A stretch of 64,000 nucleotides of DNA, from the NCBI RefSeq assembly GCF_003952425.1, contig NZ_CP034449.1:744001-808000 (forward strand), read 5' to 3'. The translations under genes were made by a program, and so were the position numbers. Source of the stretch: Mesorhizobium sp. M2A.F.Ca.ET.046.03.2.1 (GTDB lineage Bacteria; Pseudomonadota; Alphaproteobacteria; Rhizobiales; Rhizobiaceae). Positions 1 through 64,000 of this stretch are shown in pieces; position 1 is the first letter of the stretch, and each line of letters opens with the position of its first letter. Under the pieces are notes generated by a model that ran no database searches, had not been told where the DNA came from, and saw only the letters and a program-made list of their open reading frames with translations.

Positions 1-53
1 TGGACGAGCATCTCAGGCGGGGCGGCAAGCCCACTTAGTAAGGGGCGCAGGCG
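1..53. other. window edge, nothing assignable
   Basis: This short edge lies just downstream of the minus-strand glycosyltransferase gene. No credible coding start, terminator or RNA is visible. Confidence 0.5.
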
Positions 54-557
54 TCACTTCGGCGGCGCCACCCAGATTTCGGCGTTCAACCGCCTGGTCG
101 CGAGACCCCGAGCCAGGGCCTCCGCACCGCGAGCGCTCTTTGCCAGAGCCGAGGCCTGGCGCTTGCTGATGACGAGACCCTCTGCCAGCGCCCGATTGCC
201 CGAAAAAACACGCGCCAGGAAAGGCGCGCGGTCGGCCCGAGCGCGTGAAAAGCGTGCCGGCATCGTTTGCTTTGCCGTATGCGCGACAACCTCGTCGATC
301 CAGCCTTCGGCCAGCCGGGCGCCGGGCTCCACAAGCAGCAGCCAATCGCCCTTTGCCTGGCTGATACCGGCGCCGAGCCCACCGCTCACATAATGGCAGC
401 CGGCATGTTCGGCGACCCGATGCGTCTGGTCGGTCGAGCCTTGATCGCAGACGATGACGTCGCGCACGACGCCTTCGACCGCGCCGCCGACCAGCGAGGC
501 GAGCGTGCGGGCAAGTCCCTCTTCGTCGTTGCGGGTTTCGATGAGAACGCTGAGCAT
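54..557 (-). CDS. short family 2 (GT-A) glycosyltransferase
   Basis: The 167-residue product begins MLSVLIETRNDEEGL and continues with VIVCDQGSTDQT near residue 40. This is the nucleotide-sugar binding start of family 2 glycosyltransferases, as in the usual D-x-G-S-x-D-x-T motif. A later GDWLLLVEPGARL segment sits where the metal-binding DxD would be, but only E and non-acidic residues are present there, so catalysis is uncertain. It is shorter than typical GT2 enzymes (over 220 residues) and has no membrane segment. It is divergent from the radical SAM gene. The acceptor cannot be told from sequence. Confidence 0.7.
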   Translation of the reverse strand: MLSVLIETRNDEEGLARTLASLVGGAVEGVVRDVIVCDQGSTDQTHRVAEHAGCHYVSGGLGAGISQAKGDWLLLVEPGARLAEGWIDEVVAHTAKQTMPARFSRARADRAPFLARVFSGNRALAEGLVISKRQASALAKSARGAEALARGLATRRLNAEIWVAPPK

Positions 558-655
558 GCCTAGCCGAATAGCGGAAAGCGGAGGCTAGCGCCAGTTTACG
601 CTTCCAGTCGAAAAAGTTCTTGCTTTGTTCTCATCGGCAAAATAGGAATAGTTTC

Positions 656-1861
656 ATGAACAGAGCGATTCGACAGCCTGCCGACAGTCCCTGGGAAAGG
701 GCGAAAATGGAACAGATCGTGCGCGCCGACATTGCCGCTTTCGGAGCAGGCAGAGCCGAGATGGCGAACGCGATGATCGAGCAGAGCGGCATGCGCGTGC
801 GGCCCGACCGCAATCGCGGCCGGTCGGCCGGCATCAATCCGTCCGGTCGGTTCGAGCCGGTCAGCCGGCATGTCTTCGATGACGGCTGGAACTCGCTGGA
901 GGAGTTGCCGCCGTTCAAGACGGAAGTGCAGGTCGAGAAGCCGCGCACCATCATCACCCGCAACGAGTCGCCCGACATTTCCTTCGACCGTTCGATCAAT
1001 CCCTATCGCGGCTGCGAGCATGGCTGCGTCTACTGTTTCGCCCGGCCGACGCATGCCTTCATGGGCCTGTCGCCGGGGCTCGATTTCGAATCGAAGCTGT
1101 TCGCCAAGCCGGATGCGGCGCGCATGCTGGACAGAGAGTTGTCGAAGCCGGGCTACCAGCCGCGCACCATCGCCATCGGCACCAACACCGATCCTTACCA
1201 GCCGATCGAGAAGCAGTACCGGATCATGCGCGAGATCCTCGAGGTGCTGGAGGCGCGCGGACATCCGGTCGGCATCGTGACGAAGTCGGCGCTGGTGACG
1301 CGCGACTTAGACATCCTGTCGCGCATGGCGGAGCGTGGCCTTGCCAAGGTGGCGCTGTCGGTGACCACGATGGACCGCATGCTGGCCCGCACCATGGAAC
1401 CGCGCGCGTCGACCCCGACGAAGCGGCTAGAGGCGATCAGGCAATTGTCGGATGCCGGCATCCCGGCCTCCGTGATGGTGGCGCCGATCATTCCCGGCCT
1501 CAACGATCCGGAGATGGAGCGCATCCTCGATTCGGCGCGGGCCGCCGGCGCCCGGGAGGCCGGATACGTCATCCTGCGCCTGCCGCTCGAAGTGGCGCCG
1601 ATCTTCAAGGATTGGCTGTTGCGGCATTATCCGGACCGGTACCGGCATGTGATGTCGCTGATCCGCTCGATGCGCGACGGCAAGGATTACGATTCCGAAT
1701 GGGGCAAGCGCATGAAGGGCGCCGGACCCTATGCCTGGCAGATCGGCCGGCGCTTCGAGATAGCGGCCAAGCGCCTCGGCCTCAATGTCGAACGGCGGCA
1801 GCTTCGCATCGATCAATTCGTCGCAGGCTCCGGCGCCGGCGAGCAGCTGATGCTGCTGTGA
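656..1861 (+). CDS. PA0069-family radical SAM protein
   Basis: The 401-residue product carries the radical SAM iron-sulfur motif C-x3-C-x2-C at Cys120, Cys124 and Cys127 (context NPYRGCEHGCVYCFARP). It resembles the SplB-like PA0069 family, which has no settled reaction. IGTNTDPYQPIEK and GIVTKSALVTRD are typical inner-barrel segments of this family. I chose the ATG at 656 because AGGA sits nine bases upstream; a start at 620 would add 12 unlikely residues. It is divergent from the glycosyltransferase. The family is clear, the substrate unknown. Confidence 0.88.
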   Translation: MNRAIRQPADSPWERAKMEQIVRADIAAFGAGRAEMANAMIEQSGMRVRPDRNRGRSAGINPSGRFEPVSRHVFDDGWNSLEELPPFKTEVQVEKPRTIITRNESPDISFDRSINPYRGCEHGCVYCFARPTHAFMGLSPGLDFESKLFAKPDAARMLDRELSKPGYQPRTIAIGTNTDPYQPIEKQYRIMREILEVLEARGHPVGIVTKSALVTRDLDILSRMAERGLAKVALSVTTMDRMLARTMEPRASTPTKRLEAIRQLSDAGIPASVMVAPIIPGLNDPEMERILDSARAAGAREAGYVILRLPLEVAPIFKDWLLRHYPDRYRHVMSLIRSMRDGKDYDSEWGKRMKGAGPYAWQIGRRFEIAAKRLGLNVERRQLRIDQFVAGSGAGEQLMLL

Positions 1862-2055
1862 AGATGGCACCGACCCTGACGGCCGGCGCCAAGCAGTTCC
1901 AGGCAAAGCGGTTTTCCGTCTAGAATTGCTCTTGTTTCAAGAATTCCGTCCGGCCCTTGTCCCCCGGCCGTGAGACGGTGCCCTCCCGGTCCGGCGCCCC
2001 ACCCGACCCGGAGGGACTTGCGGAGAATCGGAGCCGATGCGAACCTCGCCGCACC

Positions 2056-2751
2056 ATGGCTCGCGTGCGTTCCGATTCTCCGCTTCTCTTTGAAATGGTC
2101 GAGAAGCCCGACTTCTCGATCGAGACCAAGGCGATGGCCGACGGGCTGTGGCCGGTCGCCGGCATGGATGAAGCTGGCCGCGGTCCGCTCGCGGGTCCAG
2201 TGGTGGCTGCGGCGGTGGTGCTTAACCCCGCCAATATCCCGGAAGGCCTCGACGATTCTAAACGCCTCACCCATTTGCAGCGCGAGGCGCTGTTCCTGAA
2301 GATCCTTGGCTCGGCGCTCAGCGTTTCGATGGCCTCGATCAGCGCCGAAGGCATCGACAACAGCAACATCCTGAAAGCGAGTCTCGAGGCGATGCGCCGC
2401 GCCGCCGCGGGTCTCTCGCTGCAGCCGAAACTCGCCTTGGCCGACGGCCGCGACATCCCGCCAGGCCTCGCCTGCGAAGGCCGCGCGCTGATCAAGGGCG
2501 ACCAGCGCTCGCAGTCGATCGCCGCCGCCTCGATCGTCGCCAAGGTGATGCGCGACCGCATGATGTGCGGCTGCGGCGGCCATCACGAGCATTACGGCTT
2601 CGAGGTGCATATGGGCTACGCGACGGTCCGGCACCGCACCGCCATCGAGGCGCATGGCCCGGTGGCGAGGCTGCACCGGACCTCGTTCGCGCCGTTCAGA
2701 CTGGGTGGCGCCGAGGTGGTCGAGGAAGAGAGCTTGGCCGGGTTGGAGTGA
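2056..2751 (+). CDS. rnhB: ribonuclease HII
   Basis: RNase HII cuts the RNA strand of RNA-DNA hybrids and removes single ribonucleotides from DNA. Catalytic Asp38 and Glu39 lie in [17 protein letters not shown], followed by [15 protein letters not shown] and the [14 protein letters not shown] signature. The C-terminal GY-TVRHR and HRTSF segments are also typical. Length is 231 residues from the ATG at 2056; an upstream in-frame start at 1957 would add a low-complexity leader that RNase HII lacks. It converges with the ATP synthase operon. Repeat A1 and the atpF terminator lie between them. Confidence 0.95.
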
Positions 2752-2770
2752 CGGCGACTGCCTCGATCCT

Positions 2771-2936
2771 TCGTCATCCTCGGGCTTGACCCGAGGATCA
2801 TGCCGTGACCTCTTTCGTGGGGCGCAGCGGCGCAGAATTTTGTAATCGTTGCAACGCCTTAGCGTCACGGCATGGATCCCTAGGGTCTGCGCGCGTCGCT
2901 TCGCTCCTTGCTCCTTGCTCCGCCCTAGGATGACGA
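2771..2936. repeat. intergenic imperfect palindrome, family A copy 1
   Basis: Starts TCGTCATCCTCGGG and ends with the inverse, CCCTAGGATGACGA. GCCGTGACC and GTCACGGC pair internally. The same outer and inner blocks recur at 9635-9814, so this is a dispersed mosaic palindrome of the RIME type common in rhizobia. It lies between the convergent ends of rnhB and atpF. Confidence 0.8.
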
Positions 2937-2947
2937 GCGTGCTACAA

Positions 2948-2979
2948 CAAAAAAGCCGCCGGGTTGCCCAGGCGGCTTT
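2948..2979 (-). terminator. rho-independent terminator of the F0 operon
   Basis: Read on the minus strand, AAGCCGCC pairs with GGCGGCTT around a ten-base loop, followed directly by TTTTTTG. It lies about 25 bases past the atpF stop. A second perfect hairpin, GACTTCGAA with TTCGAAGTC at 2980-2999, sits between the stop and this terminator. Confidence 0.9.
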
Positions 2980-3002
2980 GACTTCGAAACTTCGAAGTCA
3001 GC

Positions 3003-3494
3003 TCAGTTCAGCTTGGCCTTGACGTCATCCAGCGCCGACTTGAACAGGTCGGCACCGGCCTTGGCGTCAACCTTGGCGGCGAGCAGCACGCGGGCGGCCT
3101 CGACGGCGATGTCGACGGCCGAGGCGCGCACTTCGCTGACGGCCTCGCGCTCGGCCTGGCTGATCTTCTGCTCGGCAAGCGCGGTGCGCCGGGCGACATA
3201 GTCCTCGGTCTTCTTGGCCGCCTCGGAAGCAAGCAGCTCAGCCTCGCGCTTGGCGGCGGCGACGATGTCGGCGGCCTCCTTCTCGGCTTCCTTGCGCTTC
3301 TGCTGGTATTGGGCAAGCAGCTGCTGGGCCTCTTCACGAAGCTTGCGGGCTTCCTCGAGCTCGCCGCTGATCTTGGCCGCGCGGCCGTCCAGCGACTTGG
3401 TGAGCATGCCCGGCACCTTCAGATAGATGATGGCGCCGAGGAAGATGATCAGGGCGATGGTGGCCCAGAGCGTGGCAAGTGATGTGGCGTCCAT
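3003..3494 (-). CDS. atpF: F0F1 ATP synthase subunit b
   Basis: Subunit b is half of the peripheral stalk that holds F1 against F0. The 163-residue product has one membrane helix near residues 5-25 (LATLWATIALIIFLGAIIY), then a long charged helix rich in Ala, Glu and Lys that forms the coiled-coil stalk. The ATG at 3494 is chosen because GAGGAG lies seven bases upstream. A GTG at 3509 overlapping the b' stop would add five residues without a ribosome site. It is the last gene of the operon, followed by a terminator. Confidence 0.95.
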   Translation of the reverse strand: MDATSLATLWATIALIIFLGAIIYLKVPGMLTKSLDGRAAKISGELEEARKLREEAQQLLAQYQQKRKEAEKEAADIVAAAKREAELLASEAAKKTEDYVARRTALAEQKISQAEREAVSEVRASAVDIAVEAARVLLAAKVDAKAGADLFKSALDDVKAKLN

Positions 3495-3505
3495 GATCCC
3501 GCTCC

Positions 3506-4087
3506 TCACCGGCTCGCGGATTTGACCGCGGCCGCGATCTCGGACTTGTCGGCCTTGCCGCCGACAAGCGCCTCGACGATGGCCGACGTGGTATCCTCGG
3601 CGATCGTGCCGACTTCCTTCATCGCCTTGGCCTTGATCGAGGCGATGCTCGCCTCGGCCTCGCCAAGCTTCTTCTCGAGCTCGGCCTCGAGCTTCTTGCG
3701 CGTGCCTTCGGCGTCCGCCTTGGCGGCGTCGCTTGCCTGCTGGCCGATCTTGTTGGCGTTGGCCTTGGCCTCCGCCAGTTCCTGCTCATACGCGGCAACG
3801 GCGGCATCCGCCTCGCCCTTCAGCCTTGCGGCATGGTCGAGGTCCTGGGTGATGCGATCGTTGCGGACATCGATGATGCCGCCAAGACGCGGCATCACAA
3901 CGCGCTTCAGGAACAGGTAGAAGAGCCCGAAGGTGATGACCAGCCACAGGATCTGCGACGGGAAGGTCTTGGCGTCGAACGGCGGGAACGCTTCATGCTC
4001 CGCGGCAGGCACTGCAGTGCCCGCATGCGTATCGCCCTCGGCCGCGGCCGGCGCTGTTTCTTGCGCATAGGCAGATGTCACGAACAT
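3506..4087 (-). CDS. atpG: F0F1 ATP synthase subunit b'
   Basis: This is the divergent second stalk subunit (b', also called AtpF' or AtpX) found in photosynthetic bacteria, chloroplasts and alphaproteobacteria. The 193-residue product has an N-terminal extension rich in Ala and Thr, a membrane helix near residues 48-66 (ILWLVITFGLFYLFLKRVV), then a long charged coiled coil. Its stop lies 11 bases from the start of atpF, implying coupled translation. A G-rich ribosome site precedes the ATG. Subunit identity is firm; gene naming varies between genomes. Confidence 0.93.
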   Translation of the reverse strand: MFVTSAYAQETAPAAAEGDTHAGTAVPAAEHEAFPPFDAKTFPSQILWLVITFGLFYLFLKRVVMPRLGGIIDVRNDRITQDLDHAARLKGEADAAVAAYEQELAEAKANANKIGQQASDAAKADAEGTRKKLEAELEKKLGEAEASIASIKAKAMKEVGTIAEDTTSAIVEALVGGKADKSEIAAAVKSASR

Positions 4088-4109
4088 CTCATTCCCCTGT
4101 CCATGGAAC

Positions 4110-4130
4110 GGGGCCGCACCATGCGGCCCC
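4110..4130 (-). promoter_or_regulatory. intercistronic hairpin after atpE
   Basis: GGGGCCGCA and TGCGGCCCC form a nine-pair stem with a three-base loop between the atpE stop and the b' start. No T-run follows, so it is unlikely to be a full terminator. It could block 3' exonucleases and raise the level of atpE message, since the c ring needs many copies of this subunit. That role is inference. Confidence 0.6.
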
Positions 4131-4148
4131 TTTCGTCAGCTCTCAATC

Positions 4149-4373
4149 TTACTTGAAGACCAGGAGCAGAGCGATCAGGAGCGAGAAGATGCCCAGAGCT
4201 TCGGTCACGGCGAAGCCGAAGATCAGGCGGCCGAACTGGCCGTCGGCAGCCGACGGGTTGCGGAGCGCGCCCGAGAGGTAGCTGCCGAAGATGTTGCCGA
4301 GGCCGATGCCCGCGCCGCCCATGCCGATGCAGGCGATACCAGCGCCGATAGCAGCTGCTGCAGTTGCGTCCAT
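4149..4373 (-). CDS. atpE: F0F1 ATP synthase subunit c
   Basis: This 74-residue hairpin protein forms the rotating proton ring. Two membrane helices flank a polar loop ([10 protein letters not shown], residues 37-46). The first helix has the Gly-rich packing motif [10 protein letters not shown]. The proton-carrying carboxylate is Glu58 in [10 protein letters not shown]. Length and layout match the family exactly. It lies between atpB and b', with a hairpin downstream. Confidence 0.97.
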
Positions 4374-4452
4374 TTCAAAACTCCTGTGGTTTGCTTGTTC
4401 GTTGCGGTTGGTACGTTGGGTATGCTGGCGCCGCGGCGCCGGTGAAAATCGA

Positions 4453-5214
4453 TCAGTGGCTCGGGTGCAGCGCGTCGTTCAGATACATGCAGGTCAGCAC
4501 CGCGAAAACGTAGGCCTGCAGGAAGGCGACCAGCAGCTCGAGGGCGGTCAATGCGACCGCCATGGCGAGCGGCAGGATGGAACCGGCGATGCCGACGGCG
4601 CCGAGCGCGCTGAGGCTGACGACGAAGCCCGAGAACACTTTCAGCGTGATGTGGCCGGCCAGCATGTTGGCGAAAAGACGAACCGAGAGGCTGACCGGAC
4701 GCGAGACGAAGGAGATGACTTCGATCGCCACCACCAGCGGCAGAAGAAGACCCGGCACGCCATGCGGCACGAACAGCTTGAGGAAGCCCAAACCGTGCTT
4801 GGCGAAGCCGTAGACGACGACCGTGCCGATGACCATGATTGCCAGCGTGAAGGTGACGATGATGTGGCTGGTGACGGTGAAGAAATAGGGGAACAGGCCG
4901 ATCAGGTTGGCGACCAGCACGAACATGAACAGCGAGAACACCAGCGGAAAGAACTGCATGCCCTGCTTGCCGGCGGCATCGCGCAGCATGTTGCCGACGA
5001 ACTCATAGGCCATTTCGGAGACCGACTGCAGGCGCCCCGGGATCAAGGCGCGGCTGGCCGTGCTCCAATAGAGGAAAGCCGAGGCCAGCACGATCGTGAC
5101 GACCATGAACAGGGAGGAGTTGGTGAACGAGACGTCGTAGCCGCCGATATGCAGCGGGATGATCGGATGGATCTGGAACTGGTGGATCGGATCGACCTTG
5201 TCAGCAGCAGCCAC
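4453..5214 (-). CDS. atpB: F0F1 ATP synthase subunit a
   Basis: Subunit a carries the two proton half-channels against the c ring. The 253-residue protein has five to six membrane segments. The essential arginine is Arg179 in [14 protein letters not shown], and the N-terminal NSSLFM and GNMLRDAAG segments are typical of the alphaproteobacterial form. It follows atpI and precedes atpE on the minus strand. Confidence 0.97.
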
Positions 5215-5280
5215 TTTAAATCCCCGTCAAAGCCACAATCGGCTTCTTAAGTTCACTTCAGCGCCGAGGGGGCGCCCACT

Positions 5281-5673
5281 TCATTCTTTCGGCTCGCGCG
5301 GCTTGCCGCCCTGACCGAATTCCGGTGCAAGCCCCGCCGAACGCAGGACATTGAGTATACCGGCGCCGAAGCCAAGCAGCAGGCCCACGATCAGACCCCA
5401 AGGCGCTGTTCCCGCCAGGCGGTCGATGATCCAGCCCAAGCCGACACCAACCACCACTCCGGCGATGAACTCGCTGGACAGTTTCAGCGCCTGACCGTAA
5501 CCGGCCGCAGCTTTTGCTTCGTCTTTCCCCTCGAGCCGGTCCGTGCGCCTCGTCGCAAGCGATGCTTCGAGATCGCGCCGGCGGCGCTCAAGTTCGTCGT
5601 CGCGGATGGTGGCTTCTGGCTGCCTGCCGCGGCCGGTTTCTCCGGTTCCGTCTGGCCCGGTTTTGTCGGCCAT
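5281..5673 (-). CDS. atpI: ATP synthase accessory protein AtpI
   Basis: AtpI is a small membrane protein thought to help c-ring assembly. The 130-residue product has a charged N-terminal half (ERRRRDLEASL) and two membrane helices near residues 65-85 and 92-112 (EFIAGVVVGVGLGWIIDRL, WGLIVGLLLGFGAGI). The ATG at 5673 is preceded by GGGGGG eight bases upstream; a start at 5760 would add 29 residues of unlikely leader. As first gene of the F0 operon, its promoter should lie just upstream. Confidence 0.9.
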   Translation of the reverse strand: MADKTGPDGTGETGRGRQPEATIRDDELERRRRDLEASLATRRTDRLEGKDEAKAAAGYGQALKLSSEFIAGVVVGVGLGWIIDRLAGTAPWGLIVGLLLGFGAGILNVLRSAGLAPEFGQGGKPREPKE

Positions 5674-5963
5674 CGCAACCCCCCCTGCCCGGGCAGACGA
5701 TTGCCGTCCGTCCGCTTCTAAAGTCGCCGGCAACATAGTTAGAGGGTCCGCGCCCGTCAAGCCACGGGCCGAACTTCCAAGCGATGTATTTTTCGCTGTT
5801 AAAACAATGATTTATCGAGGTGCGACATCGTGCCCTTCACGCCCGCGTGAGGTGACGGTGCGAATCCTGGCGACAAGCCGCGTTCGCCGGGGCATGCCGG
5901 GCGCCGAAAGAAGGACAGCCGGGGGCGTCGTTTAGGCGGCTCGGCTCGAGCCGCCCAACCGGC
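5674..5963. other. 290-base intergenic region with hairpin
   Basis: It holds the presumed F0 operon promoter next to atpI. A perfect hairpin at 5935-5955 (GGCGGCTCG, loop GCT, CGAGCCGCC) lies just past the stop of the SleB-like gene and may end its transcript, although no T-run follows on the minus strand. Nothing else was recognised. Confidence 0.45.
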
Positions 5964-7145
5964 TCAGCTCCAGCCGCCGCCATAGGTGCGGTAGAAGATG
6001 TGCAGGCCGATCCTGGTCATGCGCTGCATGGCGCGCGCCCAGCCGGGATGGACGTAGTTGGCATAGTAATGCGTCGACGAGCCGACCTCGGGAATGAAGA
6101 TCTTGCCGGCGGTCACCGCCATGGCGACCTCCTGCGCGGTCTTGTAGGAAGCCTGGTCGGTGATGGTCTTCTTCCTGCCGTCGCAGGCGAAGGAGAATTG
6201 GCAGCGATTGAACCAGTCGTCGTTCTGGTAGACGACGCCGCAGATCGTCTTCGGATAGGCCGGGTTGCGGACGCGGTTCAGGATCACCTGGGCGACCGCC
6301 GCCTGGCCGCGGACGGGCTCGCTGCGCGCCTCGAAATAGATGCCCTTCGCAAGGCAGGCCTGCTCGGGCTTGGAAAAGACGCTGGCCGGCAGCGGGTTCT
6401 GCAGCCAGGCATGGTCGCCCTTGCCCATCGGCGGGATGAAACGGCCGTCATTCGGATCGTCCTGCAGCAGCGCCTCGAAGGGCGACGCCTTGGCATAGTC
6501 GGGCGCGGACTGGGCATAGGCGGTGGCGAGGATGTCCGGCTTGTCGTTGTTGACGAGGGCGACGAGCGCTGCCGGCAGATCCGGATCCGGCTTCTTGTCC
6601 TCGCGCAGATGGAAGGCTTGGGCGATCTGGACTTCCTTGCCCTTGATGCCGGGCTTGGCGAAGGTGAGCTTCAGGCCGCTGTCCATCGAGGGACGCAGCA
6701 GCGAGGAGGTGCGCTCGAAGATCGAGCCGGCGCTGAAATTCTTGGGCGGCGCGACGGGCGAGACCTGGACGAGGCGGCCCTTCTTGTCGGCGCGCACGAC
6801 TCGATCTTCATCGGGCGTGACGCCCGCGGCGATGCCCTTGCCACGGAAGGCGACGGTGCCCACGCCCGGCAGATTGACGCCGGAGCCGGAGATCGAGCCG
6901 GTGGCGGTGGAATCGATGAACGGCATTTCTGCGGCATGCACGGAGCCGGCGGCGGATTTCTCGATATAGGCGTTCCAGCGGGCGCTGGGCGACTCCAGGC
7001 CGGTGATCAGGCTGGTCATATCCTGATAGGCGACGACCGACGGAAAGCCGATCCACATGCCGAGCCCGAGCACCAAAGGAGAAAGGAAGGAACGTCTTTT
7101 CGCAACGGCGGCGGCGGCAAGCCGCATGGAAATGCGTCGATGCAC
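5964..7145 (-). CDS. cell wall hydrolase, SleB/Hydrolase_2 domain
   Basis: The last 130 residues form a SleB-type amidase domain (Hydrolase_2): CLAKGIYFEARSEPVRGQ, then VAQVILNRV, QFSFACDG and the His-Tyr-rich THYYANYVHPGWA end. This family cuts peptidoglycan cross-links or side chains. The N-terminus has a basic patch and one hydrophobic segment near residues 20-40, so it is probably membrane-anchored and periplasmic; the middle is low-similarity linker. The start is the GTG at 7145 with GGAGAG four bases before it. It stands alone on the minus strand. Confidence 0.85.
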   Translation of the reverse strand: MHRRISMRLAAAAVAKRRSFLSPLVLGLGMWIGFPSVVAYQDMTSLITGLESPSARWNAYIEKSAAGSVHAAEMPFIDSTATGSISGSGVNLPGVGTVAFRGKGIAAGVTPDEDRVVRADKKGRLVQVSPVAPPKNFSAGSIFERTSSLLRPSMDSGLKLTFAKPGIKGKEVQIAQAFHLREDKKPDPDLPAALVALVNNDKPDILATAYAQSAPDYAKASPFEALLQDDPNDGRFIPPMGKGDHAWLQNPLPASVFSKPEQACLAKGIYFEARSEPVRGQAAVAQVILNRVRNPAYPKTICGVVYQNDDWFNRCQFSFACDGRKKTITDQASYKTAQEVAMAVTAGKIFIPEVGSSTHYYANYVHPGWARAMQRMTRIGLHIFYRTYGGGWS

Positions 7146-7316
7146 GGAACTCTCCAGAACACTACTGACCCCGGAGAGCCAAAATGAAGCATTAACCTTG
7201 ATGCGGGGTTAACGACATCGATCATGTTCTTTTCATGTTTGAGAGAAGCCGGCTCGCTGTTTCCACAGCAAGCCGGTGAAGAATCGGGCCTGGCGGGTGC
7301 GTCGGGTTTGGATGAA

Positions 7317-8591
7317 TCAGATCTGGCGCAGGAAGATCGGCCAGGCGAGCGCCGCGCAGATCGCGGCCGCGAGCCAAACGCCGGGCCATGCAAAAGCCAC
7401 CAGCAGCCACGGAATGGCGATCGGCACCAGGCAGAAGCCGACGAACACAAAGCTGTTGGCGAGGCTGAGCGCGGTGCCGACATGGCCGGCGCCGGCAAGT
7501 GTGGCAAGCTCGGTATAGGCGACGCCGTGCCAGGCGGAGACGAATATGCCGGCGACGACGACCGCCAATGGCAGCAGCGGCAGCAGCGTGGGGATTGCGG
7601 CGGTGCCGATCACCAGCAGCCACAGCACCAGGAAGGCAAATGCGCTCAGCGCGCTGCAGACTTTCAGGAACGGGCGGCGGTTGCCGTGGCGGTCGGTGAA
7701 GCGGCCGCTCCAGACGCGCATCACCATGGCGCCAGTCTGCACGGCGGCGAGGCTGGTGCTGGTCACCCATGTGCCCATGCCGGCAAAGTCATGCAGAAAG
7801 ACCGAGGCGAAGGTCAGCACCGCGACCTGCGGGAAGCAAAGCAGCCGAATGGCGCTCGAAATGCGCCAGACCTCGATGTTGCGCAAAGGCGCCGGGCCGG
7901 TTGTCGCCGCGGCGGCGTGACTGCCGCCTTCCACCGGCGGCTCGTGCAGCCAGCGCCAGGCGAAACAGGCCGAGAGCGCGGAGACGGCCGCAAGCAGGCC
8001 GAAGACCGCGGTAAAGCCCAGGGCCAGCGCCAGCGACGGCAGGACAAGCGCGCCCAGCCCGCCGCCGAGCGGCACCGCCGTCTGCCTGATGCTCATGGCG
8101 AAGCCGCGCTCGCCCTCGCCGAACCAGCCCATGATGGCGCGGCCGCTGGAGCCGTTGACGCTGCCGCCGAGCAAGCCGGCGACAAGCAGGCTCACCGACA
8201 GAAGCGTGACGCCGGGAACGGCCATTTTCGTCGGCACGACGAGCAGCGCCATGATGAGAAGCCATGCAGCCGTCGCGCCGAGCCCGGTCAGGAGCACGCG
8301 GCGGTCACCCCAGCGGTCGGTGAGCACGCCCCAGGGCAGTTCGCTCAGCGCCACGCCGAGGCCGAGAAGCCCAAGCGCGAGGCCCAGCGAGGCATTGTCG
8401 AGGTGGTAGCCCTGGCGCATCGCCACCGCAGTCGCCGGAATGCCGGAGAAGGTGGCGGAGAAGCCGGCATTGGCCGCAACGCCGATGCCGAGCACCTTCC
8501 AGCGATGGTTGGGACCGAAGGCGCGGCGCGCGGAGGTGACGGCGGCTGCATTAGGCTGTTGGCAGTCGCTGCGTGTGACGATGGCGGACAT
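7317..8591 (-). CDS. MFS transporter
   Basis: The 424-residue product has about twelve hydrophobic segments and the MFS loop signature between helices 2 and 3 (GVLTDRWGDRRVLLTGLG). A related pattern (SGRFTDRHGNRRPFLK) lies between helices 8 and 9. The substrate cannot be inferred. The ATG at 8591 is preferred over one at 8657, which would add a non-hydrophobic leader crossing the shared promoter region. It is divergent from a LysR regulator, which probably controls it. Confidence 0.83.
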   Translation of the reverse strand: MSAIVTRSDCQQPNAAAVTSARRAFGPNHRWKVLGIGVAANAGFSATFSGIPATAVAMRQGYHLDNASLGLALGLLGLGVALSELPWGVLTDRWGDRRVLLTGLGATAAWLLIMALLVVPTKMAVPGVTLLSVSLLVAGLLGGSVNGSSGRAIMGWFGEGERGFAMSIRQTAVPLGGGLGALVLPSLALALGFTAVFGLLAAVSALSACFAWRWLHEPPVEGGSHAAAATTGPAPLRNIEVWRISSAIRLLCFPQVAVLTFASVFLHDFAGMGTWVTSTSLAAVQTGAMVMRVWSGRFTDRHGNRRPFLKVCSALSAFAFLVLWLLVIGTAAIPTLLPLLPLAVVVAGIFVSAWHGVAYTELATLAGAGHVGTALSLANSFVFVGFCLVPIAIPWLLVAFAWPGVWLAAAICAALAWPIFLRQI

Positions 8592-8705
8592 GATCCATTC
8601 CCGTGACGGCCGGCTGGCGGCTTGACGGACCGGATGTAGCGCCATAGCTTCATCCATAAAATCAGGAAGTTTTTGATCGACACTCCTGAAAATCGGGACA
8701 ATCTC

Positions 8706-9698
8706 ATGCGCCGCGTCACGTTCGACCTCGATGTCCTCAGAACCTTCGTCACCGGCATGGAGCTGGGCAGCTTCGCCAAGGCGGCCGAACGGCTGGGACG
8801 CTCGACATCAGCGGCCAGCGCCCAATTGAAGAAGCTGGAAGAGCAGGCGGATACGCCGATCTTCCGCAAGGCGGGGCGCGGCCTGGCGCTGACCGAAGCC
8901 GGCGAAACCATGCTCGGCTATGCGCGGCGGCTGATCGAGCTCAACGACGAGGCGGCCTCCGCCATTCGCGACGTCGAGCTGGAAGGCTGGGTGCGGCTCG
9001 GCCTGCAGGAGGATTTCGGCGAGGCCGTGCTGCCCGACGTGCTTGGCCGCTTCGCCCGCGCCCATCCCAAGGTGCGCATCGAGGCGCGGATCGGACGCAG
9101 CCACGACCTCGTCGAACGCGTCCTGTCCGGCAATCTTGACATCGCGCTCGCCTGGCATGACGGCACCACCCTGCCCTACAGCCGCCACGTCGCCGATGTG
9201 CAGTCGCGCTGGATCGGCCCGGCAAAGCCGATCGAGGTCGGTCCGCGCAATGGCGAGCCGCTGCCGCTGGTGGTGTTCGAGGCGCCGTGCCTGTTGCGCA
9301 CTGTCGCGACGGAAACGCTCGACCGCGCCGGCATGCCCTGGCGCATGGCATTCTCCAGCCCCAGTCTCGGCGGCATCTGGGCGGCGGTGGCGGCCGGCCT
9401 CGGCCTGACGATCCGAACCGATATCGGCCTGCCCGCCAATGTCAGGGCGATCGCGCCGGGCGTATTGGGGCTTCCCGCCCTGCCGATGATGGCGCTGCAT
9501 CTACACCAGAAGGACGCCGAGCTCGACCCGGTCGCGGCGCGGCTGGCGGAGATTCTTTTGCAGGCGGCACTGGAGACATTGCCGGAGGGGCGGAAACGAA
9601 AGGATTGCTTAGAGTGGCTTAGGTACCGCGCGGTTCGTCATCCACGGGCGGAGCAAGGAGCGAAGCGACGCGCGCAGACCCGAGGATCCATGCCGTGA
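8706..9698 (+). CDS. LysR-family regulator with repeat-derived tail
   Basis: The N-terminal winged helix-turn-helix (LRTFVTGMELGSFAKAAERL, then TSAASAQLKKLEEQ) is the LysR DNA-binding domain. Residues 90-295 form the effector domain. The start at 8706 places the HTH at residue 6, as usual. The body seems to end near residue 300. The last 21 or so residues (from VRHPRAEQG) are encoded inside palindromic repeat A2, so the original stop was probably lost or replaced. It is divergent from the MFS transporter gene. Confidence 0.85.
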   Translation: MRRVTFDLDVLRTFVTGMELGSFAKAAERLGRSTSAASAQLKKLEEQADTPIFRKAGRGLALTEAGETMLGYARRLIELNDEAASAIRDVELEGWVRLGLQEDFGEAVLPDVLGRFARAHPKVRIEARIGRSHDLVERVLSGNLDIALAWHDGTTLPYSRHVADVQSRWIGPAKPIEVGPRNGEPLPLVVFEAPCLLRTVATETLDRAGMPWRMAFSSPSLGGIWAAVAAGLGLTIRTDIGLPANVRAIAPGVLGLPALPMMALHLHQKDAELDPVAARLAEILLQAALETLPEGRKRKDCLEWLRYRAVRHPRAEQGAKRRAQTRGSMP

Positions 9699-9814
9699 CT
9701 TAGAAGCGTCGCCACGGTACAGAATTCTGCACCGCTGCATTCCTCGGCCGACGTAACGGAATGGATCCTCGGGTCTGCGCTCCGCTTCGCGTCGCTCCGC
9801 CCGTGGATGACGAG
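9635..9814. repeat. intergenic imperfect palindrome, family A copy 2
   Basis: Begins TCGTCATCCACGGGCGGAG and ends with the inverse CCGCCCGTGGATGACGA; inner arms CAGACCCGAGGATCC and GGATCCTCGGGTCTG also pair. It shares blocks with 2771-2936. Its left arm is translated as the end of the upstream LysR protein and its right end reaches the stop of der. Confidence 0.85.
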
Positions 9815-9844
9815 GGAACTGGCGTTCGCGACAATCACGGACCG

Positions 9845-11272
9845 TCACCGCTTTTTCGCGCGGCCCGCGAAAGGATTGTCCGACGTCCGCAGCGCCATGC
9901 GGATCGGCACGCCGGGCATGTCGAAGGCTTCGCGCAGGCTGTTGGTGAGATAGCGGACATAGGATTGCGGCATCGCGTCGGGCCGCGAGCAGGAGACGAC
10001 GAAGCCCGGCGGCCGGGTTTTTGCCTGGGTGACATATTTGATCTTCAGCCGGCGGCCGGCGACGGCGGGCGGCGGATGATGCGCCAGGATGCCTTCCAGC
10101 CAGCGGTTGAGCTTGCCCGTGGAGACGCGGCTGTTCCAGACCTTGTGCGTCTTGATGACGCTTTCCATAAGCTTGTCGAGGCCACGCCCGGTCTCGGCCG
10201 AGACCGGCACCGCCTGGATTCCGCGCACCTGCGGCAAGAGCCGCTCGGTCTTTTCGCGCAGCTCGGCCAAAAGCTCCTGCGGGTTGTCGATCAGGTCCCA
10301 TTTGTTGAAGGCGATCACCGGCGCCCTGCCCTCGCGGATGATGAGGTCGGCGATCTGCAGGTCCTGCTTCTCGAAGGGGATGGTGGCGTCGAGCACGATG
10401 ATGACGATCTCGGCGAAGCGGATGGCGCGCAGCCCGTCCTGCACCGAGAGTTTTTCCAGCTTCTCCTGCACCTTGGACTTGCGCCGCATGCCGGCGGTGT
10501 CGAACAGCTTGATCCGGCGGCCGCGCCAATCCCAGTCGACCGAGATCGAATCGCGGGTGATGCCGGCTTCCGGGCCGGTGAGCAGCCGCTCCTCGCCGAT
10601 CAGCGCATTGATCAGCGTCGACTTGCCGGCATTCGGGCGGCCGACGACTGCGATGCGCAGCGGCTTGGTGTCGTCATAGGCGGGCTCGGCATCCGGGTCG
10701 GCGATGTCCTCGCCGATCAACACCTCGCTGGCGGCGATCTCGTCGCTGTCGTCTTCCTCCTCGCCGAGCGCGCGCTCTTCGCCCAAGGCTTCGACCACCG
10801 CATCGCGCAGGTCGGGCATGCCCTGGCCGTGCTCGGCCGAGACCGGGATCGGCTCGCCGAGGCCGAGCTCCCAGGCCTCCAGCAGTCCTCCTTGAGCGCC
10901 GCGCGCCTCGGCCTTGTTGGCGACAAGAACCACCGGCTTGCCGGATTTGCGCACGACGTCGGCGAAGGTGCGGTCGTCCGGCATCAGGCCGGATTTGGCA
11001 TCGACGGTGAAGAAGATGAGGTCGGCCTCGCGAATGGCGATCTCGGTCTGCTGGCGCATGCGGCCGGGCAGCGTCGAAGCGGCCGCATCCTCGAAACCGG
11101 CGGTGTCGATGACATCGAAATAAAGATCGTAGAGTTTCGCCGCATGGACGCGGCGGTCGCGCGTGACGCCCGGCGTGTCGTCGACAAGCGCCAGCTTCTT
11201 TCCGACCAGCCGATTGAAAAGAGTCGATTTGCCGACGTTAGGCCGGCCGATGATGGCGACTTTGAACGACAT
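9845..11272 (-). CDS. der: ribosome assembly GTPase Der (EngA)
   Basis: Der matures the 50S ribosomal subunit. The 475-residue product has the family's unique pair of GTPase domains. The first P-loop is GRPNVGKST at residues 9-17 with DTPGVTRD switch I/II and NKAE. The second is GRPNAGKST near residue 212 with [10 protein letters not shown] and FNKWDL. A KH-like C-terminal domain ends with the usual basic tail. A hairpin of repeat family B separates it from the upstream TPR gene on the same strand. Confidence 0.97.
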
Positions 11273-11290
11273 CCAGTCTACCGTTTATTT

Positions 11291-11338
11291 TGCATGTCGT
11301 TTGCCCCAAAACCGCTGCGCACTTTTGGGCGACATGCA
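11291..11338. repeat. repeat family B copy 1 (hairpin only)
   Basis: TGCATGTCG and CGACATGCA pair, as do GCCCCAAAA and TTTTGGGC inside, forming a long hairpin between der and the TPR gene. It matches the right part of the longer copies at 13234-13337 and 59711-59818. Confidence 0.75.
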
Positions 11339-11339
11339 A

Positions 11340-12005
11340 TCACGACGCGTTGCCCGACCCGCGGATCAGCTCGGACATCAGCTGCGCCCGCTGGCGCACA
11401 TTGCGCGGGGCAGCCTCGTCCGAAGAGATCTGGTCGAACAGTTTGAGCGCATCGGCCGACTTGCCGTCCTTCCAGGCGGCAAGGCCAAGCGCCTCGCGCG
11501 CCGAATGGCGCAGCGGATTGGTGTCGGCGGTGAGCGCCTCGACGCGGCTGGAGACATCGGCGAAGGAGCCGTGGTCGACGAGCAGCAGAGCTGCTCTCAG
11601 CCGCGCGATGTCGCGGATGCCGGCGGGGATGGCGTTGTCGGCGGCGACGTCATCGAAATCCTTGACCGCGCCGTCGACGTCGCCCTTGTCGGCCTTGACG
11701 GTCGCGGCGCGCATACGGGCGAGCAGCGGATAGGCGCCGTAGCCGTCCTTCTCCAGCTGGTCGAGAGCGGCGATCGCCTCGTCGTTCTTGCCGTCATTGG
11801 CGAGCTTGAGGGCCGCCGAGAAGGCGTCGCCCGAGCGGTTGGCGCGGCTCTCGTCCCAGTAGCGGTAGCCGACGACGGCGGCAGTGCCCAGCACGATCAG
11901 GATGGCGATGCCCAGAATGGCCGGGCCAAAACGATCCCACAGCGCCTGCGCCTGCTCGCGACGAATCTCTTCGTTGACTTCGCGGATAAAACTGTCGTCC
12001 GACAT
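11340..12005 (-). CDS. YfgM-like membrane-anchored TPR protein
   Basis: The 221-residue product has a short acidic N-terminus, one membrane helix near residues 27-47 (FGPAILGIAILIVLGTAAVV) and a periplasmic helical repeat region. This matches YfgM (TPR_21), which in enterobacteria contacts the Sec translocon and periplasmic chaperones. In proteobacteria yfgM homologues often sit just before der, and that order is seen here. The ATG at 12005 is used rather than the TTG immediately before it. Confidence 0.8.
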   Translation of the reverse strand: MSDDSFIREVNEEIRREQAQALWDRFGPAILGIAILIVLGTAAVVGYRYWDESRANRSGDAFSAALKLANDGKNDEAIAALDQLEKDGYGAYPLLARMRAATVKADKGDVDGAVKDFDDVAADNAIPAGIRDIARLRAALLLVDHGSFADVSSRVEALTADTNPLRHSAREALGLAAWKDGKSADALKLFDQISSDEAAPRNVRQRAQLMSELIRGSGNAS

Positions 12006-12208
12006 CAATCAAAAACCATTATTGCCCCAGAGGGGGGCGCTTCTTGAGCCCGCGTTTTAGCGAAAATTTGTCGGCATGGAAGGGGGCGGGCCGGAAAATC
12101 GGCTGAGAACGCCAGATGCCGCACGGGGCTTGCCGGATCGCATCGACGCCACATTTGCGCGATAGCCGGCTTCCGATCGGCCCGAAGGGTCCTGCCAGAA
12201 GGTTGCCA

Positions 12209-13219
12209 ATGCTTCGTTCGTACCGCGTCCTCGCCTACAGCCTTGCTTCGCTGGCCTCAGCCAATGCCGCCCTCGCCGATCCGCCGAAACCGCCAGCCGT
12301 TTCGCCGGCCAGGCCCAAGCAGGTCGTGCTGATTTCTTTCGATGCCGCCCGCGAGATCTCGCAATGGCAGCGAAGCCGGGCGCTGGCAAAGCGCACCGGC
12401 GCGCATTTCACCTATTTCCTGTCCTGCGTCTTCCTGCTCTCGCCGGACACGCGACAACAATATGCCGGCCCCGGCAAGACCGCCGGCAAATCCAATGTCG
12501 GCTTCGGCGCCTCGAAACAGGACGTCGCGGATCGGCTCGAGCAGGTCCGGCTGGCGGCTGCCGAGGGCCACGACATCGGCAGCCATGCCTGCGGCCATTT
12601 CGACGGCAAGGATTGGAGCAAGGCCGACTGGCTGGCCGAGTTCGCCTCCGTGCGGCGCATCTTCGAGAACGCCTATGCGATCAACGGCATCCCCGAACCG
12701 GCCGACTGGCACGATTTCGCGGCTCATGCGCTGGTCGGGTTTCGCGCGCCGTATCTTTCAACGAACAAGGCGCTTTACGAAGCGCTGCCCGAGGCGGGCT
12801 TCCAATATGACGCGAGCGGCGTTTCCAACGGCCCCGAACTACCGCCGGCCCGCGACGGCACAATCCGTTTCGCCCTGCCGCTCATCCCGGAGGGGCCCAA
12901 GGCGAGGCCGGTGGTCGCCATGGACTACAATCTCTATGTCCGCCATTCAGACGGCGCCGAGAAACCGGCGATGGCGGGCGAATTCACCGAGCGCGCCTAT
13001 CAGGCGTTCCTCACCGCCTTCGAGGCTGAGTACATCAGCAAGCGCCTGCCGCTGGAGCTCGGCTTCCACTTCACGCTGATGAACGGCGGCGCCTATTGGG
13101 ACGCGCTGGAGCGCTTCGCCGACGAGGTCTGCGTGAAAGCCGACGTCGAGTGCATCAGCTTTCGCGATTATGTCTCGCGGCAGCGCGCCGGACGCGCGCA
13201 GGCGAGTGTGGGCGGCTGA
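12209..13219 (+). CDS. secreted polysaccharide deacetylase family protein
   Basis: The 336-residue product begins with a signal peptide (cleavage likely after ANAALA near residue 23). A NodB-like fold follows: ISFDAAREISQW near residue 43, GHDIGSHACGHFDG near residue 125, and FRAPYL near residue 175. The H-x3-H pair in SHACGH and the RAP motif are the metal and catalytic sites of carbohydrate esterase family 4. In the first motif the usual TFDDG is altered to SFDAA, so the metal site may be incomplete. The ATG at 12209 gives the signal peptide; 12116 would bury it. Confidence 0.75.
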   Translation: MLRSYRVLAYSLASLASANAALADPPKPPAVSPARPKQVVLISFDAAREISQWQRSRALAKRTGAHFTYFLSCVFLLSPDTRQQYAGPGKTAGKSNVGFGASKQDVADRLEQVRLAAAEGHDIGSHACGHFDGKDWSKADWLAEFASVRRIFENAYAINGIPEPADWHDFAAHALVGFRAPYLSTNKALYEALPEAGFQYDASGVSNGPELPPARDGTIRFALPLIPEGPKARPVVAMDYNLYVRHSDGAEKPAMAGEFTERAYQAFLTAFEAEYISKRLPLELGFHFTLMNGGAYWDALERFADEVCVKADVECISFRDYVSRQRAGRAQASVGG

Positions 13220-13233
13220 CTGGACCCAGCCGC

Positions 13234-13337
13234 GCCCTAACGCGCGGCGCGATCTTTCAGATTCGCTCCATGCGCTTTAGGTTTGATCTTACGCATGTCT
13301 CGATCCCGAAACCGGTTCCCACTTTCGGGAGGCTGCT
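13234..13337. repeat. repeat family B copy 2
   Basis: Contains GCGCGATCTTTCAGATTCGC, a CCATGCGCTTTAGG block, an ACGCATGTC block and a CCCGAAACC...CTTTCGGG hairpin. The same order of blocks occurs at 59711-59818. It separates the convergent deacetylase and bacA genes. Confidence 0.8.
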
Positions 13338-14615
13338 TTAACTTACCGGCTGATCTTCGGGACGCATGCCAGCCTGCTCGCGTTCCAGATAATGCTGATC
13401 GATAACCGGCAGTTGTTCGCCTTGCAGCGTCGCCTCGAAGGCACGCAAACGTTTGTGCACAGACTGCAGCTCGACAATCGTCGACCAAGAATTCAACAGG
13501 AACTGCAGCGAGTTCGTCACCTTGCCGAACGCGTTCGAGATCTGATTCAGCGCGCCAAACGTGATCTTGTGCGCGACCAGCGAAGGCCCGAGGATCAGCA
13601 GCGAGAAGATGTTGTCGGCCTGCAGGTAGGTGTAACGAACTACGTTGAAATAGATGTAGTGGAAATAGAGCTTGAAATAATTGCGGCGGACGTTGTTGAA
13701 CAATTGCGTCGTCGTCGCCGGCTGAGCCCGGTCGGGATGATCTTCGCCGTAGACAAGCTCCTTGCGATAAGCTGCCTCGACACGCTGGTTTCGAAACTGC
13801 AGGCCCGGGAGCTTAAGACCCGCCACCATGACGGAGATCGTTCCGAATAGACACCAGCCCAATGCCGCAACGACCAGTGGTTGAGGGACCGCGCCGATGA
13901 TCGGCAATTCGGTGATGTGAGCCTGTAGCTGAATCAAGACCGGCAGAAAGGCGATCAGGGTCATGATCGACTGAACGAAGGTCGAGCCGAGATCTTCCAT
14001 GATCTGCGAGAAACGCATCGTGTCTTCCTGGATACGCTGCGAGGCGCCCTCGATGTGGCGCAGCCGGCCCCAATTGGCCATGAAGTAATCGTTCATCGCG
14101 GTGCGCCAACGGAAGATCCAGTGGCTAACGATGAAGGCGTTGACCACCTGCACATTCATGCCGACCAGCGCCAGCCAGGAGAAATCGGCCAGCCCTTTGT
14201 AGAATTCTATGTTGGTCGAGGGAGTCGTTCCCGACATCAAGCCTTGGACGTAGTCGAAGAAGGGGCCATACCAATTATTGACCGCAACCGAGATCTGAAC
14301 GTTAAAGTAGATGAAGAACAGGATGACGGCGGTCATCAGGATCGACCAGTTCTGCCACGGGTGCGGGGCGTACCAGCTCCAGAAGGCGTAGAAGACCGCC
14401 ACGCAGGCCACAAAGTAGATATAGAACCACAGGAACGGCTTCGACCACAGCACCGCGATGCCGATAATGGGCGGCGTGCCGGCCGCTGCCGGCGGCAAGC
14501 CGAAGACGGCGCCCAGTTGCTCACCACCGAAGAACCAGAACAGGATCGCCGCAAGGCTCCAGAGGGCGGCCGAGGTGAAGAAGAGCTTCGGCTGCGGGAA
14601 GAAAGATACGAACAC
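13338..14615 (-). CDS. bacA: BacA/SbmA peptide transporter
   Basis: BacA/SbmA imports antimicrobial peptides, microcins and, in rhizobia, nodule cysteine-rich peptides across the inner membrane using the proton gradient. The 425-residue protein has about seven membrane segments and an SbmA_BacA domain over its whole length: WSWYAPHPWQNWS, NWYGPFFDYVQ, FRWRTAMNDYFMANW and SASQRIQED-like residues near 200. It lacks the C-terminal ATPase of the related long transporters, as expected of BacA. It stands alone between repeat B2 and an MFS gene. Confidence 0.93.
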   Translation of the reverse strand: MFVSFFPQPKLFFTSAALWSLAAILFWFFGGEQLGAVFGLPPAAAGTPPIIGIAVLWSKPFLWFYIYFVACVAVFYAFWSWYAPHPWQNWSILMTAVILFFIYFNVQISVAVNNWYGPFFDYVQGLMSGTTPSTNIEFYKGLADFSWLALVGMNVQVVNAFIVSHWIFRWRTAMNDYFMANWGRLRHIEGASQRIQEDTMRFSQIMEDLGSTFVQSIMTLIAFLPVLIQLQAHITELPIIGAVPQPLVVAALGWCLFGTISVMVAGLKLPGLQFRNQRVEAAYRKELVYGEDHPDRAQPATTTQLFNNVRRNYFKLYFHYIYFNVVRYTYLQADNIFSLLILGPSLVAHKITFGALNQISNAFGKVTNSLQFLLNSWSTIVELQSVHKRLRAFEATLQGEQLPVIDQHYLEREQAGMRPEDQPVS

Positions 14616-14737
14616 TGTGGCGGGTTTCCTCGGTCTGACCGCAAATCAGCGGCGTTGCTGTTCGGCGGGCATAAGGTCACACATTAGGGGGAAAGAAAAT
14701 GCCCTGCCCGATGCCCGGCATCGAACAAGGCCGCAAA

Positions 14738-15895
14738 TCATGGCGATTTTGGCGCGGCCGACCAGGCAATGACGCCGGAGAGCAACAGGGCAACCGCCGC
14801 CATGATAGAGGCAAGGGTATAATTGCCCGACGCCTGGGCGAGCAGACCGGCGGCGACCGGGCCGACGATCTGGCCAAGGCCGAAGGCCGCCGTCATCACT
14901 GCGAAGACGCGGCGTGGCGCCCGCGGCGCGAGCTGTCTGCCCATCTGTATCCCCAGCGCCGTGATGGCGATGAAGGTGCCGCCGAGCAGGACACCGGCGA
15001 TCAGCGGCCCGGCGGCACCTTTGACGACCACGCTGGCGGTGACGCCGACCACCTCGATCAGGCAGATCGCAGCGTAAGCGGCGTAGATCCCGATGCGGGC
15101 GGCGAGCTTGTGCCAGAACCAGGTCGAGGGAAAGCCGGCAAGCCCGGCGACCATCCAGACGGTAGCCTCGAACACGCGGCCGCCGCCGCCCTGGCGAACG
15201 ATGGCGACCAGGAAGGTGGCCGTCACCACATAGCCGAAGCCGAACAGCCCGTAGGCGACGATCATCTTCGCCAGCGACCGGTCTTTCGGCAGCGCCGGCT
15301 CACGCCCGTCAACGCCATTGGCCGGCGTGGCCGAGCCCGCAAGCAGCATGACGATCAGCAAGCCAACCGCCGAAAGCGCTCCGGACCAGAGCCAGCCCGC
15401 GGCCCAATCCGCGTGTTCGGAGACGAGGATCGCGAGCAGTGCGGAGGAGACGGCAATGCCGAGGCCGACACCGCCGAAATGCAGCGCCTGCAGATCGCCG
15501 CGTCCGGCTTCCGCCAGATGGCTGAAGACGATCGAGGCCATGAACACCATGACGAAGGCGCTGGCGAGGCCGGCGAGGAAGCGGAGAAGCAGGAAAGCGG
15601 CCATCGTCTCGTTGAGACCCATGAGCCCTGCGAGCACGGCACTGGCGGCCAGGCCGGCGAACATCAGCAGGCGCTCCTGGCCATGCGCCCAGCCGCCGGC
15701 CGCGGCCAAAGCGCCGATGAGATAGCCGAGATAGTTGGCGGCCGCGATCCAGCCGGCATCGGCCGGGGTCAGGTGCAGTCCCTCCATCATGCCCGGCAGG
15801 ATCGGCGTGTAGACGAAGCGACCGATGCCCTGGGCGACGGCAAGCGCGACCATGCCGGCAAAGGCAAGACGCACGGGAGATGGCGAGGCGTTCAT
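14738..15895 (-). CDS. YbfB/YjiJ-family MFS transporter
   Basis: The 385-residue product has about twelve membrane segments and the YbfB/YjiJ N-terminus (GMVALAVAQGIGRFVYTPILP), a family of uncharacterised MFS exporters. AANYLGYLIGAL and the Gly-rich helices fit. The ATG at 15895 is preferred; an upstream start at 15931 would add a polar leader. The substrate is unknown. Repeat D1 lies upstream. Confidence 0.85.
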   Translation of the reverse strand: MNASPSPVRLAFAGMVALAVAQGIGRFVYTPILPGMMEGLHLTPADAGWIAAANYLGYLIGALAAAGGWAHGQERLLMFAGLAASAVLAGLMGLNETMAAFLLLRFLAGLASAFVMVFMASIVFSHLAEAGRGDLQALHFGGVGLGIAVSSALLAILVSEHADWAAGWLWSGALSAVGLLIVMLLAGSATPANGVDGREPALPKDRSLAKMIVAYGLFGFGYVVTATFLVAIVRQGGGGRVFEATVWMVAGLAGFPSTWFWHKLAARIGIYAAYAAICLIEVVGVTASVVVKGAAGPLIAGVLLGGTFIAITALGIQMGRQLAPRAPRRVFAVMTAAFGLGQIVGPVAAGLLAQASGNYTLASIMAAVALLLSGVIAWSAAPKSP

Positions 15896-15976
15896 TGCGG
15901 CGCACAATAAGAATGTGCGCTCGCGAAACAATGCGCTTGCGTTGGGCCAGCGCGGGGACGCGCCCCAGGCGTAGAC

Positions 15977-16107
15977 GTCCCCTCACCCAGCCTCCGCTTC
16001 GCTCGGGTGACCTCTCCCCGCTGGGGAGAGGAGATTGTCGACGCCGGCGCCAACTTCTTCTCCCCACCGGGGAGAAGGTGGCCGCGAAGCGGCCGGATGA
16101 GGGGGAG
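15977..16107. repeat. repeat family D copy 1
   Basis: A mosaic of hairpins: CACCC...GGGTGA, CCTCTCCCCGCTGGGGAGAGG, and CTTCTCCCCACCGGGGAGAAG followed by GTGGCCGCGAAGCGGCCG and GATGAGGGGG. The last two blocks recur at 42128-42187 and 43377-43419, where an insertion sequence splits them. Confidence 0.8.
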
Positions 16108-16127
16108 CGCCGCCGAAAGGCCAATAA

Positions 16128-16328
16128 CTAGCGACAGCCCGCCCCTGCCGTCTCGTAGGCCGTCCGGCGGGCCGTCAGCCGGAACGGCATGTCGCCGAGT
16201 TCGCGCTCCGACATCGTGTCGAGCACCGGATGCGACAGCGGATCGGTGATCCAGCGGGCGATCTCGCCATCGTCGCGCGACCTCGCCTCGGTCCCGGCAA
16301 ACCCTTTCAGCAAGGATAAAATCTTCAT
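16128..16328 (-). CDS. hypothetical 66-residue protein
   Basis: A small soluble product starting MKILSLLKGFAGTEARS, with a charged middle and SERELGDMPFRL near residues 41-52. No membrane segment or known motif is visible. It is divergent from a LysR gene about 100 bases away. Upstream of its ATG there is only a weak GAG ribosome site. Its codon use is similar to neighbours, so a real gene is likely, but I do not recognise it. Confidence 0.55.
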   Translation of the reverse strand: MKILSLLKGFAGTEARSRDDGEIARWITDPLSHPVLDTMSERELGDMPFRLTARRTAYETAGAGCR

Positions 16329-16424
16329 CGGACTACTCGTGGCTCAAGGCTATTCGTGTTAAATTCTGCGCTTTCCCGTCGGGATTCAATTGAGATTTCG
16401 ATCGACGCCATTTAGAAAAACTGA

Positions 16425-17339
16425 ATGGCTATGCTCAACCGCGTCCATCTCAACGGCCTGCGCGCCGTGGAAACCGTCGCCCGGCTGGGATCGCTGGCGG
16501 CAGCCGCCGCCGAGCTGAACGTCTCGGTCAGCGCCGTCAGCCAGCAGGTCAAGCGCACGGAAAAGCAGCTGGGACAGGCGCTGTTCGAACGCACGCCTGG
16601 CGGGCTGGTGCCGACCGAATTCGGCGCCGCCTTCACGGCGCGGCTCAGCACCGGCTTCCGCGAGCTCGCGCAAGCGGTGGCGCTGGCCGACGAGGCCAAT
16701 GAATGCACGCTGGTCGTCTCGGTGGCGCCGGCCTTCGCCTCGAAATGGCTGCTGCCCCGGCTGTCGCGGCATTTCGCGCGGCATCCGAACGTGCTTTTGC
16801 GCATCGACGCCTCGGCCAAGGTCGCCGATCTCGACCGCTCCGACATCGATATCGCCATCCGGCTCGGTGACGGCAAATGGCCAGGCGACCGCGCCGAGCT
16901 TCTGCTTGCGCAGGAGGTGTTTCCGGTCTGCGCGCCCTCGATCGCGGCCAGGCTGCACTCGATCGGCGATCTGGCGCAGACCTGCGCCATCACCGACGAG
17001 CGGGCGATGTTCAGCTGGGACAGCTGGTTCGAGGCCGCCGGCGTCGAGCCGGTCACCTTCCAGAAGGGCGCGCGCTTCACCGATCCGATGCTTTGCCTGG
17101 AATCGGCGATCGCCGGTCACGGCGTGATGCTTGCCTGGCAGTTGCTGACCGCCGACGCGCTGGCCGACGGCCGACTGGTCGCGCCCTTCGGGATCAGGGC
17201 CGAGAGCGGGCTCGGCTACTGGCTGGTGACCTCGGCCACCAAGAGTGAAAGCCGCAAGGTGCGCGATTTCAAGGCCTGGATCCGCGAGGAGATCGAGGTG
17301 ACGGTGGCGCAGTTTCGCGCGCTGGACAGCGCTGCCTGA
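16425..17339 (+). CDS. LysR-family regulator (GcvA-like)
   Basis: The 304-residue product has the LysR HTH at residues 8-65 (LNGLRAVETVARLGSLAAAAAEL, VSAVSQQVKRTEKQLG) and a periplasmic-binding-like effector domain. FERTPGGLVPTEFGAAF and the end motif SKWLLPRLSRHFARHPNV place it in the GcvA branch. The downstream M29 aminopeptidase begins 86 bases after its stop on the same strand, so co-transcription is possible. A divergent 66-residue gene is the other possible target. Confidence 0.87.
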   Translation: MAMLNRVHLNGLRAVETVARLGSLAAAAAELNVSVSAVSQQVKRTEKQLGQALFERTPGGLVPTEFGAAFTARLSTGFRELAQAVALADEANECTLVVSVAPAFASKWLLPRLSRHFARHPNVLLRIDASAKVADLDRSDIDIAIRLGDGKWPGDRAELLLAQEVFPVCAPSIAARLHSIGDLAQTCAITDERAMFSWDSWFEAAGVEPVTFQKGARFTDPMLCLESAIAGHGVMLAWQLLTADALADGRLVAPFGIRAESGLGYWLVTSATKSESRKVRDFKAWIREEIEVTVAQFRALDSAA

Positions 17340-17425
17340 AATCATGCCCAGTCAATCGCGGTGGAAAGGTCAATCGCAGCGGTCTATGTAAGGATGAGAA
17401 CCCCAACATAACGGCAGGCAGGATC

Positions 17426-18682
17426 ATGACCACACATTCGCGCGGCGTTTTGGCAAGCATCGATCCGGTGAAGCTCGACAGGCTGGCGGAAGTCGCCATC
17501 AAGGTCGGGCTGCAACTGCAGCCCGGTCAGGATCTGGTGCTGACTTCGTCGATCGCGGCGCTGCCGCTGACGCGGCGCATCGTCGAGCATGCCTACAAGG
17601 CTGGCGCCGGGCTGGTGACGCCGATCTTCAACGATGACGAGATCACGCTGGCGCGCTTTCGCTACGGCGCCGATGCCGGCTTCGACCGCGCCGCCGGCTG
17701 GCTCTACGAGGGCATGGCGAAGGCCTTCTCGAACAATGCCGCGCGGCTCGCGGTGCGCGGCGAGGATCCGTCGCTGCTTTCCTCGCAGGACCCGGCCAAG
17801 GTGGCGCGCGCCAACAAGGCGAACTCGATGGCCTATCAGCCGGCGCTGGAGAAGATCACCGGCTTCGACATCAACTGGAACATCGTCGCCTATCCCGATC
17901 TTGCCTGGGCTCGCCAAGTGTTTCCGGGCGAGCCGGACGACGTCGCGGTGGTGAAGCTCGCCGACGCCATCTTCTCCGCCTCGCGGGTCGACGTCGATGA
18001 CCCGATCGGCAACTGGAAGGCGCACAACGCGGCGCTGGCCGAGCGCACGAAATGGCTGAACGAGCACAATTTCCATTCCCTGCATTTCACCGGGCCGGGC
18101 ACGGATCTCACCGTCGGGCTGGCGGATGGCCATGAATGGATGGGCGGCGCTTCGACGGCGAAGAACGGCGTCACCTGCAATCCCAATATCCCGACCGAGG
18201 AGGTCTTCACCACGCCGCATGCCAGGCGCGTCGAGGGTCACGTCTCCTCGACCAAGCCGCTCTCCTACCAGGGCACGCTGATCGACGAGATCTCGGTGCG
18301 CTTCGAGGGCGGGCGGATCGTCGAGGCCAAGGCCTCGAAGGGCGAGGACGTGCTGAAGAAGGTGCTCGACACCGACGAGGGCGCGCGCCGTCTCGGCGAA
18401 GTGGCGCTGGTGCCGCATTCCTCGCCGATCTCGAAGAGCGGGCTTCTGTTCTTCAACACGCTGTTCGACGAGAACGCCGCCTGCCACATCGCGCTCGGGC
18501 AGTGCTACTCGAAGTGCTTCGTCAACGGCGCCTCGCTCAGCCAGGACGAGATCGCCGCGCGCGGCGGCAACAAGAGCTTCATCCACATCGACTGGATGAT
18601 CGGCTCGGACAAGATCGACATCGACGGCGTGGCCAAGGACGGCAACCGCGTGCCGGTGATGCGCAAGGGCGAGTGGGCATAA
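17426..18682 (+). CDS. M29-family aminopeptidase
   Basis: Family M29 thermophilic aminopeptidases (AmpS, AmpT, PepS) are two-metal cytosolic enzymes. The 418-residue length is usual. The C-terminal half has the metal-binding elements: PTEEVFTTPHARRVEG (Glu and His), GSEVALVPHSSPIS-like GEVALVPHSSPIS, FNTLFDENAACHIALG, and the closing SFIHIDWMIGSDKIDIDG. Those residues are all present, so it should be active. A DUF488 remnant follows 22 bases later. Confidence 0.92.
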   Translation: MTTHSRGVLASIDPVKLDRLAEVAIKVGLQLQPGQDLVLTSSIAALPLTRRIVEHAYKAGAGLVTPIFNDDEITLARFRYGADAGFDRAAGWLYEGMAKAFSNNAARLAVRGEDPSLLSSQDPAKVARANKANSMAYQPALEKITGFDINWNIVAYPDLAWARQVFPGEPDDVAVVKLADAIFSASRVDVDDPIGNWKAHNAALAERTKWLNEHNFHSLHFTGPGTDLTVGLADGHEWMGGASTAKNGVTCNPNIPTEEVFTTPHARRVEGHVSSTKPLSYQGTLIDEISVRFEGGRIVEAKASKGEDVLKKVLDTDEGARRLGEVALVPHSSPISKSGLLFFNTLFDENAACHIALGQCYSKCFVNGASLSQDEIAARGGNKSFIHIDWMIGSDKIDIDGVAKDGNRVPVMRKGEWA

Positions 18683-18704
18683 CCTCCTCGCCAGCGGAGA
18701 TGTG

Positions 18705-19066
18705 ATGGCCTTCGACATAGCGGTGAAGCGCGTCTATGAGCCGCCGGCGAAAGCCGACGGCCAGCGCGTGCTGGTCGACCGCATCTGGCCGCGCGGCGTC
18801 GCCAAGCAGCACGCCGCGCTGACGCTCTGGCTGCAGGAGATCGCGCCGAGCGACGCGTTGCGCAAATGGTTCGGGCATGAGCCGGAGCGCTGGGCGCAGT
18901 TCCAGAAGCGGTATCGGGCGGAGCTTGACGCGAATGGCGAGGCGGTGGCGCAACTGCGTGGTCTGATGCGCGGGGCAAGGTGACGCTGCTCTATGGCGCG
19001 CATGACGAGGCGCACAACAACGCGGTGGCGCTGGCGGGGTATTTGGAAGCCCAAGCTAATTGTTGA
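18705..19066 (+). pseudogene. DUF488 family gene, frameshifted near its 3' end
   Basis: The first frame gives [19 protein letters not shown], then RIWPRGVAK and [22 protein letters not shown], a clear DUF488 protein (YeaO-like). It stops at 18983 after RGLMRGAR. The expected end ([19 protein letters not shown]) lies in the +1 frame from about 18976 to 19066. One missing base within the G-rich stretch at 18969-18976 would restore one frame of about 121 codons. The break falls inside the conserved end, so the gene is probably inactive or the base is a sequencing error. Confidence 0.8.
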
Positions 19067-19074
19067 GAGGTCGA

Positions 19075-19291
19075 GTTCCTTCGCCCCCCTCTCTGTCCTG
19101 CCGGACATCTCCCCCTCAAGGGGGGAGATTGGCAGCTTTGGCGACGGCGCTCGTCCTGCAACGTCTGCGATTGGCAGCTTTGGCGAGGCGCTTGTCTTGC
19201 AACGCCTGCGATTAGCGAAAGCCGGCGTGACGGCTAATCTCCCCCCTTGAGGGGGAGATGTCCGGCAGGACAGAGAGGGGGGCGAAGGAAC
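19075..19291. repeat. repeat family C copy 1: perfect 56-base inverted repeat
   Basis: Arms at 19075-19130 and 19236-19291 are exact reverse complements over 56 bases (GTTCCTTCGCC... and ...GGCGAAGGAAC). The 105-base spacer holds two direct copies of a 41-42 base unit starting GGCAGCTTTGGCGA at 19131 and 19173. The spacer ends in TGCAACGCCTGCGATTAGCG, which recurs in C2 with few changes. Confidence 0.9.
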
Positions 19292-19310
19292 GCTGCCTAA
19301 GTAGTCGAGC

Positions 19311-19664
19311 CTACTTTCCGCCCACCGCCTCCTCGTAAACCTCCGCCTTGAACCCCACGAACACCCGCTCCCCCACCTCGAGCACCGGCCGCTTGATCAT
19401 CGTCGGCATGGCGAGCATCAGTTTCTTCGCCTTCTTCTCGTCCAGCCCGGCCTTGTCCGCCTCCGGCAGCTCGCGAAAGGTGGTGCTGCCCTTGTTGAGC
19501 AGCTTTTCCCAGCCGACCTTGCCGACCCAGCCGTCCAGTTTCCCAGCCTCGATCCCCTCGGCCCGGTAGTCATGGAAGCGATAGTGCCCGCCGTGGCTTT
19601 CCAGCCAAACGCGCGCCTTCCTGATCGTGTCGCAGGTGGTGATGCCATACATGGTGATGGTCAA
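19311..19664 (-). CDS. ArsC/Spx-fold protein, YffB-like
   Basis: The product has a thioredoxin-fold start [21 protein letters not shown] with the single active Cys in TCDT, then [25 protein letters not shown] and [11 protein letters not shown]. The proline-containing RPVLE element is the cis-Pro region of ArsC-like reductases. It fits the YffB branch, which binds glutathione but is not a proven arsenate reductase. I favour the TTG at 19664 because GAGG lies seven bases before it; the ATG at 19652 would give a product of 113 residues with a poor ribosome site. Confidence 0.85.
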
Positions 19665-19855
19665 GGCGGGCCTCTGTCGGGTGGGGTTTCGAATCCGGCG
19701 GAAGCCTAGGCCGTTTGGACCAGACATCAAGTAGGAACCGATCGTTCGCCTGCCAGCGGTGCGTCGCTCGGCAGGTGACAATTCGTGTCAGGATCACGAT
19801 GCCGTGCCAAGAGGTCAACGATTCAGCGTTGGAGAGTTCGAGATGCAGGCATGTT

Positions 19856-19889
19856 CGACGGACCAGTACAGGTCCGTCGGCCATTTTTT
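19856..19889 (+). terminator. hairpin with T-run just upstream of the SRAP gene
   Basis: CGACGGACC and GGTCCGTCG form a perfect nine-pair stem with loop AGTACA, followed four bases later by six T. It lies 40 bases before the SRAP start. It could be an attenuator in the leader, or the end of a short untranslated RNA starting upstream; sequence alone does not decide. Confidence 0.5.
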
Positions 19890-19928
19890 GTTTCTGGATT
19901 ACGAGCGATCGCTGGGGCATCCTATGGC

Positions 19929-20642
19929 ATGTGCAACCTCTACAACATCACCACAAGCCAGGACGCCATCCGCGAGTGGACCCGCGCCATGCGGGACATC
20001 ATGGGCAACCTTGAGCCCTCGCTGGACGTCTATCCCAACATGCCCGGCGCAGTGGTCCGCAATGCCCCCGATGGCCAGCGTGAGCTTGCCAAGCTGCTGT
20101 GGGGCATGCCAACGCCGGCAGAGCGGGTGAAGGGCAAGGCGGACTACGGGACCACCAACATCCGCAATCCGCAGTACGCCCATTGGCAGCAATATGTTGG
20201 CGTGGAGAACCGCTGTGTGGTGCCCGTTACAAGCTTCGCGGAGCCCAGCCCCACGCCCAACGACAAGGACCCTGAGACGGGCATACAGCGGAACTACTGG
20301 TTTGCGCGAAGCGGGGACCGTCCGCTGTTTTTCTTCGCTGGCATGTGGACGCGCTGGCAGGGGGTCCGCAGGGTCAAGGACGGGGCTGGAGACTTCGAGC
20401 TTTACGGCTTCCTTACGACCAAGCCGAACGCCCTCATAGCGCCCATCCACGACAAGGCCATGCCGGTGATCCTGACTACGCGCGAGGAGGTGGACATGTG
20501 GCTAACCGCGCCGTGGTCCGAAGCGCGGCACATGCAGCGGACAGCCCCCGACGATGCCTTGGTGATCGTCGAGAAGCCGGCCACACAAATCAAGTTCCCA
20601 AATGCCGGGGATGCGGCGGGTGGCCAAATGTCATTACTTTGA
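19929..20642 (+). CDS. SOS response-associated peptidase (SRAP, YedK/HMCES family)
   Basis: SRAP proteins form a covalent link through Cys2 with abasic sites in single-stranded DNA. The start is fixed by this residue: ATG at 19929 gives MCNLYNITTSQDAI. Further hallmarks are NVRNAVSFAEPSP-like RCVVPVTSFAEPSP, YWFARSGDRPLFFFAGMW, and the conserved histidine in PIHDKAMPVIL. Length is 237 residues. All active-site residues are present. The leader carries a hairpin with T-run. No classical alphaproteobacterial LexA site (GTTC-N7-GTTC) was found upstream. Confidence 0.93.
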   Translation: MCNLYNITTSQDAIREWTRAMRDIMGNLEPSLDVYPNMPGAVVRNAPDGQRELAKLLWGMPTPAERVKGKADYGTTNIRNPQYAHWQQYVGVENRCVVPVTSFAEPSPTPNDKDPETGIQRNYWFARSGDRPLFFFAGMWTRWQGVRRVKDGAGDFELYGFLTTKPNALIAPIHDKAMPVILTTREEVDMWLTAPWSEARHMQRTAPDDALVIVEKPATQIKFPNAGDAAGGQMSLL

Positions 20643-20673
20643 CCCGGCTCTGACCCGGCGAGGAGATGATCTA

Positions 20674-20991
20674 TCAATCTTTTTCGTCTCGCCAGATCAC
20701 CCGCCGCACCATACGCACCCCCACAAGGCGCCTCACGCGTATCTTCACGCCCTGGACGGCGCTGGGCAGCAAAATGTCCACGTCGAACTCCCGCCGCTTG
20801 CAGCGCTCGCACCGCATGTGCCGCTCGACGTCCCAGAACGGAATGTCCCCCATGAGCTTGAGGAGATCTCCGGGGAGGTAGTGATGGGTGATGTTGCAGT
20901 TGATGCACCGGACGCGGATTAACTGCCCGATTTCATGGGCACGGCTTAGCGTCTGAACGACGCGTCGGGATCTGCTGCTCGGCTCCGGCAT
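20674..20991 (-). CDS. hypothetical zinc-ribbon protein
   Basis: The 105-residue basic product has two CxxC pairs, CINC near residue 29 and CERC near residue 61, separated by about 30 residues as in a zinc ribbon (RVRCINCNITHHYLPGD, HMRCERCKRREFDVD). Other rhizobia encode similar small proteins, but I know no function. It converges on the SRAP gene with about 30 bases between. A nucleic-acid-binding role is possible inference. Confidence 0.65.
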   Translation of the reverse strand: MPEPSSRSRRVVQTLSRAHEIGQLIRVRCINCNITHHYLPGDLLKLMGDIPFWDVERHMRCERCKRREFDVDILLPSAVQGVKIRVRRLVGVRMVRRVIWRDEKD

Positions 20992-21113
20992 GCCCTACGA
21001 AATAGGAAAGTGTTCCTCGCGGAGTCAATTCAAGCAAAACCCTTTTGTTCTATTTTTGTTCATTGTGGCAGTTAGAGCTATCGGAGTGACGGAGCTTCAG
21101 GACCGGCGTTCCT

Positions 21114-22091
21114 CTAATAACACCCGCGCTCGATCGCCAGCCGCCGCACCAGAGCCAGCACGCTGTCGATGGTGGGCGTCGGCTGGCCGGTCAGGCGGCC
21201 GAGTTCCTGCACCGCCGTGACCAGCGCGTCGATCTCCATCGGGCGGCCGCGCTCGAGGTCCTGCAGCATCGAGGTCTTGTGCTCGCCGACATCGCCGGCG
21301 CCCTTGATGCGACGGTCGACGGAGACGGGAAAGCGCACGCCGATGCGCTCGCCGATCGCCTGCGCCTCCAGCATCAAGGCGCGGGCGACCGCACGCGTGC
21401 CTTCGTCGGCGACGATGGCCGCCAGCGTGCTGCCGGTCAGCGCCGAGATCGGGTTGAAGGAGAGATTGCCCCAGAGCTTCACCCAGATCTCAGAGCGGAT
21501 GTCCTCGCGCACCGGGGCCTGCAGCCCGGCCTTGACCATTTCGCGCGCCAAGGCGGTGGCCCGCTCGCTCTTCTCGCCCGACGGCTCGCCCAGCGAGAAG
21601 CGCGTGCCCTCGACATGGCGGATCAGGCCGGGCGCGTCGACCTCGACGGCCGGATAGACGACGGAGCCGATGACGCGCTCGGGCCTGATGCGCTGCCAGA
21701 TCTCGCCACCGGGATCGACAGCGCCGAGCCGCGTGCCCTCCAGCGCGCCGCCCGCCTTGTGGAAATACCACCAGGGGACGCCGTTCTGCATGGTGACGAC
21801 GGCGGTGCCCTTGCCCAGCAACGGTGCTATCCGGTCAAGGGCCGGCGCCAGCGAATGCGCCTTCAGCGCCAGCACGACATAATCCTGCACGCCGAGTTCC
21901 TCGGCGCGCGCAGCCGCGTTCACCCGCGCCACGGTTTCCTTTCCATCCTCGATCAGGCGAAGGCCACCGGCCTTGATCGCGTCCAGATGCGCGCCGCGCG
22001 CCACGATCGACAGATCGACCGAGCCGGCGATCGCGAGCTTCGCGGCAAGATAGCCGCCGATGGCGCCGGCGCCAAAGACCGTGATGCGCAT
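21114..22091 (-). CDS. ketopantoate reductase family oxidoreductase
   Basis: The N-terminus has the Rossmann NADPH site GAGAIGGYLAAKL at residues 7-19. VTMQNGVPWWYFHK and the KLWGNLSFNPISALTG block (catalytic Lys, Asn region) define the ApbA/PanE family. Length is 325 residues. The gene overlaps the AMP-ligase stop by one base (TGATG), so it ends a long catabolic operon. In this context it is more likely a dehydrogenase for a 2-keto acid of that pathway than the pantothenate enzyme, which is inference. Confidence 0.87.
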   Translation of the reverse strand: MRITVFGAGAIGGYLAAKLAIAGSVDLSIVARGAHLDAIKAGGLRLIEDGKETVARVNAAARAEELGVQDYVVLALKAHSLAPALDRIAPLLGKGTAVVTMQNGVPWWYFHKAGGALEGTRLGAVDPGGEIWQRIRPERVIGSVVYPAVEVDAPGLIRHVEGTRFSLGEPSGEKSERATALAREMVKAGLQAPVREDIRSEIWVKLWGNLSFNPISALTGSTLAAIVADEGTRAVARALMLEAQAIGERIGVRFPVSVDRRIKGAGDVGEHKTSMLQDLERGRPMEIDALVTAVQELGRLTGQPTPTIDSVLALVRRLAIERGCY

Positions 22092-23620
22092 CAGCCGAGC
22101 CCGAGCTTTGCCGCGAGGCCGATGCGCTGCAATTTGCCGGTGGCGCCCTTCGGAATCTCGTCGAGGATCACCACCTTGCGCGGCACCTTGAAATCGGCGA
22201 GCCGGGTGGCGGCGAAACCACGGATGTCGGCCTCGCTGGCGCTCTGGCCCTCGCGCAGCACTACAGCGGACGCCACCTCTTCACCGAGCTTGTCATGCGG
22301 CATAGCGAAGGTGACGACCTGCGCCACCGCCGGATGGTCCATCAGCACGTCGTCGACCTCGAGCGGCGAGATCTTCTCGCCGCCGCGATTGATGATCTCC
22401 TTCAGCCGGCCGGTGACGCGCAGGTAGTTGTCCTCGTCGAGCACGCCCTGGTCGCCGGTGTGGAACCAGCCATGGGCGAAGGCGCTGGCATTGGCGTCCG
22501 GGTTCTTCTCATAGCCGGCGGTGACGTTCGGGCCGCGAATGACGATCTCGCCGATCTCGCCGGCTTTGAGCAATCGCCCATCCGGCGCCATGACGGCGAC
22601 TTCAGGCCCGGCGGACGCACCGACGCTGCCGGGCTTGCGCAGGCCGGGCGGCAAGCGGTTGGACGCCATCTGATGCGCGGCCTCGGTCATGCCGTAGGAT
22701 TCGATCACTGGGCAGCCGAAGGTCGCTTCGAGTTCGGCCATCACTTGCGCCGGAAGCGAAGCCGAAGAAGAGCGGATGAAGCGCAGCTTCGCTTCGGCAA
22801 GCTGCTCGGGATTGCGGGCGGCGCGCGGCAGGATCGCCTGATGCATGGTGGGTACCGCCGTGTACCAGCTTGGCCTCGCTTCGCTGAGCCACTGGAAGAA
22901 GCGCAGCGCGTTGAAACCCGGCGTGCAGAAGACACTGCCGCCGGCGGCGAGCGAGGAAAGCACCGCGGCGATCAGGCCATGGATGTGAAACAGCGGCATG
23001 ATGTTGAGGCAGCGGTCGGCCGGCGTCAGGCCGAGCGTGGCGCCGATATGCGCGGCCGACGCCGCAAGGTTGGCGTGGCTGAGCGGCACGAGTTTCGGGC
23101 GCGAGGTGGTGCCGGAGGTGTGGAGCAGAAGCGCAACGTCGCCGTCCTCGGCCGATCCTGAGGAAACCGGTGGCCCGACCGGAGCGCCCTCGATCGTGAA
23201 GATACCGGCGGGCGAGCCTTCAGGCACGACCAAACGCAGCACCGGGGTGCCGAGGCGCGCGGCGACCTCGACCGAGGGGCCTGCCTCATCCTTGCCGACG
23301 AGGATCGCCTTGACGCCGATGTCGGTCAGGTAGAAATCGAGCTCGTCGGCCCGGTAGGCCGGATTGAGCGGCGCGGTGGACGCGGCCGCCGCCACAGCGA
23401 TGAAGGCCGTCGCCATTTCCGGGCCGTTCGGCAGCACGATGGCGACGCGGTCGCCACGGCCGATGCCCAGCGCGTTGAGCCGCGCCACCGTATCGCGGAT
23501 CAGCTTGCGCAATCCGCCATGCGAGAGGGCCGTCCGTTCGGGCGCGGCGATGGCCGGCGCGTCATCGGCGCCGGAGGCAAGACGATGGGCGAGATCGGTG
23601 GCGTTTTCGCTGTTTGTCAT
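22091..23620 (-). CDS. AMP-dependent acyl-CoA ligase, oxalate-CoA ligase-like
   Basis: The 509-residue product has all ANL superfamily motifs: LLLHTSGTTSRPKLVPLSHANL (P-loop, residues near 163-184), ESYGMTEAAHQM, GWFHTGDQGVLDEDNYLRVTGR and the C-terminal lysine in GATGKLQRIGL. PLFHIHGLIAAVLSSLAAGG, YTAVPTMHQAIL and RSSSASLPAQV resemble plant AAE3 and yeast Pcs60, which activate oxalate. I therefore suggest a small dicarboxylate substrate. It lies between gamma-glutamyltransferase and the ketopantoate-reductase-like gene in one operon. Confidence 0.85.
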   Translation of the reverse strand: MTNSENATDLAHRLASGADDAPAIAAPERTALSHGGLRKLIRDTVARLNALGIGRGDRVAIVLPNGPEMATAFIAVAAAASTAPLNPAYRADELDFYLTDIGVKAILVGKDEAGPSVEVAARLGTPVLRLVVPEGSPAGIFTIEGAPVGPPVSSGSAEDGDVALLLHTSGTTSRPKLVPLSHANLAASAAHIGATLGLTPADRCLNIMPLFHIHGLIAAVLSSLAAGGSVFCTPGFNALRFFQWLSEARPSWYTAVPTMHQAILPRAARNPEQLAEAKLRFIRSSSASLPAQVMAELEATFGCPVIESYGMTEAAHQMASNRLPPGLRKPGSVGASAGPEVAVMAPDGRLLKAGEIGEIVIRGPNVTAGYEKNPDANASAFAHGWFHTGDQGVLDEDNYLRVTGRLKEIINRGGEKISPLEVDDVLMDHPAVAQVVTFAMPHDKLGEEVASAVVLREGQSASEADIRGFAATRLADFKVPRKVVILDEIPKGATGKLQRIGLAAKLGLG

Positions 23621-23665
23621 GGTTCCAGACTATGTTTCGAACGATCGGCCGATGTCCAGCGCTGC

Positions 23666-25252
23666 TCAAAATCCGAGCGCCAAGCCGTCCTTGCGCGGAT
23701 CGGACGCGCCGGTCAGCGTGCCCTTCTCCCAATCGATCAGCACCGCCTGTCCGCCGCCCAGCGGGTGGTCGGGCTCGACAACACGATGACCTCGCCGGCG
23801 CAGGCCTTCGACGGCATCGGAATGCACGCTGCGCTCGGCCTCGACGACGTCGTGGTTGTAGAAGACGCGGGCCGCGTCGATCGCCTGCTGCGGGTCCATG
23901 CCGAAGTCGATCATGTTGGTCACGAGATGCACATGGCCGAAAGGCTGGTAGCCGCCGCCCATGACGCCGAACGGCATCATAGCGCGGCCGTTCCTCGTCA
24001 TCATACCCGGCATGATCGTGTGCATCGGCCGCTTGCCTGGCGCTATCGCGTTTGGGTGCTTCGGATCGAGGCGGAAGCTGGAACCACGGTTCTGCAACAC
24101 GACGCCGGTCTTCGGGCCGACGACGCCGCTGCCGAAGGAATAATAGGTCGAGTTGATGAAGCTGACCGCGTTGCGGTCGCGGTCGACGACGCTGATATAG
24201 ACCGTGTCGCTGCCGGGAAGATCGAGACGCGGCAGATGGGTCATGGCGCGCTCGGAATCGATCGCGGCGCGCAAGCTGTCGGCATAGGCGCTGGAAAGCA
24301 ACGCCTGGACCGGAACGTCGACGTGATCCTGGTCGGCGAAGAACGCATCGCGATCCTGATAGGCCAGGCGGCCCGCCTCGATCTCCAGATGCAGACGCTC
24401 GGCACCCTCGGGATCGAGCCTGCCGAGGTCGAAGCCCGAAAGCACGTTCAGCATCAGAAGCGCGGTCAGGCCCTGGTTGTTGGGCGGCATCTGGTGGATG
24501 TCGTGACCGCGATAGGAGGTGCTGACCGGGGTGCGGTAATCGCCCTTGGTCGCGGCGAAGTCTTCCAGCGTATGCAGGCCGCCAAGCGCGCGAAGCCGCC
24601 CGACCAGATCGCCCGCGACAGCGCCTTCGTAGAATCCGGCGCGGCCCTTTTTCGCGATGATGCGCAACGTCTCCGCCAGCTCCGGCTGGCGATGGATGTC
24701 CCCCGCCTTCGGGGGCCTGCCGCCGGGCAGGAAGATGCGCGTCGCAACCTCGTCGGCCGACAGGTCGGTCTCGGGGTCGTGCCAGTCGAAGGCGACGCGG
24801 TCGTGCACGACATAGCCTTCTTCCGCGTAGCGAATGGCCGGAGCGAGCGCATCGGCCAAACCCTTGCGGCCGTGGTCTTCCAGCAGCCGGCACCAGGCAT
24901 CGACGGCGCCTGGAACGGTGACCGCGTGCGGGCCATGCAGTGGCAGTTCGCTGAAGCCCTTGTCCCGGTACCAGTCGACGGTCGCGGCGGCGGGTGCGCG
25001 GCCAGAGCCGTTGAAGGCGATCACCTCGCCCTGCCCCTTCGGGCAATAGAGCACAAAACAGTCGCCGCCGATGCCCGTCGATTGCGGCTCGACCACCGCC
25101 TGGACCGCGGCCGCGCAGACGGCGGCGTCCATGGCATTGCCGCCGGCGCGCAGCATGTCGATCGCGGCAAGGGTGGCAAGCGGATGCGAGGTCGCGGCCA
25201 TCGCCTCGGTGGCGCGGACCGGCGAGCGGCCGGGAAACTGGAAGTCACGCAT
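23666..25252 (-). CDS. ggt: gamma-glutamyltransferase family protein
   Basis: Gamma-glutamyltransferases move or hydrolyse the gamma-glutamyl group of glutathione-like compounds after self-cleavage into two chains. The new N-terminal nucleophile is Thr350 in GSDTVYISVVDRDRNAVSF. The large chain has ATSHPLATLAAIDMLRAGGNAMDAAV, and the small chain ends with YNHDVVEAERSV and HRVVEPDHPLGGGQAVL. No signal peptide is visible, so it is probably cytosolic, unlike the enterobacterial enzyme. It is co-transcribed with a polyamine-type ABC transporter. Confidence 0.92.
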   Translation of the reverse strand: MRDFQFPGRSPVRATEAMAATSHPLATLAAIDMLRAGGNAMDAAVCAAAVQAVVEPQSTGIGGDCFVLYCPKGQGEVIAFNGSGRAPAAATVDWYRDKGFSELPLHGPHAVTVPGAVDAWCRLLEDHGRKGLADALAPAIRYAEEGYVVHDRVAFDWHDPETDLSADEVATRIFLPGGRPPKAGDIHRQPELAETLRIIAKKGRAGFYEGAVAGDLVGRLRALGGLHTLEDFAATKGDYRTPVSTSYRGHDIHQMPPNNQGLTALLMLNVLSGFDLGRLDPEGAERLHLEIEAGRLAYQDRDAFFADQDHVDVPVQALLSSAYADSLRAAIDSERAMTHLPRLDLPGSDTVYISVVDRDRNAVSFINSTYYSFGSGVVGPKTGVVLQNRGSSFRLDPKHPNAIAPGKRPMHTIMPGMMTRNGRAMMPFGVMGGGYQPFGHVHLVTNMIDFGMDPQQAIDAARVFYNHDVVEAERSVHSDAVEGLRRRGHRVVEPDHPLGGGQAVLIDWEKGTLTGASDPRKDGLALGF

Positions 25253-25272
25253 GCTGGTTCTGGTATCCTATA

Positions 25273-26073
25273 TCAACGTCCGCGGCCGAAAAGCTGGGCG
25301 GCGGACAACAAGACGATCGATAGCACGATCAGGCAAGTCGAAATGGCGGCGATCGTCGGATCGATCTGGTCGCGCAGCGCATTGAACATGCGCCGCGTCA
25401 GCGTCGTGGTCTCGCCGCCCGAGATGAATAGCGACACCACCACCTCGTCGAAGGAGGTGATGAAGGCAAACAGCGCGCCCGAGACGATCGAGAATCTTAT
25501 TTGCGGCATCGTCACCTGGAAGAAGGCGGAGAAGCGGCCGGCGCCGAGGCTGCGCGCCACCATCTCCTGGTTCATGTCGTAGGAGCGCAGCCCCGAAAGC
25601 ACGGTCAGCACGACCAGCGGCAGCGCCTGCACCGTATGCGCGATGACGAGGCCGGTCAGCGTATTGTTGAGGCCGATGCGGGCATAGAGGAAGAACGTGC
25701 CGATGCCGATCAGGATGACCGGAATGATCAGCGATGCCGTGAGCAGCGCGTTGATCAAGCCGGTCATCCTGAGCGTGCGGGCGTTGATGGCGTAGGCCGC
25801 CGCGGTGCCGAGCAGCGTCGCGACGATCGCCGTCATCACCGCTACCTTGACCGATACGATGGTGGCGTCGCGCCATTCGAGGGAACCGAAATAGCTTTCG
25901 TACCAGCGCAGCGACCATTCCTGCGGCGGGAACTCCAAGAGCGAGGAGCCGGAGAAGGACATGATGACGATGATCACCGACGGGGCGATCAGGAACAGCA
26001 TGACGAGGCCGCCGAGCGCGTAGAGCCAGAGGCGTTGCCGATGCGAGATCGGCAGGGCGTTTTCCATGCTCAT
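25273..26073 (-). CDS. ABC transporter permease, PotC-like
   Basis: The 266-residue product has six membrane segments and the EAA loop DMNQEMVARSLGAGRFSAFFQVTMPQI, which contacts the ATPase. It belongs to the polyamine/opine/iron type of permease (PotC branch). Its ATG overlaps the TGA of the previous permease by four bases, indicating coupled translation. The start at 26073 is preferred; an upstream frame to 26535 is antisense-type extension inside the neighbour. Confidence 0.9.
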   Translation of the reverse strand: MSMENALPISHRQRLWLYALGGLVMLFLIAPSVIIVIMSFSGSSLLEFPPQEWSLRWYESYFGSLEWRDATIVSVKVAVMTAIVATLLGTAAAYAINARTLRMTGLINALLTASLIIPVILIGIGTFFLYARIGLNNTLTGLVIAHTVQALPLVVLTVLSGLRSYDMNQEMVARSLGAGRFSAFFQVTMPQIRFSIVSGALFAFITSFDEVVVSLFISGGETTTLTRRMFNALRDQIDPTIAAISTCLIVLSIVLLSAAQLFGRGR

Positions 26074-26993
26074 CGCCTGCTCCAGACCCCGGTCGCGCGG
26101 GTGCCGAGCAGCCAGTGGAAAAGGCCGAGCAGCGCCAGCGTGACGGCGAGCAGCACGACGCCAAGTGCTGCGCCCGCGCCCCAGTTGGAATAGAGGCTGG
26201 TGGTCTGCTCCATGCGCATCGCCCACATGATCACCTTGCCGCCGCCCATCAGCGCCGGCGTGACGAAGAAGCCGAGGCAGAGCACGAAGACGATGACCAG
26301 GCCCGAAGCCAGGCCCGGCAGCGACAGCGGAAAGAAGATCTGCCGGAAGGTGGCGGCGGGGCTCGCGCCGAGATTCATGCCGGCGCGCAGGCAGTCGACG
26401 TCGATCGTCTTCATCGAGGCATAGAGCGGCAGCACCAGGAAGGGCAGCATGATGTGGGTCATGCCGATGATGACGCCGGCGAAATTGTTGGCGAGCGGCA
26501 GCGGCTGGGAGATGATTCCGAGATCGATCAGCCACGTGTTGACCAGTCCCTTGCGCTGCAGGATGACCAGCCAGGCATAGGTGCGCACCAGCACCGAGGT
26601 CCAGAACGGCAGGATGACGAAGATCAGGCAGATGGAGGCGGCGCGACGCGGCAGCTGCGAGAGCATGTAGGCCAAGGGATAGCCGAGCAGCACGCAGGCG
26701 CCGGTGACGGTGAAGGCCACCTTGAAGGTGGTGACGAAGGTCTTGATGTAGGATGCCTGCTCGAAGAAGCGCGCGTAATTGGCGGCGCTGAGCTGACCGC
26801 TCTCATCGAACAGCGAAAGCCAGAACAGCCAGCCGATCGGCACGATGATGACGGCGAAGACCAGGAAGAGCCCGGGCGACAGCAGCGCGAGCATGCCATG
26901 CGCTTCCCATCGCGCGTCGGCGTTGAGCGCATCGGCATTGAGCGCCCCATCGCGTCGGGAGGCATGACCGAGACTGGCGGATGCGAGGCTCAT
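26070..26993 (-). CDS. ABC transporter permease, PotB-like
   Basis: The 307-residue product has six membrane segments and the EAA loop DVDCLRAGMNLGASPAATFRQIFFPLS. It pairs with the PotC-like protein downstream. The N-terminal cytoplasmic tail contains a small tandem duplication, ALNADALNADA near residues 17-27, encoded by two nearly identical 15-base units. The ATG at 26993 overlaps the stop of the ATPase gene by four bases. A start at 27086 would extend into that gene and is rejected. Confidence 0.9.
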   Translation of the reverse strand: MSLASASLGHASRRDGALNADALNADARWEAHGMLALLSPGLFLVFAVIIVPIGWLFWLSLFDESGQLSAANYARFFEQASYIKTFVTTFKVAFTVTGACVLLGYPLAYMLSQLPRRAASICLIFVILPFWTSVLVRTYAWLVILQRKGLVNTWLIDLGIISQPLPLANNFAGVIIGMTHIMLPFLVLPLYASMKTIDVDCLRAGMNLGASPAATFRQIFFPLSLPGLASGLVIVFVLCLGFFVTPALMGGGKVIMWAMRMEQTTSLYSNWGAGAALGVVLLAVTLALLGLFHWLLGTRATGVWSRR

Positions 26994-28075
26994 TGGTCGG
27001 CCACCAGCACGACGTCCTGGGCATCGATACCGAGCGTGATCGGCTCGCCCGGCGCCGGCAGTTTCGCCAGCACATCGGAGCGGCAATAGTCGCGCAGGGT
27101 CACCTGCCGGCCGTCCTTGAGCGTGGCGTAGCAGACGAAGCTGTCGCCCTGGTAGATGACGTCGCCGACGGTTGCTGGCAGCAGGTTGACGCCGGTCTCG
27201 CCGACGTCGGCAACCAGGCGCAGCTTTTCCGGCCGCACCACCATCAGATGCCGACCAGTGGACGGCGCCGCATCGTTCATCCGTAACTTCCTGTCCTCGT
27301 ACCAGACGCTGCCATTTCGGCTCTCGACGGGAATGAAGCTGGACTCGCCGATGAAGCCGGCGACGAACTTCGTCCGCGGCCTGGCGTAGAGAACTTCCGG
27401 CTGGTCGATCTGTTCGATGCGCCCGGCATTCATGACGGCGATGCGGTCCGACATGGTGATCGCCTCGCGCTGGTCGTGCGTGACGTAGACCGTCGTCATG
27501 CCGAGCCTGCGATGCAGGTTGCGCAATTCGATCTGCATGTGCTCGCGCAGGCTCTTGTCGAGCGCCGACAGCGGCTCGTCCATCAAGACGATGCGCGGCT
27601 CGAAAACGATGGCGCGGGCCAAGGCCACGCGCTGGCGCTGGCCGCCGGAGAGCTGGTCGACACGGCGCTCGCCGAGGCCCTTCAGTTGCACCAGGTCCAG
27701 CGCCCTCTCGACGCGTTCAGCTGTTTCCGCGGCCGACACGCGGCGCTGCTTGAGTGGAAAGGCGATGTTGTGGAAGACGTTCATATGCGGGAACAGCGCA
27801 TAGTTCTGGAACACCATGCCGATGTTGCGCTTGTGCGGCGGCATGGTGATGATCTCCTCGCCTCCGACCTTGATCGAGCCGGCATTGGCCCGCACGAAGC
27901 CGGCCAGGATCATCAGCAAGGTCGTCTTTCCCGAGCCGGACGGCCCGAGCAGCGTCAGGAATTCGCCCGCCGCGACATCGAGGCTGAGATCGCTGAGGAT
28001 GGAGACCGCGCCGAAGCGCTTCTCAATCCCGCTTATGCCGATGGGCAGCGCGGACTGCGCGAGAGACAACAGCAT
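26990..28075 (-). CDS. ABC transporter ATPase, PotA-like
   Basis: The 361-residue protein has Walker A GPSGSGKTT near residue 49, Q-loop FQNYALFPH, signature LSGGQRQR, Walker B IVLMDEPLSALD and H-switch THDQ, then a TOBE regulatory domain. It energises the permease pair next to it. AAGGAG touches the ATG at 28075 directly, which is too close; the TTG two codons later has ideal spacing and may be the true start. The binding-protein gene precedes it, with a hairpin between. Confidence 0.92.
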   Translation of the reverse strand: MLLSLAQSALPIGISGIEKRFGAVSILSDLSLDVAAGEFLTLLGPSGSGKTTLLMILAGFVRANAGSIKVGGEEIITMPPHKRNIGMVFQNYALFPHMNVFHNIAFPLKQRRVSAAETAERVERALDLVQLKGLGERRVDQLSGGQRQRVALARAIVFEPRIVLMDEPLSALDKSLREHMQIELRNLHRRLGMTTVYVTHDQREAITMSDRIAVMNAGRIEQIDQPEVLYARPRTKFVAGFIGESSFIPVESRNGSVWYEDRKLRMNDAAPSTGRHLMVVRPEKLRLVADVGETGVNLLPATVGDVIYQGDSFVCYATLKDGRQVTLRDYCRSDVLAKLPAPGEPITLGIDAQDVVLVADQ

Positions 28076-28111
28076 CTCCTTCAACTCCGGATCATTTTTG
28101 CGAAACGATGC

Positions 28112-28138
28112 GGAGCGGCGCCGCAAGGACGCCACTCC
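28112..28138 (-). promoter_or_regulatory. hairpin after the binding-protein gene
   Basis: On the minus strand GGAGTGGCG pairs with CGCCGCTCC (one G-T pair) just after the stop of the solute-binding protein gene and before the ATPase gene. Such hairpins often protect the message of the binding protein, which is needed in excess. No T-run follows. Confidence 0.55.
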
Positions 28139-28148
28139 GGTACGATCC

Positions 28149-29189
28149 TCATTGCTGGATCAGGTTGTTGAACTTCTCCGTCGCCTCGACGAGGGTGTCG
28201 CGCCAGAAGGCCGGGTCCTGCAGCACCTGCTTCTTGACGTTCTCGGGTGAGGAATTGATGTCCTTGATGCGCTCGGGCGGGATCTTGCCGGTCTCGAAAG
28301 CCTTCTCGTTGGCCGGGCCGTTGTCGACATAGAGCGGCAAGTTGGCCTGGAGATCGGGGCTGACGAACTTGGCCAGCGCCTTCATGGCGATGTCCTTGTT
28401 CTTCGAGCCCTTCGGGATGACCATGCAGTCGGCGGTCAGCACGCCCTGGTCGAAGGAGAAGCTGACCGGCGCACCGCTCTTCTTCAGTGTGCCGGCGCGG
28501 CCGTTCCAGATGCTGGCCATATCGACCTCGCCGTCCTTGACGAGCTGCATGGCCTGTGCGCCGGAGGTCCACCAGGCATCGATATGACCCTTGATCTTGT
28601 CGACGGATTGCAGCGCACCGTCGATGTCGACCGGGTAGACCTTGTCGATTGGAATGCCCTTGGCGAGAGCGGCGACGCTCAGCGTCTCCGTCGCCTGGCT
28701 GCCGGAGAGCGCGCGGCGGCCGGGGAATTTCTCGACGTTCCAGAAATCGGCCCAGGTCTTCGGGCCTTTGTCGCCGAAGACATCGGTCCGGTAGATCAGC
28801 ACGACGGACGTGTAGGAGATGCCGACCCAGTCGTCATGCACGAGCTTGGGATTGATGCCGGTCTTGTCGATGACATTGTAGTCCAGTTTCTCGAACAGGC
28901 CTTCCTTGGAGCCGCGCGCGCATTCGTCGGCGCCAAGCTCGGTGATATCCCATTTGACGGCGTTGCCGGTGACCTGCAGGCGCACGTCGTCGAGGCCGTT
29001 GGTGGTGTCCTGCTTGATGGTGATGCCGAGTTCCTTGGCCGTCGGATCGAAGAAGGCCTTGGTTTGCGCTTCCTGATAGGTGCCGCCCCATGAGGCGACG
29101 GTGATGGTGTCGGCGGCCGACGCCGGAACGGCGGCCGATGCCAGCAGCCCGGCAATCGCCAGGCCGTGAATAAAAAGTCTCTTCGTCAT
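28149..29189 (-). CDS. polyamine-type ABC solute-binding protein
   Basis: The 346-residue periplasmic protein has a Sec signal peptide cut near residue 25 (SAAVPASAAD), then DTITVASWGGTYQEAQ, a PotD/PotF-type (SBP_bac_8) fold. WDITELGADECARG and YRTDVFGDKGPKTWADFW are typical of this cluster, whose members bind polyamines, opines or amino acid derivatives. It is the first gene of an operon with ATPase, two permeases, gamma-glutamyltransferase, an acyl-CoA ligase and a reductase. Confidence 0.9.
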   Translation of the reverse strand: MTKRLFIHGLAIAGLLASAAVPASAADTITVASWGGTYQEAQTKAFFDPTAKELGITIKQDTTNGLDDVRLQVTGNAVKWDITELGADECARGSKEGLFEKLDYNVIDKTGINPKLVHDDWVGISYTSVVLIYRTDVFGDKGPKTWADFWNVEKFPGRRALSGSQATETLSVAALAKGIPIDKVYPVDIDGALQSVDKIKGHIDAWWTSGAQAMQLVKDGEVDMASIWNGRAGTLKKSGAPVSFSFDQGVLTADCMVIPKGSKNKDIAMKALAKFVSPDLQANLPLYVDNGPANEKAFETGKIPPERIKDINSSPENVKKQVLQDPAFWRDTLVEATEKFNNLIQQ

Positions 29190-29239
29190 TTTCGCTTCTC
29201 CAACCGGTGTTCCCGTTATCGTTGATTTGGTATGCTAAT

Positions 29240-29249
29240 TTGTATACAA
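29240..29249. promoter_or_regulatory. candidate GntR operator TTGTATACAA
   Basis: The perfect palindrome TTGTATACAA fits the FadR/VanR-type GntR consensus T-N-GT-N3-AC-N-A. It sits 51 bases upstream of the binding-protein start and between it and the divergent GntR gene, where a local repressor would be expected to act. A degenerate second site (TTGGTATGCTAA) overlaps it on the left. Confidence 0.6.
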
Positions 29250-29415
29250 TTTTGAGTGTAATTCGACGGAAGCCGATGTCAACATGGGCTTCAGGTTTTT
29301 GATGGTGGAGAAGCGGGACAGTTCGAAGCGGCCGCGCACGCGACAGGGTCTGTTCAAGCGGGCGCTAAAAGGCACTAGACTGCGATTCCATGACTGACCG
29401 TTGGAGGCGGGACGT

Positions 29416-30117
29416 TTGAGCAAGGAAAGAAAAAACACGCTGCGCGACTCGGTCTTCGAGAAGCTGAAGGCGTTGATCATCACCGGCCAGATCCCGCCGG
29501 GCGGCCGCGTGACGGAAAACGAGATCGCCGAGCGCCTCAAGGTCAGCCGCACGCCGGTGCGTGAAGCCTTCAACCGGCTGGAACGCGACGGGCTGGTGAT
29601 CGGCCGGCCGCGCCAGGGCTATGTGGTGGCCGAATTCAACATCACCATGTTCCGCGAGGCCTTCGACATCCGCGAATTGCTTGATGGCCGCGCGACCGAG
29701 CTGGCCGCGGCCAATGCGAGCGCCGCCGACAAGGCGAAATTGCGCGAGATGCTCGCCGAATGCGAAAGGCTGGCGGCGATCCCGGATCGCAGCACGCGCG
29801 AAAAATTCGAGGAGCTCCAGGTCGGCATCGACCTGCACCGGGTGATCGCCGAAATCGGCGGAAACGAGATGCTCCATGGCATGCTCTGCGGCATCCTCGA
29901 CAAGTGCCAGCAATATGTCTGGACCGAGCTTCTGTGGCTGGACGAATGGAAGCTTACCCGCGAGGAGCACGCTGGCATCGTCGACGCGATCTGCGCCGGC
30001 GATGTGGCTCTGGCCGGCGAGCGCGCCCGCGCGCATGTGCGCGGCTCACGCGAGAACATCCTGCGCCTGCTGCAGGCCAAGTCCGACTATCAGGGATTCT
30101 TCGCCAAGGCTTCTTGA
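29416..30117 (+). CDS. GntR-family regulator (FCD domain)
   Basis: The 233-residue product has an N-terminal winged HTH (LKALIITGQIPPGGRVTENEIAERL, SRTPVREAFNRLERDGLV) and a C-terminal all-helical FCD domain with metal-binding residues (D and H in GIDLHRVIAEIGGNEML and EEHAGIVDAICAGD). It is divergent from the ABC/ggt operon and probably represses it. The TTG at 29416 is preferred, as GGAGG lies eight bases upstream; a TTG at 29401 is in frame but has no ribosome site. Confidence 0.9.
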   Translation: MSKERKNTLRDSVFEKLKALIITGQIPPGGRVTENEIAERLKVSRTPVREAFNRLERDGLVIGRPRQGYVVAEFNITMFREAFDIRELLDGRATELAAANASAADKAKLREMLAECERLAAIPDRSTREKFEELQVGIDLHRVIAEIGGNEMLHGMLCGILDKCQQYVWTELLWLDEWKLTREEHAGIVDAICAGDVALAGERARAHVRGSRENILRLLQAKSDYQGFFAKAS

Positions 30118-30134
30118 GTCTTGAGCCCTGTCCG

Positions 30135-31220
30135 TCAGCTGGAAAGCATGGGGCAGTTGGCGCCGCGCCGCAGACTGACATGCGCCACGTCGCCGACGCT
30201 GAATTGAAAACCGTCGGCGCGCCGCGGCGCGTCGATGACTATCGCAGTCCCCTGCCCGAGCTCGGCATGCAGGCGCAGCGTGCGGCCGTGGAAGACGACA
30301 CCGCTGACCCGCGCCGGCGCGGTGCCCTCGCCGGATTCGCTGGCGGCGAGAAGATCTTCCGGGCGCACGCCAATGGTGCGGGTGTCGCCGGCGGCCGGCG
30401 TCTCGCTGCTGTCTGAGGTCGCCTCCAGCGGCAGCTCGCCGGCGGCGAAGCGCAGGCGTTCGCCGTCTCGGCCGACGAAGAGCGACTGCAAGAGATTCAT
30501 CGTGCCGATGAAGGAGGCGACGAAGCGCGTCGCGGGCCGGTCGTAGAGCGTTGCCGGCGCTGCGATCTGCTCGATGCGGCCCTTGTTCATGACGACGATG
30601 CGGTCGGAGATCGACAGCGCCTCGGTCTGGTCGTGGGTAACCATGACGAAGGTGGTGCCGAGCCGCGACTGCAGCCGTTTCAATTCGACCTGCATCTGCT
30701 CGCGCAGATGCGCGTCGAGCGCCGACAGCGGCTCGTCGAGAAGGAGCACGCGCGGCTCGCAGACAATGGCGCGAGCTAGCGCGACGCGCTGGCGCTGGCC
30801 GCCGGACAATTCGGAGACGCGGGCGCGCAGCTTGTCGGCGAGGCCAACCATGTCGAGCGCCTCGCGGATGCGTTTTGCCTGCTCGGTGCCGGACATTTTG
30901 CGCAGCGACAGTCCGAAGCCGACATTGGCCGCGACATCCATGTGCGGGAACAGCGCATAGTCCTGGAAGACGGTGTTCACCGGCCGGTCGAAGGGCCGCA
31001 AGCCCGTGATGTCGCGGCCTTCGAGCAGGACATTGCCGCTGGTTGGGCTTTCGAAGCCGGCAATGACGCGGAGGCTCGTCGTCTTGCCGCAGCCGGAGGG
31101 ACCAAGCAGCGTCAGGAATTCGCCCGGAGCGATGTCGAGATCGACGCTATCAAGACCAACAATGCCGCCGGGGAAGACTTTCGAGACTTTCTGCAACCGA
31201 ACGAGCGCATCAGGCGCCAT
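30135..31220 (-). CDS. ABC transporter ATPase, PotA/PotG-like
   Basis: The 361-residue product has Walker A GPSGCGKTT near residue 40, FQDYALFPHMDV, signature LSGGQRQR, Walker B VLLLDEPLSALD and THDQTEAL, followed by a TOBE domain. It is the ATPase for the permeases at 33192-34909. Its ATG at 31220 lies inside the end of the XRE-cupin regulator gene (overlap of 11 bases), so the two are translationally linked. The frame stays open to 31376, but that part is inside the regulator gene. Confidence 0.92.
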   Translation of the reverse strand: MAPDALVRLQKVSKVFPGGIVGLDSVDLDIAPGEFLTLLGPSGCGKTTSLRVIAGFESPTSGNVLLEGRDITGLRPFDRPVNTVFQDYALFPHMDVAANVGFGLSLRKMSGTEQAKRIREALDMVGLADKLRARVSELSGGQRQRVALARAIVCEPRVLLLDEPLSALDAHLREQMQVELKRLQSRLGTTFVMVTHDQTEALSISDRIVVMNKGRIEQIAAPATLYDRPATRFVASFIGTMNLLQSLFVGRDGERLRFAAGELPLEATSDSSETPAAGDTRTIGVRPEDLLAASESGEGTAPARVSGVVFHGRTLRLHAELGQGTAIVIDAPRRADGFQFSVGDVAHVSLRRGANCPMLSS

Positions 31221-31818
31221 CGCGCACCTCGGACGGTTTTGTCGTGTTGACCCACAGGATCTGGCATCGCTCCGCTCCCGGATTGCGGAAGGCGTGCAGC
31301 AGCGTGCTTTTGAAGGCAAAACTGTCGCCGGCCTTAAGCACATAGGTCGTTGCGTCGACCACCAGCTCGACCTCACCGGTCATGACGAAGCCGAATTCGT
31401 GGCCGGCATGGGCGTAGGCTTCCGCCGTGCCGCCGCCGGCCTCGACCGTGACCAGCATGCCGGTGAGCGTGGCGGCGGGCGGCGACAGCAGCGCCTTGGC
31501 GATGCCCTCGGACTTCACCGGGATCGCGCGACGCTTATCGGCGCGCACGCAGTAGAGGTCGTTGACCGCCTCATTGCCGTCGGTGATCAGCGCCGACGGC
31601 TCGATGTCGAGGGCGGCGGCCAGCGGCCAGATCACCTTGACGCGCAGCGAGGACATGCCGCGTTCGATCTGGCTCAGCGCGCCGATGGAGATGCCGGCTT
31701 TGGCGGCCAAGTCGGCCAGCGAGAGGTTGCGCTCCAGGCGCAATGCCCGCACCCGCCGGCCGACGCGGATGTCGGCATCGTCTTTCGGTTTTGTTGCCGC
31801 TTCGTCAAAAATGTCCAT
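31210..31818 (-). CDS. XRE-cupin regulator, PuuR-like
   Basis: The 202-residue product has an HTH at residues 22-75 (VGRRVRALRLERNLSLADLAAKAG, ISIGALSQIERGMSSLRV) and a C-terminal cupin (HAGHEFGFVMTGEVELVVD, LKAGDSFAFKSTLLHAFRNPG). This architecture and its setting, with a polyamine-type ABC transporter and a PuuB-like oxidase, match PuuR, the putrescine-responsive repressor. Candidate target sites lie at 34936-34951 and 36319-36334. The ATG at 31818 is used; an extension to 31989 would run through repeat C2. Confidence 0.88.
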   Translation of the reverse strand: MDIFDEAATKPKDDADIRVGRRVRALRLERNLSLADLAAKAGISIGALSQIERGMSSLRVKVIWPLAAALDIEPSALITDGNEAVNDLYCVRADKRRAIPVKSEGIAKALLSPPAATLTGMLVTVEAGGGTAEAYAHAGHEFGFVMTGEVELVVDATTYVLKAGDSFAFKSTLLHAFRNPGAERCQILWVNTTKPSEVRDGA

Positions 31819-31896
31819 TCGTTCGTCCCTGTTGCAGTCAAGCAAGCCGGCTTCTGACCAATTCGGCTTCGTGACTAGGTTCTTATCTTGCCAGAC

Positions 31897-32084
31897 GGTG
31901 GCGCCGCCCCTCATCGCCCTGCCGGGCACTTCTCCCCGTATAGAGACGGGGAGAAGAGGCTGACTGCGGCGCTGGCTCGTTTCCTGCAACGCCGGCGATT
32001 GGCGAAATCGCCGGCGACAGCGCCCCTCTCCCCGTCACTATACGGGGAGAGGATGCCGGCAGGCAGGTGAGGGGCAGCACCACC
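31897..32084. repeat. repeat family C copy 2, inside an operon
   Basis: An imperfect palindrome: GGTGGCGCCGCCCCTCA pairs with TGAGGGGCAGCACCACC, TTCTCCCCGTATAGAGACGG and its partner CTCCCCGTCACTATACGG sit inside. The core CCTGCAACGCCGGCGATTGG matches the spacer of C1. It separates the binding-protein gene from the regulator gene of the same strand. Confidence 0.8.
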
Positions 32085-32099
32085 TTCGGCAATTGGCCC

Positions 32100-33164
32100 T
32101 CAACCCCCTGCCTTCACCTTCTCGAACATCTTGGCCATATCGTCATTCTGCTTCATCGGTCCGGTGAAGATCGTGCTCTTCAGCATCACGTCCGGGTCCG
32201 CCGGCAGCTGCAGCTTGTCGAGCTCGTCCTTCGACACGCCGGCGAAGGCAGTCGAGAGCGAGCTGCCATAGCCGTAGGACTGGATGAGGAACTTGCCCGA
32301 GTCGGCGTCGAGCCGGCTGTTTATGAAGTCATAGGCGAGATCGACGTTCTTGGCGTCCTTGAGCATGACGAAGCCGCAGGCCCAGGTCAGCATGCCTTCC
32401 TTCGGCTTCATGAACTCGACCGGCACGCCCTGCTTCTTCAGCGAGGTGGCCGACGCGTTCCAGGTCATCGCGGCGACCAGCTGGCCGCTCGCCAGCGCCT
32501 GCTCGACCGAGGTCATGTCGGTGGTGTAGCTGGAGAGCAGCGGCCGCTGCTCGCGCAGCTTTTCGGCGACCTTCTCCATCTGGTCCGGCGTCATGTCGAA
32601 GGGATTCACGCCGGCCAGAAGAGCGGCGACGATCGGCGTGTCATGGACCGCATCGATGGTCGCCATGCGGCCGGCATATTGCTTGTCCCACAAAAGGTTC
32701 CAGCTCGCCTCAGGGTTCTTCACCAGATCGGTGCGGTAGAGGATCGAGGTGTTGCCCCAGTCCCACGGCACCATCCACACCTTGCCGTCGCCGGCCTGCA
32801 GGTCGGGCAGGTTCTTGAACACCGGGAAGACCGAATCCCAGTTCTTGATGCGCTTGGTGTCGATCGGCTGCAGCAGGCCTTCCTTGTTCCAGCGCGCCAC
32901 CTTGTCGTAGCAGGGATGCGCGATGTCGGGCCGGAAGCCGGCCTTGACCTTGGTGAAGGCGTCGTCGTCGTCGCCGAAGATCGTCGCCTCGACGCCGTCC
33001 GGATGCGCGGCGAGGAAGCTCTTGTTGAAGTCCGGCAGTTCGTAGCCCGACCAGGTGAAATATTGCAGCTTGTCGGCGGCAAAAGCGACCGTCGACGACA
33101 GCGCCATGGCCAGGGCCGCGAGACCCGCCAGGGCCCCGGTTGTCGATTTCAGGTGTACTGTCAT
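32100..33164 (-). CDS. polyamine-type ABC solute-binding protein
   Basis: The 354-residue product has a signal peptide ending near AFAAD (residue 30), then LQYFTWSGYELPDF, a PotD/PotF fold. KVWMVPWDWGNTSILYRTDL and GQLVAAMTWNASATSL are characteristic ligand-pocket regions. Repeat C2 follows its stop and could stabilise or end its transcript. It is encoded after its two permeases, the reverse of the other operon in this window. Confidence 0.9.
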   Translation of the reverse strand: MTVHLKSTTGALAGLAALAMALSSTVAFAADKLQYFTWSGYELPDFNKSFLAAHPDGVEATIFGDDDDAFTKVKAGFRPDIAHPCYDKVARWNKEGLLQPIDTKRIKNWDSVFPVFKNLPDLQAGDGKVWMVPWDWGNTSILYRTDLVKNPEASWNLLWDKQYAGRMATIDAVHDTPIVAALLAGVNPFDMTPDQMEKVAEKLREQRPLLSSYTTDMTSVEQALASGQLVAAMTWNASATSLKKQGVPVEFMKPKEGMLTWACGFVMLKDAKNVDLAYDFINSRLDADSGKFLIQSYGYGSSLSTAFAGVSKDELDKLQLPADPDVMLKSTIFTGPMKQNDDMAKMFEKVKAGG

Positions 33165-33191
33165 TTTCGTTCTCCTCTTCTTTGTTGTGCT

Positions 33192-34010
33192 TCAGGCTGG
33201 ATTGCGGCGCGCGGCGCCGAGGCCGCGATGGCGCAGGATTTCGGCGGTTCCGGCGATGATGAAGGACACGGTAAGGATCGCCGTTCCCAGCGCCATCACC
33301 GTCGGCAGCGAGCGCGGGAAACGCAGCTGGCTCCAGATGTAGAGCGGCAGCGTCGGCTCGGTGCCGGCGAGGAAGAAGACGACGATGAACTCGTCGAAGG
33401 AAATCAGGAAAGAAAGCATGAAGGCCGACAGCACGGCGGGCGCGCTCAGCGGCAGCATGACACGCCGGAACGTCGTCCAGTCGGAAGCGCCGAGATCGAG
33501 CGCGGCTTCGCGGATCGTCTTCGGGATGGCGGCGAAGCGGCTGCGCATCACCACCACCGTTGTCGGCAGCGCGACGAGGATGTGGCCCAGCACGATCGAG
33601 ACGCGCGAGGGGCCGAGGCCGATGAGGTTGACCAGAATCAAGAGCGAAATGCCGACGATGACGCCAGGGATCAGGATTGGCAGCCGGGCGATGGCGCTGA
33701 TCGTGGCGGCGAGTGGGGAGCGGCCGTAGAGGTCCATATAGGAGACGGTGATGCCGCAGAGCGTCGCCCCGCAGGCGGCGATGACGCCGATGACCAGGCT
33801 GTTGCCCAAGGCGCCGGACAGCGCCGGATTGCCGTAGAGCGTCTCATACCATTCAAGCGTGAAACCCTGCAGCGGAAACGCCGCCTGGATGGAGTTGTTG
33901 AAGGAAAACAGCGGGATCAAAAGCACGGGCAAATAGAGGAAGACGAGATAGCCGAGCACATAGAGGCCGAGCCAGCCGCCGCCTGCGTTGATGTCGGCCC
34001 GCCCGCTCAT
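33192..34010 (-). CDS. ABC transporter permease, PotC/PotI-like
   Basis: The 272-residue product has six membrane segments and the EAA loop IPKTIREAALDLGASDWTTFRRVMLPLS. The ATG at 34010 overlaps the stop of the upstream permease gene by four bases. An in-frame start at 34061 would add a basic leader with no ribosome site. It pairs with the PotB-like permease. Confidence 0.9.
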   Translation of the reverse strand: MSGRADINAGGGWLGLYVLGYLVFLYLPVLLIPLFSFNNSIQAAFPLQGFTLEWYETLYGNPALSGALGNSLVIGVIAACGATLCGITVSYMDLYGRSPLAATISAIARLPILIPGVIVGISLLILVNLIGLGPSRVSIVLGHILVALPTTVVVMRSRFAAIPKTIREAALDLGASDWTTFRRVMLPLSAPAVLSAFMLSFLISFDEFIVVFFLAGTEPTLPLYIWSQLRFPRSLPTVMALGTAILTVSFIIAGTAEILRHRGLGAARRNPA

Positions 34011-34909
34011 GTGCGGCTGCCGAACCTGCGGTCGGCGCCGCGCGCGACGAGCACCACGCACAGGATCACCAGCATGACGCAGACAGAGAGCGCGGCGCCG
34101 AACGGCCAGTCATTGGCCTTGCCGAACTGCGACTGGATCAGCGTGCCGATCATGGTGCTGGCTGGACCGCCGACCATGGCCGGCGTGACATAGTCGCCGA
34201 CCGTCGGCACGAAGACGACGAGCGCGGCGGCCAGCACGCCCGGCATGGAATTGGGCAGCACGACGCGGCGGAAGCTGGTGAAGGGCCGCGCGCCGAGATC
34301 GGAGGCGGCTTCGAGCAGCGATTTCGGGATCGTGTCGAGCGCCACATAGATCGGCAGGATGGCGAAGGGGGCGTAGGCATGGGCGAGCGTGACCACCACC
34401 GCGGCCGGCGTGTTGAGGAAAGCCAGCGTCGGCTCCTTCCAGAGGCCGGTCTCGATGAAGGCGGAATTCAGCACGCCGTTATAGGCGAGCACGATCTTCC
34501 AGGCGAAGACGCGCAAGAGGTAGCTGGTCCAGAACGGCAGGGTGACGAGGAAAAGCAAAAGGTTGCGGCGGCGGCCGGCATGGAAGGCGAGGTAATAGGC
34601 GACCGGATAGGCGGTAACGACCGTCGCAAGCGTGACCAGGCCGGCAATGACCAGCGAGCGCAGCGTCACCGTCCAGTAGAGCGGATCGGTGGCGACGGTG
34701 AGGAAATTCTCCGCCGTTAGGCCGACCCCAAGCAGCGAGCCGTCATTGCCCCTGAAGGCGAGGAAGACCACAAGGCCGAGCGCAAAGAGGATCAGGAAGA
34801 ATGTGACCAGCCCGCCCGGCAGCAGCATGGCGAAGCGGAAGACCGGCGAGATGCGGTTTTCCGGCAAGGGCCGTGCTGCAACGACGGTCGACGACATTGA
34901 ACTGCCCAT
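34007..34909 (-). CDS. ABC transporter permease, PotB/PotH-like
   Basis: The 300-residue product has six membrane segments. The EAA loop is IPKSLLEAASDLGARPFTSFRRVVLP. It is the first gene of the transporter group and is preceded by a promoter (TTGACA at 34953-34958 on the minus strand) whose spacer contains a candidate PuuR-like operator. Confidence 0.9.
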   Translation of the reverse strand: MGSSMSSTVVAARPLPENRISPVFRFAMLLPGGLVTFFLILFALGLVVFLAFRGNDGSLLGVGLTAENFLTVATDPLYWTVTLRSLVIAGLVTLATVVTAYPVAYYLAFHAGRRRNLLLFLVTLPFWTSYLLRVFAWKIVLAYNGVLNSAFIETGLWKEPTLAFLNTPAAVVVTLAHAYAPFAILPIYVALDTIPKSLLEAASDLGARPFTSFRRVVLPNSMPGVLAAALVVFVPTVGDYVTPAMVGGPASTMIGTLIQSQFGKANDWPFGAALSVCVMLVILCVVLVARGADRRFGSRT

Positions 34910-34935
34910 CGGAATTCTGAAATCGCCTAATGATT

Positions 34936-34951
34936 TTTCATATTCATGAAA
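34936..34951. promoter_or_regulatory. candidate operator TTTCATATTCATGAAA at the transporter promoter
   Basis: This near-palindrome (TTTCA-N6-TGAAA) fills the spacer between TTGACA (34958-34953) and a weak -10 AATCAT on the minus strand, 27 bases upstream of the PotB-like start. With the flanking TTGACA it matches the site at 36319-36334 at 20 of 23 positions in the opposite orientation. Confidence 0.65.
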
Positions 34952-34991
34952 CTGTCAAGCTGAATCGCTTGTGCGCTGCACACGTTCGGCG

Positions 34992-36275
34992 TCAGCGCTC
35001 AAAGGCATCGAGCATGCGATACCAGGCAATTGCCGCGGCAACGCCGATCTGCCGAAAGGCGTGGAACGGGATCGGCCGGATCGGCGACAGCGGGAAGGGC
35101 AATTGCCTGGCATCGCCGCTGGCGAGGTAGTTCGCCATGCGCTTGCCGAGCGCGCTCATCAGGCCGACGCCCCTGCCCTGGCAGCCGACGACGGCAAGCA
35201 GGCCCTTTTCCGGTTCATGCAGATGCGGCAGGTGATCCGGCGTCAGCGCCACTCGGCCGAACCAGCGCTTCTCGATGGCGATGCCGGCAAGCGCCGGATA
35301 GAGGCGGGTGAGCGCGCGTTCGAGATGCGCCCAGTCCGCGGCGCTTGAGGGCCGCGCCATGCGGCCGCGGCCGCCCAGCACCATGCGGCCATCGGGACTC
35401 CGGCGGTAGTAGACCAGGATGCGACGGGAATCGGAAACGGCCTGCCCGCCAGGCAGGATGCCGGCGGCAAGCTCCGCCGGTAGCGGCGCGGTGGCGATCT
35501 GGAAGGAATGCAGCGGCACGATGGTCTGGGCAAGCCCGGGCAGCAGGCCATCCGTATAGGCATTGATGGCAAGTACGACCGATCTGCCCCGCAACTCGGC
35601 GCCGCCTTGCGTCGAGACCCGCCAGACGCCGGCCTCCTTGGCGAGCTTCACCACTCGCTGCTGCTCGGCGATGCCGGCGCCGGCGGCCGAAGCGACGCGG
35701 GCCAGTTCGAGCGTATAGGACAGCGGATCGATGATTCCAGCGCGGCGGTCGAGCCAGCCGCCGAGATAGCCCCTGGCGCCGGTCATCGCCGCGATCTCGG
35801 CCTGGTCGAGCAGCTTGACGTCGGCGCCGCGCGAGCGCCATTGGCGGTCGCGGTTGGCGGCGGCCTTCAGCGCTGTCTCGGTGTGCGCCGCCTGGATCCA
35901 GCCATTGCGCGTAAACGGCACTGCCAGCTTCTCGTCGCGGATCACGTCGAACACGGCATCGGCCGTCGAGGCGGCGAACGCGACCAGGGCTTCACCACGC
36001 TCCTTGCCGAAATGTTCAATCAGCCATTCCGGATCGTATTTGAGGCCGGGAATGACCTGGCCGCCATTGAGACCGGAAGCGCCCTGCCCGATCGCACCAG
36101 CATCCAGCACCTGAACGGAAAGGCCGGCCCGCGCCGCATGCAGCGCGGTCGACAGGCCCATGATGCCGCCGCCGACAATGATCGCGTCGAACGTGCCGCC
36201 GGATGACAGTTCGGACCGGAAGGCCGGCGCCGTTTGGGGTTTCCGCCAGACCGGATCGAAGAAGGCTGCGGGCAA
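34992..36275 (-). CDS. FAD-dependent amine oxidase, PuuB-like (DAO family)
   Basis: The 427-residue product has the FAD Rossmann motif GGGIMGLSTALHAARAG at residues 35-51, then GASGLNGGQV and the C-terminal GLLAVVGCQGRGVGLMSALGKRMA that closes the FAD site. This layout fits gamma-glutamylputrescine oxidase (PuuB) and related DadA-like enzymes. Its place before a polyamine-type transporter and a PuuR-like regulator supports an amine substrate. No PuuA-like synthetase is in the window, so the pathway is incomplete here. Confidence 0.85.
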   Translation of the reverse strand: MPAAFFDPVWRKPQTAPAFRSELSSGGTFDAIIVGGGIMGLSTALHAARAGLSVQVLDAGAIGQGASGLNGGQVIPGLKYDPEWLIEHFGKERGEALVAFAASTADAVFDVIRDEKLAVPFTRNGWIQAAHTETALKAAANRDRQWRSRGADVKLLDQAEIAAMTGARGYLGGWLDRRAGIIDPLSYTLELARVASAAGAGIAEQQRVVKLAKEAGVWRVSTQGGAELRGRSVVLAINAYTDGLLPGLAQTIVPLHSFQIATAPLPAELAAGILPGGQAVSDSRRILVYYRRSPDGRMVLGGRGRMARPSSAADWAHLERALTRLYPALAGIAIEKRWFGRVALTPDHLPHLHEPEKGLLAVVGCQGRGVGLMSALGKRMANYLASGDARQLPFPLSPIRPIPFHAFRQIGVAAAIAWYRMLDAFER

Positions 36276-36318
36276 AGATCACCTCGGCGCTGAAACTTCG
36301 TGAAAATCCTATTGTCAA

Positions 36319-36334
36319 TTTCATGAATTTGAAA
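36319..36334. promoter_or_regulatory. candidate operator TTTCATGAATTTGAAA at the oxidase promoter
   Basis: This site has the same TTTCA-N6-TGAAA form as the one at 34936. On the minus strand a TTGACA (36318-36313) directly follows it, a possible -35 for the oxidase gene starting at 36275. It also lies about 135 bases upstream of the plus-strand FAH-family gene. Confidence 0.6.
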
Positions 36335-36468
36335 GAGCGCTCGATAGGCCAGACAAATCCTGGCTATGTGACAGCACAGCCATGGCCCATAAACCTTGGC
36401 ATCGACGGGATAGACGTTTGCGCTAAATCCGGGGAAAGTGCCGCGCGACAATCGAGAGGAATGATGCC

Positions 36469-37626
36469 ATGACCGATCCGACCCGCCTGCCTGCCGAAGG
36501 ACTTTTCGTCGGCCGCGCCAGAACCAGCGCCGCTTCTCATCCGCTGGTGGTGACGGCACGGGACGGCGAAGTGATCGACATCACCTCGAGCGCGGCGCCG
36601 ACGGTGCGCGATCTTTGCGAGTTGAAGGATCCCGCCGACTACCTGCGCTCAGCCAAGGGTAAGGCGATCGGCGTGCTCGCCGACATCGCGGCAAACAGCT
36701 TCGAGGCCAAGCGCGACGCCGCGAAGCCCATCCTGCTTTCGCCCGTCGATCTGCAGGCGATCAAAGCCTCCGGCGTCACCTTCGTGGTCAGCCTGCTCGA
36801 GCGCGTCATCGAGGAGCAGGCGCGCGGCTCGGCGGAAAAGGCCGACGCCATCCGCGCCGACATCGCCAGCCTGATTGGCCATGACTTGTCGAAGCTCAAG
36901 CCCGGTTCGCCGGAAGCGATGGAAATCAAGGCCAAGCTGATCTCGCGCGGGGCCTGGTCGCAATATCTGGAGGTGGGTATCGGCCCGGACGCCGAAATCT
37001 TCACCAAATGCCAGCCGATGGCGTCCGTCGGCTTCGGCGCCGATGTCGGCCTGCACCCCGTCTCCACCTGGAACAATCCCGAGCCGGAGATCGCCATGAT
37101 AGCCGACAGCTCGGGTCGCATCGTCGGCGCCACGCTTGGCAACGACGTCAACCTGCGCGATGTCGAGGGGCGCTCGGCGCTGCTGCTCGGCAAGGCCAAG
37201 GACAACAATGCTTCCGCCTCGCTCGGACCGTTCATCCGGCTGTTCGACGAGACCTTCTCGATCGCCGACGTCAAGCGCGCCACGGTGCGACTCAGCGTCG
37301 AGGGCGAGGACGGCTTCTCGCTGGAAGGCGCCAGCTCGATGGCCGAAATCAGCCGTTCGCCGGAAGAACTGGTCAAGGCGGCGATGGGGCCGCATCACCA
37401 GTATCCGGACGGGCTGGCGCTTTATCTCGGCACCATGTTCGTGCCGTCGAAGGATCGCGGCGAGAAGGGCAAGGGCTTCACCCACAAGGTCGGCGATATC
37501 GTCACCATCTCGTCGGAAAAGCTCGGCGCTCTCACCAACCGCGTGCGCCTGTCGCCGGACTGTCCGCATTGGACTTATGGCGCCAGCCATCTGATGCGCG
37601 ACCTGGCGAAGGCCAATCTTCTCTAG
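36469..37626 (+). CDS. fumarylacetoacetate hydrolase family protein
   Basis: The 385-residue product has a C-terminal FAH fold. Its metal ligands are Glu205 and Glu207 in NNPEPEIAM, and Asp226 in LGNDVNLRDVEGRSALL. Members of this family hydrate, dehydrate or hydrolyse 2-keto acids, and several act on 2-keto-3-deoxy sugar acids. Its place before a sugar-type ABC transporter suggests such a substrate, which is inference. GAGAGG lies a few bases before the ATG. Confidence 0.85.
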   Translation: MTDPTRLPAEGLFVGRARTSAASHPLVVTARDGEVIDITSSAAPTVRDLCELKDPADYLRSAKGKAIGVLADIAANSFEAKRDAAKPILLSPVDLQAIKASGVTFVVSLLERVIEEQARGSAEKADAIRADIASLIGHDLSKLKPGSPEAMEIKAKLISRGAWSQYLEVGIGPDAEIFTKCQPMASVGFGADVGLHPVSTWNNPEPEIAMIADSSGRIVGATLGNDVNLRDVEGRSALLLGKAKDNNASASLGPFIRLFDETFSIADVKRATVRLSVEGEDGFSLEGASSMAEISRSPEELVKAAMGPHHQYPDGLALYLGTMFVPSKDRGEKGKGFTHKVGDIVTISSEKLGALTNRVRLSPDCPHWTYGASHLMRDLAKANLL

Positions 37627-37895
37627 CGCCCAACCGAGGCGACGTTGTCCAACCCCGCCGCAGAGAGCGAGCGCTAACGGCAACGCCTGCCCGAGAAAAT
37701 AGCGCCTGAACTGATGCAATCTGATGGGATTGCTGATGGCGCGCGAAGCTGTGCCAACATCCATTGGCGATGGAGGCTTGCCATCGTCTGAAAAAGGGAA
37801 TGCTCTGGACGTTCCGGTCGGCGCTGGCAGGAGACGTGGACAAAGGCCGCGTCGCGCCGATCCAGGAGGAGAGTTTCAACATGGGAGGAAATCGA
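37627..37895. other. 269-base intergenic region
   Basis: It separates the FAH-family gene from the binding-protein gene and presumably holds the transporter promoter. I saw no convincing promoter pair, operator or RNA in it, apart from the strong GGAGGAA ribosome site at its end. Confidence 0.4.
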
Positions 37896-38828
37896 ATGCT
37901 TTCGCGGCTAAGACTGCTCGTGCTTGGCTTGATCGCGCTCATCGCCATTCCGGCGATGGCTGAGGCCAAGACGTTCTACTGGATTTCACATGGCGGCCCG
38001 GCCGACCCGGTCTGGACCTATTTCCTGGCCGGCGCCAAGCAATGGGCAAGCGACACCGGCAATAAGGTCAACACGTCGTTCCACAATGGCGACGTTGCCT
38101 CGCAGCAGGAGGCGATCCGCGCCGCCATCTCGGCCAAGGCCGACGGCATCGTCACCACCAGCCCCGATCCGGGCAGCCTGATCGAGCTCGCCAAGGAAGC
38201 GCGCGCGGCCAACATCCCGATCATCAACTTCAACACACCCGACCCGAAAGCCAACTTCAACGCCTATGTCGGCGGCGACAACGTCACCTTCGGCAAGCAC
38301 TGGGCGCAATACCTGGTCGACAAGGGCCTTGTGAAGAAAGGCGACTTCGTCTGGATGCCGGTCGAGGTTCCCGGCGCCACCTATGGCGTGCAGGAAGAGG
38401 AAGGCATCAAGAGCGTCTTCGAGCCGCTCGGCATCACCTATGAAATCACCGAGGCCACGCTCGACCAGGCCGAAGTGATCAGCCGCATGGCCGACTATCT
38501 CACCGCGCACAAGGGCAAGGTGAAGGCGATCATCGGCCTCGGCGACCTCGTCACCGGCTCGATCAAGCGGGTGTTCGACCAGGTCGGCGTCAAGGCGGGC
38601 GAGATCCCGGTCGTTGGCTGGGGCAATTCGCTCGACACCACGCAGGAAGTGCTGAACGGCTATGTCAACGCCGCGCAGTGGCAGGACCCGCAGGCGACCA
38701 GCTATGTGGCGCTGTCGCTCGCCAACATGGCCGCCAGCGGCATCCCCCCGGGCTTCAATGTCATCACCGGCGCGCTCTACGAGAAGGACACCGCCGGCGT
38801 CTACGACAAGATCCTGTCCGGCAAATAA
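37896..38828 (+). CDS. sugar-type ABC solute-binding protein
   Basis: The 310-residue periplasmic protein has a signal peptide (cleavage near AMAEAK, residue 22) and a type 1 periplasmic binding fold (Peripla_BP_4): YWISHGGPADPVWTYFLAGAKQW, then AISAKADGIVTTSPDPGSLIEL, and VVGWGNSLDTTQEVLNG. The ATG at 37896 is chosen because GGAGGAA precedes it by five bases. Earlier ATGs at 37881 and 37764 lie outside the signal peptide. A hairpin follows the stop. Confidence 0.9.
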   Translation: MLSRLRLLVLGLIALIAIPAMAEAKTFYWISHGGPADPVWTYFLAGAKQWASDTGNKVNTSFHNGDVASQQEAIRAAISAKADGIVTTSPDPGSLIELAKEARAANIPIINFNTPDPKANFNAYVGGDNVTFGKHWAQYLVDKGLVKKGDFVWMPVEVPGATYGVQEEEGIKSVFEPLGITYEITEATLDQAEVISRMADYLTAHKGKVKAIIGLGDLVTGSIKRVFDQVGVKAGEIPVVGWGNSLDTTQEVLNGYVNAAQWQDPQATSYVALSLANMAASGIPPGFNVITGALYEKDTAGVYDKILSGK

Positions 38829-38844
38829 GTTCCCGCGCGATTGA

Positions 38845-38880
38845 CCAGCGCCGCGCTTTGCACCTGAAGCGCGGCGCTGG
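38845..38880 (+). promoter_or_regulatory. strong hairpin between binding-protein and permease genes
   Basis: CCAGCGCCGCGCTT and AAGCGCGGCGCTGG form a perfect 14-pair stem with loop TGCACCTG, 16 bases after the binding-protein stop. No T-run follows. It probably protects the binding-protein message from 3' decay or partly reduces read-through. Confidence 0.7.
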
Positions 38881-38955
38881 ATGCTACCGCCGCCGGCGCC
38901 CGCCGCCATACCCGGCGCGAAATCCGGCCAGTTTCAATCATGTCACGGGTATCTC

Positions 38956-39942
38956 GTGGAAAATCATTCCTTCGTCCAGCGCCTGATCGGCAGGTCAGAA
39001 TTCGGCCCCCTTGTCCTGCTCGTCGTCGAGTTGGTCGTGTTCTGGGCCATCAATCCGGACTTCCTCTCGCCGCAGAACATCTCCAACATCCTGGCCTTCA
39101 CCGTCGAGCTCGGCCTGATCGCGCTGGCGATGACGCTGTTGATGACATCGGGTGAATTCGACCTTTCCGTCGGCTCGCTGTTCGGCTTCTCGCCAGTGCT
39201 GATGTGGACGCTGTTCAACAGCGGCGTCACCTCGCTGGAGGTGGGCCTGCTGATCGCGCTAATCGTTGCCGCGCTGATCGGGCTGGTCAATGGCTGGTTC
39301 GTCACCCAGCTCAAGATCCCGTCCTTCCTGGTCACGCTCGGAATGCTGCTGGTCGTGCGCGGCACGGCGCTCTTCGTCACCGACGGCTTCCCGCAGCGGA
39401 CCTGGAGCGCCGAAGGCAGCTGGCTGGCCGATATCCTCGTCGGCGACTTCTATGTCGGGCCGTTCCGCATCTACGCCTCGCTTTTCTGGTTCATCGGCGC
39501 CGCGATCATCCTTGGCTATGTGCTGACGCAGAGCCGGACCGGCAACTGGATCCAGGCCGCCGGCGGCAATCCCAATGCGGCGCGCGCCCGCGGCGTCAAC
39601 GTCAACCGCGTCAAGGTCGGTCTGTTCGTCCTGTCGGCGGTGATGGCTTCGCTGGCCGGCGTGATCTCGTCGCTGCGCACCTCCGCGGCCAACCCCAACA
39701 GCGGCACCGGCTATGAGCTCGAGGTTATCGCCATGGTGGTGATCGGCGGCACGGCGCTGACGGGGGGACGCGGCACCATCATCGGCACGGTGCTCGGCAT
39801 CCTGATCCTGCGCGTCATGCGCAACGGCATCGTGCTGATCGGGGTGCCGGGGCTTGCCTACAACATCTTCATCGGCGCGATCATCCTCGGCATGATGGCG
39901 CTGCATTCGTGGCTCGAACGCCGGCACCAGGCAGGGACTTAA
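38956..39942 (+). CDS. sugar-type ABC permease (RbsC-like)
   Basis: The 328-residue product has about eight to ten membrane segments and the RbsC-type motif TSGEFDLSVGSLFGFSPVL, then AAGGNPNAARARGVNV and VIGGTALTGGRGTIIGTVLG near its end. The GTG at 38956 gives a natural cytoplasmic start (VENHSFVQRLIG). The in-frame ATG at 38881 would begin inside the hairpin and has no ribosome site. The ATPase gene follows after four bases. Confidence 0.88.
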   Translation: MENHSFVQRLIGRSEFGPLVLLVVELVVFWAINPDFLSPQNISNILAFTVELGLIALAMTLLMTSGEFDLSVGSLFGFSPVLMWTLFNSGVTSLEVGLLIALIVAALIGLVNGWFVTQLKIPSFLVTLGMLLVVRGTALFVTDGFPQRTWSAEGSWLADILVGDFYVGPFRIYASLFWFIGAAIILGYVLTQSRTGNWIQAAGGNPNAARARGVNVNRVKVGLFVLSAVMASLAGVISSLRTSAANPNSGTGYELEVIAMVVIGGTALTGGRGTIIGTVLGILILRVMRNGIVLIGVPGLAYNIFIGAIILGMMALHSWLERRHQAGT

Positions 39943-39946
39943 GACG

Positions 39947-40741
39947 ATGGCCGAGCCTCTGATCCGCATGGCAAACATCCGCAAGTCCTACGGGCGCGTG
40001 CAGGCGCTGGTGGACGCCAATTTCCACGTCAACGAAAAGGAGATCGTCGGCCTGCTCGGCGACAACGGCGCCGGCAAGTCGACATTGATCAAGGTGCTGT
40101 CGGGCGCCGTGCCGCTGACCAGCGGCGACATCTTCGTCCGCGGCAAGAAGGTCAATTTCCGCAGCACCAGCGACGCAATCGCTGAGGGCATCGAGACGAT
40201 CTACCAGGACTCGGCGCTGGTCACGCAGCTGTCGATCGCGCGCAACCTGTTCCTCGGCCGCGAGCCGATCAAGCCGCCGCGCTTCCTGAACCGCATGGAC
40301 CAGGAGGCGATGAACGCGGTGGCGCGCGACCTTCTGCGGCAAGTCGGCATCACCAAGAACATCCCGCCGACGACGCCGATCGGCTCGCTGTCGGGCGGCG
40401 AGCGGCAGGCGGTCGCAATCGCGCGCGCCATGCATTTCGACAGTGATCTCATCATCCTCGACGAGCCGACCAACAATCTCGGCGTCGCCGAGACGCAAGG
40501 TGTCTTGAGCTTCGTGCGCAGCGCCCGCGACTCCGGTCATTCCTGCATCTTCATCGCGCATAACATCCACCACGTCTTCCAGGTGGTCGACCGCATCGTG
40601 GTGATGCGCCGGGGCAAGGTGGTGGCCGACGACATCGATCCGAAGAAGACGACGGTGGCCGAGGTCGAGCGCGTCATCACCGGCATGTCGGACAAGGAAA
40701 TCCGGGATGCGATCACCGACGGCCGGGAATCGCATGGCTGA
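39947..40741 (+). CDS. sugar-type ABC ATPase, single-domain
   Basis: The 264-residue product has Walker A GDNGAGKST near residue 37, the sequence IETIYQDSALVTQLS for the Q-loop, signature LSGGERQA, Walker B LIILDEPTNNLG and the H-switch IAHN. Most sugar ATPases of this class (RbsA) have two tandem domains. This one has one, like FrcA of Sinorhizobium, so it should act as a homodimer. Confidence 0.92.
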   Translation: MAEPLIRMANIRKSYGRVQALVDANFHVNEKEIVGLLGDNGAGKSTLIKVLSGAVPLTSGDIFVRGKKVNFRSTSDAIAEGIETIYQDSALVTQLSIARNLFLGREPIKPPRFLNRMDQEAMNAVARDLLRQVGITKNIPPTTPIGSLSGGERQAVAIARAMHFDSDLIILDEPTNNLGVAETQGVLSFVRSARDSGHSCIFIAHNIHHVFQVVDRIVVMRRGKVVADDIDPKKTTVAEVERVITGMSDKEIRDAITDGRESHG

Positions 40742-40788
40742 TTTCGGCAGACTTTGACTTGGCGTGACAGGGGCTCGCATCCCATCCT

Positions 40789-41823
40789 ATGACTGGACCC
40801 ATGAAAGCCACCGTAGCCGACATCGCCAGGAGCTGCGGCCTGTCGACCGCGACCGTCGACAGGGTGCTGAACAACCGTCCGGGCGCAAGTGCCGCCAACC
40901 GGCAGCGCGTGATGGAAGCGGCCAAGCAGCTCGGCTATCTGCCGACACTCGACCAGGTCGTGCTGCCCTCGAAGCCGGCGCATCTCGAATTCTTCCTGCC
41001 GATCGGGTCCAACGCCTTCATGGCCGATCTTGCCCATCACATCGAGGACTATGCGGCGCGCCTGCCCCTGGTCGCGTCGTGCCGCATCCACAATCTTGCC
41101 GGCATTTCGCCCAGCGCGCTGCAGAGCGCTGTGGAGAATCTGTCGCTCAAGGCCAATGGCGTCGGCGTCATCGCCGTCGATCACCCGCGCACGCGCAACA
41201 TCTTGCGCGAGCTGGTCGAGGCGGGAATCAGGCTGGTCACGCTGGTCTCAGACGTGCCAGCGGCGCCCCGCTCGGCCTATGTCGGCATCGACAACCGCGT
41301 GGCGGGCCGCACAGCGGCGCTGCTGATGGGGCGCTTCCTCGGCGGCCGCACCGGGCATCTGGCGATGATGGTCGGCTCGCGCTCCTATCGCGGCCATGAA
41401 GAGCGCGAGATGGGCTTCCGCTCGGTGCTGAGCGAGGAGTTCCCCAATCTCACCGTGTCCAGCGCCGTCGAGATCAACGACGAGCCAGACGCCAGCTACC
41501 GCGCCACCATCAAGGCGCTGCACGACGAACCGGATCTGCTCGGCATCTACTGCGTCGGCGGCGGACGCTCCGGCGTCGCCAGGGCGTTGCTGGAAGCCAA
41601 GCCGCGCAGGAAGCCGGTCTTCATCTGCCACGACCTGACCAAGGAGACACGGCGCTATCTCGTCGATGACCTCGCCGATGTCGTCATCGACCAGAATGCG
41701 CGGCTGATCGCCGAACAGTCGGTGATCCGCCTGCTCGGCTCGATCGCCTCCTCGGCGCCCTACCTGACCAAGAAATTCATCGAGCCGCGGCTGATCTTCA
41801 AGGAAAACGTGCCGGTGCAGTAG
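40789..41823 (+). CDS. LacI-family regulator
   Basis: The 344-residue product has an N-terminal LacI HTH (ATVADIARSCGLSTATVDRVLNNRPG, residues 7-33) with hinge helix and a periplasmic-binding-like effector domain (AYVGIDNRVAGRTAALLMG, GIYCVGGGRSGVARAL). TVDRVLN in place of the usual TVSRVLN is seen in some rhizobial members. It is last in the FAH/ABC operon and likely controls it. A second ATG at 40801 is possible. Confidence 0.9.
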   Translation: MTGPMKATVADIARSCGLSTATVDRVLNNRPGASAANRQRVMEAAKQLGYLPTLDQVVLPSKPAHLEFFLPIGSNAFMADLAHHIEDYAARLPLVASCRIHNLAGISPSALQSAVENLSLKANGVGVIAVDHPRTRNILRELVEAGIRLVTLVSDVPAAPRSAYVGIDNRVAGRTAALLMGRFLGGRTGHLAMMVGSRSYRGHEEREMGFRSVLSEEFPNLTVSSAVEINDEPDASYRATIKALHDEPDLLGIYCVGGGRSGVARALLEAKPRRKPVFICHDLTKETRRYLVDDLADVVIDQNARLIAEQSVIRLLGSIASSAPYLTKKFIEPRLIFKENVPVQ

Positions 41824-41910
41824 GCCGGCAATGGTGCCGGCGGGTGCCTATTCGGATTTGTCTGATAATTGATCCCGCAATTCTGCACAGCAGCTATGCA
41901 CGTTTCGCAA

Positions 41911-41939
41911 TTGCCGAATCGTTGGGCAACTCGTATTTA
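41911..41939 (+). promoter_or_regulatory. promoter of the alpha-r14-like RNA
   Basis: TTGCCG at 41911-41916 and TATTTA at 41934-41939 are separated by 17 bases, a reasonable housekeeping promoter. Transcription would start near 41946, just ahead of the first hairpin. Confidence 0.6.
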
Positions 41940-41945
41940 TGAACC

Positions 41946-42056
41946 TGTCGGATGTCTTCCTCCTCCCAGACACCGGCGCTGAGTGCGGTACACCTCCTCC
42001 CGTGCCGTATTCGTAATCAAGCCCGCTGCCACCTCCTCCCGGCAGCGGGCTTTTTC
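41946..42056 (+). ncRNA. nfeR1: alpha-r14 family small RNA (NfeR1-like)
   Basis: Three consecutive hairpins each show the same nine bases CCTCCTCCC in the loop, at 41959-41967, 41993-42001 and 42032-42040. Stems are TGTCT/AGACA, CGGTAC/GTGCCG and GCCCGCTGCC/GGCAGCGGGC. The third is followed by TTTTTC and is a rho-independent terminator. Anti-Shine-Dalgarno loops in three hairpins are the hallmark of the alpha-r14 (suhB, RF00519) family, which includes Sinorhizobium NfeR1, a translation inhibitor of many transporter messages linked to nodulation and osmoadaptation. The 5' end is estimated from the promoter. Confidence 0.87.
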
Positions 42057-42127
42057 TTTGTGCGCAATAAGGCGGCGCTCCAGCCCCCGGATTGCCATCC
42101 GAATTGCGAAGGGCAATTCGGGGCAAT

Positions 42128-42187
42128 CCGACCTCTCCCCAAGGGAGAGGAGACGGTCGGCGCCGACCCCAATCTCTTCTCCCCTCG
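42128..42187. repeat. repeat family D copy 2, left part
   Basis: Starts CCGACCTCTCCCCAAGGGAG and ends CTTCTCCCCTCG. The last four bases, CTCG, are the duplicated target of the insertion sequence. Confidence 0.8.
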
Positions 42188-43376
42188 GAGGGCTTTGCAC
42201 GGAACTGAGTTGGTGATTCCGTATGTCCGGCATGAAGGGGAGATGATTCGGATGGTCGATCGCGTGCTTGGACAACTGAGCCTTGCGGATGGGCTGGTGT
42301 GGTCGGATGTGACGGAGCTTGACCAGATCTCGCGAGTGATCGACTGGGTGCCGATCAAGGCGCTTCTTGGTCAGCGCAGCGGACCAGGACGGGGCAATAT
42401 TAGCTATCCGGCCGAGGCCTTGCTGCGCTGTCTGCTGCTTGGCGTGTGGAACAATCTCAGCGATCCTTCGCTGGAGGCACAACTGCGCGACCGGCTGTCG
42501 TTCCGCCGCTTTGCCGGTTTCAGCCTGTCGGACCCCACGCCGGACCATTCGACGTTGTGGCGTTTCCGCGAGGAGCTGAAGTGCGATGGGCTGATCGACC
42601 GGGTGTTTTATGAGATCACGCGGCAGCTTGAGCAGAAGGGGCTGATCGTCAAGCGCGGCACGTTGATTGATGCCTCCTTCATGCAGGCCGCCGCGCGCCC
42701 GCCGGCGAAGCCGAAGAAGGGTGAGGAGGCGACGGCGCGGCCATCGGCTGATGGCGAGGCACGTTGGGGACGCAAGGGCAACAAGACCGTGTTCGGCTAT
42801 AAGGTGCACAACGGCGTCGACGATGCTCATACGCTGATCCGGCGCATGGACTTCACGGATGTATCGGTCACCGATACCGAGCCGGCCGACGGCCTGATCA
42901 TCGGGGACGAGAAGGCGGCCTATGGCGACCAAGCCTACTACACCCATGCCCGCCATGCCCGGCTGAAGCAGGCCGGCATCAAGGACCGGCTGATGCACAG
43001 AGCCAACAAGCACCATCCGCTGACGCCGCGTCAGAAGCAGCGCAACCGGCTGATCTCGAAGGTGCGGGCGGCAGTGGAGCGGCCGTTTGCAGTGTTCAAA
43101 CAGCGCTACGGCATGCGGCGACTGCGCTTCTTCAACCTTGCCACCAACAGGACGCAGTGCATGCTTGCCGGCTGCGGCTACAATCTGCAGCGAGCGGCCG
43201 CAGTCCTTTTCCCGAAGAGGAAGCCGGCATGAGGCGCAGTCCGCCCAAAATCCACTGCCAAGGCGGCCTGAGGCCCCAAGAGCGAGGCAAAATAACCCGC
43301 CAAAGCGGCCAGAGCGCCTTTCAAAAAACGCCCATCCGCCTCGTGCGCTAAATATCGACTCCCATGCAAAACCCTC
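42188..43376 (+). mobile_element. IS5-family insertion sequence
   Basis: The element is 1189 bases long. Its ends are GAGGGCTTTGCACGG on the left and, read inward, GAGGGTTTTGCATGG on the right, an imperfect terminal inverted repeat. It is bounded by the direct repeat CTCG at 42184-42187 and 43377-43380, a four-base duplication as in the IS5 group. Removing the element and one CTCG restores the CTTCTCCCCTCGGGGAGAAG palindrome of repeat D, which confirms both ends. Confidence 0.92.
42243..43232 (+). CDS. IS5-family DDE transposase
   Basis: The product of about 329 residues has an N-terminal DUF772-type domain (YPAEALLRCLLLGVWNNLSDPSLEAQL, RFAGFSLSDPTPDHSTLWRFR) and a DDE catalytic core: Asp in TLIDASFM, Asp in YGDQAYY and Glu in RAAVERPFAVFKQRYGMRR. 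No frameshift is visible, so the element may still be active. The frame is open upstream to 41952, but this lies outside the element and inside the small RNA, so it is not coding. Start is 42243 or the ATG at 42252, which has better spacing to AAGGGGAG. Confidence 0.92.
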   Translation: MIRMVDRVLGQLSLADGLVWSDVTELDQISRVIDWVPIKALLGQRSGPGRGNISYPAEALLRCLLLGVWNNLSDPSLEAQLRDRLSFRRFAGFSLSDPTPDHSTLWRFREELKCDGLIDRVFYEITRQLEQKGLIVKRGTLIDASFMQAAARPPAKPKKGEEATARPSADGEARWGRKGNKTVFGYKVHNGVDDAHTLIRRMDFTDVSVTDTEPADGLIIGDEKAAYGDQAYYTHARHARLKQAGIKDRLMHRANKHHPLTPRQKQRNRLISKVRAAVERPFAVFKQRYGMRRLRFFNLATNRTQCMLAGCGYNLQRAAAVLFPKRKPA

Positions 43377-43419
43377 CTCGGGGAGAAGGTGGCCGCGAAG
43401 CGGCCGGATGAGGGGGAGT
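43377..43419. repeat. repeat family D copy 2, right part
   Basis: CTCGGGGAGAAGG, then GTGGCCGCGAAGCGGCCG and GATGAGGGGG, the continuation of the copy interrupted by the insertion sequence; identical in order to the end of D1. Confidence 0.85.
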
Positions 43420-43433
43420 CCGTAAGCCCCGAG

Positions 43434-44015
43434 TCAGCGCGCCCGGAATGAAGCGATCAGGCTTTCGGCCATGCGCACGAATTGCGCGCTCGGGCCTTCG
43501 GCGCCGACGCTCTGCATCGAGACGCGGGCGCCTTCGAGCAGCAGCGACAGCGTGTCGGCAAGCAGTTCGGCCTGGCCGATGCCGGCATCGCGGCAAAGCG
43601 CTACCAGCTTCTCGCGCTGGGCTTCCTTCAGTTCCTTGATGACGCGCCTGGCCGGGTGGTCGGCCTCGGTGAGCTCGACGGCGGCATTGGCCATGTCGCA
43701 GCCGCGGCTGTCGGCGCTGAGCAGTTCCGAAGCCTTCTGGACCCAGGCATGCAACTGGGCGAGCTTGTCGCCGGGATGCTGGGCCTCGAACTCGTCCCAG
43801 ATCCTTGAAGCCTTCGCCGCCGTGGCGCGCAGGCATTCAACGACCAGCTCGTCCTTGGACTCGAAATGGCGGTAAAGCGTCATCTTGTTGGTGCCGGCAG
43901 CCTCGGTGATGGCGTCGACGCCAACGCCCTTGATGCCGTGCTTGTGGAACATGTCCTGCGCCGTCTCCAGGATCCGATCCCGGGGACGGGAACGCTCCGC
44001 GACGCCGTCACTCAT
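43434..44015 (-). CDS. TetR-family regulator of the RND pump
   Basis: The 193-residue product has the TetR HTH at residues 12-58 (RDRILETAQDMFHKHGIKGVGV, MTLYRHFESKDELV) and a helical ligand domain. AAGGAG precedes its ATG. It is divergent from the RND pump operon. The region between holds two GTTAC-N6-GTAAC palindromes, so it probably represses both itself and the pump, as AcrR-type regulators do. Confidence 0.9.
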   Translation of the reverse strand: MSDGVAERSRPRDRILETAQDMFHKHGIKGVGVDAITEAAGTNKMTLYRHFESKDELVVECLRATAAKASRIWDEFEAQHPGDKLAQLHAWVQKASELLSADSRGCDMANAAVELTEADHPARRVIKELKEAQREKLVALCRDAGIGQAELLADTLSLLLEGARVSMQSVGAEGPSAQFVRMAESLIASFRAR

Positions 44016-44069
44016 GATGATCTCCTTTCGTCGTTTCCAAAAAAACCGTCGCCACCTCTTGACTAGGGT

Positions 44070-44085
44070 GTTACCGGTCTGTAAC
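44070..44085. promoter_or_regulatory. TetR operator 1 (GTTAC-N6-GTAAC)
   Basis: GTTACCGGTCTGTAAC is an inverted repeat with arms GTTAC/GTAAC. It overlaps a candidate plus-strand promoter (TTGACT at 44059-44064, -10 TAACTT at 44082-44087). Confidence 0.75.
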
Positions 44086-44093
44086 TTTTAGAT

Positions 44094-44109
44094 GTTACTT
44101 ACTGGTAAC
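44094..44109. promoter_or_regulatory. TetR operator 2 (GTTAC-N6-GTAAC)
   Basis: GTTACTTACTGGTAAC repeats the arms of operator 1 with a centre-to-centre distance of 24 bases, a little over two helical turns. This allows two dimers side by side. Confidence 0.75.
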
Positions 44110-44262
44110 ACCTATATCACTCCCCGTCAAACGACAAGGCCCTCCGATAGCCTGCCAGAGTGAGATAGGACGAAAAAGCAGCCTGTCATGCGGCTTCGGC
44201 CGGTGAAAAAGAGAAAAGCGGTCCGTGATCAATCGATGCGGACCGAGCAAGGAGCCGCTCCT

Positions 44263-44502
44263 ATGCAAAAGCGCAAAGACCTGACGATCGACGAAGCCGT
44301 CCGGGATCCGATGATCCGGCTGGTGATGAAGGCGGACGGAATCGACCCCAAAGCCTTCGAACGGATGCTGCGCCAGCGCGCGGCGAAACAGGCGCCGGAT
44401 GATGAAATCCTGCCTTCCTTCCTGCAGGATTCCGGTTCCGGCCGGACCCGGCGCCTGCGTCATTTCGCAAAGCCCTTCGTCGAGGCATGCGCATCATGGT
44501 AA
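44263..44502 (+). CDS. hypothetical 79-residue protein, first gene of the RND operon
   Basis: The basic product starts MQKRKDLTIDEAVRDPMIR and has no membrane segment or known motif. AAGGAG lies eight bases before the ATG, a strong ribosome site. Its stop overlaps the start of the RND gene (ATGGTAA), which itself lacks a clear ribosome site, so translation of the pump seems to depend on this gene. I do not recognise the family. The upstream ATG at 44188 is less likely. Confidence 0.7.
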   Translation: MQKRKDLTIDEAVRDPMIRLVMKADGIDPKAFERMLRQRAAKQAPDDEILPSFLQDSGSGRTRRLRHFAKPFVEACASW

Positions 44503-47500
44503 ACTTCTTCGTCCACCGCCCGATCTTCGCGTCCGCGATCGCCATCATCATGGTGCTCGCCGGCGCGATCGCCTATTTCCTGCTGCCGGTCTCGCAGTTC
44601 CCCGACATCACGCCGCCGCAGGTCGTGGTCAGCGCCCACTATCCGGGCGCCAGCGCGCAGGTCGTGGCCGATACGGTCACCACGCCGCTCGAGCAGCAGA
44701 TCAACGGCGTGCAGGGCATGACCTACATGTCGTCGACGAGCTCAAATGACGGCTCGTCCACCATCACCATCACCTTCGACGTCGGCTATCCGCTGAGCAC
44801 GGCGGCCGTCGACGTGCAGAATCGCGTCAGCCAAGCGGCGTCCTCCCTGCCGGCAATCGTGAACCAGGGCGGCGTGACGATCAAGAAGCAGAACCCCAAT
44901 TTCGTGCTGATCGTCGACCTCACCTCGCCGGACGGCTCGGTCGATCCCGTGGCGCTGAGCAACCTTGCCTATCTGCAGGTGGTCGATCCGCTGAAGCGCC
45001 TGCCGGGCGTCGGCGACGTGCAGATCTTCGGCGAGCGCCGCTATTCGATGCGCGTCTGGCTCGACCCAGACAAGCTCGCCAATCTCGGTATCACCGCCGT
45101 CGACGTCCAGAACGCCATCGCCGAGCAGAACGTGCAGGTCGCGGCCGGCAAGATCGGCCAGTCGCCGGCGCCGGCCGGCACCGCCTTCGAAATGCAGGTC
45201 AATGCCGTCGGCCGCCTGAGCGACCCGAAGGAATTCGGCGACATCGTCGTGCGCGCCAACTCCCAGAACGGCTCGCTTGTGCGGCTGCGGGACGTCGCCC
45301 GCATCGAGCTCGGCGCGCTGCAATATTCGTCATCCGCCTTCTTCGGCAAGGACCCGACGGTGGTTTTGGCCGTCTACCAGATGCCCGGCTCCAACGCGCT
45401 CGACCTGCAGCAGCGGGTCAAGGACAAGATGCAGGAGCTGTCGCAGCGCTTCCCGAAGGGCGTCCACTACGCCATGCATTACGACACGACGCGCTTCGTG
45501 TCGGCCTCGATGCATGACGTGCTGATCACGCTCGGCGAGGCGCTGGTGCTGGTCGTGGCGGTGGTGTTCATCTTCCTGCAGAGCTGGCGCACCACCATCA
45601 TCCCGACCATCGCCATCCCCGTATCGCTGATCGCGACGCTGGCGATCATGTATATGCTGGGCTTCTCGCTCAACATGCTCTCGCTGCTCGGCATGGTGCT
45701 GGCGATCGGCCTTGTCGTCGACGACGCAATCGTGGTGGTGGAGAATGTCGAGCGACAATTGGAAGCGGGCTTGAAGCCGCTTGCCGCGACGCGCGCGGCG
45801 ATGGCCGAAGTGACCGGACCGATCATCGCCACTACGGCGGTGCTGATGGCGGTGTTCATTCCCGTCGCCTTCATCCCGGGCGTCTCCGGCCGGCTCTACA
45901 ACCAGTTCGCGCTCACCGTCGCGATCTCGGTCGGCATCTCAGCCTTCAACTCGCTGACGCTGTCCCCTGCCCTGAGCGCCGCCTTCCTGCGCCATCGCGG
46001 CGAAACCCAGTTCGTGCTGTTCCGCTGGTTCAACGCCGGCTTCGACTGGCTGTCCCATGCCTATGCCCACGGCGTGCGCATCCTGATCAAGCTGCGCTGG
46101 GCGATGCTCGGCCTGTTCGCGGCCGGCCTCGTCGCCACCTATTTCGTCTGGCAGAAATTGCCCTCGACCTTCCTCCCAGTGGAGGACCAGGGCTATTTCT
46201 TCGTCGTCATCCAGCTGCCGGACGGCGCTTCGCTCGAACGCACCGACGCGGTGGCGCAGAAGGCGCGCGACATCCTGCAGAACACGCCCGGCGTCGACAT
46301 CGTCGGCTCGATCAGCGGTCTGAACTTCCTCACCAGCGCCGCGCAGTCGAACTCGGCGGTGGAGTTCGCCATCCTGAAGCCCTGGGATGAGCGCGGGCCT
46401 GACCAGAGCGCCTCGAAACTGGTCGAACAGGTGCGCGGCAAGCTCTTGCAGATGCCGGATGCGTTCGCGCTGTCCTTCGATCCACCGTCGATCCCGGGCC
46501 TCGGCACCACCGGCGGCTTCGAGTTCCAGGTGGAGGATCTGTCGGGACGCGGCAGCGCTGCGCTGAACGATGTGACGCAGGCGCTGATCGCGGAGGCGCG
46601 CAAGCAGCCCGAGCTCAATCCGCAGCAGCTGTTCTCGTCCTTCTCGACCTCGACGCCGCAGTTCAACTACGACCTTGACCGCAGCAAGGCGAAGCTTCTC
46701 GGCCTCAACCTGCCCGATGTGTTCAACACGCTGCAGATCTATCTCGGCTCGCTCTACGTCAACGACTTCAACCTGTTTGGCCGCACCTTCCGCGTGACCA
46801 TCCAGGCCGACAAGGACGCGCGCGCCGACGCCACCGACATCTCCAGGCTCTATGTGCGCAACGCGTCGGGCGGCATGGTGCCGCTGAGCACGCTGGGCAA
46901 GCTGGTGCCGATCGTCGGACCCGAGACCGTGCCGCATTACAACAACAATGCCTCGGCCCTGATCAATGGCGGTGCTGCCCCCGGCTTCTCGTCCGGTCAG
47001 GCGGTGGCGGCCATGGAGCGGGCGGCAGCGAACGTGCTGCCGCGCGACTTCGGCTACGAATGGACCGGCATCACCTTCCAGGAGCTCAAGGCCGGATCGA
47101 TCGCCTCGGTCGTGTTCGGGCTGGCGATCGTCTTCGTCTTCCTGATCCTGGCGGCGCAGTATGAAAGCTGGGCGATGCCCTTCATGGTGCTGCTCGCCGT
47201 GCCGCTCGCTCTGTTCGGCGCCTTCGTGGTGCTTTTGCTGCGCGGCATGCAGATCGACGTCTACTCGCAGATCGGCTTCGTCATGCTGATCGGCCTCGCG
47301 GCCAAGAACGCGATCCTGATCGTCGAGTTCGCCAGACGCCGGCGCGAGGAAGGCCTCACTATCGTCGAGGCCTCGATGGAGGCTGCGCGGCTGAGGCTGC
47401 GGCCGATCCTGATGACCGCCTTCGCCTTCATCCTCGGCGTGCTGCCGCTGATGTTCGCGACGGGCGCGGGCGCGGCCAGCAGGCAGTCGATCGGCACCAC

Positions 47501-47693
47501 CGTCTTCGGCGGCATGGTGGCGGCGACCATCCTGTCGCTGGTCTTCGTGCCTGTCTTCTACGCGGTGATCGAACAGCTGCGCGAGCGCGGCGAAAAGGAA
47601 CCAGCCGAGGGACACCACGACGCCCCTGAGCCAAAGGAAATTGAACCGACCGCCGAGCCGGCGCTTCAGCCGCTCGCCCAGGCGGCCGAATAG
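44496..47693 (+). CDS. RND multidrug efflux permease (AcrB/MexB type)
   Basis: This inner-membrane trimer exports drugs or lipids in exchange for protons. The 1065-residue product starts MVNFFVHRPIFASAIAIIM and shows the HAE1 pattern of twelve membrane helices with two large periplasmic loops. The proton relay is present: the Asp pair in LVVDDAIVVVENVER and Lys in LAAKNAILIVEFA. GRLYNQFALTVAISV and the end PVFYAVIE are typical. The adaptor gene follows after 14 bases. The ATG at 44487 is also in frame but less usual. Confidence 0.95.
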   Translation: MVNFFVHRPIFASAIAIIMVLAGAIAYFLLPVSQFPDITPPQVVVSAHYPGASAQVVADTVTTPLEQQINGVQGMTYMSSTSSNDGSSTITITFDVGYPLSTAAVDVQNRVSQAASSLPAIVNQGGVTIKKQNPNFVLIVDLTSPDGSVDPVALSNLAYLQVVDPLKRLPGVGDVQIFGERRYSMRVWLDPDKLANLGITAVDVQNAIAEQNVQVAAGKIGQSPAPAGTAFEMQVNAVGRLSDPKEFGDIVVRANSQNGSLVRLRDVARIELGALQYSSSAFFGKDPTVVLAVYQMPGSNALDLQQRVKDKMQELSQRFPKGVHYAMHYDTTRFVSASMHDVLITLGEALVLVVAVVFIFLQSWRTTIIPTIAIPVSLIATLAIMYMLGFSLNMLSLLGMVLAIGLVVDDAIVVVENVERQLEAGLKPLAATRAAMAEVTGPIIATTAVLMAVFIPVAFIPGVSGRLYNQFALTVAISVGISAFNSLTLSPALSAAFLRHRGETQFVLFRWFNAGFDWLSHAYAHGVRILIKLRWAMLGLFAAGLVATYFVWQKLPSTFLPVEDQGYFFVVIQLPDGASLERTDAVAQKARDILQNTPGVDIVGSISGLNFLTSAAQSNSAVEFAILKPWDERGPDQSASKLVEQVRGKLLQMPDAFALSFDPPSIPGLGTTGGFEFQVEDLSGRGSAALNDVTQALIAEARKQPELNPQQLFSSFSTSTPQFNYDLDRSKAKLLGLNLPDVFNTLQIYLGSLYVNDFNLFGRTFRVTIQADKDARADATDISRLYVRNASGGMVPLSTLGKLVPIVGPETVPHYNNNASALINGGAAPGFSSGQAVAAMERAAANVLPRDFGYEWTGITFQELKAGSIASVVFGLAIVFVFLILAAQYESWAMPFMVLLAVPLALFGAFVVLLLRGMQIDVYSQIGFVMLIGLAAKNAILIVEFARRRREEGLTIVEASMEAARLRLRPILMTAFAFILGVLPLMFATGAGAASRQSIGTTVFGGMVAATILSLVFVPVFYAVIEQLRERGEKEPAEGHHDAPEPKEIEPTAEPALQPLAQAAE

Positions 47694-47707
47694 GATTGGA
47701 GAGCAAA

Positions 47708-48856
47708 ATGCGTAGATGGAAAATCGCTTTAGGCGCCGCCGTCGCGGTGGGCGCAGTGTCGGTTGCAAGCGTCCACCTGCTGAATCCGGGCTATCTCGGC
47801 GGCGGCACGGCGGGCGCGGCGCCCGCCCCGGCGGCCTTCGTCATGCCGGTGCCGGTGGTGAATGTCGTGAAGAAGACGCTGCCGATCTATCTCGACTACG
47901 CCGCGCGGGTGGAGTCGATCCGCAGCATCACGCTGCAGGCGCGTGTGCCGGGCTATCTGCAGGAGCAGACCGCGGCCGACGGCAGCGACGTCAAGCAGGG
48001 CGACCTGCTCTACCGGATCGCGCCGGAGGATTATCAGGCCGCGCTCGACCAGGCGAAGGCGCAAGTGCAGCGCGATACCGCGACGCTGGAATATGCAAAG
48101 TCCAATCTCGGCCGCGGCACCGACCTCGCCAAGGCCGGCTATCTCGACAAGGACAGCTTCGACCAGCGCACCAGCAATCTGCGCACGGCCCAGGCCGCCC
48201 TTGCCGTCGACCAGGCGGCGGTGCGGACAGCCGAGCTCAACCTTGGCTATGCCGAGATCAAGGCGCCATTCTCGGGCCGGATCGGCCGCAACCAGGCTTC
48301 GGTCGGCACGCTGGTCAGCGTCGCCGGCACGGTGCTCAACACGCTGGTGCAGCTCGACCCGATCTATGTGACCTTCAACCCGAGCGAGACCGATCTCGTG
48401 CAGATCGAGCAGGCGAGGGCCAACGGTCCGATCGCCGTCGACGTGCTGTTGCCCGGCGAGACCAAGCCCAGCCAGAAGGGTGAGCTGACCTTCATCGACA
48501 ACACGATCGACCATTCGACCGGCACGATCACGGCGCGCGCCACGATCGGCAATGCCAAGTTCACGCTGCTGCCCGGGCAATATGTGCGGGTGCGGCTGCA
48601 TGTGAAGGAGCAGCCCAACACGCTGATGGTGCCGCAGGTGGCGCTGGGTTCCAGCCAGCTCGGCAAGTACCTTTATGTCATCGGCAAGGGCAACACCGTC
48701 GATCAGAAGCTGGTGTCGCTTGGGCCGACCGACGGCGACCTGATTTCCGTGACCTCCGGCATCTCCGAGACCGACCAGGTGATCACGGGCAATCTGCAGA
48801 AGATCGGACCCGGAATGCCGGTTTCTCCCTTGCCGCAACCGAAACCGGCCAGCTGA
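47708..48856 (+). CDS. RND periplasmic adaptor (membrane fusion protein)
   Basis: The 382-residue product has an N-terminal membrane or signal segment (WKIALGAAVAVGAVSVASV), a barrel-sandwich lipoyl half (LQARVPGYLQEQTAADGSDVKQGDLLYRI), a helical hairpin (DQAKAQVQRDTATLEYAKSNLGRG) and the second lipoyl half (NLGYAEIKAPFSGRIG), then beta-barrel and membrane-proximal domains. It links the pump to an outer-membrane channel. No TolC-like gene is nearby. GGAG precedes the ATG at 47708. A terminator follows. Confidence 0.93.
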   Translation: MRRWKIALGAAVAVGAVSVASVHLLNPGYLGGGTAGAAPAPAAFVMPVPVVNVVKKTLPIYLDYAARVESIRSITLQARVPGYLQEQTAADGSDVKQGDLLYRIAPEDYQAALDQAKAQVQRDTATLEYAKSNLGRGTDLAKAGYLDKDSFDQRTSNLRTAQAALAVDQAAVRTAELNLGYAEIKAPFSGRIGRNQASVGTLVSVAGTVLNTLVQLDPIYVTFNPSETDLVQIEQARANGPIAVDVLLPGETKPSQKGELTFIDNTIDHSTGTITARATIGNAKFTLLPGQYVRVRLHVKEQPNTLMVPQVALGSSQLGKYLYVIGKGNTVDQKLVSLGPTDGDLISVTSGISETDQVITGNLQKIGPGMPVSPLPQPKPAS

Positions 48857-48882
48857 TAACCCCCATCAGTTTCCGGTCCGAC

Positions 48883-48920
48883 GGTGCCCTCGACTCCCAC
48901 GTCGAGGGCGCCGTTTTGTT
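48883..48920 (+). terminator. rho-independent terminator of the RND operon
   Basis: GGTGCCCTCGAC pairs with GTCGAGGGCGCC (one G-T pair) around a six-base loop, followed by GTTTTGTT. Confidence 0.88.
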
Positions 48921-48928
48921 ATGAGGGT

Positions 48929-49864
48929 TCAGTCGGTTCCCGATGCCGGTTCCGTACGGGGCCTGCCGGGACTGCTCGCCAGCAATTCGACCAGGCCGGC
49001 AATGTCGGCGCGTTCCGCCTTCGCCGGCAGCATGAAGGCGCAATAGGGCTGGCCGAGGCGGACGGAGACGGCAGACAGCGCGATCAACCGACCTGCTTCG
49101 AGATCGGCGCTCGCCATGATCCGTTGGCCGAGCGCTATCCCCAGCCCCAGCCGCGCGGCGCCGATCGCCAGGCTGGACAGGCCGACGCGGCGGCCATGCG
49201 ACGGGTCGGGCGCGCGGTTGCCGCCCGCGGCGGCGAACCAATCCGCCCAGCTCGGATGCGAGGCGTAGTTCGGCCCCCAGTTGGTGTGGATGAAATGGCT
49301 CTCATGCACATCGGCGAGGGTGGGCGACCCGTTCCCGTAGCGCTGCCAGAAGTCGGGGGCTGCGACCGGCAGCACCTCGTCATGGACGAGCCTGACCATT
49401 TTCAGCGCCGGATAGTGGTAATCGCCATATGAGATACGCAGGTCGATGTTCTGGCGCACCACATCGACGGGATCGTCCTCGACGCGGACATCGATAGCCA
49501 TTTGCGGAAAGCCGTCGAGCAGCACCGCCAGTCGCGGCGCCAGCCAAAGCTCGGCAAGCGAGAAGGGCACGCTCACCACGAGACGCGTGCGCAAGCCGCC
49601 TTCCAGCATGCGCCGGCCGACCGCCGCGATCTCGCCCAGCGCATGCGCCGTCTGCGGATAGATGGCGTGGCCGGCATCGGTCAGCGCGATGCGGTTGCCG
49701 TTGCGCACGAAGAGCTGCTTGCCGAACCAGTCTTCCAGGTTGCGGATCTGCTGGCTGACTGCGGCCGAGGAGACGCCAAGCTCGCCGGCGGCAAGCGTGA
49801 AGGAGCCGGCGCGGGCCGCGACCTCGAAGGCCCGCATTGCATTCAAAGGCGGAAGCTTTTCCAC
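48929..49864 (-). CDS. LysR-family regulator (GcvA-like)
   Basis: The 311-residue product has a LysR HTH near residues 6-60 (LNAMRAFEVAARAGSFTLAAGELG, VSSAAVSQQIRNLEDWFG) and an effector domain with LWLAPRLAVLLDGFPQMAIDV. The GTG at 49864 is chosen since GAGGA lies eight bases before it. It is divergent from a 2OG-oxygenase gene with 100 bases between, and is its probable regulator. Confidence 0.88.
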   Translation of the reverse strand: MEKLPPLNAMRAFEVAARAGSFTLAAGELGVSSAAVSQQIRNLEDWFGKQLFVRNGNRIALTDAGHAIYPQTAHALGEIAAVGRRMLEGGLRTRLVVSVPFSLAELWLAPRLAVLLDGFPQMAIDVRVEDDPVDVVRQNIDLRISYGDYHYPALKMVRLVHDEVLPVAAPDFWQRYGNGSPTLADVHESHFIHTNWGPNYASHPSWADWFAAAGGNRAPDPSHGRRVGLSSLAIGAARLGLGIALGQRIMASADLEAGRLIALSAVSVRLGQPYCAFMLPAKAERADIAGLVELLASSPGRPRTEPASGTD

Positions 49865-49964
49865 GCACCATCCTCGAAAGATTTTCTTGGGAGAGCCTAA
49901 CAATTTTCCCCGTTGCCGCAAAGATTTCCTTGCGGTGTAGTGACCTCAGATTTTGGAGGACGCT

Positions 49965-50756
49965 ATGATCGAAACCATTCTCGACCTGGACCGCTATCCG
50001 CTGCACCGCGAGGGCAGCCCTGAATGGCAACGGCTGGTCGACGAGTCCAAGGCCGCGCTTGCGGCCAACGGCATGTTCAACCTGGAAGGGCTCCTGCGCC
50101 CCGGCATCGCCGAGAAGGCCGTCGCCGAGATCCGGCCGGTGATGGACACGCGCTCGCATGTCCACAGGCGCATGCACAACATCTATTTCAAGCCGTCGAT
50201 CCCGGAATTGGCGCCCGACCATCCGGCGCTGCGCAAGGTCGAGACGATCAGCCATACGGTCTGCGCCGACCAGATCGCCAGCAGCACTGTGCTTTCGATC
50301 TATGAATACGAGCCGCTGGTGCGGTTCCTGGCGGCGACGATGGACAAGCCGAAACTGCATGTCATGCAGGATCCGCTGGCCCGGGCCAACGTCATGGGCT
50401 ACCGGGCGGGCGAAGCGCTCAACTGGCATTTCGACCGCTCGGAATTCACCACGACGCTGTTGCTGCAGGCGCCCGAGCGCGGCGGCGACTTCGAGTACCG
50501 CACCGACCTGCGCTCGGACTGCGACCCGAATTATGACGGGGTCGCCAAGCTGCTCGAGGGGCGCGACCCTGAAGCAAAAATCCTGCGCATCAAGGCCGGC
50601 ACGCTCAACGTCTTCCGCGGCAAGAACACCGCGCATCGCGTCACCACGGTCGAGGGCAATCGCGAGCGAATGATCGCGGTGTTCTCCTACTACGAACGTC
50701 CCGGCGTGATGTTCACCGATGAGGAGCGGATCGGCTTCTACGGCCGTGCCGCTTGA
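49965..50756 (+). CDS. 2-oxoglutarate/Fe(II) oxygenase family protein
   Basis: The 263-residue product has the double-stranded beta-helix iron triad: His155 and Asp157 in LNWHFDRSEF, and His224 in KNTAHRVTTVEG. An Arg in RERMIAVFSYYE is a likely 2-oxoglutarate ligand. HVMQDPLARANVMGYRAGE precedes the first ligand. The fold is of the prolyl hydroxylase (P4Hc) group, but the substrate is unknown. GGAGG precedes the ATG at 49965. Confidence 0.82.
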   Translation: MIETILDLDRYPLHREGSPEWQRLVDESKAALAANGMFNLEGLLRPGIAEKAVAEIRPVMDTRSHVHRRMHNIYFKPSIPELAPDHPALRKVETISHTVCADQIASSTVLSIYEYEPLVRFLAATMDKPKLHVMQDPLARANVMGYRAGEALNWHFDRSEFTTTLLLQAPERGGDFEYRTDLRSDCDPNYDGVAKLLEGRDPEAKILRIKAGTLNVFRGKNTAHRVTTVEGNRERMIAVFSYYERPGVMFTDEERIGFYGRAA

Positions 50757-50821
50757 GACTCGCCAGAGCGATTTTGAAACAGTTTCCACAACTCGCCGAT
50801 CTCGGTCAAAAAGCTCTTGTT

Positions 50822-50837
50822 AGATTGTCGACAATCT
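50822..50837. promoter_or_regulatory. candidate GntR operator AGATTGTCGACAATCT
   Basis: A perfect 16-base palindrome 36 bases upstream of the GntR start. Its core TTGTCGACAA fits the FadR/VanR-type consensus T-N-GT-N3-AC-N-A, suggesting autorepression of the GntR/enolase operon. Confidence 0.72.
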
Positions 50838-50873
50838 GCTTGTCTTGCAGAAATTCCTCCCGGGGGTCGACCT

Positions 50874-51563
50874 ATGGCAAAGCTGGATTTCGGTCCGATC
50901 GCGGATACGACGCGCAGGGCGGAGATCGTCGCCCTGCTCAGGCGCGCCATCCTGACCGGACAGCTGGAACCGGGGCAGAAGCTCAACGAGCTCAGGATTT
51001 CGGAACAGATGCGGGTGAGCCGCGCGCCGCTGCGCGAGGCGATGCGCGAGCTGGTGCAGGAAGGCATCCTGACCAGCATCCCCTATGCCGGAACCTTCGT
51101 CATCGACGTCACGGCCAAGGACATCATCGATGCCTATTCGCTCAACAAGGTGCTCGATGAATTCGCCATCGAGCTTGCCTGGCCGCAGCGCGACCCACGC
51201 TTCCTGGATGAGCTGGACCGCCGCCACGAGGCGGTGAAGCAGGCGACGCGGGCGGTGGACACCACGCGCCAGATCGAGACGGCGCTGCAGCTGCACGGGC
51301 TGATCTACGAGTGGGCCGACAATTCGGTGCTGCTCGAGACCTGGCAGCGGCTGACGAGCCGGCTGCAGATGTACTTCGCCCTGCATCAGCGGGCGCGCAA
51401 CGAACCGGTGCCGGCCGAGGATGTGCACGAAACCTATGTGGCGCTGCTCAAAGGCGCCGACATGCGCGCCGCCCAGCGCCATGCGCGCGAGCATATCGAT
51501 CTCGATTTCGAAGAGCTGCTTTCATACGCGCGCGGCCTCGAAAAGCGCACATCGAAGAACTGA
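50874..51563 (+). CDS. GntR-family regulator (FCD domain)
   Basis: The 229-residue product has an N-terminal winged HTH (LLRRAILTGQLEPGQKLNELRISEQM, SRAPLREAMRELVQEGIL) and a C-terminal FCD domain (LHGLIYEWADNSVLLETWQRL, HETYVALLKGADMRAAQ). The ATG at 50874 is used; 50817 would start ahead of the operator. The first enolase-family gene follows after 15 bases, so the regulator is the first gene of its own target operon. Confidence 0.9.
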   Translation: MAKLDFGPIADTTRRAEIVALLRRAILTGQLEPGQKLNELRISEQMRVSRAPLREAMRELVQEGILTSIPYAGTFVIDVTAKDIIDAYSLNKVLDEFAIELAWPQRDPRFLDELDRRHEAVKQATRAVDTTRQIETALQLHGLIYEWADNSVLLETWQRLTSRLQMYFALHQRARNEPVPAEDVHETYVALLKGADMRAAQRHAREHIDLDFEELLSYARGLEKRTSKN

Positions 51564-51578
51564 CAGACGGACAGCAAA

Positions 51579-52682
51579 GTGAAGATCGAGAGCATCAAGG
51601 CCTACCATGTCGTCCAGCCCTTCGTGGACGGGCCTTACCGCATGTCCAAGGGACGCGTCGCCGACTGTTTCGATGCGGTGATCGTCGCCATCACCTCCGA
51701 CAGCGGTGTGACCGGCTGGGGCGAGATGGCGCCGCTCGGCAATTTCTATTCGGCCGCCTTCCCGGCGGGAGCGCGCGCGGGCGTGCCGGAAATCGCGCCG
51801 CATCTCATCGGCCAGGATCCGCGCGGATTTGCCGGCATCGGCCGGCTGATGGACACGGTGTTCAAGGGCCACCCTTACATCAAGTCGGCGCTCGACATGG
51901 CGTGCTGGGATCTCGCCGCTCGCGCGGCCGACATGCCGCTGGTGACCATGCTCGGCGGCCGCGAAAGCGATATGGCGGAGACCTATCGGGTCGTCACCCA
52001 CGGCACGCTCGATCAGATGGCGGCTTTGGCCAAGCGGATCCTTTCCGAGGGCTGCCGCCGTCTGCAGGTCAAGGTCGGCGGCAATGTGCATGACGACATC
52101 GAGCGGGTGACGACTGTCGCCTCGGCGGTGCCCAAGGGCACGGTGATCTTCTGCGACGCCAATGCCGGCTGGACGCCCTACCAGGCGCGCCAGTTCGCCG
52201 ACGCCACGCGAGGCATCGACTACACGTTCGAGCAGCCCTGCACCACTCTGGATGAGAACATGTCGGTGCGCCGCATGCTCGACAAGCCAATGGTGCTGGA
52301 CGAATCCGTCACGTCCCTCGGCGAGATGCTGGAAATCCACCGCCGAGGTGCCGCCGACGGGCTGACGCTGAAGATCTCGCGGCTCGGCGGCGTGACACAG
52401 ACACGGCTGATCCGCGACGTCGCCGTGGACCTCGGCTTCATGATCACCGTGGAAGACACAGGCGGCGCCGAGATCGACACCGCCGCCGTGGCGCATCTGT
52501 CGCTGTCGACACCGGCAGAGCGCCGGCTGCATGCCATCGCCTTCCACGAATGGGTCACGGTGCGCACGGCAAGGAACGCGCCACCGGTGACCGGCAGCCA
52601 TATGGGCATTCCCGACGGCCCCGGCCTCGGCATCGACGTGGATCCGGGCCTGCTCGGCGAACCCTTCTTCGAGATCGGCTGA
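51579..52682 (+). CDS. enolase superfamily enzyme, muconate-cycloisomerase subgroup
   Basis: The 367-residue product has the capping domain (VVQPFVDGPYRMSKGRVA) and a beta-barrel with metal ligands in CDANAGW, FEQPC and LDESV. The catalytic strand-2 motif is Q-V-K with Lys165 (RRLQVKVGG), the first Lys of K-x-K being replaced by Gln. The opposite Lys lies in LTLKISRLGG. This is compatible with 1,1-proton transfer or dehydration, as in hydroxyproline-betaine epimerases and cis-3-hydroxyproline dehydratases, which share this Q/K form. The exact substrate is not settled. Confidence 0.82.
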   Translation: MKIESIKAYHVVQPFVDGPYRMSKGRVADCFDAVIVAITSDSGVTGWGEMAPLGNFYSAAFPAGARAGVPEIAPHLIGQDPRGFAGIGRLMDTVFKGHPYIKSALDMACWDLAARAADMPLVTMLGGRESDMAETYRVVTHGTLDQMAALAKRILSEGCRRLQVKVGGNVHDDIERVTTVASAVPKGTVIFCDANAGWTPYQARQFADATRGIDYTFEQPCTTLDENMSVRRMLDKPMVLDESVTSLGEMLEIHRRGAADGLTLKISRLGGVTQTRLIRDVAVDLGFMITVEDTGGAEIDTAAVAHLSLSTPAERRLHAIAFHEWVTVRTARNAPPVTGSHMGIPDGPGLGIDVDPGLLGEPFFEIG

Positions 52683-52683
52683 C

Positions 52684-53868
52684 ATGAAGATCAGGCGCGT
52701 CAAGGCAACCCCGATCAATTACCGGCTGGAGGCCCCTTATGTCTGGGTCTTCGGCGAGCTCGACGGCTTTTCGCCGACCATCGTCGAGGTCGAGACCGAG
52801 GACGGGCTTGTCGGCATCGGCGAGGCGCCGGCGCCGGGCGCGGCGGCCATTGTCAACGACGTGCTGGCGCCGAGGCTTGTTGGCCGTGACGCCTTCGACA
52901 TCGCCGGCGCGGAGGAAGTCTGCCTGCCATTCTGGAGCGGCGTGCAGTCGACCAACGACCGCACCCGCATCATGGCTTTCGGCGCCATCGAGATGGCGCT
53001 GTGGGACCTGCGCGGCAAGGCGTGGAAGCAGCCGCTTTACCAATTGCTCGGCGGCGCGGTGCGCAAGGACATCCCCTTCACCGACTATTTCTCGCTGCGC
53101 GGTGATGGCGCCAGTGTCAAGGGCGAGAAGACGCCGGAGGAAGTCGCCGACTATTGCGTCGAACTTTATGAGCGCCACGGCACGACCTTCTTCGAGGGCA
53201 AGTTCTCGACGCATGATCCGAAAATTTCGATGAAGATGGTCGAGCTGATCCGCAGGAAGCTTGGCGGCGGCGCGATGATCCGCATCGATTCCAACCAGGC
53301 CTATTCGCTGGCGACCGCCAGGCAGTTGGCGCGGCCGCTGGAGGAGCTCGGCGTACGCAACTGGGAGGACCCGGTCGCGACCATCAAGGAGATGCGCGAG
53401 CTGCGTCGTCACACCTCGATCCCGTTCTCGACCCATAACATCGACGTCGCGCGGGCGATGGAGCTGAAGGTGCCGGATGCCTTCGTCGGCAACCCGACGG
53501 CGCATGGCGGCATCAACCGCATGCTGCGCTTCGTTGGCGCCTGCGAGCATGCCGGCATCGACTACTGGTGCTACAGCGGCGACACTGGCATCGGCAGCGC
53601 CTGCTACCTGCATCTGTGCGCCGCGCTCGGCTGGATCAGGGAACCCAACCAGTCGCTGTTTCGCATGCAGCCGATGGACATCATCGAAGAAGGCCCGTTC
53701 GCGCCCAAGAACAACACCGTGCCGGTGCCGGAAGGCCATGGCCTCGGGGTCACGCTGTCGCAAGAAAGGCTCGCCGCCTGCCATCGCGATTTCGTCGAGA
53801 ACGGCCCCTGCAACAAATATCACGACCCGGAAAAGCCCGAGGCCTATCGCAGACTGCCGCTGAATTAG
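52684..53868 (+). CDS. enolase superfamily enzyme, glucarate/mandelate-type
   Basis: The 394-residue product has barrel motifs FFEGKFSTHD (catalytic Lys on strand 2), MIRIDSNQAYS (metal Asp and Asn), NWEDPV (Glu) and FVGNPTAHGGI (Asn). The His-containing FSTHNIDVA follows, as in glucarate dehydratase-like members. It likely dehydrates an acid sugar or related acid. The ATG starts one base after the stop of the previous gene, so they are coupled. The substrate is unproven. Confidence 0.82.
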   Translation: MKIRRVKATPINYRLEAPYVWVFGELDGFSPTIVEVETEDGLVGIGEAPAPGAAAIVNDVLAPRLVGRDAFDIAGAEEVCLPFWSGVQSTNDRTRIMAFGAIEMALWDLRGKAWKQPLYQLLGGAVRKDIPFTDYFSLRGDGASVKGEKTPEEVADYCVELYERHGTTFFEGKFSTHDPKISMKMVELIRRKLGGGAMIRIDSNQAYSLATARQLARPLEELGVRNWEDPVATIKEMRELRRHTSIPFSTHNIDVARAMELKVPDAFVGNPTAHGGINRMLRFVGACEHAGIDYWCYSGDTGIGSACYLHLCAALGWIREPNQSLFRMQPMDIIEEGPFAPKNNTVPVPEGHGLGVTLSQERLAACHRDFVENGPCNKYHDPEKPEAYRRLPLN

Positions 53869-54108
53869 GAGGATGTCGAAAAGCTAGCAGGACTTATCCG
53901 GAAAAAGGCGGCCACAAGTCGCCTGGCCGACAGACAATTCATCAAGAAAATCTGACTTTTCCGTCCCAACCAGCGGATGGATCGGTCGGAACCGCATGCT
54001 ACTGTATATCGACCGATACTGATGAGTGCCGGGACAGGAGAACTCCACGGAACTCATCAGTTGGAATGCACTCGCCAACCACAACAACTGGGGAAAGGGC
54101 ATAGACCC
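53869..54108. other. 240-base intergenic region
   Basis: It separates the enolase genes from the transporter genes on the same strand. A weak hairpin (GGCG, CGCC near 53915-53930) and an ACTCATCAGTTGG block near 54055 are visible. No convincing promoter or RNA was found. Confidence 0.4.
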
Positions 54109-55773
54109 ATGAGCAAGAACTATCGCATTCTCGATCTGCTGCGGCGTGGCCGCACGCCCCTCGAAAACCATCTGATCGACGGCCTTGTCGACGGCCGCCT
54201 CAGCCGCCGCGAATTCGTCCGCCACGGCAGCCTGCTCGGCCTGTCGCTGCCGCTGCTCGGCCGCATCGGCATGGCCGCCGGCTTCGGCGCGACGCCTTCG
54301 CTCGCTCGCGCCGCAGGTGCTGCCGGCGGCACCATTCGCGTCGGCAGCAGCGTGCCGGCCGCGGCGATCGATCCCGTCACCATCGCCGACGCCGGCGGCC
54401 TGCTCGTCATGCAGCAAGTGGCAGAATTTCTTTGCGTCGACGGCCCGGACCTGGTGCTGAAGCCGGCGCTGGCGGAAAGCTGGAAGCCGAATGCCGACGG
54501 CACGGTGTGGACCTTCACGCTGCGCAAGGGTGTCAAGTTCCACTCGGGCGGCGAGATGAAGGCCGAAGACGTGGTGGCCAGCATCGACCGGCTCGCCGAT
54601 CCGGCCAACTCGTCCAACGCGCTGTCGGTGTTCAGCGGCATCCTGCAGAAGGGCAACACCAAGAAGGTCGACGACTACACGGTCGAATTCCATCTCGATG
54701 CGCCGAACGGCAACTTCCCCTATATGGTGTCGTCCGACAACTACAACGCCGTCATCATCCCGGCGAGCTACAAGGGCGACTACGAGAAGAGCTTCGACGG
54801 CACCGGTCCGTTCAAGCTGGAAAAATACACGCCCAAGGTCGGTGCGTCCTTCGTGCGCAACGACGACTACTGGGGCGACAAGGCCCTGCCGGATCGCACC
54901 GAGTTCACCTTCTTTACCGACATCCAGCCGCAGATCCTGGCGCTGCAGGGCGGCCAGATCGACATCATCAACCAGATGCCGGTGCTGGCGGGCGTTGCGC
55001 TCCTCAACGATCCGAATTTTGAGATCATCAGCCTGAAGTCGGTGGCTCATCAACAACTGCATATGCATTGCGACGAAGGTCCGACGAAGGACGCGCGCGT
55101 GCGCCGCGCCATCGCGCTCTGCCTGGACCGCGAGAAGCTCGCCGCAGGCCTGATGAAGGGACGCGCGGCACTCGGCAACGACAGCCCCTTCGCCGCCGTC
55201 TACCCCTCGACCGACACCAGCGTGCCGCAGCGCAAGCAGGACATCGCCCAGGCCAAGCAGCTGATGGAAGCGGCCGGACTCGCCCAGGGCTTCAAAATGA
55301 CGCTCACCACCGAGCGCTATCTGGAAATCCCGGAATACGCCCAGCTCATCCAGAACTGGGTCAAGGAAATCGGCATCGAGCTCGAGCTCAACATCCTCGA
55401 CCAGGGCGCCTATTACGGCGATGCCGTGTTCGGCAAGTCGAACTGGCTGGATTCGGCGATGGGCATCACCGACTACGGCCACCGCGGCGTGCCCAACGTC
55501 TATCTGGCGGCCCCCTTGAAGAGCGACGGCACCTGGAATGCCGCCCACTTCAAGAACAAGGACTACGACCAGATGGCGGCGAGCTATATCGCGGCCCTCG
55601 ACCTCGAGGCGCAGAAGGCCACTGCCGGCAAGATCCAGAAACTCCTGCTCGAGGAAACGCCGGTGGTCTTCGGCTATTTCTACGATTATCTGACGGCGAC
55701 GGCGAAAGGCGTGACCGGTGTGCAGCCCACCGCCATGTCGCAGCTGTTCCTCGACAAGGCGTCGAAGGCCTGA
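54109..55773 (+). CDS. Dpp/Opp-type ABC solute-binding protein, Tat signal
   Basis: The 554-residue product has a twin-arginine signal: SRREFVRHGSLLGLSLPLLG near residues 30-50, so it is exported folded. The SBP_bac_5 core follows: LAESWKPNADGTVWTFTLRKGVKFHSG and FHLDAPNGNFPYM. This family binds peptides, nickel or diverse small molecules. A paralogue lies at 60839-62497. The ATG at 54109 matches the N-terminus of that paralogue; the upstream frame to 53977 is a leader. A hairpin follows the stop. Confidence 0.9.
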   Translation: MSKNYRILDLLRRGRTPLENHLIDGLVDGRLSRREFVRHGSLLGLSLPLLGRIGMAAGFGATPSLARAAGAAGGTIRVGSSVPAAAIDPVTIADAGGLLVMQQVAEFLCVDGPDLVLKPALAESWKPNADGTVWTFTLRKGVKFHSGGEMKAEDVVASIDRLADPANSSNALSVFSGILQKGNTKKVDDYTVEFHLDAPNGNFPYMVSSDNYNAVIIPASYKGDYEKSFDGTGPFKLEKYTPKVGASFVRNDDYWGDKALPDRTEFTFFTDIQPQILALQGGQIDIINQMPVLAGVALLNDPNFEIISLKSVAHQQLHMHCDEGPTKDARVRRAIALCLDREKLAAGLMKGRAALGNDSPFAAVYPSTDTSVPQRKQDIAQAKQLMEAAGLAQGFKMTLTTERYLEIPEYAQLIQNWVKEIGIELELNILDQGAYYGDAVFGKSNWLDSAMGITDYGHRGVPNVYLAAPLKSDGTWNAAHFKNKDYDQMAASYIAALDLEAQKATAGKIQKLLLEETPVVFGYFYDYLTATAKGVTGVQPTAMSQLFLDKASKA

Positions 55774-55800
55774 CGAGAGCGAACAAGCATATCCCTGACG

Positions 55801-55824
55801 GCCGGCTCTCCACGGAGAGCCGGC
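55801..55824 (+). promoter_or_regulatory. hairpin between binding-protein and permease genes
   Basis: GCCGGCTCTC and GAGAGCCGGC form a perfect ten-pair stem with a four-base loop, 28 bases after the binding-protein stop. No T-run follows, so message protection is more likely than full termination. Confidence 0.65.
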
Positions 55825-55843
55825 TCCAATAGGAGTATTCGCC

Positions 55844-56797
55844 ATCCTCGTCTTCCTTGTCCGGCGCCTGGCTCTGTCGCTCGTCACGCTGTTTTTGCTC
55901 AGCGTCATGGTCTTCCTTGGCGGCCAGGTGCTGCCGGGCAATGTCGGGCGCGCCATATTGGGGCCGTTCGCCGACCAGCGCGCCGTCGATGCGCTCAACC
56001 ACTCGCTCGGCGTCGACCGGCCACTGCTCGTCCAGTACGGCACCTGGATCTGGAATTTCCTGCATGGCGACATGGGCACGTCCTACATTTTCCGCGCGCC
56101 GGTCGCCCCCTTCGTCATCGATGCTCTGGGCAATTCGCTGAAGCTGGCATTGATCGCCTTTGTGCTGGTGGTGCCGATCGGCATCCTGGGCGGCGTCATC
56201 GCCGCGCTCAATCTCAACCGGCCGCTTGACCGCATCATCAGCCTCGGCGGCCTGTCGGTGACGGTGCTGCCGGAATTCGTCACCGGCATCATCCTGATCC
56301 TGATCTTCGGGGTGTGGCTGCGCTGGCTGCCGATCGCCGCCGCATGGCCGAAAGGCGCCGGCTTCTTCACCCAGATCTATTACCTTATCCTGCCCTCGCT
56401 GCCGCTGTTCCTGGTGCTGTTCGGCTATATTGCCCGCATGGCCAGGTCCGGCATGATCGAGGCGCTCGATTCCGACTATACGCGCACCGCCGTGCTCAAG
56501 GGCCTGCCCTGGCGGACGGTGATCTGGCGCCATGTGCTGCGCAACGCGCTGCTGCCGACCATCACGGTGATCGCCACCCAGACCGGCTATCTGATCGGCG
56601 GCCTGGTGGTGATCGAGACGCTGTTCCGCTACCAGGGCATCGGCTCGCTGATCTTCACCGCCGCGCGCGGCAAGGATTTTCCGATGCTGGAAGCCGGCAT
56701 TCTCACCATCGGCATCGTCTATGCGGTGGCGACCTTGGTCGCCGACTTCCTCTATTCCGTGCTCAATCCGCGCATTCGGCTGGGGGCAGAGCAATGA
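55844..56797 (+). CDS. ABC permease, DppB-like, with probable ATC start
   Basis: The 317-residue product has six membrane segments and the DppB hallmark start VFLVRRLALSLVTLFLLSVM, then FGYIARMARSGMIEAL (EAA region). A ribosome site AGGAG at 55831-55835 points, with eight-base spacing, at ATC (55844). No ATG, GTG or TTG is in frame between it and residue 18. The first common start, TTG at 55895, would remove half of the first membrane helix. I therefore propose the rare ATC start. Confidence 0.8.
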   Translation: MLVFLVRRLALSLVTLFLLSVMVFLGGQVLPGNVGRAILGPFADQRAVDALNHSLGVDRPLLVQYGTWIWNFLHGDMGTSYIFRAPVAPFVIDALGNSLKLALIAFVLVVPIGILGGVIAALNLNRPLDRIISLGGLSVTVLPEFVTGIILILIFGVWLRWLPIAAAWPKGAGFFTQIYYLILPSLPLFLVLFGYIARMARSGMIEALDSDYTRTAVLKGLPWRTVIWRHVLRNALLPTITVIATQTGYLIGGLVVIETLFRYQGIGSLIFTAARGKDFPMLEAGILTIGIVYAVATLVADFLYSVLNPRIRLGAEQ

Positions 56798-57678
56798 GCG
56801 CGACGGACGGCCCGTCCCTTCCCGCAGTCCAGGATACTGTTGCGCGGCGCAGCGCTTGGGGCGAGGTGCTGCATTCGCTCGTGAGGTCCCCCACGTTCCT
56901 GACCGGCCTGGGCATCCTGCTGTTCTGGGTCATCTGCGCGCTGTTCGGCGAACATTTCGTGCCCTACGATCCTCTCGACGCCGACATCATCAACACGCTT
57001 GCGCCGCCATCGGCCGACCACTGGTTCGGCACCGATCAGCTCGGCCGCGACGTCTTCTCACGCGTCATCGTCGGCTCCCGCGACATCCTGACCGTGGCGC
57101 CGCTGGCGACGATCCTTGCGACTATCGCCGGCACCGCGCTCGGCCTGGTCATCGGCTATTTCCGCGGCATCGTCGACGACATCGTCAGCCGCGTGCTGGA
57201 AGCCTTCATGGCGATCCCAGTGGTCATCATCGCGCTGCTCGCCATCGTCGCGCTCGGCACCTCGAAGATCACCGTCATCGTCGTCATCGGCCTGAGCTTC
57301 GCGCCGATCATCGCCCGCACGGTGCGCTCGGCGGTGCTGGCCGAACGCGAGCTCGACTATGTCGCCGCGGCAAAGCTGCGCCATGAAGGCGCGCTGCACA
57401 CGATGTTCGTCGAGATCCTGCCCAACGTCATCCCGCCGATCCTGGTCGAGACGACGGTGCGGCTGGGCTACGCCATCTTCGCCGTGGCCACGCTTTCCTT
57501 CATGGGCTTCGGCATCCAGCCGCCCTCGCCCGACTGGGGCCTGTCGATCTCTTCCAATTACGGCATGATCGGCGGCGGCTTCTGGTGGACGGTGCTGTTC
57601 GATGCCTTGGCCATCGCCTCGCTGGTGATCGGCGTCAATTTGGTGGCCGACGGCGTGCATGGAGCGTTCAATGACTAA
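56794..57678 (+). CDS. ABC permease, DppC-like
   Basis: The 294-residue product has six membrane segments and the DppC features: FGTDQLGRDVFSRVIVGSR near residue 70 and the EAA loop LDYVAAAKLRHEGALHTMFVEILPN. Its ATG overlaps the stop of the DppB-like gene by four bases. It pairs with that permease. Confidence 0.92.
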   Translation: MSATDGPSLPAVQDTVARRSAWGEVLHSLVRSPTFLTGLGILLFWVICALFGEHFVPYDPLDADIINTLAPPSADHWFGTDQLGRDVFSRVIVGSRDILTVAPLATILATIAGTALGLVIGYFRGIVDDIVSRVLEAFMAIPVVIIALLAIVALGTSKITVIVVIGLSFAPIIARTVRSAVLAERELDYVAAAKLRHEGALHTMFVEILPNVIPPILVETTVRLGYAIFAVATLSFMGFGIQPPSPDWGLSISSNYGMIGGGFWWTVLFDALAIASLVIGVNLVADGVHGAFND

Positions 57679-59698
57679 CCAAGCCGCCAACGCGCTAGAA
57701 CTCAAAGACCTTTCGGTCGCCTATCGCGTCGGCCGCCGCGATCGCGCGGTGCTGCGCAACGTCAACCTGACCATCAAGGCCGGCGAAGCCTACGGGCTGG
57801 TCGGCGAATCCGGCTGCGGCAAATCCACCGTGGCGCTTTCCGTGGTGCGTTATCTGCCGCGCAACGGCTCGATCACCGGCGGCTCGATCGCGCTCGACGG
57901 CAAGGACGTAATGAAGCTCGATGGCGAGGCGCTGCGGCGTGCCCGCGCGGACAGCGTGTCGATGGTCTACCAGGACCCCGGCAAGGCACTGAACCCGTCG
58001 CTGCGCATCGGCCGGCAATTGACCGAGATCTTCGAGCTTGCGGGCATCAGCGGACAGACGGCTGAAGACAAGGCGCTCGCCATGCTGAACCGGGTGCGCA
58101 TCTCGGATCCGGCAAGCGTCATGCAGCGCTATCCGCACCAGCTCTCCGGCGGCATGCAACAGCGCGTGGCGATCGCCATGGCGCTCGCCAACGACCCCTC
58201 GATGCTGATCCTCGACGAGCCGACGACCGGGCTCGACGCCACCGTGGAAGCCGAGGTGCTCGACCTGATCGGACAGTTGCGGCGCGAGTTGTCGGCGTCG
58301 ATCCTGTTCATCAGCCACAATCTCGCCGTCGTCTCCAACATGTGCGACCGGGTCGGCGTGCTTTATGCCGGCATGCTGGTCGAGGAAGGCACGACCAAGG
58401 ACGTCTTCAACGATCCGCGCCATCCCTACACCGTGGCGCTGCTGCGCTGCCTGCCGCGCGGCGGCCAGCGCAAGGACCAGGGCCGGCTCGACACCATCCC
58501 CGGCTTCCTGCCCGGCATCGGCGCCACCATCACCGGCTGCGCCTTCGCCGACCGTTGTGCGCTGGCCACCGAACGCTGCCGCGCCGAGCCGCCGCCGCTC
58601 TACGATCTCGGCGAGGGCCGGCTGTCGCGCTGCCACTACCATGACAACGCGCAGTCGTTGCCGCGTGCCACGCCCGCCGAGATTCCCGCTGTCGCGCCGA
58701 AGCAGGCGCCGCCGGTGCTGCAGGTCGAAGGGCTGAACAAGACCTATGCCAGCCACGGCCGTCCGCTGCGGGCGGTGAAGGATGTCTCGGTCAGCCTGAG
58801 ACCCGGCGAGACGCTCGGCCTGGTCGGCGAATCCGGCAGCGGCAAGACGACCTTCGCGAGGCTCCTGCTCGGCCTTGTCCCGCCCGACGACGGCGGCTCG
58901 ATCGAGCTGGAAGGCAAGAAGCTGGCGCCACGGCTTGCCAGCCGCTCGGAGGATCAGGTCAAGGCGGTGCAGATCGTCTTCCAAAATCCGGACTCCGCGC
59001 TCAACCGCTCGCATTCGATCCGCCATATCCTCAGCCGCGCCCTGAAACGGCTGGGCGGGCTCACCGGCAAGAAACTGGACGCGCGCCTCGAAGAGTTGGT
59101 CCGCTCGGTGCGGCTCACCGACCGGCATCTGGCGGTCAAGCCTCGCCAGCTGTCAGGCGGCCTGAAGCAGCGCGTGGCGATCGCGCGCGCCTTTGCCGGC
59201 GATCCGCGCATCGTGGTCTGCGACGAACCGACCTCGGCGCTCGACGTCTCGGTGCAGGCGGCGATCCTCAATCTTCTTGCCGACCTGCAGTCGAGGCAGG
59301 ATGTCTCCTACATCTTCATCTCGCACGACCTCGGCGTGGTGCGCTACCTCTCCGACAAGATCGCCGTGCTCTATCTCGGCCGCATCATGGAGTTCGGACC
59401 TTCGGAAGCGGTGTTCTCCGGGCCGCATCATCCCTACACCGAAGCGCTGCTATCGGCGGTTCCAAAGCTCGACCGCACCGAGAGCTCGCGCATCCGCCTC
59501 GACGGCGAGATCCCGAGCGCGGCCAACCCGCCGACGGGCTGCGTCTTCCACACACGCTGCCCGCGCAAGATCGGCGCGATCTGCGAGACGCAAGAGCCGG
59601 AGCTTTCCGAGGCCCAGCCCGGGCATACCATCCGATGCCATATCCCTTACGACGAACTGGCAAGGCTGCAAAAGCCGAAGGCCGTGGAGCCGGCGTGA
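57671..59698 (+). CDS. fused double ABC ATPase (DppD-DppF type)
   Basis: The 675-residue product carries two complete ATPase domains. The first has Walker A GESGCGKST near residue 46, LSGGMQQR and ILDEPTTGLD. The second has GESGSGKTT near residue 393, LSGGLKQR and VCDEPTSALD. Each is followed by the oligopeptide-type C-terminal extension with Cys residues (CAFADRCALATERC and CVFHTRCPRKIGAIC), possibly an iron-sulfur site. It thus replaces separate DppD and DppF. Its ATG overlaps the end of the DppC-like gene by eight bases. Confidence 0.93.
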   Translation: MTNQAANALELKDLSVAYRVGRRDRAVLRNVNLTIKAGEAYGLVGESGCGKSTVALSVVRYLPRNGSITGGSIALDGKDVMKLDGEALRRARADSVSMVYQDPGKALNPSLRIGRQLTEIFELAGISGQTAEDKALAMLNRVRISDPASVMQRYPHQLSGGMQQRVAIAMALANDPSMLILDEPTTGLDATVEAEVLDLIGQLRRELSASILFISHNLAVVSNMCDRVGVLYAGMLVEEGTTKDVFNDPRHPYTVALLRCLPRGGQRKDQGRLDTIPGFLPGIGATITGCAFADRCALATERCRAEPPPLYDLGEGRLSRCHYHDNAQSLPRATPAEIPAVAPKQAPPVLQVEGLNKTYASHGRPLRAVKDVSVSLRPGETLGLVGESGSGKTTFARLLLGLVPPDDGGSIELEGKKLAPRLASRSEDQVKAVQIVFQNPDSALNRSHSIRHILSRALKRLGGLTGKKLDARLEELVRSVRLTDRHLAVKPRQLSGGLKQRVAIARAFAGDPRIVVCDEPTSALDVSVQAAILNLLADLQSRQDVSYIFISHDLGVVRYLSDKIAVLYLGRIMEFGPSEAVFSGPHHPYTEALLSAVPKLDRTESSRIRLDGEIPSAANPPTGCVFHTRCPRKIGAICETQEPELSEAQPGHTIRCHIPYDELARLQKPKAVEPA

Positions 59699-59710
59699 TC
59701 AGAATGCCGC

Positions 59711-59818
59711 CGCGCCTAAAGCGCGTCGTGATCTTTCAGATCGCTCCATGCGCTTTAGGTTTTTGATTTGACGCATGTCTTTATCCTGAAACCGGCCCCG
59801 ACTTTCAGGAGACATGCC
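59711..59818. repeat. repeat family B copy 3
   Basis: The block order GCGCG..ATCTTTCAGATCGC, CCATGCGCTTTAGG, ACGCATGTC and CCTGAAACC...CTTTCAGG matches copy 2 at 13234-13337. Its right end supplies the last codons of the minus-strand LysR gene. Confidence 0.8.
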
Positions 59819-60710
59819 TTAACATACTGAAGGCGCGGTCGCTCTCCGCGAAAGCCTGATCGTTGGACAGGTTCCTGGCGAGCGTACGTAGGCCCGTGAG
59901 CGCGATGTCGAGGGCGTCGGAAGAGGCGGGGTTTTCCGGATAGGCAAGATAGATCGGGCGCTGGAATACCGGCGTGTCCTCGACGCGTCTCAACTCTCCG
60001 CGCTGGATATGAGTGCTGACCGCACTCAGCGGCAGATAGGCGGCCGCTTTCTGCGACAGGACGTGCTGCAGGCCGATGAAGACCAGCCCGGCCGAGATCG
60101 CCGGCTTCACCATTCCGGCAAAGGCGCGGTCGTGCTCGACGCGGAACTCCAGCCCCCAGTCCATCAGGATGTAGTTATTCGTCCACGATCCGAGCTGATC
60201 CCTGTGCTGGACGAGAACCACCTGATCAACGGCCAAGGTCTCATAGACGATGCCCGGATGCGGCCTGGGCAGATAGAGGATGCAGATGTCGAGCAGGCCT
60301 TCGGCCATCTGGTCGATCGCCAGATCCGGGAAGCTGCCTTCCAGCCTGAGCGCCACGTTCGGCCGTTTCGCGCGCATCCAGTCGATCCAGGGCGAGGTGA
60401 TGCTGTCCCAGAGATAGGCGGGCGCGGTCAGCCTAAGCAGCGTCTCGTAGCCATCGGGAACGGCGATGTCCTGGCGCGACTGCTCCCAGGTGCGGGTGAT
60501 CGTCGAGGCATGCGGCAGGAACTGCCGGCCGGCCGGCGTCAGCGTGACGCCGTCGCTGTCGCGCACGAACAGTTTTCGCCCCAGCTGTTCCTCCAGGCCG
60601 CGAATGCGCGCGCTGATGGTCGACTGGGCGAGGTTCAGCCGATGGGCCGCCACGGTGAAGCTGCCATGCGCCGCGACCTCCAGGAAACTGCGCAGATTTT
60701 CGGTATCCAT
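59805..60710 (-). CDS. LysR-family regulator
   Basis: The 301-residue product has the LysR HTH at residues 3-58 (LRSFLEVAAHGSFTVAAHRLNLAQST, ISARIRGLEEQLG) and an effector domain with LRLEGSFPDLAIDQMAEG. Its last residues (LRHVS) and stop lie inside repeat B3. It is divergent from the second binding-protein gene and is the likely local activator. Confidence 0.88.
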   Translation of the reverse strand: MDTENLRSFLEVAAHGSFTVAAHRLNLAQSTISARIRGLEEQLGRKLFVRDSDGVTLTPAGRQFLPHASTITRTWEQSRQDIAVPDGYETLLRLTAPAYLWDSITSPWIDWMRAKRPNVALRLEGSFPDLAIDQMAEGLLDICILYLPRPHPGIVYETLAVDQVVLVQHRDQLGSWTNNYILMDWGLEFRVEHDRAFAGMVKPAISAGLVFIGLQHVLSQKAAAYLPLSAVSTHIQRGELRRVEDTPVFQRPIYLAYPENPASSDALDIALTGLRTLARNLSNDQAFAESDRAFSMLRHVS

Positions 60711-60838
60711 GGTCCCCTGCCCCGTGAGCTACCGCCATCGAAATCTTCGATGGCCTCGATCAGAAAATATCGCTTTCCGGTCGCGGTCAACAATGGCCTA
60801 AATGCCAAAGCCCCTGCGACAAAACAAGGTATGCCGTC

Positions 60839-62497
60839 ATGCCGAAGCATTTCAGGACGATCGACGCCGCTCGCAAAACCCTCAGCGCAATCGAAAATTC
60901 CGCTATCGACGAATTGCTCTCCGGCAGGATCGGCCGGCGTGAATTCCTGCGCCATGGCAGCGTGCTCGGCCTGTCGCTGCCCTTCCTCGGCGGCATCGCT
61001 TCGGCTGTCGGCCTCGGCGCTCCGCAAGCACGCGCCGAGGGCAAGCCCGGCGGCACGGTGCGCGCCGGCATCGCCGTGCCCGGCGGCGCCATCGATCCGG
61101 TGACTTTCTACGACAGCGGCAGCTACCAGCTCGCCTTCCAGACGTCAGAGTTCCTGTGTGTGACGCAGCCCGACCTGACGCTGAAGCCGGTGCTGGCGGA
61201 AAGCTGGTCGCCCAATGCCGACGGCAGCGTGTGGACCTTCAAGCTGCGCAAGGGCGTGAAATTCCACAATGGCGAGGATTTCAAGGCCGACGACGTCGTG
61301 GCGACCTTCGACCGCCTTGCCGATCCGAACGGCCCCTCCAACGCTCTCTCGGTGTTCAAGGGCCTGCTGTCGAAGGGCGGCACGCGCAAGGTCGACGACC
61401 ACACGGTCGAATTCCATCTCGACGCGCCGAACGGCAGTTTCCCCTATTCGGTGTCGATCGACAATTACAACGCCGTCATCCTGCCGGCGAGCTACAAGGG
61501 CGACTACGAGAAGACCTTCGAAGGCACCGGTCCGTTCCGGCTAGAAAGCTACACGCCGAAGGTCGGCGCGACCTTCGTGCGTAATGCCGACTACTGGGGC
61601 GAGAAGGCGCTGCCCGACCGGCTGGAATTCAAGTTCTATGGCGACGTGCAGCCGCGGATTCTCGCGCTGCAGGCGGGCGAGGTCGACGTGCTCGACGCCA
61701 TCCCGCTCGACGTCAGCCAGGTGGTGCTCGGCAATCCCGACATCACGGTGCTGCGCGTGGCGTCCACCGCGCATCGCCAGCTGCATATGCGCTGCGACAT
61801 GGCGCCCTTCACCGACAAGCGCGTGCGCCAGGCGCTGGCTCTGTGCATCGACCGCTCCAAGCTGGTCGACGGACTCTGCCGCGGCATGGCGGCGACCGGC
61901 AATGACAGCCCGTTCGCGCCGGCCTTCCCGGTCACCGACAAATCGATTGCCCAGCGCACGCAGGACATCGCCAAGGCCAAGCAATTGATGGAAGCGGCCG
62001 GCCTTGGCAGCGGCTTCGACATAACGCTGACGACGCTGCGCTATTCCGACATCCCGGGCTATGCGCAGCTGTTCCAGAACTTCGCCAAGGAAATCGGCGC
62101 GCGCATCGCGCTCAACATCGAGGACCAGGACAAATATTACGGCAAGGCGGTGTTCGGCCAGTCGGACTGGCTGGACAGCCCGCTCGGCATCACCGACTAC
62201 GCGCATCGCAGCGTACCGAACGTGTTCCTGAAAAGCCCGCTGGTCAGCGACGGGTCGTGGAACGCGGCGCATTTCAAGAACGCGACCTATGACGGGCTGG
62301 TCACCGGCTACCTCAAGGCGCTCGACCTCGACGCCCAGCGCAAGGCCGCTTCCGACATCCAGAAGCTGCTGCTCGATGAGACGCCGGTGATCTTCAGCTA
62401 TTTCCCGGACCTGCTGGTACCCGTGCGCAAGACTGTCAGCGGCGTGCCGCCGATCGCCGCCGGCCTGCTGCTCGATCGCGTATCGGTGGCGTCATGA
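60839..62497 (+). CDS. Dpp/Opp-type ABC solute-binding protein, Tat signal (second paralogue)
   Basis: The 552-residue product has a Tat signal (GRREFLRHGSVLGLSLPFLGG near residues 37-57) and an SBP_bac_5 core. It is a close relative of the protein at 54109-55773; FHLDAPNGSFPY, PASYKGDYEKTFEGTGPF and YTPKVGATFVRNADYWG align almost exactly. Probably it delivers a different ligand to the same transporter, as there is no separate permease. The next gene overlaps its stop by four bases. Confidence 0.9.
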   Translation: MPKHFRTIDAARKTLSAIENSAIDELLSGRIGRREFLRHGSVLGLSLPFLGGIASAVGLGAPQARAEGKPGGTVRAGIAVPGGAIDPVTFYDSGSYQLAFQTSEFLCVTQPDLTLKPVLAESWSPNADGSVWTFKLRKGVKFHNGEDFKADDVVATFDRLADPNGPSNALSVFKGLLSKGGTRKVDDHTVEFHLDAPNGSFPYSVSIDNYNAVILPASYKGDYEKTFEGTGPFRLESYTPKVGATFVRNADYWGEKALPDRLEFKFYGDVQPRILALQAGEVDVLDAIPLDVSQVVLGNPDITVLRVASTAHRQLHMRCDMAPFTDKRVRQALALCIDRSKLVDGLCRGMAATGNDSPFAPAFPVTDKSIAQRTQDIAKAKQLMEAAGLGSGFDITLTTLRYSDIPGYAQLFQNFAKEIGARIALNIEDQDKYYGKAVFGQSDWLDSPLGITDYAHRSVPNVFLKSPLVSDGSWNAAHFKNATYDGLVTGYLKALDLDAQRKAASDIQKLLLDETPVIFSYFPDLLVPVRKTVSGVPPIAAGLLLDRVSVAS

Positions 62498-63390
62498 CCG
62501 TGACCGCGCGAAAGAACCCGGCAGCAAACGACGAGAAGAGGACGACGACCATTCGCAAGCCCCATCTGCGCGGCCGCGGGCCGCATTTCCCGATCCTCGA
62601 CGGCATCGTGCAGTACGAGTTCGAACCGGGCTATGTCGCCTTCACCATGCCCTCGCCCAAGCGGATCAGGGTGCAGGTCGGGCCGATGATCGTCGCCGAC
62701 ACCACCAAGGCGCTGGTGTTCCAGGAGAGCGACCATCTGCCGGTCTATTACTTCCCGATGAGCGACGTGCGCGAGGAGTTCCTGCTGCCCAGCCGCACGA
62801 AGACGGAGGATCCGTTCAAGGGTGTCGCCACACATTATTCGCTGAACACCGGCATCACGCTGGTCGAGGACGGCGCCTGGCGCTACCTCGATCCAGTCAA
62901 GGGCTGCCCGCCGATCCAGGACTACATCTCCTTCTACTGGCCGAAGATGACGCACTGGTTTGAAGAGGACGAAGAGATCTTCGTCCATGCCCGCGACCCG
63001 TTCCGCCGCGTCGACTGCCTGCCTTCGTCGCGGCGCGTGCAGGTGATCCTCGACGGCGAGCAGGTGGCCGATTCACGACGCGGCGTGTTCCTGTTCGAAA
63101 CCGGACATCCGGTTCGGCACTACCTGCCGATCTCGGACACGCGCCTCGATATGTTTGCGCCCAGCCGCTACATCTCGCGCTGCCCCTACAAGGGCATCTC
63201 CAACTACTACCATGTGACGACGCCGAAGAAACGGCACGAGAACCTGGTCTGGTATTATCCCGAGCCGGTGCATGAGGCCGAGCGCATCAAGGCGCTGGTG
63301 TGCTTTCATCACGAGCTGGTCGACAAGATTCTGGTCGACGGCGTGGAAATTCCGAAGGAAGCGACGGCGGCGTCGGACGGATATTTTTGA
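62494..63390 (+). CDS. double DUF427-domain protein
   Basis: The 298-residue product has two tandem DUF427 domains. The first has KALVFQESDHLPVYYFPMSD and FKGVATHYSL. The second has RGVFLFETGHPVRHYLPISD and YKGISNYYHV. Usual DUF427 proteins are about 100-130 residues with one domain, and no reaction is known. It is translationally coupled to the binding protein gene, which ties it to the use of the imported compound. It has no signal peptide. Confidence 0.85.
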   Translation: MTVTARKNPAANDEKRTTTIRKPHLRGRGPHFPILDGIVQYEFEPGYVAFTMPSPKRIRVQVGPMIVADTTKALVFQESDHLPVYYFPMSDVREEFLLPSRTKTEDPFKGVATHYSLNTGITLVEDGAWRYLDPVKGCPPIQDYISFYWPKMTHWFEEDEEIFVHARDPFRRVDCLPSSRRVQVILDGEQVADSRRGVFLFETGHPVRHYLPISDTRLDMFAPSRYISRCPYKGISNYYHVTTPKKRHENLVWYYPEPVHEAERIKALVCFHHELVDKILVDGVEIPKEATAASDGYF

Positions 63391-63475
63391 ACCTCGAGCC
63401 CTGTGGCCGGCCAGATCAGGCCGCTTGATCGAGGCGTCATTCAGCGCATACCTTCCGGTAATCAGGGAGGGTGCG

Positions 63476-64000
63476 ATGGATCTTTTCAAACTGGACGGCG
63501 GCGTGGCGCTGGTGACGGGCGCCGGCAGCGGCATTGGTCAGGCGATCGCGATCGGGCTTGCCGAGGCCGGCGCCGATGTCGCCTGTTTCGGTCATGCCTC
63601 GAATGGCGGGCTTGAGCAGACTGCCGAGAAGATCAAGGCGCTCGGCCGCAAGGCACTGATGCTGACGGGGAGCGTGACGGCCGAGACCGACCTCGCCGCG
63701 GCGATCGATCGGGTTGAAGCCGAACTCGGCGCGCTGACGGTTGCCGTCAACAATGCCGGCATAGCTGGATCGGAAGCGGCCGAGACCATGCCGCTGGAAA
63801 AATGGCGCAAGGTGCACGAGGTCAATGTCGCAGGTGTGTTTCTGTCCTGTCAGGCCGAGGCACGCGTCATGCTTCCCCGGCGTGCGGGCTCCATCATCAA
63901 CATCGCCTCGATGTCGGGCACCATCGTCAACCGCGGGCTGACGCAGGCGCACTACAACTCATCCAAAGCCGCCGTCATCCACATGTCGAAGAGCCTCGCC
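63476..64000 (+). CDS. short-chain dehydrogenase/reductase, cut by window end
   Basis: The visible 175 residues show a Rossmann start (VALVTGAGSGIGQAI), NNAG, and the active-site residues Ser147, Tyr160 and Lys164 (AHYNSSKAAVIHMSKS). These define an NAD(P)-dependent classical SDR oxidoreductase. About 75 residues are missing at the C-terminus. AGGGAGG precedes the ATG at 63476 by about five bases. It lies downstream of the DUF427 gene, likely part of the same catabolic set. Confidence 0.9.
   Translation, partial: MDLFKLDGGVALVTGAGSGIGQAIAIGLAEAGADVACFGHASNGGLEQTAEKIKALGRKALMLTGSVTAETDLAAAIDRVEAELGALTVAVNNAGIAGSEAAETMPLEKWRKVHEVNVAGVFLSCQAEARVMLPRRAGSIINIASMSGTIVNRGLTQAHYNSSKAAVIHMSKSLA

Follow-up and report, generated by a model that had tools for sequence, protein, structure and literature searches.

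Small RNAs of the αr14 family are described as consisting of three hairpins whose stems vary while the CCUCCUCCC loops are identical (PMC10746234). For the family member NfeR1 of Sinorhizobium meliloti, pairing with ribosome binding sites was shown experimentally to block translation initiation, and the two mRNAs reported as confirmed targets before ntrB both encode binding proteins (PMC10746234). S. meliloti carries six αr14 copies, only one of which was reliably detected by Northern blot (PMC7143759). Three-loop RNAs of this kind were described in the Rhizobiales in 2011 (PMC3927594). Loops with CCUCCUCCC are also a feature of the CcsR RNAs, which occur with the DUF1127 protein CcaF1 at the CIN1 locus of Rhodobacter sphaeroides (RF02791); the DUF1127-CcsR arrangement has been described for alphaproteobacteria (PMC10253847). 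The AbcR RNAs (αr15) likewise direct anti-Shine-Dalgarno motifs at ABC transporter mRNAs, and partial SuhB homology belongs to this family and not to αr14 (PMC7143759). AbcR1 is activated by LsrB (PMC8844928), for which the LsrB/VtlR box GCAT-N3-TG-N3-T has been published (PMC8844928, PMC7486931). An LsrB motif, TGCA-N6-GCAT, is reported in the nfeR1 promoter of S. meliloti (PMC10746234).

The locus analyzed here was found in a window of 64 kb, i.e. the whole stretch of Mesorhizobium DNA under analysis. It is of the same kind as the three-loop Rhizobiales model SmelA075 of 2011 and the "cuckoo" RNA family. With αr14/NfeR1 it shares three hairpins, three CCUCCUCCC loops, a third hairpin that serves as terminator, variable stems, an LsrB-type box in the promoter and the occurrence of several copies per genome (six in S. 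meliloti, five here). It resembles the CcsR RNAs in its loops, but this is a solitary copy without a visible DUF1127 neighbor, and its score with the CcsR1 model was only 24.2 bits against a cut-off of 65.3. The likeness to AbcR1 and AbcR2 lies in an anti-Shine-Dalgarno RNA that may be aimed at ABC transporter mRNA and in a candidate LsrB-type box, although the RNA family is a different one. Our main reading, to which we assign a probability of roughly 0.75, is that the locus encodes an αr14 RNA acting by loop pairing with ribosome binding sites, with an LsrB-type protein as the leading candidate for its regulator.

Identity and Extent of the RNA Gene

Across the whole window, the search with Rfam covariance models gave a single match above cut-off. 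RF02344 (ar14) scored 75.8 bits against a gathering cut-off of 58.8, and the match covered model positions 1–123 of 123. Based on this match, the fold and covariation, the αr14 small RNA gene was placed at 41943..42057 on the forward strand. A sequence-only reading of the same DNA had proposed an αr14/NfeR1-type RNA, which the RF02344 score bears out; membership of the locus in this already known family is nearly certain. The same reading had linked the RNA to suhB and named RF00519 as its model, and this part was wrong. RF00519 had no match in 41700–42300 up to E = 5, and its sole place above cut-off in the genome was 4843364–4843442, not this locus. Because the model is silent here, yet matches elsewhere in the genome, a suhB/AbcR identity was rejected. 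CcsR1 (RF02791) was rejected on the score given above; the CcsR1, sX13, and ar7 models gave E values of 0.0012, 0.015, and 0.027, respectively, all with scores far under their own cut-offs. No tRNA was detected by ARAGORN in the 64-kb window.

The RNA had been assigned to 41911..42057. This interval does contain it on the forward strand, but the core promoter was included as well. The RNA proper is best set at about 41943/41946 to 42057, with a probable transcript start at ~41943–41946. It is likely that this candidate αr14 RNA of ~112–115 nt acts in trans. Since Northern blotting reliably detected one of the six S. meliloti copies, this copy may be weakly expressed. The RNA itself is no surprise, the family being known, and by identity it is an ordinary member. 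No description of this locus was found in the openly licensed literature. What may be new is that, across the related genomes examined, it stays next to an operon for a sugar-type transporter; a promoter box that is seemingly common to the locus and another αr14 operon may be new as well.

Hairpins, Terminator, and Conservation of the Structure

The predicted fold of 41943–42057 consists of three hairpins with all three loop motifs unpaired. Its energy was −52.9 kcal/mol compared with a mean of −29.0 kcal/mol for shuffled sequences (z = −7.6), and 0 of 200 shuffles were as stable. On the forward strand, hairpin 1 (41946..41978) carries CCTCCTCCC in its loop at 41959–41967, hairpin 2 (41980..42013) at 41993–42001, and hairpin 3 at 42032–42040. 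Hairpin 3 and the following T run form an intrinsic terminator at 42019..42057, with the stem-loop extending to 42052; a 12-pair stem and a 10-nt loop are followed by TTTTTCT. The exact copies of CCTCCTCCC at 41959, 41993, and 42032 are the only ones on either strand of the window. Both the three hairpins with CCTCCTCCC in each loop and the function of the last one as terminator had been claimed from the sequence. The former is confirmed by the exact positions and the fold, and for the latter, TTTTT can be seen following hairpin 3. Hairpin 3 was missed by the terminator scan, which permits loops of at most 8 nt. In the 7.37-Mb genome, the exact triple-motif pattern occurred at 4 places, every one an ar14 copy, and the reversed control pattern at none. 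Because the pattern is confined to ar14 copies and the reversed control gave 0 places, the triple motif is not due to chance.

To the window, 80 loci selected through the adjacent LacI gene were added for the structure alignment (the best 80 of 529 LacI relatives, 76 of the 80 from Mesorhizobium), yielding 81 sequences, of which 65 were distinct. In these 65 orthologues (window included), standard pairs filled 99.6% of the pair cells, and 8 of the 31 pairs had changes on both sides, in a test that is favored by a structure derived from the very alignment tested. Sliding the partners by 1–3 columns reduced pairing to 34–50%. The stems covary and represent a real RNA structure, in which variable stems retain their pairing. 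Three CTCCTCCC motifs were present in 64 of the 65 distinct orthologues. In the predicted folds, 181 of 194 motifs were fully unpaired and 13 partly paired, and all 13 were the first motif. Exact CCTCCTCCC was found in three copies in 25 orthologues, in two copies in 39, and in one copy in 1. Loop 1 has exact CCTCCTCCC in 25 of 65 (the window among them), and elsewhere it mostly has CTCCTCCC.

Putative Core Promoter and Upstream Palindrome

A putative core promoter, TTGCCG-N17-TATTTA, was located on the forward strand at 41911..41939 (hexamers at 41911–41916 and 41934–41939). The 17-base spacing proposed by the sequence-only reading is correct, but both hexamers are weak, and a sigma-70 scan returned zero sites. 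Because of this empty scan, the promoter call rests on conservation; few parts of the intergenic region are as well conserved as 41884–41939. This stretch begins with a conserved palindrome (41884..41900), which on the reverse strand reads TGCATAGCTGCTGTGCA and holds the LsrB/VtlR-type box GCAT-N3-TG-N3-T at 41887–41899. A second dyad, TGC-N11-GCA, at 41912–41928 overlaps the −35 element. When the 80 loci were anchored on the RNA, TGCA-N9-TGCA (41884–41900 here) was found in 78, TTGC-N11-GCA in all 80, and the two together in 78. Relative to the putative start at 41946, the palindrome dyad lies at about −62 to −46 and the box at about −59 to −47; in the abcR1 promoter of S. meliloti, the LsrB/VtlR box is reported at −61 to −49 (PMC8844928).

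The box was exact in 49 of the 80 loci and was present in 79 when one mismatch was allowed, which is a lenient test. There is one exact box in the 217 nt upstream of the RNA and nine in the 64 kb. The box was tested after other published motifs had been tried, and a single exact match is weak alone, since 541 of 10,000 dinucleotide shuffles of the 119-nt upstream stretch also hold one. As an AbcR-type control, the surroundings of the RF00519 place at 4843364 were searched, and no exact box was found within 1500 nt. Two further RF00519 places in the genome, both below cut-off, did not appear AbcR-like by eye. As motif, position, and conservation fit, we see about an even chance that an LsrB/VtlR-type LysR regulator activates this αr14 copy via the palindrome at 41884–41900. 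The promoter reading, if true, would mean that the LsrB-αr14 link reaches into Mesorhizobium as well.

The promoter differs from that of nfeR1 as published, also in the position of its dyad. TGCA-N6-GCAT was absent from both strands of 41824–41960, and TTGCCG-N17-TATTTA takes the place of the NfeR1 promoter CTTAGAC-N17-CTATAT. The exact NfeR1 promoter pattern with set loop spacing was found in 0 of 297 family genomes, with spacing limits that were maybe too tight.

In a phasin-linked class of αr14 loci (L005, L197–L216), a separate promoter block, TGCAnCAAAAsGTCGCATTT, is conserved. Some of these loci also have a CGTCAGACAAAT stretch upstream of the RNA; judged by eye, its reverse complement resembles the TTTGTCTGACGA-like stretch that precedes the RNA in the window and in many of its orthologues.

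Neighboring Operon and Distribution

Upstream of the RNA and on the same strand, the window encodes a periplasmic sugar-type binding protein (Peripla_BP_4, 37896..38828), an ABC permease (BPD_transp_2 by Pfam, 38881..39942, start approximate), an ABC ATPase (39947..40741), and, as the last gene before the RNA, a LacI-family regulator (40789..41823). NCBIfam matches of the operon proteins were far under the cut-offs and so assign no substrate. The LacI gene ends at 41823, ~120 nt before the RNA model start, in agreement with the distance given by the sequence-only reading. Among the LacI-selected loci (best 80 of 529), the RNA was downstream of the LacI gene on the same strand in all 80; measured from the LacI end, the match started within 200 nt in 76 of them and at a distance of ~2.8 kb in the other 4. 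In a shorter check, 29 of 30 loci (our own included) had LacI next to the RNA. The genes for binding protein, permease, ATPase, and LacI all preceded the RNA in 20 of 20 fetched genus loci, and the RNA was followed by a TetR gene in 19 and an RND gene in 18, the misses being stretch or contig ends.

Outside the genus, nine loci were fetched whose match reached well into the promoter. No LacI match was found in any of them; eight had at least 1.8 kb of upstream sequence, and L242 was too short upstream. The TGC-N11-GCA dyad stood before TTG in all nine, beside other genes and partly by selection, and the exact box GCAT-N3-TG-N3-T was present in 4. Because promoter and RNA stand without lacI outside the genus, the LacI link looks like a genus trait and the promoter element older.

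In the window, an IS-type element (42176–43388) with a DDE transposase (42234–43232) separates the RNA from the TetR gene. Its ends are 27-nt imperfect inverted repeats (42176–42202 and 43362–43388, 85%). The transposase had no match above 45% identity in the 19 orthologous loci that extend far enough. In the promoter region of the binding-protein operon, at 37711–37741 and in orthologues, a strongly conserved CTGATGCAATCTGATGGGATTGCTGATGGCG block with repeated CTGATG was observed. It could be an operator, perhaps one bound by the neighboring LacI protein. Of 21 upstream stretches of the binding-protein gene, none contained TGCA-N9-TGCA or the exact box.

The genome searched consists of one contig of 7,372,807 bases. 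It has five ar14 copies above cut-off, namely the present one, a tandem pair at 5978629–5978926, and copies at 1302550–1302668 and 1465691–1465806. In a set of 61 genomes, ar14 was found at E ≤ 0.001 in 37 of 37 genomes of the genus (our own included) and in 9 of the 24 drawn from the order's other families. When the locus DNA served as query, promoter plus RNA were covered in 33 of the 37 genus genomes (our own included); three (G005, G006, and G024) gave no match and G013 only a piece of ~33 nt. Most genomes of the genus thus have this αr14 copy, but not all. Among 297 family genomes (5 of this genus, our own included), 68 had matches to the locus DNA, and from these the nine loci outside the genus were drawn. 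Sixteen records of the plasmid collection were matched, and in 4 of them the match spanned 80% or more of promoter plus RNA. These four are Mesorhizobium plasmids, three listed as M. ciceri and one as Mesorhizobium sp., covered over 93–95% of promoter plus RNA at ~79% identity, suggesting that a promoter-αr14 RNA unit of this kind sits also on plasmids.

Predicted Targets and Mechanism

Among 55 crudely called window genes, the binding-protein gene next to the RNA ranked second by duplex energy; the ranking used mechanical gene calls with starts picked by best pairing, which favors low energies for all genes. Seven contiguous complementary bases were found at this gene only (GGAGGAG before the start at 37881 and GGGAGGA before the start at 37896). 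Pfam identified five binding-protein genes in the 20 window genes scanned, and because their ranks are spread (2, 5, 7, 49, and 50 of 55), ABC genes are not uniformly favored. It had been proposed that the loops pair with AGGAG-type sites of many local genes, among them the one at 37896. The interaction prediction supports the named gene, which is the 1 of 55 with 7 contiguous bases, but not a general preference for ABC genes. Local AGGAG pairing is weak evidence, since Shine-Dalgarno sites are by nature partly complementary to the loop.

Of the 80 LacI-selected loci, 72 were scored for this site, and GGGAGGA preceded the start of the binding-protein gene in 71; the other six neighboring genes offered at most 4–6 complementary bases. 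A binding-protein target is in keeping with the two NfeR1 targets confirmed before ntrB. The conserved Shine-Dalgarno sequence GGGAGGA is explicable without a small RNA, as a strong ribosome site looks identical. We regard the adjacent binding-protein mRNA as the best local target candidate, at somewhat less than even odds. A testable target with a conserved 7-base pairing site thus adjoins the RNA gene. A proven target of NfeR1 in S. meliloti is ntrB, whereas the ORF taken here as ntrB (upstream of an ntrC match) is poorly complementary, pairing at its start via GGAG only with a computed energy of −5.8 kcal/mol. Because of this poor pairing, we see no evident counterpart in this genome of the ntrB arm known from the Sinorhizobium loop, and that arm may not hold here.

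The proposed mechanism starts from three stable hairpins that present three identical anti-Shine-Dalgarno loops, as shown by sequence, fold, and covariation. By analogy with NfeR1, each loop would base-pair with ribosome binding sites rich in purines and thereby keep translation from starting, and we consider such pairing by this RNA highly probable. An LsrB/VtlR-type LysR regulator bound at the palindrome 41884–41900 would switch transcription on, and the mRNA of the adjacent binding protein would be the most likely local target.

Alternative Explanations

For control of the RNA, two other regulators were considered. NtrC represses nfeR1 in S. meliloti, where TGC-N11-GCA is its reported promoter motif (PMC10746234), and it might repress the present copy through the dyads at 41884–41900 and, over the −35 element, 41912–41928. 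Only 103 of 20,000 dinucleotide shuffles reach the two dyads seen in the 119 nt upstream, 78 of 80 loci retain TGCA-N9-TGCA together with TTGC-N11-GCA, and TGC-N11-GCA also precedes the phasin-linked αr14 copy in 20 of 21 loci. However, the motif has six fixed bases only, the S. meliloti site at −116 to −101 lies off the core promoter, conservation fails in the L004-like αr14 class (3 of 8 loci), and the first dyad is equally readable as an LsrB-type box. NtrC repression, which would be compatible with LsrB activation, is therefore judged unlikely. Control by the adjacent LacI-family protein, which would turn the RNA into a local feedback arm dedicated to the sugar-type ABC operon, appears quite improbable. 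In its favor is the constant gene order, as every one of the 80 LacI-selected loci (best 80 of 529) has the RNA downstream of LacI in the same orientation and all operon genes lie before it in 20 of 20 fetched loci. Against it, the nine promoter-RNA loci outside the genus lack a LacI match (8 with at least 1.8 kb upstream), and the palindrome and exact box occur in 0 of 21 binding-protein upstream stretches, which hold other conserved elements. The LsrB-type regulator remains our leading candidate.

With regard to the element itself, it follows lacI at ~120 nt in the same orientation and ends in a terminator, so it could be no more than the terminator of the ABC-lacI operon or a structured 3′ end of its transcript, silent as a small RNA; most S. 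meliloti αr14 copies are reported as undetected by Northern blot (PMC7143759). Three conserved anti-Shine-Dalgarno loops and an upstream palindrome would be superfluous for a terminator, though; moreover, the match including the promoter region starts ~2.8 kb from lacI in 4 of 80 loci, and outside the genus the element stands without lacI. We hold this explanation to be a long shot. An AbcR/suhB-type RNA (αr15), which would share the aim of anti-Shine-Dalgarno motifs at ABC transporter mRNAs, is refuted by the RF00519 results and has practically no probability left. An αr14 RNA that acts through its loops is thus the preferred reading.

Relation to a DUF1127-linked αr14 Operon

Elsewhere in the same genome, the tandem αr14 pair (5978629–5978926) follows two short DUF1127-type ORFs, the nearer of which was confirmed as DUF1127 by Pfam. 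The region 5978629–5979430 comprises the DUF1127-type ORFs and the tandem pair behind one conserved promoter, an arrangement like that of CcsR/CIN1. In 30 DUF1127-linked loci (our own plus one per genome from 29 genomes), TGCA-N6-GCAT-N3-TG-N3-T was found in 29, located 99–109 nt before the first DUF1127-type start. This element joins the LsrB motif of S. meliloti nfeR1, TGCA-N6-GCAT, to the LsrB/VtlR box. The operators of the present copy and of the DUF1127 operon are identical in 13 of 17 positions by direct comparison. Their consensus, TGCATWGCWGCYRTGC, is matched without mismatch at only two places in the 7.37-Mb genome, and these are the two operators themselves; because the consensus was built from both sites, only the absence of other exact places is informative.

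Through the shared operator, the present copy and the DUF1127-αr14-αr14 operon would answer the same signal. We tentatively suggest that the two might form a dedicated, nearly private LsrB/VtlR-type regulon, with a near-unique operator in opposite orientations, in which the present RNA, having become fixed next to the sugar-type ABC operon, would silence the neighboring binding-protein mRNA and a locus at 6246081 would be a third member; taken as a whole, this is rather doubtful. For Mesorhizobium, the resulting prediction is that several αr14 copies share the redox/symbiosis regulator LsrB through a near-unique genomic box. At 6246081, a one-mismatch copy of the operator was observed, with two apparent hairpins with T runs within ~150 nt by eye. 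The region that follows matched no Rfam family up to E = 0.5. This locus is possibly a further candidate small RNA under the same regulator. The thirtieth locus (L030, on G013:C49) is arranged differently, with an αr14 RNA and the TTGCATTGCACAA element of the DUF1127 class in a relative's genome of 4.5 Mb. It has a reverse LsrB-type box directly before the RNA and appears as a hybrid of the two promoter classes.
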